From a virus: a DNA stretch of 20,169 nt. The notes beneath the pieces were generated by a model. That model worked only from the letters and a program-made list of their open reading frames with translations, searched no databases and was not told the origin of the DNA. The position numbers and the translations under genes are program-made. Shown here in pieces: positions 1-20,169 of this stretch (positions within the stretch are counted from its first letter, which is position 1; each line of letters opens with the position of its first letter). The stretch spans positions 1 through 20,169 of IMG/VR virus record IMGVR_UViG_3300042731_000591. The stretch is one strand, 5' to 3'.

Positions 1-20
1 TTTTCTTTGACATCAATCAT
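1..20 (-). CDS. start of a further small gene, cut by the left edge
   Basis: An ATG at 20-18 overlaps the TGA of the preceding gene (19-17) in the ATGA arrangement used repeatedly in this cluster. The frame is open to the window edge and encodes MIDVKE. Only six residues are visible, so nothing can be said about function. The call rests on the overlap pattern alone. Confidence 0.4.
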
Positions 21-157
21 TGTACGTAGTATGAGTAAAAGTTAAGGAATGCACAGACATTAGGTGTCACTCCAAGAGAATAACAACAATCAAGATATGA
101 TGTAAACTCCTCGTTGAGTTGTTTACTGAGCGTTATGCTCAAAGTTTTTGATTTCAT
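17..157 (-). CDS. small hypothetical protein, 46 aa
   Basis: This complete frame runs from an ATG at 157-155 to a TGA at 19-17 and begins MKSKTLSITLSKQLNEE. A good ribosome binding site, GGAGG, lies nine bases upstream of the ATG, the clearest one in this cluster. The gene overlaps the end of the preceding small gene by about 35 bases, and the next gene overlaps its stop codon as ATGA. The product has three cysteines (two adjacent) and an aromatic-rich end (NFYSYYVQ). I do not recognise a family. The ribosome binding site and tight packing argue that it is translated. Confidence 0.6.
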   Translation of the reverse strand: MKSKTLSITLSKQLNEEFTSYLDCCYSLGVTPNVCAFLNFYSYYVQ

Positions 158-275
158 TGTGTAGTTCCTCCGCTAGTGAGTGATCACCATCAGCATATGC
201 CTTGAAATACGATAGAATTAACTGTCGTAGTTCTTCTGGTAGATCATTGTACGTCTGATCCTTCAGTGAGTTCAT
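123..275 (-). CDS. small hypothetical protein, 50 aa
   Basis: The frame from the ATG at 275 to the TAA at 123-125 encodes a charged, probably helical protein that begins MNSLKDQTYNDLPEELRQL and ends in EELHNEIKNFEHNAQ. The ATG at 275 is the first one after an in-frame stop, so the start is constrained, although it overlaps the preceding gene by 32 bases and has no obvious ribosome binding site. The amphipathic Leu/Glu pattern is coding-like. No domain is recognised. The long overlaps on both sides suggest translational coupling. Confidence 0.6.
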   Translation of the reverse strand: MNSLKDQTYNDLPEELRQLILSYFKAYADGDHSLAEELHNEIKNFEHNAQ

Positions 276-480
276 CGTAATACTGAATTAGTGTGCGCTC
301 ATCAGTGAACAGCGTCTCTTCTTGTTCATGATTCTCGGGATCCATCCACTCAAACCACTCATCTGCAAAACAAATGGCATCATCATGACGATCTTCTTCA
401 ATCAGTTCACGGAAACGCTCAACAACCCACTCACACAGAGTGTCGCGACGTTCGGAAATGAGTACGTCCATGTTGTTCAT
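244..480 (-). CDS. acidic hypothetical protein, 78 aa
   Basis: The product is acidic, with an Asp/Glu-rich centre (EEDRHDDAICFADEWFEWMD) and two Trp residues. Its ATG (480-478) overlaps the TGA of the upstream gene as ATGA, which fixes the start reasonably well; a second possible start is Met4. I recognise no enzyme motif, transmembrane segment or signal peptide. It is the third gene of a coupled run starting at 997. Small acidic early proteins are common in T4-like phages and sometimes act on host proteins, but that role is only a possibility here. Confidence 0.75.
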   Translation of the reverse strand: MNNMDVLISERRDTLCEWVVERFRELIEEDRHDDAICFADEWFEWMDPENHEQEETLFTDERTLIQYYDELTEGSDVQ

Positions 481-770
481 AGTTTGATCAGAGTAAGTTT
501 GTTGTTGAGGTGGTCGTAAGATACGAAATCTACGTCTTTGGGCAGCGACTCAATGAGTGCTTTGGTAAATTCTAGCGTGAAGTGACCATGATAGCGCCAA
601 AACCGTCTGTAATCATCAGACATTGGGTCAGCAGTTGTAGTGACTGGCACGGAATACTCACCACGTGTGTAACGACTTGGGAGTGGTGCCAGCATATTCT
701 TGATGTCAGAGACAATCAATGGTGCTGCGTGTTGTGGTTTTGTCTTAGTATAGCAAGAACGATAGATCAT
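477..770 (-). CDS. hypothetical protein, 97 aa
   Basis: The start ATG (770-768) overlaps the TGA of the upstream gene as ATGA, and GAGG lies nine bases upstream as a plausible ribosome binding site. The protein is basic at its N-terminus (MIYRSCYTKTKPQHAAP) and ends in KLTLIKL. A Trp/Tyr/His-rich middle (RRFWRYHGHFTLEF) is the most distinctive segment. No family is recognised. The stop overlaps the next ATG, so it belongs to one coupled transcript with its neighbours, most likely driven by the promoter at 1022-1050. Confidence 0.75.
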   Translation of the reverse strand: MIYRSCYTKTKPQHAAPLIVSDIKNMLAPLPSRYTRGEYSVPVTTTADPMSDDYRRFWRYHGHFTLEFTKALIESLPKDVDFVSYDHLNNKLTLIKL

Positions 771-997
771 TTGACAAATACCTCATTGGTTTGCTCTTGG
801 TGCAGTTGTGCTGCTTGCTTCAAATAATAGCACATGTGTGCCACATACTCAACATCTTCTTCATTAGGATCAAAATCATAAGAACAATCCCAATCTACAG
901 TGCCATTGTCATTGACAGGAGCACCAAATGGTGTACCATCATCATCGATAGCAAAAGCATGGTCATCAGCAACAAGATAGAACTGAGGAGCAGACAT
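767..997 (-). CDS. hypothetical protein, 76 aa
   Basis: This is an acidic small protein beginning MSAPQFYLVADDHAFAID, with a central DPNEEDVEYVAHMCYYLKQ stretch. The Val/Tyr-Ala-Ala-His helix recalls segments in two other small proteins in this window (EYAAHITMDD in the gene ending at 2617, EYAAHPEYHGQ in the gene ending at 4783), which may be chance or a shared ancestry. The start is chosen because a strong sigma70 promoter lies 24 bases upstream. There is no Shine-Dalgarno sequence; the leader even contains CTCCTCC. It heads a run of ATGA-coupled genes. Confidence 0.75.
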   Translation of the reverse strand: MSAPQFYLVADDHAFAIDDDGTPFGAPVNDNGTVDWDCSYDFDPNEEDVEYVAHMCYYLKQAAQLHQEQTNEVFVK

Positions 998-1021
998 TGG
1001 AGGAGAAGCGAATGGATTTAG

Positions 1022-1050
1022 AGTATACTATGTATGGGCGAGGGTGTCAA
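1022..1050 (-). promoter_or_regulatory. sigma70-type promoter for the 997-to-1 gene run
   Basis: On the minus strand, TTGACA (1050-1045) and TATACT (1027-1022) are separated by exactly 17 bases. The ATG of the 76-residue gene follows 24 bases after the -10 box, so the leader would be roughly 17 bases long. The -35 box overlaps the stop codon of the upstream gene (TGA at 1049-1047). This is the best consensus match in the window. Confidence 0.8.
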
Positions 1051-1499
1051 CCCTGGTAGTATGCGTTCTTGTAGAGGTAACCGCCAGCCCAGTCACACTT
1101 CTCAAGAACAAACTCACGCTCAGTGATGATACGGAGATCGAAGCGTGGTTCTTTCACTGGTGCTTTGAATGATGCTGCTTTGTGCAGTTCACCTGTCTTC
1201 ATGTTGATGAAGCAGTGAACAGAACGATTGCCATCATCAGTTTCCATGATGATCTTGTGATACTTGCGACCACTCTCAATGTAGAACTTATAGAGACACT
1301 CACCACTCTCAATAGAGGCGAGACGCTTTGCTTTGTACTCAGGATCAGTGTTGTTGAAGAAGTTGGCACGACGGATGCTGTCTGCTTTGAAGTCCTGCTC
1401 AAGTGCCTCACAGAGCATCAGAGCGTACTCACGGACCTTGAGTTGAATGTCGTTGCGAGCGTCTTGAGTGGCACAGAATTCAGCGAAGGTGGCAGTCAT
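1047..1499 (-). CDS. hypothetical protein, 150 aa
   Basis: The open frame extends back to 1574, but I place the start at the ATG 1499-1497 (MTATFAEFCATQDARND). The upstream 25 codons overlap both a promoter-like sequence (TATACT at 1528-1523) and the end of another small gene (stop at 1534). The N-terminal half is probably helical. The C-terminal half (roughly residues 75 to 140) contains GRKYHKIIMETDDGNRSVHC followed by a segment with FINMKTGELHKAASFKAP. This pattern of a short strand, a Lys-Thr-Gly turn and K(A/P)ASxKAP occurs, as I recall, in conserved uncharacterised phage proteins. No function is known to me. Confidence 0.8.
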   Translation of the reverse strand: MTATFAEFCATQDARNDIQLKVREYALMLCEALEQDFKADSIRRANFFNNTDPEYKAKRLASIESGECLYKFYIESGRKYHKIIMETDDGNRSVHCFINMKTGELHKAASFKAPVKEPRFDLRIITEREFVLEKCDWAGGYLYKNAYYQG

Positions 1500-1522
1500 G
1501 GGTGTCTTGCGTTGATGTGTAT

Positions 1523-1528
1523 AGTATA
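1523..1528 (-). promoter_or_regulatory. putative -10 box for the 150-aa gene
   Basis: TATACT lies 23 bases before the ATG at 1499. The flanking sequence TATACTATACACATCA nearly repeats the one before the helicase gene (TATACTATTCACATCA at 4745-4730). No convincing -35 hexamer is present at 16 to 18 bases, so an activator or an extended contact may be needed if this is a promoter. Confidence 0.55.
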
Positions 1529-1533
1529 AGGGG

Positions 1534-1665
1534 TCAGGAGAGCAATTCCCTTGCCTCGTAGGACAGTTCTTCAACTGGCATGTCCTTGTCCATCTCGATC
1601 ATGTCGTATTCTTCATCCAGTTGCTCCAGCAACCAGCGATCGAGCATTACTTCAGCAATAGTCAT
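1534..1665 (-). CDS. acidic small hypothetical protein, 43 aa
   Basis: A complete frame from the ATG at 1665-1663 to the TGA at 1536-1534 begins MTIAEVMLDRWLLEQLDEEY. The product is strongly acidic and probably all helical (Leu/Glu/Asp/Met-rich). It starts three bases after the preceding TGA and fills the space between two other genes in coding-like codons. No family is recognised. Its 3' end overlaps the upstream extension of the 150-residue ORF, which supports the shorter start for that gene. Confidence 0.6.
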   Translation of the reverse strand: MTIAEVMLDRWLLEQLDEEYDMIEMDKDMPVEELSYEARELLS

Positions 1666-1668
1666 GGT

Positions 1669-1851
1669 TCAAATGTGTGTGTTTTCAATAAGGAGGAGTT
1701 CATCGACAGTAATTTCTAGTTCTGCCGCTTTTAGTTCAAGATGATCACAACATGTGTCATCATCATGAAGATCGATCATGTCAGTGTCTGTCAAGCAAGT
1801 CAACTTACCGAAGAGAAAATCAATGAAGTCAGTGTCTGATTTAGAAAACAT
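1669..1851 (-). CDS. acidic small hypothetical protein, 60 aa
   Basis: The open frame begins further upstream at 1953, but that part lies over another small gene in a different frame. I therefore start it at the ATG 1851-1849 (MFSKSDTDFIDFLFGK), which overlaps the end of the preceding gene by 11 bases. The product is Asp-rich with two vicinal cysteines (DDDTCCDHLELKAAELEITV). No family is recognised, and no good Shine-Dalgarno sequence is seen. Confidence 0.6.
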   Translation of the reverse strand: MFSKSDTDFIDFLFGKLTCLTDTDMIDLHDDDTCCDHLELKAAELEITVDELLLIENTHI

Positions 1852-2008
1852 TGGTCCAGCGGGTGTGTTGTGATTTGGTGATTTGTCCTGCGTGTAACAT
1901 GTTATCACACACATTACAGAACACTTGGAACTTTTCAGTTTTGTTGAGAGCACTGCCAGTGCAGCACTCCTTGATTGTGTTGATGATCTGTGCTTTAGAT
2001 GTGATCAT
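1841..2008 (-). CDS. small protein with a CxxC pair, 55 aa
   Basis: This frame runs from the ATG at 2008-2006 to the TAA at 1843-1841 and begins MITSKAQIINTIKECCTG. It contains a vicinal CC (residues 15-16) and a CNVC motif (31-34) within KFQVFCNVCDNMLHAGQI. That arrangement could bind zinc or act as a redox pair, but the spacing does not match a family I can name. It starts two bases after the TGA of the preceding gene, consistent with coupling. Confidence 0.6.
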   Translation of the reverse strand: MITSKAQIINTIKECCTGSALNKTEKFQVFCNVCDNMLHAGQITKSQHTRWTNVF

Positions 2009-2010
2009 GA

Positions 2011-2196
2011 TCAGTAGAGTTCGTAGGGTTCGACGTTGTACTCAATCACGTCCATGATGTCATCGAAGGTGTTAAGGCACTTAACACGACCAGCACACCA
2101 TTGAGAGTAATTCTTGAGGGCATAGGTAGCACGGGTCTCAGGTTGTGCCAGGTGACGGTCACGCTCTGCTCTTACCTCTTGGATGGTGCGGGTCAT
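2011..2196 (-). CDS. small hypothetical protein, 61 aa
   Basis: The product begins MTRTIQEVRAERDRHLAQPE and ends DVIEYNVEPYELY. The first half is a basic, probably helical segment and the tail is acidic and Tyr-rich. AAGGGA lies seven bases before the ATG and can serve as a ribosome binding site. A -10-like TATTCT lies 25 bases upstream of the ATG. I recognise no domain. It would head the four-gene run that ends at 1534. Confidence 0.7.
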   Translation of the reverse strand: MTRTIQEVRAERDRHLAQPETRATYALKNYSQWCAGRVKCLNTFDDIMDVIEYNVEPYELY

Positions 2197-2221
2197 GTGC
2201 TGTTCCCTTGACGACTTCTAT

Positions 2222-2227
2222 AGAATA
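2222..2227 (-). promoter_or_regulatory. putative -10 box for the 2196-to-1534 run
   Basis: TATTCT lies 25 bases before the ATG at 2196 and just past the stop of the preceding gene (2232-2230). It is part of the short palindrome TTCTATAGAA. There is no recognisable -35 hexamer. The call rests on its position, which matches the other -10 boxes in this block. Confidence 0.4.
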
Positions 2228-2229
2228 CA

Positions 2230-2412
2230 TCATTCGGGGGGTCTGTGGGCATCAGGTAGACAGCTCTGCAACTGGTCGTACAGATGACCTGCGTTGACAT
2301 TATGATGGTAGGAATACTGTTCAGTGGCACCCATAGGGCATCCCATCATCATATCCAACAGGAATCGAATCTGTGAGACGCTTAGGGAGACATTAGTGGT
2401 ATCGGTAGTCAT
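2230..2412 (-). CDS. small hypothetical protein, 60 aa
   Basis: The product begins MTTDTTNVSLSVSQIRFLLD and has a Met-rich stretch (LDMMMGCPMGATEQYSYHHN) followed by HLYDQLQSCLPDAH. It is probably a small helical soluble protein. The start ATG is 24 bases below a TACAAT box. No Shine-Dalgarno sequence is apparent. Its neighbours are separated from it by 46 and 33 bases, more than usual for this block, so it may be a single-gene unit. No family is recognised. Confidence 0.7.
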   Translation of the reverse strand: MTTDTTNVSLSVSQIRFLLDMMMGCPMGATEQYSYHHNVNAGHLYDQLQSCLPDAHRPPE

Positions 2413-2436
2413 GGGCAGTCGGACGCCTTACAGGCG

Positions 2437-2442
2437 ATTGTA
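2437..2442 (-). promoter_or_regulatory. putative -10 box for the 60-aa gene at 2412
   Basis: TACAAT is located 24 bases before the ATG at 2412, in a 46-base intergenic gap. A short inverted repeat (CGCC, five-base loop, GGCG; 2424-2436) follows it directly and would fall around the transcription start. No -35 hexamer is convincing. Confidence 0.4.
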
Positions 2443-2458
2443 GAGGGGTCTCAGCGGG

Positions 2459-2620
2459 TCATTCACCAAGGATGGGGATCACGTCAACAGTGCTCACGTC
2501 TGGTTCTTGCTGAATATGCTTCACGAAGTGTAGCACATCCTCGTCAGTGAACATAACAACAGATTGCCTGCTGCTCGTTCCTTTCTTCTTACGCTTCCAC
2601 CATTCAATGCGATATTTCAT
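2459..2620 (-). CDS. small basic hypothetical protein, 53 aa
   Basis: The frame runs from the ATG at 2620-2618 to the TGA at 2461-2459. The product begins MKYRIEWWKRKKKGTSSRQS and ends DVSTVDVIPILGE. The N-terminus is highly basic with two Trp, and the rest alternates hydrophobic and acidic residues, which suggests a small alpha/beta protein. AAGGA upstream is a plausible ribosome binding site, and the ATG overlaps the preceding TGA as ATGA. A basic surface could bind nucleic acid, but this is speculation. Confidence 0.7.
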   Translation of the reverse strand: MKYRIEWWKRKKKGTSSRQSVVMFTDEDVLHFVKHIQQEPDVSTVDVIPILGE

Positions 2621-2910
2621 AGAGAATTTCCTTTTTGGAATCGTTTGATGTCGTCCATTGTGATATGAGCAGCATACTCATACACATTAGCAGTTTTAGC
2701 ATCACTGTCAAGGTCCACAGGACGATGACCCATGATCAGTTCTAGAGCACCTTGTGCTCTATTCTTAGACACTTCGTGGAATGAAATAATGTCTTCAAGG
2801 CAATCACGCAAGTCATGATAAAATGTCAGTGGAGATACATCACTGTCTGTCAAGTAATCATCTACAACATCTTGCAAGCGTTCTTTACGCTGATCTTCGT
2901 ATGATTTCAT
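2617..2910 (-). CDS. hypothetical protein, 97 aa
   Basis: The frame is open to an ATG at 2934, but I start it at the ATG 2910-2908 (MKSYEDQRKERLQDVVDDYL). This start is two bases after the stop of the preceding gene (TAA 2915-2913) and 22 bases below a promoter whose -10 box overlaps the 2934 ATG. The protein is helical and charged, with an EYAAHITMDDIKRF segment near its C-terminus. No family is recognised. Its TGA overlaps the next ATG, so the 53-residue protein is translationally coupled to it. Confidence 0.75.
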   Translation of the reverse strand: MKSYEDQRKERLQDVVDDYLTDSDVSPLTFYHDLRDCLEDIISFHEVSKNRAQGALELIMGHRPVDLDSDAKTANVYEYAAHITMDDIKRFQKGNSL

Positions 2911-2912
2911 GG

Positions 2913-3068
2913 TTAATACTTGATTGATCTCCATTCTAGTTGGTATACTGCATCAATGTCAACCTGATTCCGCGCAATATACTCTTTTAATTGCTTTTTG
3001 TTATACATCAACAAGGCAGGTCTCTCATCATTAAACTCAATCCTCCACACTTGGGGTTTTGCTTTCAT
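2913..3068 (-). CDS. small hypothetical protein, 51 aa
   Basis: The frame from the ATG at 3068-3066 to the TAA at 2915-2913 encodes a basic protein beginning MKAKPQVWRIEFNDERPALL and ending YQLEWRSIKY. AAGGA immediately upstream (about two bases of spacing) may be the ribosome binding site, though it is unusually close. The gene overlaps the preceding gene by 32 bases and contains the promoter of the following gene. The pattern of alternating hydrophobic residues (VWRIEF, ALLMY) looks like short beta strands followed by a helix. No family is recognised. Confidence 0.65.
   Translation of the reverse strand: MKAKPQVWRIEFNDERPALLMYNKKQLKEYIARNQVDIDAVYQLEWRSIKY
2933..2962 (-). promoter_or_regulatory. 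sigma70-type promoter inside the 51-aa gene
   Basis: TTGACA (2962-2957) and TAGAAT (2938-2933) are separated by 18 bases, and the ATG at 2910 follows 22 bases after the -10 box. The distance agrees with the other promoters in this block. Because the -10 box overlaps the alternative ATG at 2934, a transcript from here can only be translated from 2910. Confidence 0.6.
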
Positions 3069-3180
3069 CTTCCTTTATTGTGATGTTGTCATTATTATGT
3101 AGACCTAGTTGCTTTCTTTTCTCATATAGATCAGGATGCGGAGCATAAAGCGGACCTTGATAATCTTTCTTCTCAGTCAT
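3037..3180 (-). CDS. small hypothetical protein, 47 aa
   Basis: The ATG (3180-3178) overlaps the TGA of the preceding gene as ATGA and the frame ends at TGA 3039-3037. The product begins MTEKKDYQGPLYAPHPDLYE and is hydrophilic, Pro/Tyr-rich at first and Lys/Asp/Glu-rich afterwards (ITIKEDESKTPSVED), so it may be largely unstructured. The YxGPLYAPHPDLYE segment is the most distinctive part. No family is recognised. Confidence 0.65.
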   Translation of the reverse strand: MTEKKDYQGPLYAPHPDLYEKRKQLGLHNNDNITIKEDESKTPSVED

Positions 3181-3473
3181 AAGAAATTAAGCACAGTTGG
3201 GGCAAGTGGTCTAAGTATCTGCATGGCAGTATACGGTGTAGTATCACTAATATCTACCTGATCTCCGCACTTGGTGGAGTTAACAGGCGCGTAATAGGTT
3301 CTTTGCTTGGTGTTGTAGAATCCCCAGATAGTTTTTGAAACAGCACCATCGTTGTAAACGAATTGAGCATGATTGCAACACCAAATGCTATGAATGTTAC
3401 GCTTGAACGATCTAACTTCATAAGTATATCCTTTGGGTGGTTTGTGTGGGAAATCGAGTGGTAGTTCCATCAT
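3177..3473 (-). CDS. conserved-looking hypothetical protein, 98 aa
   Basis: The product begins M(M)ELPLDFPHKPPKGYTYEV and contains WGFYNTKQRTYYAPVNSTK, then DTTPYTAMQILRPL. The mix of aromatic strands and turns suggests a small compact beta-rich fold. I have the impression of a protein common in marine T4-like cyanophages, but I cannot name a function. Two consecutive ATGs (3473 and 3470) are possible; the first overlaps the helicase stop codon as ATGA. Being coupled to the helicase gene, it may be co-expressed with it. Confidence 0.8.
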   Translation of the reverse strand: MMELPLDFPHKPPKGYTYEVRSFKRNIHSIWCCNHAQFVYNDGAVSKTIWGFYNTKQRTYYAPVNSTKCGDQVDISDTTPYTAMQILRPLAPTVLNFL

Positions 3474-4717
3474 GATTCAGTAGCAGCAACACCTTTAGTG
3501 AAAATAAGATCAACGATGCGTTGCAGGCGCTGCTCAGTTTGCTTACCGTAGTTGGTGAACACAGGTACTGTAACATATCCTGTGCGCTTGCGGTAGAACT
3601 CAAGTTTACCAGGAATAATCTTACCGTCACGAATATCAGCAGCATCCTGCTTGTCGAGACGAATAACACGACCAATGGTCTGTGCCATCTCAATCACAGG
3701 CAGATTGCGGAGCAGAATAGTGTGGGTGAGACCAGGAACGTTGATACCTTCAGACAGAATGCTGTAGTGAAACATGATGAACTTCTTAGAAGGATCTTTG
3801 CCCCACTTATCAAGAGTATCAAAGAACTCTTGACGACCAACCTTGGTTTTATTGACATATGCACCATGCTTGCTGGTAATATGCATCACCTCATAACCAC
3901 GGTCAGCAAATTCTTGCATCACATTGGTGCCAGAGAGTAATGCCCACAGCACACGGGTGTTAGGAGCAGCAACTAGAATTTTCTGTGCATCATCTTCATC
4001 AAGTTTGTTGATGATATCAACCAGCACCTCACGATCATTCTCAGCAGCAGCAAGATTCTTGTTACGCTCAAAGTCCACAACATGTGGTTGAATAGTAGGA
4101 GGAATGATGCTACCGTTGTTGATCAGTTCAGGTGCAGGAACACTGATAAGTTCAGAACCATACACTGCAGTGTTGTTCATGCTGATAACACCACCACGAT
4201 ACTTAGGAGTGGCAGTGAAATAATATGCATTCTTAGCAGTCAGTGATGCTGCAGCAACCTCTTTGAAGAAATCACGACGCACAGAGTTATGTGCCTCATC
4301 ATAATAAATGGTGTCAACATCAATACCTGCCTCATTGATACGACGCAGAGAGTTGTAGGTAGTGAAGATCAACTGGTGAATACCAGCAGCATCACATACA
4401 CTAGCGTGACACTGAATCTTAGCAATCTTGGTGCTGCTGTTGCAATCAACCTCACCACTGTGGACATGCATGACAGCAGCATCTACAGTGCCATTGAGAG
4501 CAGACCAAAACTCTTCATAGAGTTGGACTGCCAGAAGGATGCGAGGAGCAACCACAACAATAGTTTGTGGTGTGGTAGCATCAAGAAGACGACGTTTCAC
4601 GTCTTCGATCATGACAAGGGTCTTACCACCACCTGTTGGGATGGTAACACGACCGATGTCAGCAGTCAGCAGCGCATCGAGAGCACGCTGCTGGTGAGGG
4701 CGGAGTGTCAGGGTCAT
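3470..4717 (-). CDS. SF2 DEAD/DEAH-box DNA helicase (UvsW-like)
   Basis: All the main superfamily 2 helicase motifs are visible: a Q/start motif LRPHQQRALD (5-14), motif I IPTGGGKT (26-33), motif II DEAH (140-143), motif III TATP (168-171), motif V SEGINVPG (322-329) and motif VI QTIGRVIR (346-353) with its arginine fingers. Such proteins use ATP to remodel branched DNA; T4 UvsW acts in recombination-dependent replication and fork regression. At 415 residues this is shorter than T4 UvsW and lacks room for an N-terminal extra domain, so it could instead be a Res-type helicase of another subfamily. The ATG at 4717 follows a TATACT box by 22 bases and has no Shine-Dalgarno sequence. Its stop overlaps the next gene. 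Confidence 0.92.
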   Translation of the reverse strand: MTLTLRPHQQRALDALLTADIGRVTIPTGGGKTLVMIEDVKRRLLDATTPQTIVVVAPRILLAVQLYEEFWSALNGTVDAAVMHVHSGEVDCNSSTKIAKIQCHASVCDAAGIHQLIFTTYNSLRRINEAGIDVDTIYYDEAHNSVRRDFFKEVAAASLTAKNAYYFTATPKYRGGVISMNNTAVYGSELISVPAPELINNGSIIPPTIQPHVVDFERNKNLAAAENDREVLVDIINKLDEDDAQKILVAAPNTRVLWALLSGTNVMQEFADRGYEVMHITSKHGAYVNKTKVGRQEFFDTLDKWGKDPSKKFIMFHYSILSEGINVPGLTHTILLRNLPVIEMAQTIGRVIRLDKQDAADIRDGKIIPGKLEFYRKRTGYVTVPVFTNYGKQTEQRLQRIVDLIFTKGVAATES

Positions 4718-4739
4718 GCGGTGCGCTGCTGATGTGAAT

Positions 4740-4745
4740 AGTATA
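4740..4745 (-). promoter_or_regulatory. putative -10 box for the helicase gene
   Basis: TATACT lies 22 bases before the helicase ATG, in the 65-base gap after the preceding stop. The sequence TATACTATTCACATCA closely matches that before the 150-residue gene (1528-1513). No -35 hexamer is apparent at the usual distance. Confidence 0.55.
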
Positions 4746-4782
4746 GGGCATGAGATGAGGGTGGGAAGACCCCGTGTGACAG

Positions 4783-5031
4783 TTATTGATCGTCCACTCG
4801 GTCCACTGACTGAATGTCACACACAGGGACTTCATGTTCACCAGCAATAAGATACCAATGCATCATTTGTCCATGATATTCTGGATGAGCAGCATATTCA
4901 GTAGTATATTCTCTCTCACCACAGTACATCAGTTCACTTTCAGGAATATCATGCTCATTTAGCATTGCTTGTAGTTGCATGTGTTGCAACTCTACTTGTG
5001 TTGGTACATTCATTATATTGTTAAACAACAT
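4783..5031 (-). CDS. hypothetical protein, 82 aa
   Basis: The product begins MLFNNIMNVPTQVELQHMQL and contains EYAAHPEYHGQMMHWYLIAG followed by an acidic tail. It is acidic and His/Met-rich. Two starts are possible: 5031, which overlaps the oxygenase gene by 11 bases, and Met7 at 5013, which begins seven bases after the oxygenase stop; neither has a clear ribosome binding site. No domain is recognised. Its position directly after the two oxygenase-fold genes suggests one transcript from the promoter at 6212-6241. Confidence 0.7.
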   Translation of the reverse strand: MLFNNIMNVPTQVELQHMQLQAMLNEHDIPESELMYCGEREYTTEYAAHPEYHGQMMHWYLIAGEHEVPVCDIQSVDRVDDQ

Positions 5032-5539
5032 TGAAAGAAATTACGATACGTTCTTTGTCAGATTGTACTGGTCTGCATTCATGCAAGATGGTAGATGGAA
5101 AAAATATAATATCTCCTTCAGATACTTTAGGAGTGTATTCCAAATGTTTCCCAGTCATAAAGTCAGAAAATGGTGCGTAAAAAGTTGTACCCGAATGATT
5201 TTCTTCAAATTGTGCATAAAATATTGCACTATATCCAGTTGCTCCATGACAATGAACTCCATGGTAATGATTAGATTGATATTTTTGCGCCCACATCAAT
5301 TTAATTGCAACCTCTCTAGGATATGAAGAAGCAAATTCTTCCATGGCAGGTTTTAATACTTCAATCACATCTTCAAAATATGAAGGTGGTTCATCCGAAT
5401 CATCATTTTTATGGAAATCGGTATAATGAGCACCACAATCTGGAAGATCTAACAACGAAAGTATTTTCTCTTTGTGAGTGTCCCAATCTTCTACTTTTGT
5501 TTGAAATATAGGAATAGTAAATGCATTTAGTTGATTCAT
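5021..5539 (-). CDS. putative 2OG-Fe(II) oxygenase, 172 aa
   Basis: The C-terminal half has the double-stranded beta-helix signature of small 2-oxoglutarate/Fe(II)-dependent dioxygenases frequent in cyanophages. A His-rich metal motif HYHGVHCHG (91-99, probable ligands H96/H98) precedes the strand YSAIFYAQ. The distal part GDIIFFPSTILHECRP (142-157) carries the third ligand H153, and ERIVISFN (163-170) carries R164, the expected 2-oxoglutarate contact. The length is typical for the compact phage forms. Substrates of these phage enzymes are generally unknown; protein or nucleotide hydroxylation and modification of virion proteins are possibilities. The ATG overlaps the TAA of the preceding gene by one base (TAATG), so the pair is coupled. 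Clear Fe ligands separate it from its neighbour. Confidence 0.8.
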   Translation of the reverse strand: MNQLNAFTIPIFQTKVEDWDTHKEKILSLLDLPDCGAHYTDFHKNDDSDEPPSYFEDVIEVLKPAMEEFASSYPREVAIKLMWAQKYQSNHYHGVHCHGATGYSAIFYAQFEENHSGTTFYAPFSDFMTGKHLEYTPKVSEGDIIFFPSTILHECRPVQSDKERIVISFNVV

Positions 5540-6189
5540 TATTCAATAGTTAATTTTGAGTGTAAATTAAATGGTGCGTTGATTCCAGTATATCCTAATT
5601 GTCCCTTGAAGTAAACGTTGAAGAATAACCTCAATACATCTGCACTACCAGATCCCGAAACTGGATCGCTATTAATGTTTGGTTGCACAGTATATGGCAC
5701 TTTTGATGGCCATAGAGACAACTTACCTTTTTCAAAGGTAGATGACGCAAATGGAATAGTGGTATATGGGAAATCTACACCAGGAAATACATCACTCCTC
5801 CCATCAGAAAAAGAAATTTGTGTTCCTTCATCAGATACACACAATGAACCAGTTAGAACACTGTTGAAATGCATGTTAGGAACTTGTCCAACTTTAGGAC
5901 TATATGCTGCTAACCATGATTGACTAACATAGAATTTAATATCATTTGTTGTTAGCAACACTTCAGTTGCATATGTATCCAGATGTTTTTGAATATATTC
6001 TGCGAGATTACTCATCTCTGGCATCTGCAATACCTGTGTCTCTGATTGAAGAGATTCATCTAGAGATACGTTAGGTCTAAATGCTTTAATTCTATTAAGA
6101 CAATTAAGTTCAGTAGAAGAAAATTGATAAAACTCATCCGTCGTCTGATAGAGAATCGGTCCTTGGATTCTCTCCGCAAGATATGACAT
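5539..6189 (-). CDS. 2OG-Fe(II) oxygenase-fold protein with degenerate active site
   Basis: The 216-residue product resembles the 2OG-Fe(II)_Oxy_5-type phage proteins in layout. A strand around SWLAAYSPKVGQVPNMHFNS (91-110) is followed by a turn with FSDGR (127-131). Then comes GKLSLWPSKVPYTVQPN (155-171), where active members have FPSxLxHxVxPN, and LRLFFNVYFKGQLG (186-199), where they have RxSxSFNxFxKGxxG. By my manual alignment, the first metal position is Asn105 rather than His, the distal His is Tyr166 and the 2OG-binding Arg is shifted or lost; His107 remains. It may therefore be non-catalytic, perhaps structural. GAGGAT before the ATG is a ribosome binding site, and a sigma70-type promoter lies upstream. 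The fold assignment is fairly likely; the loss of activity is inference. Confidence 0.65.
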   Translation of the reverse strand: MSYLAERIQGPILYQTTDEFYQFSSTELNCLNRIKAFRPNVSLDESLQSETQVLQMPEMSNLAEYIQKHLDTYATEVLLTTNDIKFYVSQSWLAAYSPKVGQVPNMHFNSVLTGSLCVSDEGTQISFSDGRSDVFPGVDFPYTTIPFASSTFEKGKLSLWPSKVPYTVQPNINSDPVSGSGSADVLRLFFNVYFKGQLGYTGINAPFNLHSKLTIE

Positions 6190-6211
6190 AATATCCTCAA
6201 GTTTATTTGTT

Positions 6212-6241
6212 ATTATATTATACTCACTCCTCTCTTGTCAA
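6212..6241 (-). promoter_or_regulatory. sigma70-type promoter before the oxygenase-fold pair
   Basis: TTGACA (6241-6236) and TATAAT (6217-6212) are 18 bases apart. A second, overlapping TATAAT lies at 6222-6217 but would leave only 13 bases. The -35 box is inside the last codons of the preceding gene. The sequence continues as AACAAATAAAC, which partly resembles a T4-type late box. The ATG at 6189 follows 22 bases after the -10 box, with GAGGAT as ribosome binding site. Confidence 0.7.
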
Positions 6242-6583
6242 TCTTATACTGGTGTAGGGAATACCGCCAGAGGGAGTAATGACTTGTGCTTCAATGAAAT
6301 AATCTTGATCTTCTAAATCCGTTGTTTGTGGAAACCAGTCAACTGCTGTCTCTGTAGCAATTGCCTGACCTAAAAACTCATAGAATGTATACTTGCTACC
6401 AAATACCTCACCAATTTCATCTACAGGAATAACATCATCATAAAATGCTTTTACTTCTGCCTTTTTAGCATCAGACAACGTGAAGTAATGAGTATTGTTA
6501 ATTAAAAGAATATATTTTTCATTAGTTTTTGCATAATGAGCGACCATATCATAGATCGTCATCGCATTCATTGATACTAACAT
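6224..6583 (-). CDS. hypothetical protein, 119 aa, tail region
   Basis: The product begins MLVSMNAMTIYDMVAHYAKT and is acidic. It has the segment YILLINNTHYFTLSDAKKAE followed by FYDDVIPVDEIGEVFG and a C-terminal ITPSGGIPYTSIRLTREE. GGAGAG lies five bases before the first ATG, which favours that start over Met5 or Met8, and the ATG overlaps the preceding TAA by one base. No domain is recognised. Its place after the tail-fibre genes and the chaperone-like gene suggests a structural or assembly role, but the sequence alone does not show it. Confidence 0.75.
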   Translation of the reverse strand: MLVSMNAMTIYDMVAHYAKTNEKYILLINNTHYFTLSDAKKAEVKAFYDDVIPVDEIGEVFGSKYTFYEFLGQAIATETAVDWFPQTTDLEDQDYFIEAQVITPSGGIPYTSIRLTREE

Positions 6584-7506
6584 TAGATCTCTCCGTTTTC
6601 AATTCTAGTGATTAGTGCCGTCAAATATTCTTCAGCACTCTCTTGTGTGCCATACCTATCAGTTAGAGTATCTCTAATATTTTTCGTGATCTCATCACTA
6701 GGTCCACGATATTTTGCAACCTCTATTCTACCATATGGAGCATCATCAGTTGTCAATGATCTGAGTGCAATATATGTGCTCATTCTCTGAGCAAATGATC
6801 TTAACGCATTAGATGATAGTTTCCAGAAATGATATTCACTAGACAAATAATCCTGATCACTACCCTGGTGACCATATACTTCTATTTGAAGTTTAGATAG
6901 TTCATGTTGTTTTCTTGCCAAGTATTCAGTTGGAGCAATTGGAAAGATAACATCATAAGGACTCTGTGGATTCTGCAGTTCCATGAAATCTCTAAGATAA
7001 TGTCTGTACTGTACCCACAATGCTTTCTCTTCTTCGCTCAATGGAGCGTCAGGTAATTGTGTATAGTCACTATCTTGCAATAAGAATAGACGAACCATCT
7101 TAACTTTAGACCAAGTTAATAGTTGTCCAACAGCAAACTTCTTCTGAACTGCTGTCTCGTAATCAGCTTCCGATTCCTCTTTATATTCAAGGAACTTTTC
7201 AGTAAGAGAAGAAACTAATTCATTGACAGATACTTCATCTACACCGTTAGGATCAAATTCATATGAAACCCACTTAGTTTCACCCGTTTTAAAGTTTTTG
7301 GTATACTTATTCTTTTCGATTAAGTAAGAACCATCCTCTTTATAAACAAACAACTCCAATCTATCCTTTGGATTATCCCAAAGAGGATAGAGGATAGGAA
7401 CAAAATGATCTTCCCAAAAAGTATCATTAATTTGTTTTTGAACACCCTTATAACTAATTGTTTTCTCGTAGGCGTTCAAAAACAACGCAGCATTACTTGT
7501 TGCCAT
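6583..7506 (-). CDS. tail-region protein with a tail-assembly-chaperone-like segment, 307 aa
   Basis: Residues about 136 to 182 contain VRLFLLQDSDYTQLPDAPLS followed by EEEKALWVQYRHYLRDF. This is the pattern of the phage tail assembly chaperone family (a Leu-rich helix, D(W/Y)TQLPDxPLS, then xxWxxYRxxLRD). That family helps fold or trimerise distal tail-fibre parts. The remaining 135 N-terminal and 125 C-terminal residues are unfamiliar; the N-terminus holds a small beta-like domain (residues 48-85) and the C-terminus is helical. Position directly after three adhesin-like genes fits a chaperone for one of them, probably the 1521-residue protein. AAAGGAT is the ribosome binding site and a late-promoter-like box lies 23 bases upstream of the ATG. 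The role is inferred from this one segment and from context. Confidence 0.7.
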   Translation of the reverse strand: MATSNAALFLNAYEKTISYKGVQKQINDTFWEDHFVPILYPLWDNPKDRLELFVYKEDGSYLIEKNKYTKNFKTGETKWVSYEFDPNGVDEVSVNELVSSLTEKFLEYKEESEADYETAVQKKFAVGQLLTWSKVKMVRLFLLQDSDYTQLPDAPLSEEEKALWVQYRHYLRDFMELQNPQSPYDVIFPIAPTEYLARKQHELSKLQIEVYGHQGSDQDYLSSEYHFWKLSSNALRSFAQRMSTYIALRSLTTDDAPYGRIEVAKYRGPSDEITKNIRDTLTDRYGTQESAEEYLTALITRIENGEI

Positions 7507-7529
7507 TATACTAATCCTTTTATCATTGA

Positions 7530-7537
7530 TATTTATC
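7530..7537 (-). promoter_or_regulatory. putative T4-type late promoter box
   Basis: GATAAATA (7537-7530) lies in the 31-base gap after the stop at 7538 and 23 bases before the ATG at 7506. It differs at one base from the T4 late consensus TATAAATA, which is recognised by gp55 sigma factor. The same octamer occurs at 12153-12146 inside the end of the 454-residue gene, 42 bases before the next ATG, where it also spells codons and may be chance. Confidence 0.5.
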
Positions 7538-10500
7538 TTAGAATGCCTTGATCAAATACTTGGCACGATGGTATCTAGTAATTAGTGGAATGTCTTCAGT
7601 TGTTCTTGCCTCTGCAGTAACAGATACTGGAGTTGATCCAGTCAAGGTAAACAAACCATCGGTAAATCTAATGTTTGAAGCATTAGCACTGACAGTTCTA
7701 CGAACTACATTAATACCACTATCTGGTCCACAGTTTGGTGTTGCGTTTCCAGGTAGTGTAGCATCAGAAGAGGGAACAAAAACATTTTCCGTCACTTCAC
7801 CAAATACAATACCAAATTGTGCTAATCCCCAATTATCATTAGTCAATCCACCAGGAACATCATCATTATCACCAGCAGCTTCTGGTCTATCTTGCCTGAT
7901 AACAAGATACACACCATTCTTACGTGCATCATTTTCTGGATCTAGATCCAAAAGATAATTGTTATAACCAGCAGGACCAGTACCAGCAGTTGCAACTGCT
8001 TCTACAAGATTTTCTGTTGGTGTATCAATAGATGTTTTAAAATAGCACATTAAGTTTTCTTCTGGTGCATCACCCCCATTAGAACCATTTCCTTTAATTA
8101 CAGTGAAAATCAATTGTTCTGCTGCAGCAAGATTTAGTGGACCTATTTGTAGGAATCTACTATCTGCACCAGAGAATTCAATAAATCTAGTCGCTTTACC
8201 ATCAGATCTCTGTGTTGCTAATGGAAAATTAGATCCAGTTGATGATCTAACTTTAACACCAGGACTTGATGAATGCCAAATGTTATCTGTAATGAAAGTA
8301 TCAGGGAAATCTGGATTGTCTGTTGGCATTCCAGGAACTTCATAATATCTTCCCTTAGGACTAGTTAATTCTGATTCACCAACTTCGGTTGCAACAATTT
8401 CATATGCAATTACTTGAACAAATCCAGTACCTCCACCATTGCCACCACCTGATCCAGCACTACCACCTCCACCAACACTCAAAACAATCTGAGAGGAAAT
8501 ATCTTCATTAATATAATCATTTACAGCATATCCAATGGTCAATCCACCACCTGATCCACCGCCGCCACCTGTTGGGTTATCAACCGATCCTGAATATGAT
8601 ACAGAATATGTAACACTACCATTACCAGAATTACCAGAGGATTCAAATACACCACTTAAAATAGTTCTTGCAGCACATCTACCAGCATAACCACCAGAAC
8701 CAGAACCAGTGTTGACGTGACCAGCACCAGCAACACCGCCTTGACCGCCGCTTCCACCACCAGCAGGACCGAATCCACCGCCACCGCCTCCACCGCCACC
8801 AGCGGTGCAACCAGCAGTGCCACCAGCACCACCATTGCCAGGACCAATGGAATTTGCTTGATAAGTTCCTTGTGATGGTGGTTGTCCAGCTCCACCAGTC
8901 CAGCAGGGGTCAGTGATGCTACCACCGTTCCATCCACCACCTGATCCACCGCCGCCGCCACCGCCGCCAGCACCAAGCAACCAACCAGAACCAATTCTTA
9001 CACCTGATGAACCACCACCTGCTCCACCTGTTGCTCCATTTCCTCGGGCACCACGACCACCAGTACCACCATTAGAAGCACCACTACCTACACTATTATT
9101 AGTACTTTCAGAACTTTTATCAGAACCACCTCTATTATTAAATCCATTCCCACCTTTTGTGCCAATGGTATGGATGAATGTTCCGCCACCATTATATGTA
9201 CCCTGAATTCTTCTACCAGAACTAGCACTACCACCAACAGATCCACCGCCGCAACCAGAGTTTGCATTACTGTTTCCTCTGCCACCGCCACCACCAGAGA
9301 CGGAAATAGTAACAGAATCAACATTCCCATTTGAAGGAATTCCTGTGGAAGAGTCAAAACTACCAGAACTATAGAATGTATTGCTTGTGCTTCCACTGAT
9401 AATAGTTGTATTAAATCCACCATCACCACCAGCACCATTAGCAGCAGCACCTCCACTACCGCCACCAGGACCAGAAGTACCATTCTCTCCAGGAAGTTGA
9501 GTAATGTTGAATCTATCGTCATTCATAATGACTGCAGGAATATTTACAGATCCTCCATTTCCACCTGCACCTCCTGAGTTTCCAGATCTTCCCCCAGATC
9601 CACCTGTAGCAGAAATTGTCTGGTTGACACCATCAACAAGAAAAGAAATGTTTGAGTTACCACCACTGCCACCATTTCCCGTTGAACCACCACCACCGCC
9701 ACCACCAGCGTACAAAGTAAATTCGTAAGAAGAAGTTCTTGCTAAAGCGGGAATAGTATGTGATCCAGAAGTATATGATTGATCATATCTTACTTCACCA
9801 ACACCAACATTAACACCAGGAATTACTTTTCCACCAATTACTGTTGCATCATCAACAACGTAAACTCTTGGTTCTGGAGTATATGTTTGTGGTTCAAAGT
9901 ATCCTGCTGCTTCTCTAACTTTACCACCAGCAACAGATCCATTAAATGTACTTACAGCTCTGAATGTAGTTCCTGTAAGACCTTCTGCAACAACTTCATA
10001 TGATCCTTCTAATGCGGGATTACCAGTATCAAATATAATTACAGCATCACCTGCTGAGAATCCATGATCTGCTGCAGTTGTAGCATAAATGAATGATCCA
10101 TCTCCATTAACAGATATAAGATCAACTGCTGGTGCTTCTGTAATTCTGTATGCTATGCATCCTGCAGGAGTAGAGTCAACAGATTCACCAATTCCATCAG
10201 TATTTCCATATGTAGAAATTCTAGCATTTGATGGTCTAGATCCTAATAATCCATGAGCGTGACCTTTTGCTGTTCCATCACCAGCATCACCACCAGGATT
10301 AAATTGTTCTACAGCTCCTTTATACCTAACATAATTTGATGTATATGTATCTACACCACCAATAGGAGCATCAGTTTGTTCATCTGGTTGACTATGTAGA
10401 ATCTGGTGATCGTGAGTTGGTGGTTTATTGAAAATATAGTCCTGAATAGGTCCAACAACATATTTCTTTTCACCAATTAGATATGGTTCAATCTGAGTAG

Positions 10501-12103
10501 TAACTTCATCATATCCTGTCGTGATAACATCACTAATTTCAAAAAATTCTGCTGGAGTATTAATGGTATCTGTAGAGATATACCATCTACCACCAACATC
10601 ACCCATGTTCATGGTGATTCTATCTTCAACCAGTGGAGTACCAGAACCTTCTACACCCTCACCAAAACCAATTAATTTTCTATCTCTATAATCAGGTACT
10701 CTAAATTTACCAAGAATATATGGATAATCTGACAAGAAAAATGGTTTTCTTATTCTTACCGTTGGGTGACCAGTAGGGGGATTGCCAGTTTGTGGACTAA
10801 AAGCAGTAAAATCAACATTTAAATCACTAACTTGAGGATCTTCTCCTGGATCAATGCCAGAATCACCACCCTCGATGTCAACATTAGATTCATAATATGG
10901 TTCTTTTTGGATGCCAATAGGAATGAGAGGACCGTTACCAAAAGTAAAATCTATCGACTGAACCAAACTTTGTCCATTTGTCAAATATGCCTTGACATAT
11001 AATCTATAGATGTGCTTTTCTCCCTCAGGTGGTTGAGGACCAGAATATCCATTGTTAACCCAATCAGAACTAGTACCAACTGAGGTTTTTTGAACTTCAT
11101 TCTGTTCAAATATTACTCCACTAGGCCACACTCCATTTACTGGAATTGATGTAGTAGTTTTTGGAATATTTTTTACCCACCAATGCACAAATGATGTTTC
11201 TGTTTCACCAGTAGTTGGATTGTCAAACGTACCATTTGCAGACATATCCTCTAACAAAATTTCATATGAATCAATTACAGATCCTTCTGGAAGACCTATT
11301 AATTGACTCCAATCAACTGATAAGGTGTCATTTCTTGCTCCAGTATACGAATCATATCCAGTTGGATATCCAGTTCCAGTAAGTGGATCATATGTATTAG
11401 CATCAATTACTGGAACTGTACCTACATGAGCAATTGGCAAAGAAAGGAAGTCCCCACCGTCATTAATCAAGTTTGGTGATGATATCTGCCACGTTACTGT
11501 TCCACCCTCCGATTCATCATCTCCAGGATCATTACCACCACCTCCACCACCAATAGTATCAGTAACTAAAACACGATAAACATGTGTATCATTTTCTTGT
11601 GCTAATGCCTGATCAGCTTGGGTATAATTAAGTAAATATGCACCATCTTCGGAAAGAATGCCTCCTGTTGGCATACTTGCTAGAACTGGAAACGCAATAG
11701 ATGCATTGTTTGGAATTACTCTGTCATAATATACTGTTCCATCAACATTAGTTTTCTGTTCACCATAAACTTCAATGTAAAGATTACCACCATCAACAAA
11801 TGATCTATGAATTGTCCCTGGTGGACCAGGAAATACAAATGTCAATGAATTACGCTGAAGATCAGTAGTTCTTACATATTCATTTCCAATCGCTTGGTAT
11901 AATGTTGGATAATCTTTAATTTCATACTCTGCTCCATCACAATACAGATATCCTCTGTAGTCATACTCATGATCTTGAGTAAATACTGTATTTGTTTTAT
12001 CAGTATTAACACCAACAAGAGTAGGCACAATAGCACCCACACTAACGTAGGATCCTCCCTTATCGGAGTAAAAATTCGGTAACGTAGATCTATAAACTGC
12101 CAT
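7538..12103 (-). CDS. collar-domain tail adhesin with PEBP-fold insert and Gly-rich domain, 1521 aa
   Basis: This is a modular tail-fibre/adhesin-like protein. Residues 20-92 resemble the first half of a phage tail collar domain (VGAIVPT, YLYCDGAEYEIKDYPTLYQA). The second half appears only at 467-483 (FRVPDYRDRKLIGFGEG). In between sits a PEBP/YbhB-like domain (about 203-388) with FVHWWVKNIP and GYSGPQPPEGEKHIYRL. HxH motifs follow at 564-566 and 615-617. Residues about 799-1230 are extremely Gly-rich, like the polyglycine adhesin domains of T4-type gp38 proteins. A compact C-terminal region ends YHRAKYLIKAF. The ATG overlaps the preceding TGA by one base. It likely contacts the host surface; the exact receptor is unknown. 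The fibre assignment is firm in type, less so in detail. Confidence 0.85.
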   Translation of the reverse strand: MAVYRSTLPNFYSDKGGSYVSVGAIVPTLVGVNTDKTNTVFTQDHEYDYRGYLYCDGAEYEIKDYPTLYQAIGNEYVRTTDLQRNSLTFVFPGPPGTIHRSFVDGGNLYIEVYGEQKTNVDGTVYYDRVIPNNASIAFPVLASMPTGGILSEDGAYLLNYTQADQALAQENDTHVYRVLVTDTIGGGGGGNDPGDDESEGGTVTWQISSPNLINDGGDFLSLPIAHVGTVPVIDANTYDPLTGTGYPTGYDSYTGARNDTLSVDWSQLIGLPEGSVIDSYEILLEDMSANGTFDNPTTGETETSFVHWWVKNIPKTTTSIPVNGVWPSGVIFEQNEVQKTSVGTSSDWVNNGYSGPQPPEGEKHIYRLYVKAYLTNGQSLVQSIDFTFGNGPLIPIGIQKEPYYESNVDIEGGDSGIDPGEDPQVSDLNVDFTAFSPQTGNPPTGHPTVRIRKPFFLSDYPYILGKFRVPDYRDRKLIGFGEGVEGSGTPLVEDRITMNMGDVGGRWYISTDTINTPAEFFEISDVITTGYDEVTTQIEPYLIGEKKYVVGPIQDYIFNKPPTHDHQILHSQPDEQTDAPIGGVDTYTSNYVRYKGAVEQFNPGGDAGDGTAKGHAHGLLGSRPSNARISTYGNTDGIGESVDSTPAGCIAYRITEAPAVDLISVNGDGSFIYATTAADHGFSAGDAVIIFDTGNPALEGSYEVVAEGLTGTTFRAVSTFNGSVAGGKVREAAGYFEPQTYTPEPRVYVVDDATVIGGKVIPGVNVGVGEVRYDQSYTSGSHTIPALARTSSYEFTLYAGGGGGGGSTGNGGSGGNSNISFLVDGVNQTISATGGSGGRSGNSGGAGGNGGSVNIPAVIMNDDRFNITQLPGENGTSGPGGGSGGAAANGAGGDGGFNTTIISGSTSNTFYSSGSFDSSTGIPSNGNVDSVTISVSGGGGGRGNSNANSGCGGGSVGGSASSGRRIQGTYNGGGTFIHTIGTKGGNGFNNRGGSDKSSESTNNSVGSGASNGGTGGRGARGNGATGGAGGGSSGVRIGSGWLLGAGGGGGGGGSGGGWNGGSITDPCWTGGAGQPPSQGTYQANSIGPGNGGAGGTAGCTAGGGGGGGGGFGPAGGGSGGQGGVAGAGHVNTGSGSGGYAGRCAARTILSGVFESSGNSGNGSVTYSVSYSGSVDNPTGGGGGSGGGLTIGYAVNDYINEDISSQIVLSVGGGGSAGSGGGNGGGTGFVQVIAYEIVATEVGESELTSPKGRYYEVPGMPTDNPDFPDTFITDNIWHSSSPGVKVRSSTGSNFPLATQRSDGKATRFIEFSGADSRFLQIGPLNLAAAEQLIFTVIKGNGSNGGDAPEENLMCYFKTSIDTPTENLVEAVATAGTGPAGYNNYLLDLDPENDARKNGVYLVIRQDRPEAAGDNDDVPGGLTNDNWGLAQFGIVFGEVTENVFVPSSDATLPGNATPNCGPDSGINVVRRTVSANASNIRFTDGLFTLTGSTPVSVTAEARTTEDIPLITRYHRAKYLIKAF
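8425..9715 (-). repeat. low-complexity Gly-codon tract (polyglycine adhesin domain)
   Basis: About 1.3 kb of the 1521-residue gene consists largely of GGT/GGA/GGC glycine codons in irregular runs such as AGGGGGGGG and GGAGGGSSG, separated by short Ser/Asn/Thr stretches and a few hydrophobic loops. On the plus strand it reads as CCACCACCGCC-type sequence. There is no exact long period, so it is a degenerate low-complexity tract. Such tracts are prone to recombination and could allow exchange of loop sequences between adhesins. Confidence 0.85.
10940..11497 (-). other. PEBP/YbhB-like domain inserted in the adhesin
   Basis: Residues 203-388 of the 1521-residue protein follow the phosphatidylethanolamine-binding-protein family from end to end. 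They show an N-terminal ISSPNLINDGGDFLSLPIAH, then VDWSQLIGLPEGSVIDSYEI, LLEDMSANGTF in place of YDPDAP, FVHWWVKNIP (304-314), and NGYSGPQPPEGEKHIYRL (351-368). The conserved anion-pocket residues appear to be kept as D286, H307 and H364. E. coli YbhB has the corresponding WWHWVVVNLP and APPKGETHRY segments. Confidence 0.8.
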
Positions 12104-13467
12104 CAGATTTTAATTAGATATTCTGTGATGATGTATGGCTGAATGTATTTATCCGCCTTCTTGGAGGTATTGATATCGATAGTAATTCTAGAAAGGAGAC
12201 GCCCCGCTGGTTGTGCAGTAGCAGCTCTCGTTTTTAATTGATAAGTATGTTCTTCATCAGCATTAAAATCTAATCTGTGTCTATGTGTACCATCATAACC
12301 AGTTTCTCCTGTTAACGTTGTAATATTGCTAACTCCTGCCATTCCAGTTTGATAGTTAGTATCATCAAAGTTTGTAAATGGTAAGTTTAATCCTCTTTCA
12401 GAAGTCCAGTTAGTCAACTCATCTGAATTTTTATCAGGGATTGAGATTCCATTTGCACCAGCAACACACAAAGTAAAAATCTCTAGTGTACATATACATC
12501 TTTGCTCATATGTTGAATCATAGTCAATTCTTCCAAACCTTTCCCCAGAACACTCATTTCCTTCACCATGATTATTTGCATCACCAGTTTTAGTAATACA
12601 CCATTCTTTGTTATCTACTTCTGGACATAATCCATCATCAGGCCATAAGCAATATCCAGATGATCCAATGAAATTAGAACATACATCATTAAAACATGCA
12701 CCATACTGTTCACAATACGATGACGGTCCTGTGAAGAATCTACCACCTGTTTTTCTACCACTAGTAATAATACTAGTCATTGCCCAGTAACATAAATCTT
12801 GTCTAGTATTTTCCCACCATTGACAAACATTTAGAGAACTAGGAACTTTTGCAAAGTTAGAAGCAAATGAACTAAAATCTGCATTATTTTTTGCTCTTTG
12901 TCTTGCTCTAGTAGTTGTAGATCTATGCATGTGTGGTTGAAATGCATTTTGTGGAACATCGATACTTTCAGTGTATGCTCCAGTGCTCACAGTAAATGCT
13001 GGTTCTCCTCTCAACTGCAATGTTTGTGGAGGAATGTAGAATGCTCCTGTATATGACAACTCATAAGGACTTTCTACGTTTTGAATAACATCTAATCCAA
13101 CACCAGCTTTAGGAATCGTATCATCCTGAGCAGTTGTTACAAATAGATCGTTGTATCTACCAATGTTTGATGACGTTGTAGCACGAATGTGCTTGTTTCT
13201 TAAATCAGGTAACTGTATCTGATTATTAGATAATGCTTGACCATCCTTAATATACTTACAGTTACCACCTGTTCCAAGAACTTCTGCTAAAAGAGGATAT
13301 TCCTCAGCAAAAAGAATTCTTCCATCGCAACGTAAATATCCAGCGGGTATTAGTGCCTTATTAAGTTCACTGGCAGGATCATCAGAGGTTATTTCTACAG
13401 GAAAAGAAATAATCATGCCAGTGAGCGAACCCATTTTCGCTTTTTCTTTGTTATAAAATACTGCCAT
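12103..13467 (-). CDS. collar-domain short-fibre-like protein with Cys-rich insert, 454 aa
   Basis: Residues 14-98 fit a phage tail collar domain (LIPAGYLRCDGRILFAEEYP, then IQLPDLRNKHIRA). HxH motifs occur at 179-181 (PHMH) and 395-397 (HRH), as in T4 gp12-type short tail fibres, where such histidines bind a metal ion on the trimer axis. Between them lies an unusual Cys-rich stretch (residues 215-334) with 12 cysteines, many aromatic residues and segments such as SSGYCLWPDDGLCPEVDN. The C-terminus ends EYLIKI, a variant of the ending of its two neighbours. The gene starts one base after the preceding stop and overlaps the next start by one base. It is probably a receptor-contacting fibre component. 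The N-terminal assignment is secure, while the Cys-rich part is unassigned. Confidence 0.85.
   Translation of the reverse strand: MAVFYNKEKAKMGSLTGMIISFPVEITSDDPASELNKALIPAGYLRCDGRILFAEEYPLLAEVLGTGGNCKYIKDGQALSNNQIQLPDLRNKHIRATTSSNIGRYNDLFVTTAQDDTIPKAGVGLDVIQNVESPYELSYTGAFYIPPQTLQLRGEPAFTVSTGAYTESIDVPQNAFQPHMHRSTTTRARQRAKNNADFSSFASNFAKVPSSLNVCQWWENTRQDLCYWAMTSIITSGRKTGGRFFTGPSSYCEQYGACFNDVCSNFIGSSGYCLWPDDGLCPEVDNKEWCITKTGDANNHGEGNECSGERFGRIDYDSTYEQRCICTLEIFTLCVAGANGISIPDKNSDELTNWTSERGLNLPFTNFDDTNYQTGMAGVSNITTLTGETGYDGTHRHRLDFNADEEHTYQLKTRAATAQPAGRLLSRITIDINTSKKADKYIQPYIITEYLIKI
12466..12825 (-). other. Cys-rich module within the 454-aa fibre protein
   Basis: This 120-residue segment contains 12 cysteines at uneven spacing (for example C252, C258, C263, C273, C281, C290), two WW/CYW aromatic clusters and many Gly/Asn/Asp turns. 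It looks like a small disulphide-stabilised or metal-binding domain. The neighbouring paralogues lack it, and the rest of this protein has only two cysteines (C47 and C70). Confidence 0.7.
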
Positions 13468-13468
13468 G

Positions 13469-14890
13469 TTAGAATGCTCTAATGATATACATTACAGTTA
13501 AAGATGGTGTGTTAATGTTCATCTGAATACTTAACGCAGTGTCTACGTTCAAAGGAATAGCAGATCCCGTAGAAACATTGTTCACCAATATGGTTGATGG
13601 AGTTGACAAACTACCCTTACTCATGGTAATTTCCATTGCTTCATGAGTATGAGATTTCAATCCAACATCTAACCACCTTTCATATTCATGGTTTAAGGTT
13701 GTAGTATATGTGTTTGTTACAGCAGTATTTATGGGTTGCGGTGCGGATATATCATATGGAATATCGTCAATATAATCTGTTGGCATGTCACTTCCCCTGT
13801 ATATTGCAGGAATATCAGGAGAAGCATAAAAATTTCTTTTGCCTTGATATCTACCAGCTGGTGGGAACGTTCCAGTATATGCAGGTTGCTGAATATTACC
13901 AACAGCACGATTATCTTCTGTATAGTCAAATTCAATTGGAGCTCTTGCTTCAATTGTTCTAGTTGCCGTTAATGTAGTATTATCTGGCAAAAGACCCTTA
14001 GCACTATCAATTACAACCTTACCCAATCCAGGGACCATAACATCATTTGGGTTATCTGGATTATACCAAGTTAAATTGTATTCTGGATTAGCAGAGAAAC
14101 TATGAGGATTATTTCCTCTTTGTCCAATTGCAGTTACTGATGTTGTACCACTACCATCACCCGCTTCTTCTCCTCTTCCTGGTTGGAACTGTAAGATTGG
14201 AGTTCCAGTTCCCTGTGCTCCCCAAAATTGATCGAAATCAGATTCTGTAGCAGGTCTATGTGTATGTGATGGTATATGATCGATACCAAGTTTTCTTGGT
14301 AGAACATATACTGTATCAAAATAAATTGGATCTTCCATTAGAATTCCAGTAATTCTACCTGCAAGATTTTGTGATGGTTCTAATGTAAAAGTAATGTCAA
14401 CATTAGCATCTTGCAAAATATCAGGAAGATCACCTTCAGTTCCATTCTTACTAACAGTTGTTGTTAAAACCCTTAAATCATCGACTGTTAATGCACTGCT
14501 ATTAGCTGGTTCACTATCAGTTTCTCTATTTGCTTCAATGTCCACCAATGCTACCTGATTAAGATTGGGTAATCCAAATGTATCTACGTGTCTATTTGGA
14601 TTGTGCCCTTCTCTACCAGCAGGAGGATTGTATGGAAAATCATTTACAATACCCCAATTAATACCATTTTGGAAATTTCCTTCTGGTACTGGTGGACCAT
14701 ATGTATTACCAATAATTTTTGCTAATATCGGATAATCAGCAGCATTTAATTGTGCTGATGCTAGATTACAAACAATCCATCCAGGAGGAACATTATCCAA
14801 ACTTTCCCCCTGTGTTGAACCACCGCCCCATGGCATAATAGTACCAACTGGGGCGATTTTTGTCGCTTTAATGCGATTGTAACTTGCCAT
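13469..14890 (-). CDS. phage tail collar-domain protein (short tail fibre-like), 473 aa
   Basis: The N-terminus is a clear phage tail collar domain: KIAPVGTIMPWGGG (11-24), VPPGWIVCNLAS (34-45), ADYPILAKIIGNTYGP (51-66) and FGLPNLNQ (105-112). Such domains occur in gp12-like short tail fibres that fasten the baseplate to the host. HTH motifs at 209-211 and 414-416 match the metal-binding HxH arrangement of that family. The middle is Pro/Asn/Thr-rich and probably beta-structured. The C-terminus ends VMYIIRAF. AAGGAGGT, a near-perfect ribosome binding site, lies eight bases before the ATG and overlaps the end of the preceding gene. It heads the three-paralogue series and is the least embellished member. 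Confidence 0.88.
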   Translation of the reverse strand: MASYNRIKATKIAPVGTIMPWGGGSTQGESLDNVPPGWIVCNLASAQLNAADYPILAKIIGNTYGPPVPEGNFQNGINWGIVNDFPYNPPAGREGHNPNRHVDTFGLPNLNQVALVDIEANRETDSEPANSSALTVDDLRVLTTTVSKNGTEGDLPDILQDANVDITFTLEPSQNLAGRITGILMEDPIYFDTVYVLPRKLGIDHIPSHTHRPATESDFDQFWGAQGTGTPILQFQPGRGEEAGDGSGTTSVTAIGQRGNNPHSFSANPEYNLTWYNPDNPNDVMVPGLGKVVIDSAKGLLPDNTTLTATRTIEARAPIEFDYTEDNRAVGNIQQPAYTGTFPPAGRYQGKRNFYASPDIPAIYRGSDMPTDYIDDIPYDISAPQPINTAVTNTYTTTLNHEYERWLDVGLKSHTHEAMEITMSKGSLSTPSTILVNNVSTGSAIPLNVDTALSIQMNINTPSLTVMYIIRAF

Positions 14891-14893
14891 TTA

Positions 14894-17800
14894 TCAGACC
14901 TCCTTGAGCCACCAACCCTGTACTGCGGATGAAACAATTTCTCCGTTGGAATCAGTTCCACCAAGATATACAAGAGTAAATCCAGCATTTGGAGTTTGAA
15001 CAATCAACTCACCAGCAGAATATGGTGTAGTTCCACCAATTCCAATTGTGGTTCCAGTTCCATCACCTTGAACTCTTGTACCAACTCCTTGTGCTCTCAT
15101 AATCAGTGAAGTATCATAAGTTAGATTTCCACCAACTTCAATAACAGAAATTGTATCTCCACTTTGAGGATTTGCTGGTAAGTAAAGAATTAAATTATCA
15201 CCTGGGTTAACATTTGCGAAATACTGAACATTAGGTGTCAAGAACTTAGCAGATTCATCAGATCCACTTGAAACATATCTAGCATGTCTACCACCAGAAG
15301 AAGTGTAGAAATTAGTCAGACCGAATGCATCAATAGATTGATCACGGTTAATTGTAAAGTCGTTAGCACCATTAGGACCTAGGTTCGATAGAATTAATTG
15401 TCCTGTCTTTGGTGGAGTTTCAGCAGCACTACCACGAATAGTTAGATTTGTACCAATTGTGCCTTCACCAAATGTATTAATTTCAAATGTTACATCACAA
15501 GAATGATTAAATACATCTTCTGGACATGAGGTTGAATAGAGTTTGATGGCTCCTCTACCAACAACACCAGCATCAAAGTAAATAGAACCAGAGTGATCTG
15601 CGTGTCCATCATCATTATCAACTGCAAGAATCTGAGTTTTGTTCACAGAATCTTTAACGCTGATACCACCACCTGTTAGAAGAAGGTTACTGTTAAGTTT
15701 CAGATCACCAGTTCTGTAAGGAACATCACCAATTTGAATTGCTTCATTCATGAAGATGGAGTGATACTTACCACGAAGACCACCTCTGATGAAGAAGAGT
15801 TCATCTGATAGATTACCACGAACATCGTGGAATCTCAACCATCCAGAATAATCAAGTTTTTGTTGTACGATTTGACCTTGATCAATGATAATTGATACAA
15901 AATCACCAGAGGGTTCACTGCTAGTATCTCTCGTTCTTGTTTGAATATCTACCAGAGCAGAAGATTCTGGGTGCTTGAGGATTCTTACTACGGTTGTATT
16001 TGTTGCAGTATAATCAGAGAGTCCTCTTGCCGTAGTTCCTTCTTGTCCCTGTTGACATCTGATCGTATTTGATGTTGTGTCTACAGCAACAATTTTCATA
16101 ATCTCCCAGATATTGCCACTTAGTCCATTAGCAGAAACATCAGCAGTTCTGCCGACAATAATTAAATCATCAACCGCAAATTGCCCAGTTCCAATACCAA
16201 GAGATACTAGTTGTAGATATGCTCCAGGAAGAGCACCAGTCGAAGCAGTAGCAGTTAGTGTTGTAGATGGTCCACCAGCGTTAATTGTGCCAGGATCAAC
16301 CCAATAAGAATATAATCTAATATCAGATAGAACATTAGTATATCTTCCAGTGGTCTCTGAAGGGGTTTGAACATCGGGATAAACTCTCGCTACATCCAAG
16401 CGTCTAAACTGATTTCCAAGTTCTAATTCAGAAGTACAAGTATCAAAATACAGTGAATTTTGATCCTTTCCATTAGTAATAACAAACTCTTCATTCTTAT
16501 ATACTACGAACCGTACATTAGTAATTAAAGAACTTACCTCAATTCTAGTACCAAGTACAACCGTGTTGTTATCAGGACTGTATCTAATCTCTACAATTCT
16601 AGTTCTTGCATAGACAAATGCATTGTAATTGAATAATGGATCAAGCTTAACTGCATCACCAATCTCCAATTTAGCAATTTCAGCATCAGAAATTCCTGTT
16701 ATGAATTCAGTTGCAACTCCCAGATATGTGCCATTAATAGTTCCTTCAATTGTTGCTTTAATAGTGGTTTCACAACCGCCATTTACAGACAACCCATTGT
16801 TAATGATAACGTCACCTTCGATGATTGTGTCACCAGTTACAGAGTCAATTTCAAATACATTTGTTCCAGTATCACAGTCACTAGAAATAGTAAACTTCTT
16901 AGATACAAGATCTACTGGAGTAATGACCTTAAATACCTCACCTTTATCATAGACAATTTCTTCATCACCAACTGGTTCTAAAGTATTCTCTCTACTAATA
17001 ATTACATAATCCTCTTCTTTAATTGTTCCACCAAATTCCGCAAGGTAAATTGTTTCAATAATACCATTATCATCAACTGGTTGAGTGATCCAGGTAGAAT
17101 CAAACTGTACATTGACTTTATAGATTGGTGTGCTGTCAGGGTGATTATTTTTTACACCAGTGAAAGTACCAAATGGTTCTCTTTCAACAACAAGGTAATA
17201 TGGACCAACGTTAATTCTAGGAGTAGAAACAACTCTTACAAATTCAACGTGAGATGCGGTATTTACAGCACTAGCAGATAAGTATTTTACTCTAGTGATA
17301 CCATAATTATCATACGTATAACCACTTATATCGTTCTGCCACAACTGGAATTGAACATTAGCTTGCTGAGCAGCAACTGGAATATCAATACTAAATCTAG
17401 CATAGTTAATTGACTGATCAATCCAATCAATGAATGTTGGGAATGTCGATGGATCGCTATCATTCCGATCATCAGGACAGATATATCCAATACTGGTCCA
17501 ACTTTGTCCATTATCAGTTGAATAACGAAGTTGTAATCCTTCTCCTGGTGCATCAGGAAGTTCACCACCATTAAAATCATTACCAACATGAATCTCAAAC
17601 TCCATTCTGGAGAGGGGACCAGTATTTGCATAGAATGATGCGTCTACTGCAGCGAATGTACAGAATCTTGGACCATAGAAAGAACCAAATTGTTCTGTGT
17701 GGAAGTGGAGATAATTTTGTCCTGCTGCAAATCCATCATTTGGAGTTGTTCCACCTCCTGAAGCACTAATATCAACACCACCACCAAACTCCTGAATGAA

Positions 17801-20169
17801 TGCATATGCTGTTGCATCAGTACCAACAGCAAAATCACGGAAATTTGTAACAGAGACAACATCAGATGTACCCTCTGGAGAATCAATTAATAGATAATCA
17901 TTTTCTCTAAAGTGTGGGTTGCCATCAGCATCAACTGGTGGATTACTGATTGGTAGATAATATTGGTCATCAGTTAGTGCTGGTAGATCTTGTGGTGGAA
18001 TTTGTGGGTTACCACCAATATCATTTATTCCATTCTGGTAAGGAATACCACCCCAGTTTCCTGAACCAGCAGTATCCAGTTCACAATATTCTGGATCTGC
18101 AGGTGTCTTTCTATCAACTGTAATGATGTCAACATTTTGATTAAAGATATTGTTGCCTAGTTCACCGCTAGGATGACTAATTGCATCAGAACCAGATCTA
18201 GATCTATATGCAGTAAACTGGAACGATGCAAATCCACCACAAAGTGTGATATTGGAGTTAAATGTTGCGGATGCATCAACCTCTAGTTTGTTTCTAACTC
18301 TTGTAGTACCACCCTGACCAGCAATTGTGATCGTTGAAGCATTAGTAGCAAAGTTTAGAATGTTTGTATTACTATTTCCAGCGAAGAAGTTGACTGTACC
18401 AGCAGTAGATGATAGATCTACAGAGTCATCCAATCCTCTTCTAGTTCCTAATTGGAAGTCACCAGCAACTTTGAAGGACTTAGTAGCAACTTGTGTGAAT
18501 GATAGTGATTCGTTGTTATTATAACCACCACCAATAGTTACCTTCGAGATATTTGAATTTGGAGTGTCAGGTGTAGTACCAATGTTAATTACACTGTTCT
18601 CTGACTTATTGCCAATCTCAATGTGCTGCTCAGCAACTGCTTCATTGCCAATCTCGATGTTTTGTACCCAACCAGCGATCTTAAGACCATTTTGATCTGC
18701 ACCACCAACAAAGGTGTCATTCATCAAGAAGCTAAACTGACCAGTTGTAATATCAGTTCTGATTTCAGCAGTGTTAGAACCACCGCCACCATGGACTTCA
18801 ATATCCTCTTGGAATCTAGCATCGCCAGTGAATCTTGACTCACCGTCAACAACCAGTGCTCTGTTTAGTTCAGTGTTTGTTACGTTGATACCAACACGAC
18901 CACCATTGGTAGTAGCAACTCTTAGTGTTGCCTCATTATCTGGGGTTGCACTATCACCACCGACGAGTAGTGCATTGTCTTCAGCAACTTCAGTTCTGTT
19001 ACCATAAACAGTGTGATCAAGATAATCAGAAATTGTCTTACCGCTAATGAATGCAGTACCAACAACGTCAAGGTTTGCACGTGGTTCAGTGAATGGATCA
19101 ACAAATCCAGTTTTCCATGCCTCATGCTCAGATCTTGCTACAGTGTTGACACCTAACTTATAGTTGCCAATATTGTTAGTATCTGTTCTTAAAGTTTCAG
19201 CTCCAAGAACACCAACTTCCTTCCATGAAGAGTTGGAAAACTCCATTCTAACATCTGGATTGACAGCAACCTCAGATGCCCAGAGACGTGGGTTATCATT
19301 AGCAACGTTTCCTCTATTCTCAATAAGAGCGATCTGACAACTAGTTGCTTCTGGATCAAATCCATTAGCAATTACTTGCCACTTACCATTGAATCCAGAA
19401 TCACTGAAGTTGCTAATCCTAATAAACGAACCATTAGTGACGCCAACCTGCTTGTTCTTAAGGTTATTACCCCAGTTGATTACAATGACAGTGCTGCCAT
19501 TCATCACCAGATTGTCAATATTTGCAGCAGGAATAACTTGGAAGAAGTTAGCATAGATCCATCCAAGAGATCCAGAAATTCCAACCTCATTACCCTTAAG
19601 AAGAATATCTCCTGCTAATGGAGCTCCAGCATTACCATACTGTACTGCCTGAAGAGGATCAAGAGCAGTTCCTAGTCCAGTGTTATAAAGTGAACTCTGG
19701 TTTGGAGTGTAGTTAGATCCCTCAGATCCAACAACATGGTTCTGAATCTTGTATCCTTGTGCTGCACCATTTGAACCACGTGGGTTGAATTGGAATACAG
19801 AAGCAGCAACTCTGTTTCTAGCGATAATAATGTCGCCAAATGTATCCTGATTGAGGAATTGCTGTGTCTTGTCTAGAGATCCATCATCACCATCGCTAGG
19901 TGATACGTTGGAGATTACACTCAGAGCATAATCTCTTACTCTACCAAGAACATTGATGGTGACAGGTGAGTTAAATGTGCTCGTCTGATCCTGTTGATCA
20001 CCACCATTAACAGTGATGTACTCATTGAATGTTACAGGAGTGTCAAAGGTGGTGACGAGATCACCTACATCTTCCGTATCATCATCAGAATCAACCAACT
20101 GTGCAGATTCTAGGAATTCTTCTTCACCAGTGATAGCATCAATCTTACGGTTACCGATGTAAAGGTCAC
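14894..20169 (-). CDS. giant tail-fibre/virion structural protein, partial at 5' end (at least 1757 aa)
   Basis: The frame is open through the right edge: before the TTG at 20098, where an ORF finder would begin, 23 further in-frame codons read DLYIGNRKIDAITGEEEFLE plus SAQ. The true start is therefore outside the window. The protein is made of repeated beta-rich stretches (for example FNSPVTINVLG, NFATNASTITIAGQGGTTRV, EGDVIINNGLSVNGG) typical of long phage fibres. A region at about nucleotides 17330-17700 looks like a separate beta-sandwich (LQLRYSTDNGQSWTSIGY). The C-terminal part has TPNVQYFANVNPGDNLILYL and ends GWWLKEV. I take it as a long-tail-fibre or comparable virion protein; the beta-rich fibre nature is clear, the exact position on the virion is not. 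It runs straight into the collar-protein series. Confidence 0.85.
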   Translation of the reverse strand, partial: DLYIGNRKIDAITGEEEFLESAQLVDSDDDTEDVGDLVTTFDTPVTFNEYITVNGGDQQDQTSTFNSPVTINVLGRVRDYALSVISNVSPSDGDDGSLDKTQQFLNQDTFGDIIIARNRVAASVFQFNPRGSNGAAQGYKIQNHVVGSEGSNYTPNQSSLYNTGLGTALDPLQAVQYGNAGAPLAGDILLKGNEVGISGSLGWIYANFFQVIPAANIDNLVMNGSTVIVINWGNNLKNKQVGVTNGSFIRISNFSDSGFNGKWQVIANGFDPEATSCQIALIENRGNVANDNPRLWASEVAVNPDVRMEFSNSSWKEVGVLGAETLRTDTNNIGNYKLGVNTVARSEHEAWKTGFVDPFTEPRANLDVVGTAFISGKTISDYLDHTVYGNRTEVAEDNALLVGGDSATPDNEATLRVATTNGGRVGINVTNTELNRALVVDGESRFTGDARFQEDIEVHGGGGSNTAEIRTDITTGQFSFLMNDTFVGGADQNGLKIAGWVQNIEIGNEAVAEQHIEIGNKSENSVINIGTTPDTPNSNISKVTIGGGYNNNESLSFTQVATKSFKVAGDFQLGTRRGLDDSVDLSSTAGTVNFFAGNSNTNILNFATNASTITIAGQGGTTRVRNKLEVDASATFNSNITLCGGFASFQFTAYRSRSGSDAISHPSGELGNNIFNQNVDIITVDRKTPADPEYCELDTAGSGNWGGIPYQNGINDIGGNPQIPPQDLPALTDDQYYLPISNPPVDADGNPHFRENDYLLIDSPEGTSDVVSVTNFRDFAVGTDATAYAFIQEFGGGVDISASGGGTTPNDGFAAGQNYLHFHTEQFGSFYGPRFCTFAAVDASFYANTGPLSRMEFEIHVGNDFNGGELPDAPGEGLQLRYSTDNGQSWTSIGYICPDDRNDSDPSTFPTFIDWIDQSINYARFSIDIPVAAQQANVQFQLWQNDISGYTYDNYGITRVKYLSASAVNTASHVEFVRVVSTPRINVGPYYLVVEREPFGTFTGVKNNHPDSTPIYKVNVQFDSTWITQPVDDNGIIETIYLAEFGGTIKEEDYVIISRENTLEPVGDEEIVYDKGEVFKVITPVDLVSKKFTISSDCDTGTNVFEIDSVTGDTIIEGDVIINNGLSVNGGCETTIKATIEGTINGTYLGVATEFITGISDAEIAKLEIGDAVKLDPLFNYNAFVYARTRIVEIRYSPDNNTVVLGTRIEVSSLITNVRFVVYKNEEFVITNGKDQNSLYFDTCTSELELGNQFRRLDVARVYPDVQTPSETTGRYTNVLSDIRLYSYWVDPGTINAGGPSTTLTATASTGALPGAYLQLVSLGIGTGQFAVDDLIIVGRTADVSANGLSGNIWEIMKIVAVDTTSNTIRCQQGQEGTTARGLSDYTATNTTVVRILKHPESSALVDIQTRTRDTSSEPSGDFVSIIIDQGQIVQQKLDYSGWLRFHDVRGNLSDELFFIRGGLRGKYHSIFMNEAIQIGDVPYRTGDLKLNSNLLLTGGGISVKDSVNKTQILAVDNDDGHADHSGSIYFDAGVVGRGAIKLYSTSCPEDVFNHSCDVTFEINTFGEGTIGTNLTIRGSAAETPPKTGQLILSNLGPNGANDFTINRDQSIDAFGLTNFYTSSGGRHARYVSSGSDESAKFLTPNVQYFANVNPGDNLILYLPANPQSGDTISVIEVGGNLTYDTSLIMRAQGVGTRVQGDGTGTTIGIGGTTPYSAGELIVQTPNAGFTLVYLGGTDSNGEIVSSAVQGWWLKEV

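Follow-up and report, generated by a model that had tools for sequence, protein, structure and literature searches.

In the window, the whole stretch of 20,169 nucleotides analysed here (IMG/VR virus record IMGVR_UViG_3300042731_000591), a 1521-residue fibre protein begins a phage collar domain near its N-terminus and closes it only several hundred residues later, which raises the question of what occupies the gap and what the occupant may do. For marine cyanophages, few receptors have been identified. The protein is encoded by the following open reading frame:

7538..12103, minus strand: gp12-type fibre/adhesin of 1521 aa that carries all modules described below (ORF call and homology to S-RSM4 SRSM4_211 and S-WAM2 gp221)

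The sequence and the structural model together identified this protein as a tail adhesin of the gp12 type from a cyanophage that is T4-like and Kyanoviridae-like. The gene order around the fibre was that of cyanomyovirus fibre cassettes, and a nearby helicase gene showed 88% identity to its counterpart in Synechococcus phage ACG-2014h (host WH7803) and 85% identity to the S-WAM2 and S-H9-1 homologues. The host of this marine T4-like phage is probably Synechococcus, an assignment kept at that strength because it is fibres that determine host range. As the family has no cultured member, we infer rather than observe both the host and the incorporation of the PEBP-bearing fibre into virions. The genes psbA and psbD were not found in the 18 related contigs searched, which are fragments. 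Two phage contigs with this fibre, L060 (NZDA01000001.1) and L061 (PAPD01000060.1), belong to bins whose MAG labels are Euryarchaeota ARS1134 and Gammaproteobacteria SP171, respectively; as these are phage contigs within archaeal and gammaproteobacterial MAGs, the bins are probably contaminated by cyanophage DNA. Elsewhere in the window, a 1734-aa fibre (14894-20098, minus strand) matched Reelin subrepeat B at residues 829-937 (PF21471, E 1.3e-8, above the cut-off), next to a weak BNR/Asp-box match, and a collar protein (12106-13467, minus strand) gave a haem-containing dehydratase match that was below the cut-off (E 9e-4) and is probably due to chance.

The two ends of the collar domain were located as follows:

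11828..12055, minus strand: N-terminal half of the collar, residues 17-92, with the Pfam Collar match at residues 50-76 (PF07484, E 1.9e-7, profile positions 13-39 of 57)
10655..10711, minus strand: C-terminal part of the collar, GKFRVPDYRDRKLIGFGEG, residues 465-483 (in S-H9-1 and ACG-2014h it follows the first half without a break)

The Collar match scored 31.4 bits against a cut-off of 24 and covered only profile positions 13-39, and the closing segment FRVPDYRDRK was found at residues 467-476, approximately 375-390 residues after the first half. In the insertion-free fibres of S-H9-1, ACG-2014h and the uncultivated L203, one Collar match ran on to profile position 55-56 through LPDYR or VPDYR. 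As the profile stops at position 39 here and continues to 55-56 in these insertion-free relatives, the collar is really interrupted. The first-pass annotation of this DNA, made from the letters alone, had proposed such a split and had named a collar continuous without the insert as the finding that would speak against it; the match ending at residue 76 and the closing segment appearing only at 467-476 bear the proposal out.

The same annotation had assigned the inserted material to a PEBP/YbhB-like domain. The corresponding regions are as follows:

11498..11548, minus strand: Gly/Asp-rich linker, residues 186-202 (sequence; low pLDDT)
10928..11497, minus strand: PEBP/YbhB-fold domain, residues 203-392 (PF01161 E 4.3e-10; YbhB Z 12.7; HHalign probability 98%)

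The PF01161 match spanned residues 261-375 with 40.5 bits against a Pfam cut-off of 24 (E 1.4e-13 in the genome-level search), and all 17 aligned homologues also matched this family. Using phmmer against the PDB, the best matches were YbhB (1fjj/1vi3, E 0.0025-0.0028) and YbcL (1fux, E 0.0087), with alignments centred on FVHWWVKNIP and GYSGPQPPEGEKHIYRL. When separate phage and bacterial PEBP alignments were compared by HHalign, the probability was 98% and the E-value 1.5e-13. Residues 1-660 were modelled as a monomer with AlphaFold2, using 17 family members alone as input and neither templates nor cellular PEBPs. The pLDDT of the model was 65-87 over most of residues 200-390, with lower values in the loops; the collar and everything past approximately residue 412 remained below 50. 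A Foldseek search of this model against the PDB gave four significant matches, all of which were PEBPs (YbcL, Rv2140c, YbhB and CT736). Upon superposition by VIA-align, residues 204-390 overlaid on E. coli YbhB with a Z-score of 12.7 over 136 residues at 2.6 Å, and the first non-PEBP chain had a Z-score of 6.9; mitoribosome chains were also among the structural matches. In place of the missing PF01161 or YbhB match at residues 203-388 that the first-pass annotation had set as grounds for dropping its assignment, significant profile and structural matches were thus found. Very low E-values to YbhB obtained with one profile were discarded, since that profile already contained a YbhB fragment. 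A mixed alignment (A5) was dropped before folding as it misplaced the first strand of the cellular PEBPs, and the long matches from a BFVD search with the 660-residue model were spurious, the model being largely disordered.

We also considered whether errors in sequencing or assembly, or motifs that match by chance, could have produced this arrangement, and found nothing in favour of it. The PEBP-in-collar architecture was present in open frames under purifying selection in dozens of independently assembled contigs; because independent contigs share it, this reading is refuted, and we regard its probability as negligible. In particular, one pair compared over 190 codons gave the PEBP module an omega of about 0.37. 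Sequence and model show that the phage PEBP is a real, full-length, divergent PEBP-fold domain under purifying selection, and its identity and the splitting of the collar are established.

The PEBP is not alone in the gap, which the first-pass annotation had described as filled by it: the PEBP is present as claimed, but a second domain, which we call domain A, houses it. Domain A consists of two segments:

11564..11827, minus strand: first part of domain A, residues 93-180, a small beta domain within the collar (AlphaFold2 model of the PEBP-free L183; occurs with and without PEBP)
10724..10786, minus strand: returning segment with HPTVRIRKPF, about residues 440-460, which completes domain A (in the L183 model, strand 183-187 lies past the PEBP insertion point)

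In PEBP-free homologues, the string HPxxRIxKxF...DYPYIxGKFRVPDYR comes directly after domain A, and in the window it comes after the PEBP. The AlphaFold2 model of L183 had a pLDDT of mostly 82-92 over its domain A (model residues 70-140), and the last strand of that domain lay within the returning segment. The position of the returning segment in the PEBP-free fibres and the location of the last strand in the L183 model therefore indicate a nested order, in which the collar encloses domain A and domain A encloses the PEBP. Comparison of the domain A model with the PDB gave a best Z-score of 5.0 (Pbp11, phi92 endosialidase), the neighbours at 5 or less including barrel regions of the phi92 and K1F endosialidases, and Foldseek gave no significant match for the L183 domain A model; with neighbours at this level, no fold is named for domain A.

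To place this arrangement among related viruses, we scanned IMG/VR with degenerate forms of the PEBP, which recovered fibres of the same architecture, and with the collar-closing segment, which recovered 76 loci, 75 of which were classed by the distance from CDG to FRVPDYR. No insert was present in 24 of these 75 viral fibres (gap of 29-49 aa). In 15, PEBP was absent but domain A or a similarly sized domain was present (160-166 aa in those that were measured), and 12 of these gave a match to the domain A profile. Domain A together with PEBP occurred in 29 (368-409 aa), and both together with a further insert in seven (522-533 aa). The further insert resembled PA14 (E 0.0013) or a NedA-like galactose-binding domain (E 0.0017), below the Pfam cut-offs, and this sub-threshold similarity points to carbohydrate binding at the collar-loop site. 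It lay inside domain A in L149/L007 (residues about 150-290), L171/L012, L174-L176, L179 and L180, being weakly PA14-like in one lineage and weakly similar to the NedA galactose-binding domain in another. Loci L018-L059 were rejected as fibres, since each is a single bacterial-type YbhB gene.

In a tree of the collar C-terminal region, the PEBP-bearing fibres grouped together, which would fit a PEBP insert that arose once, although several deep branches are open; for the PA14-like insert, the same tree required a minimum of two changes, so that the PA14-like/NedA-like insert was perhaps gained twice independently. Additionally, gp221 of the cultured Synechococcus phage S-WAM2 (L003 7869-11678) carried a different, unrelated insert of ~115 aa in the same collar loop. 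Recurrent insertion at this one collar site, by domain A, domain A with PEBP, the PA14-like domain and the S-WAM2 insert, is supported by these comparisons, and the existence of a nested-insertion platform in the collar loop is well supported.

The search was extended to cultured phages. A tblastn search of 50,697 phage records with three PEBP modules did not find a fused PEBP; the matches were free YbhB-like genes only, mostly enterobacterial, with one faecal phage record among them, and one such match was an annotated transduced bio-locus. No description of a PEBP associated with phage fibres or cyanophages was found in the library of open-licence papers searched. By sequence and model, the fibre-inserted PEBP is confined to one set of uncultivated relatives. 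The first-pass annotation knew of no earlier account of the combination, and this agrees with our searches of both the literature and the cultured-phage records: a PEBP in the collar loop of a cyanophage fibre is a combination that we found in no cultured phage and in no paper.

PEBP/YbhB proteins are an ancient group of small-molecule binders, and whether the inserted domain could bind a ligand depends on its cavity. In Arabidopsis FT, the rim triad of the PEBP cavity is formed by D71, H87 and H118 (PMC8793217). The corresponding residues in the window are as follows:

11246..11248, minus strand: D286, rim Asp of the PEBP cavity (D71 of Arabidopsis FT, D70 of human PEBP1; HHalign; last residue of model strand 277-286)
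11183..11185, minus strand: H307, first rim His (H87 of FT, H86 of PEBP1), variable in the family (alignment)
11012..11014, minus strand: H364, second rim His (H118), present in 26 of 30 members (alignment)

All three had been singled out by the first-pass annotation as probable anion-pocket residues and stand at the positions it gave; the window PEBP thus keeps the whole rim triad, plus Y366. A MAFFT alignment (A7) had placed D286 at the second Asp of DPDAP; this was rejected in favour of the first (rim) Asp, the pairing given by HHalign and by where strand 3 of the model ends. Among 30 non-redundant phage PEBPs, the triad was intact in only eight: the Asp position held D in 21 and N in nine, the first His position H in 11 (otherwise N, L, Q, I or C), and the second His position H in 26 and N in four. 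The second Asp (D73) and the Arg (R119) of the charged quintet were present in none of the 30, being replaced by S, A, T or C and by I, T, K, L, H or V, respectively (S288 and I365 in the window). We also observed that the cellular C-terminal segment was missing, since alignment A7 ended at DFTFGNG with no equivalent of VGFxLHFNTLxKAxLxGLYKR. The positions of the GYxGPQP motif were invariant apart from one Pro in one member, with Y353, G355 and Q357 invariant throughout, and position 307 was at the 82nd percentile of variability. The broken triad in most members, the absent D73, R119 and C-terminal segment and the variable position 307 indicate that, judged from the sequences, the phage PEBP pocket is divergent.

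Conserved D/D/H/H/R residues of the fold have been argued to form a catalytic centre (PMC8793217), and the PEBP could on that basis have an enzymatic role with a small surface molecule as its substrate, in line with the general proposal for YbhB proteins. The window keeps the D, H and H of this set, but the second Asp and the Arg are absent from 30 of 30 phage members and the D-H-H part is incomplete in 22 of 30, which makes an enzymatic role very improbable.

The remainder of the fibre offers other candidates for contact with the host:

10184..10654, minus strand: gp12-type region past the collar, residues 484-640, with HxH at 564-566 and 615-617 (nearly invariant columns in alignment A3)
8414..9712, minus strand: Gly-rich module, residues 798-1230 (composition scan; against the nearest orthologue, no other long module has so high a dN or so low an identity)

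T4 gp12 binds Zn via His445/His447 (PMC3004832), and metal binding by the nearly invariant H564xH566 and H615xH617 pairs is predicted by likeness to gp12 only. Every complete domain A fibre had a Gly-rich module and the insertion-free fibres of the 75-locus set lacked one; S-RSM4, whose collar is continuous, nevertheless has Gly-rich stretches. Versus the nearest orthologue, dN was 0.111 in the Gly-rich module, the highest of the long modules, and 0.040 in the PEBP. The Gly-rich module is probably the primary recognition element and is a more conventional receptor-binding candidate than the PEBP. The Gly-rich gp38 adhesins of T-even phages are a parallel that we take as a lead only.

The most likely function of the PEBP, to which we give about an even chance, is that of an accessory, diversifying module making a secondary contact with a host-surface ligand. 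The collar/domain A loop would act as an insertion platform from which additional beta-domains are displayed at the surface of the fibre, presumably a trimer, and the PEBP would hang from flexible Gly-rich linkers with its pocket uncovered, making an accessory contact while primary recognition would probably fall to the Gly-rich module. Its specificity may have drifted, as suggested by the rim His position being among the more variable sites within a nearly invariant GYxGPQP scaffold. Since the collar and the following region were below pLDDT 50 in the monomer, the exposure of the PEBP on the fibre surface stays a proposal. The fuller form of this reading, in which a host-recognition PEBP is displayed from a hot-spot collar loop of nested beta-domains, with or without the PA14-like domain, and has a pocket diversified to read different cell-surface molecules, is favoured only tentatively, at somewhat below an even chance.

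The first-pass annotation had suggested that a fibre with this domain could recognise a lipid head group, a phosphorylated glycan or another anionic surface ligand. As a primary receptor site, the PEBP would then bind a phospholipid head group, a phosphorylated glycan or a small anion via D286, H307 and H364, which agrees with the retention of this triad and of Y366 in the window and with the structural match Rv2140c having been solved with sulphate (PDB title). Such binding is not established, and our results weaken it: the triad is intact in eight of 30 members, the D73-R119 pair and the C-terminal segment are absent, and primary recognition is better assigned to the Gly-rich module as a candidate. 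To our knowledge, phosphatidylethanolamine is absent from cyanobacteria. The reported LPS of marine Synechococcus WH8102 and CC9311 is devoid of lipid A phosphate, Kdo and heptose (PMC4515613). These two properties of the host envelope render a phosphatidylethanolamine or LPS-phosphate receptor unlikely, and we consider anion binding at a primary site unlikely as a whole. Compared with phosphatidylethanolamine or phosphorylated LPS, a glycan that is neutral or carries uronic acid, or some other molecule of the cell surface, would be the more likely ligand.

With the triad intact in so few members, the pocket may no longer function and the domain may serve as a spacer. The main rival to host recognition is that the PEBP is a structural spacer or protein-protein module, a stable beta-sandwich with a vestigial pocket that makes the fibre wider or more stable or provides a docking site for a baseplate neighbour. 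In its favour, most members have degraded pocket residues, none of the 30 retains the D73-R119 pair, and the C-terminal segment is missing; there is also a precedent in the mitochondrial ribosomal clade, one of two narrow clades of the same fold in which these residues are disrupted (PMC8793217). However, domain A fibres without PEBP at 15 loci indicate that the PEBP is not needed for fibre folding, rim position 307 is more variable than most of the domain, and D, H, H and Y are all retained in the window. We regard the spacer as a possible but doubtful explanation.

The PEBP, a module of ~190 aa whose fold is known and whose pocket can be predicted, provides a defined, expressible object for work on cyanophage receptors. 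The collar loop acts as a nested insertion platform, and its variants form a natural comparison set of 15 fibres without PEBP, 29 with PEBP and seven with a further insert. Should the domain prove to be structural only, the PEBP fold would once more have given up its pocket as part of a large assembly.

Compared with known systems, the inserted domain was most similar to E. coli YbhB and YbcL of the PF01161 superfamily, with which it shares the fold, the HW..NIP and GYxGPxPPxGxxHxY motifs and the rim residues D286, H307, H364 and Y366. Whereas the cellular proteins are free and small, the phage PEBP sits in a giant structural protein; it also lacks DPDAPT, has longer N-terminal loops, has lost the C-terminal segment and does not conserve the triad across its clade. 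T4 gp12 and the Pfam Collar family share the Collar profile match, the YCDG...PDYR elements and the HxH motifs past the collar, although the 1521-aa fibre is about three times longer than gp12, has an interrupted collar and carries added Gly-rich and C-terminal modules. The fibre/collar (short tail fibre) proteins of cyanophages S-RSM4 (SRSM4_211), S-WAM2 (gp221), S-CAM4, S-H9-1 and ACG-2014h are homologous, and S-WAM2 and S-RSM4 also share the gp12-type region with its HxH motifs and Gly-rich stretches; in contrast to the window fibre, all five are without PEBP, and the collar is continuous in S-RSM4, S-CAM4, S-H9-1 and ACG-2014h. The PEBP-fold proteins of the mitochondrial ribosome are similar in that the fold was recruited to a large assembly and its pocket residues were disrupted (PMC8793217), but they are ribosomal and eukaryotic and, beyond the fold, bear no relation to phage fibres.
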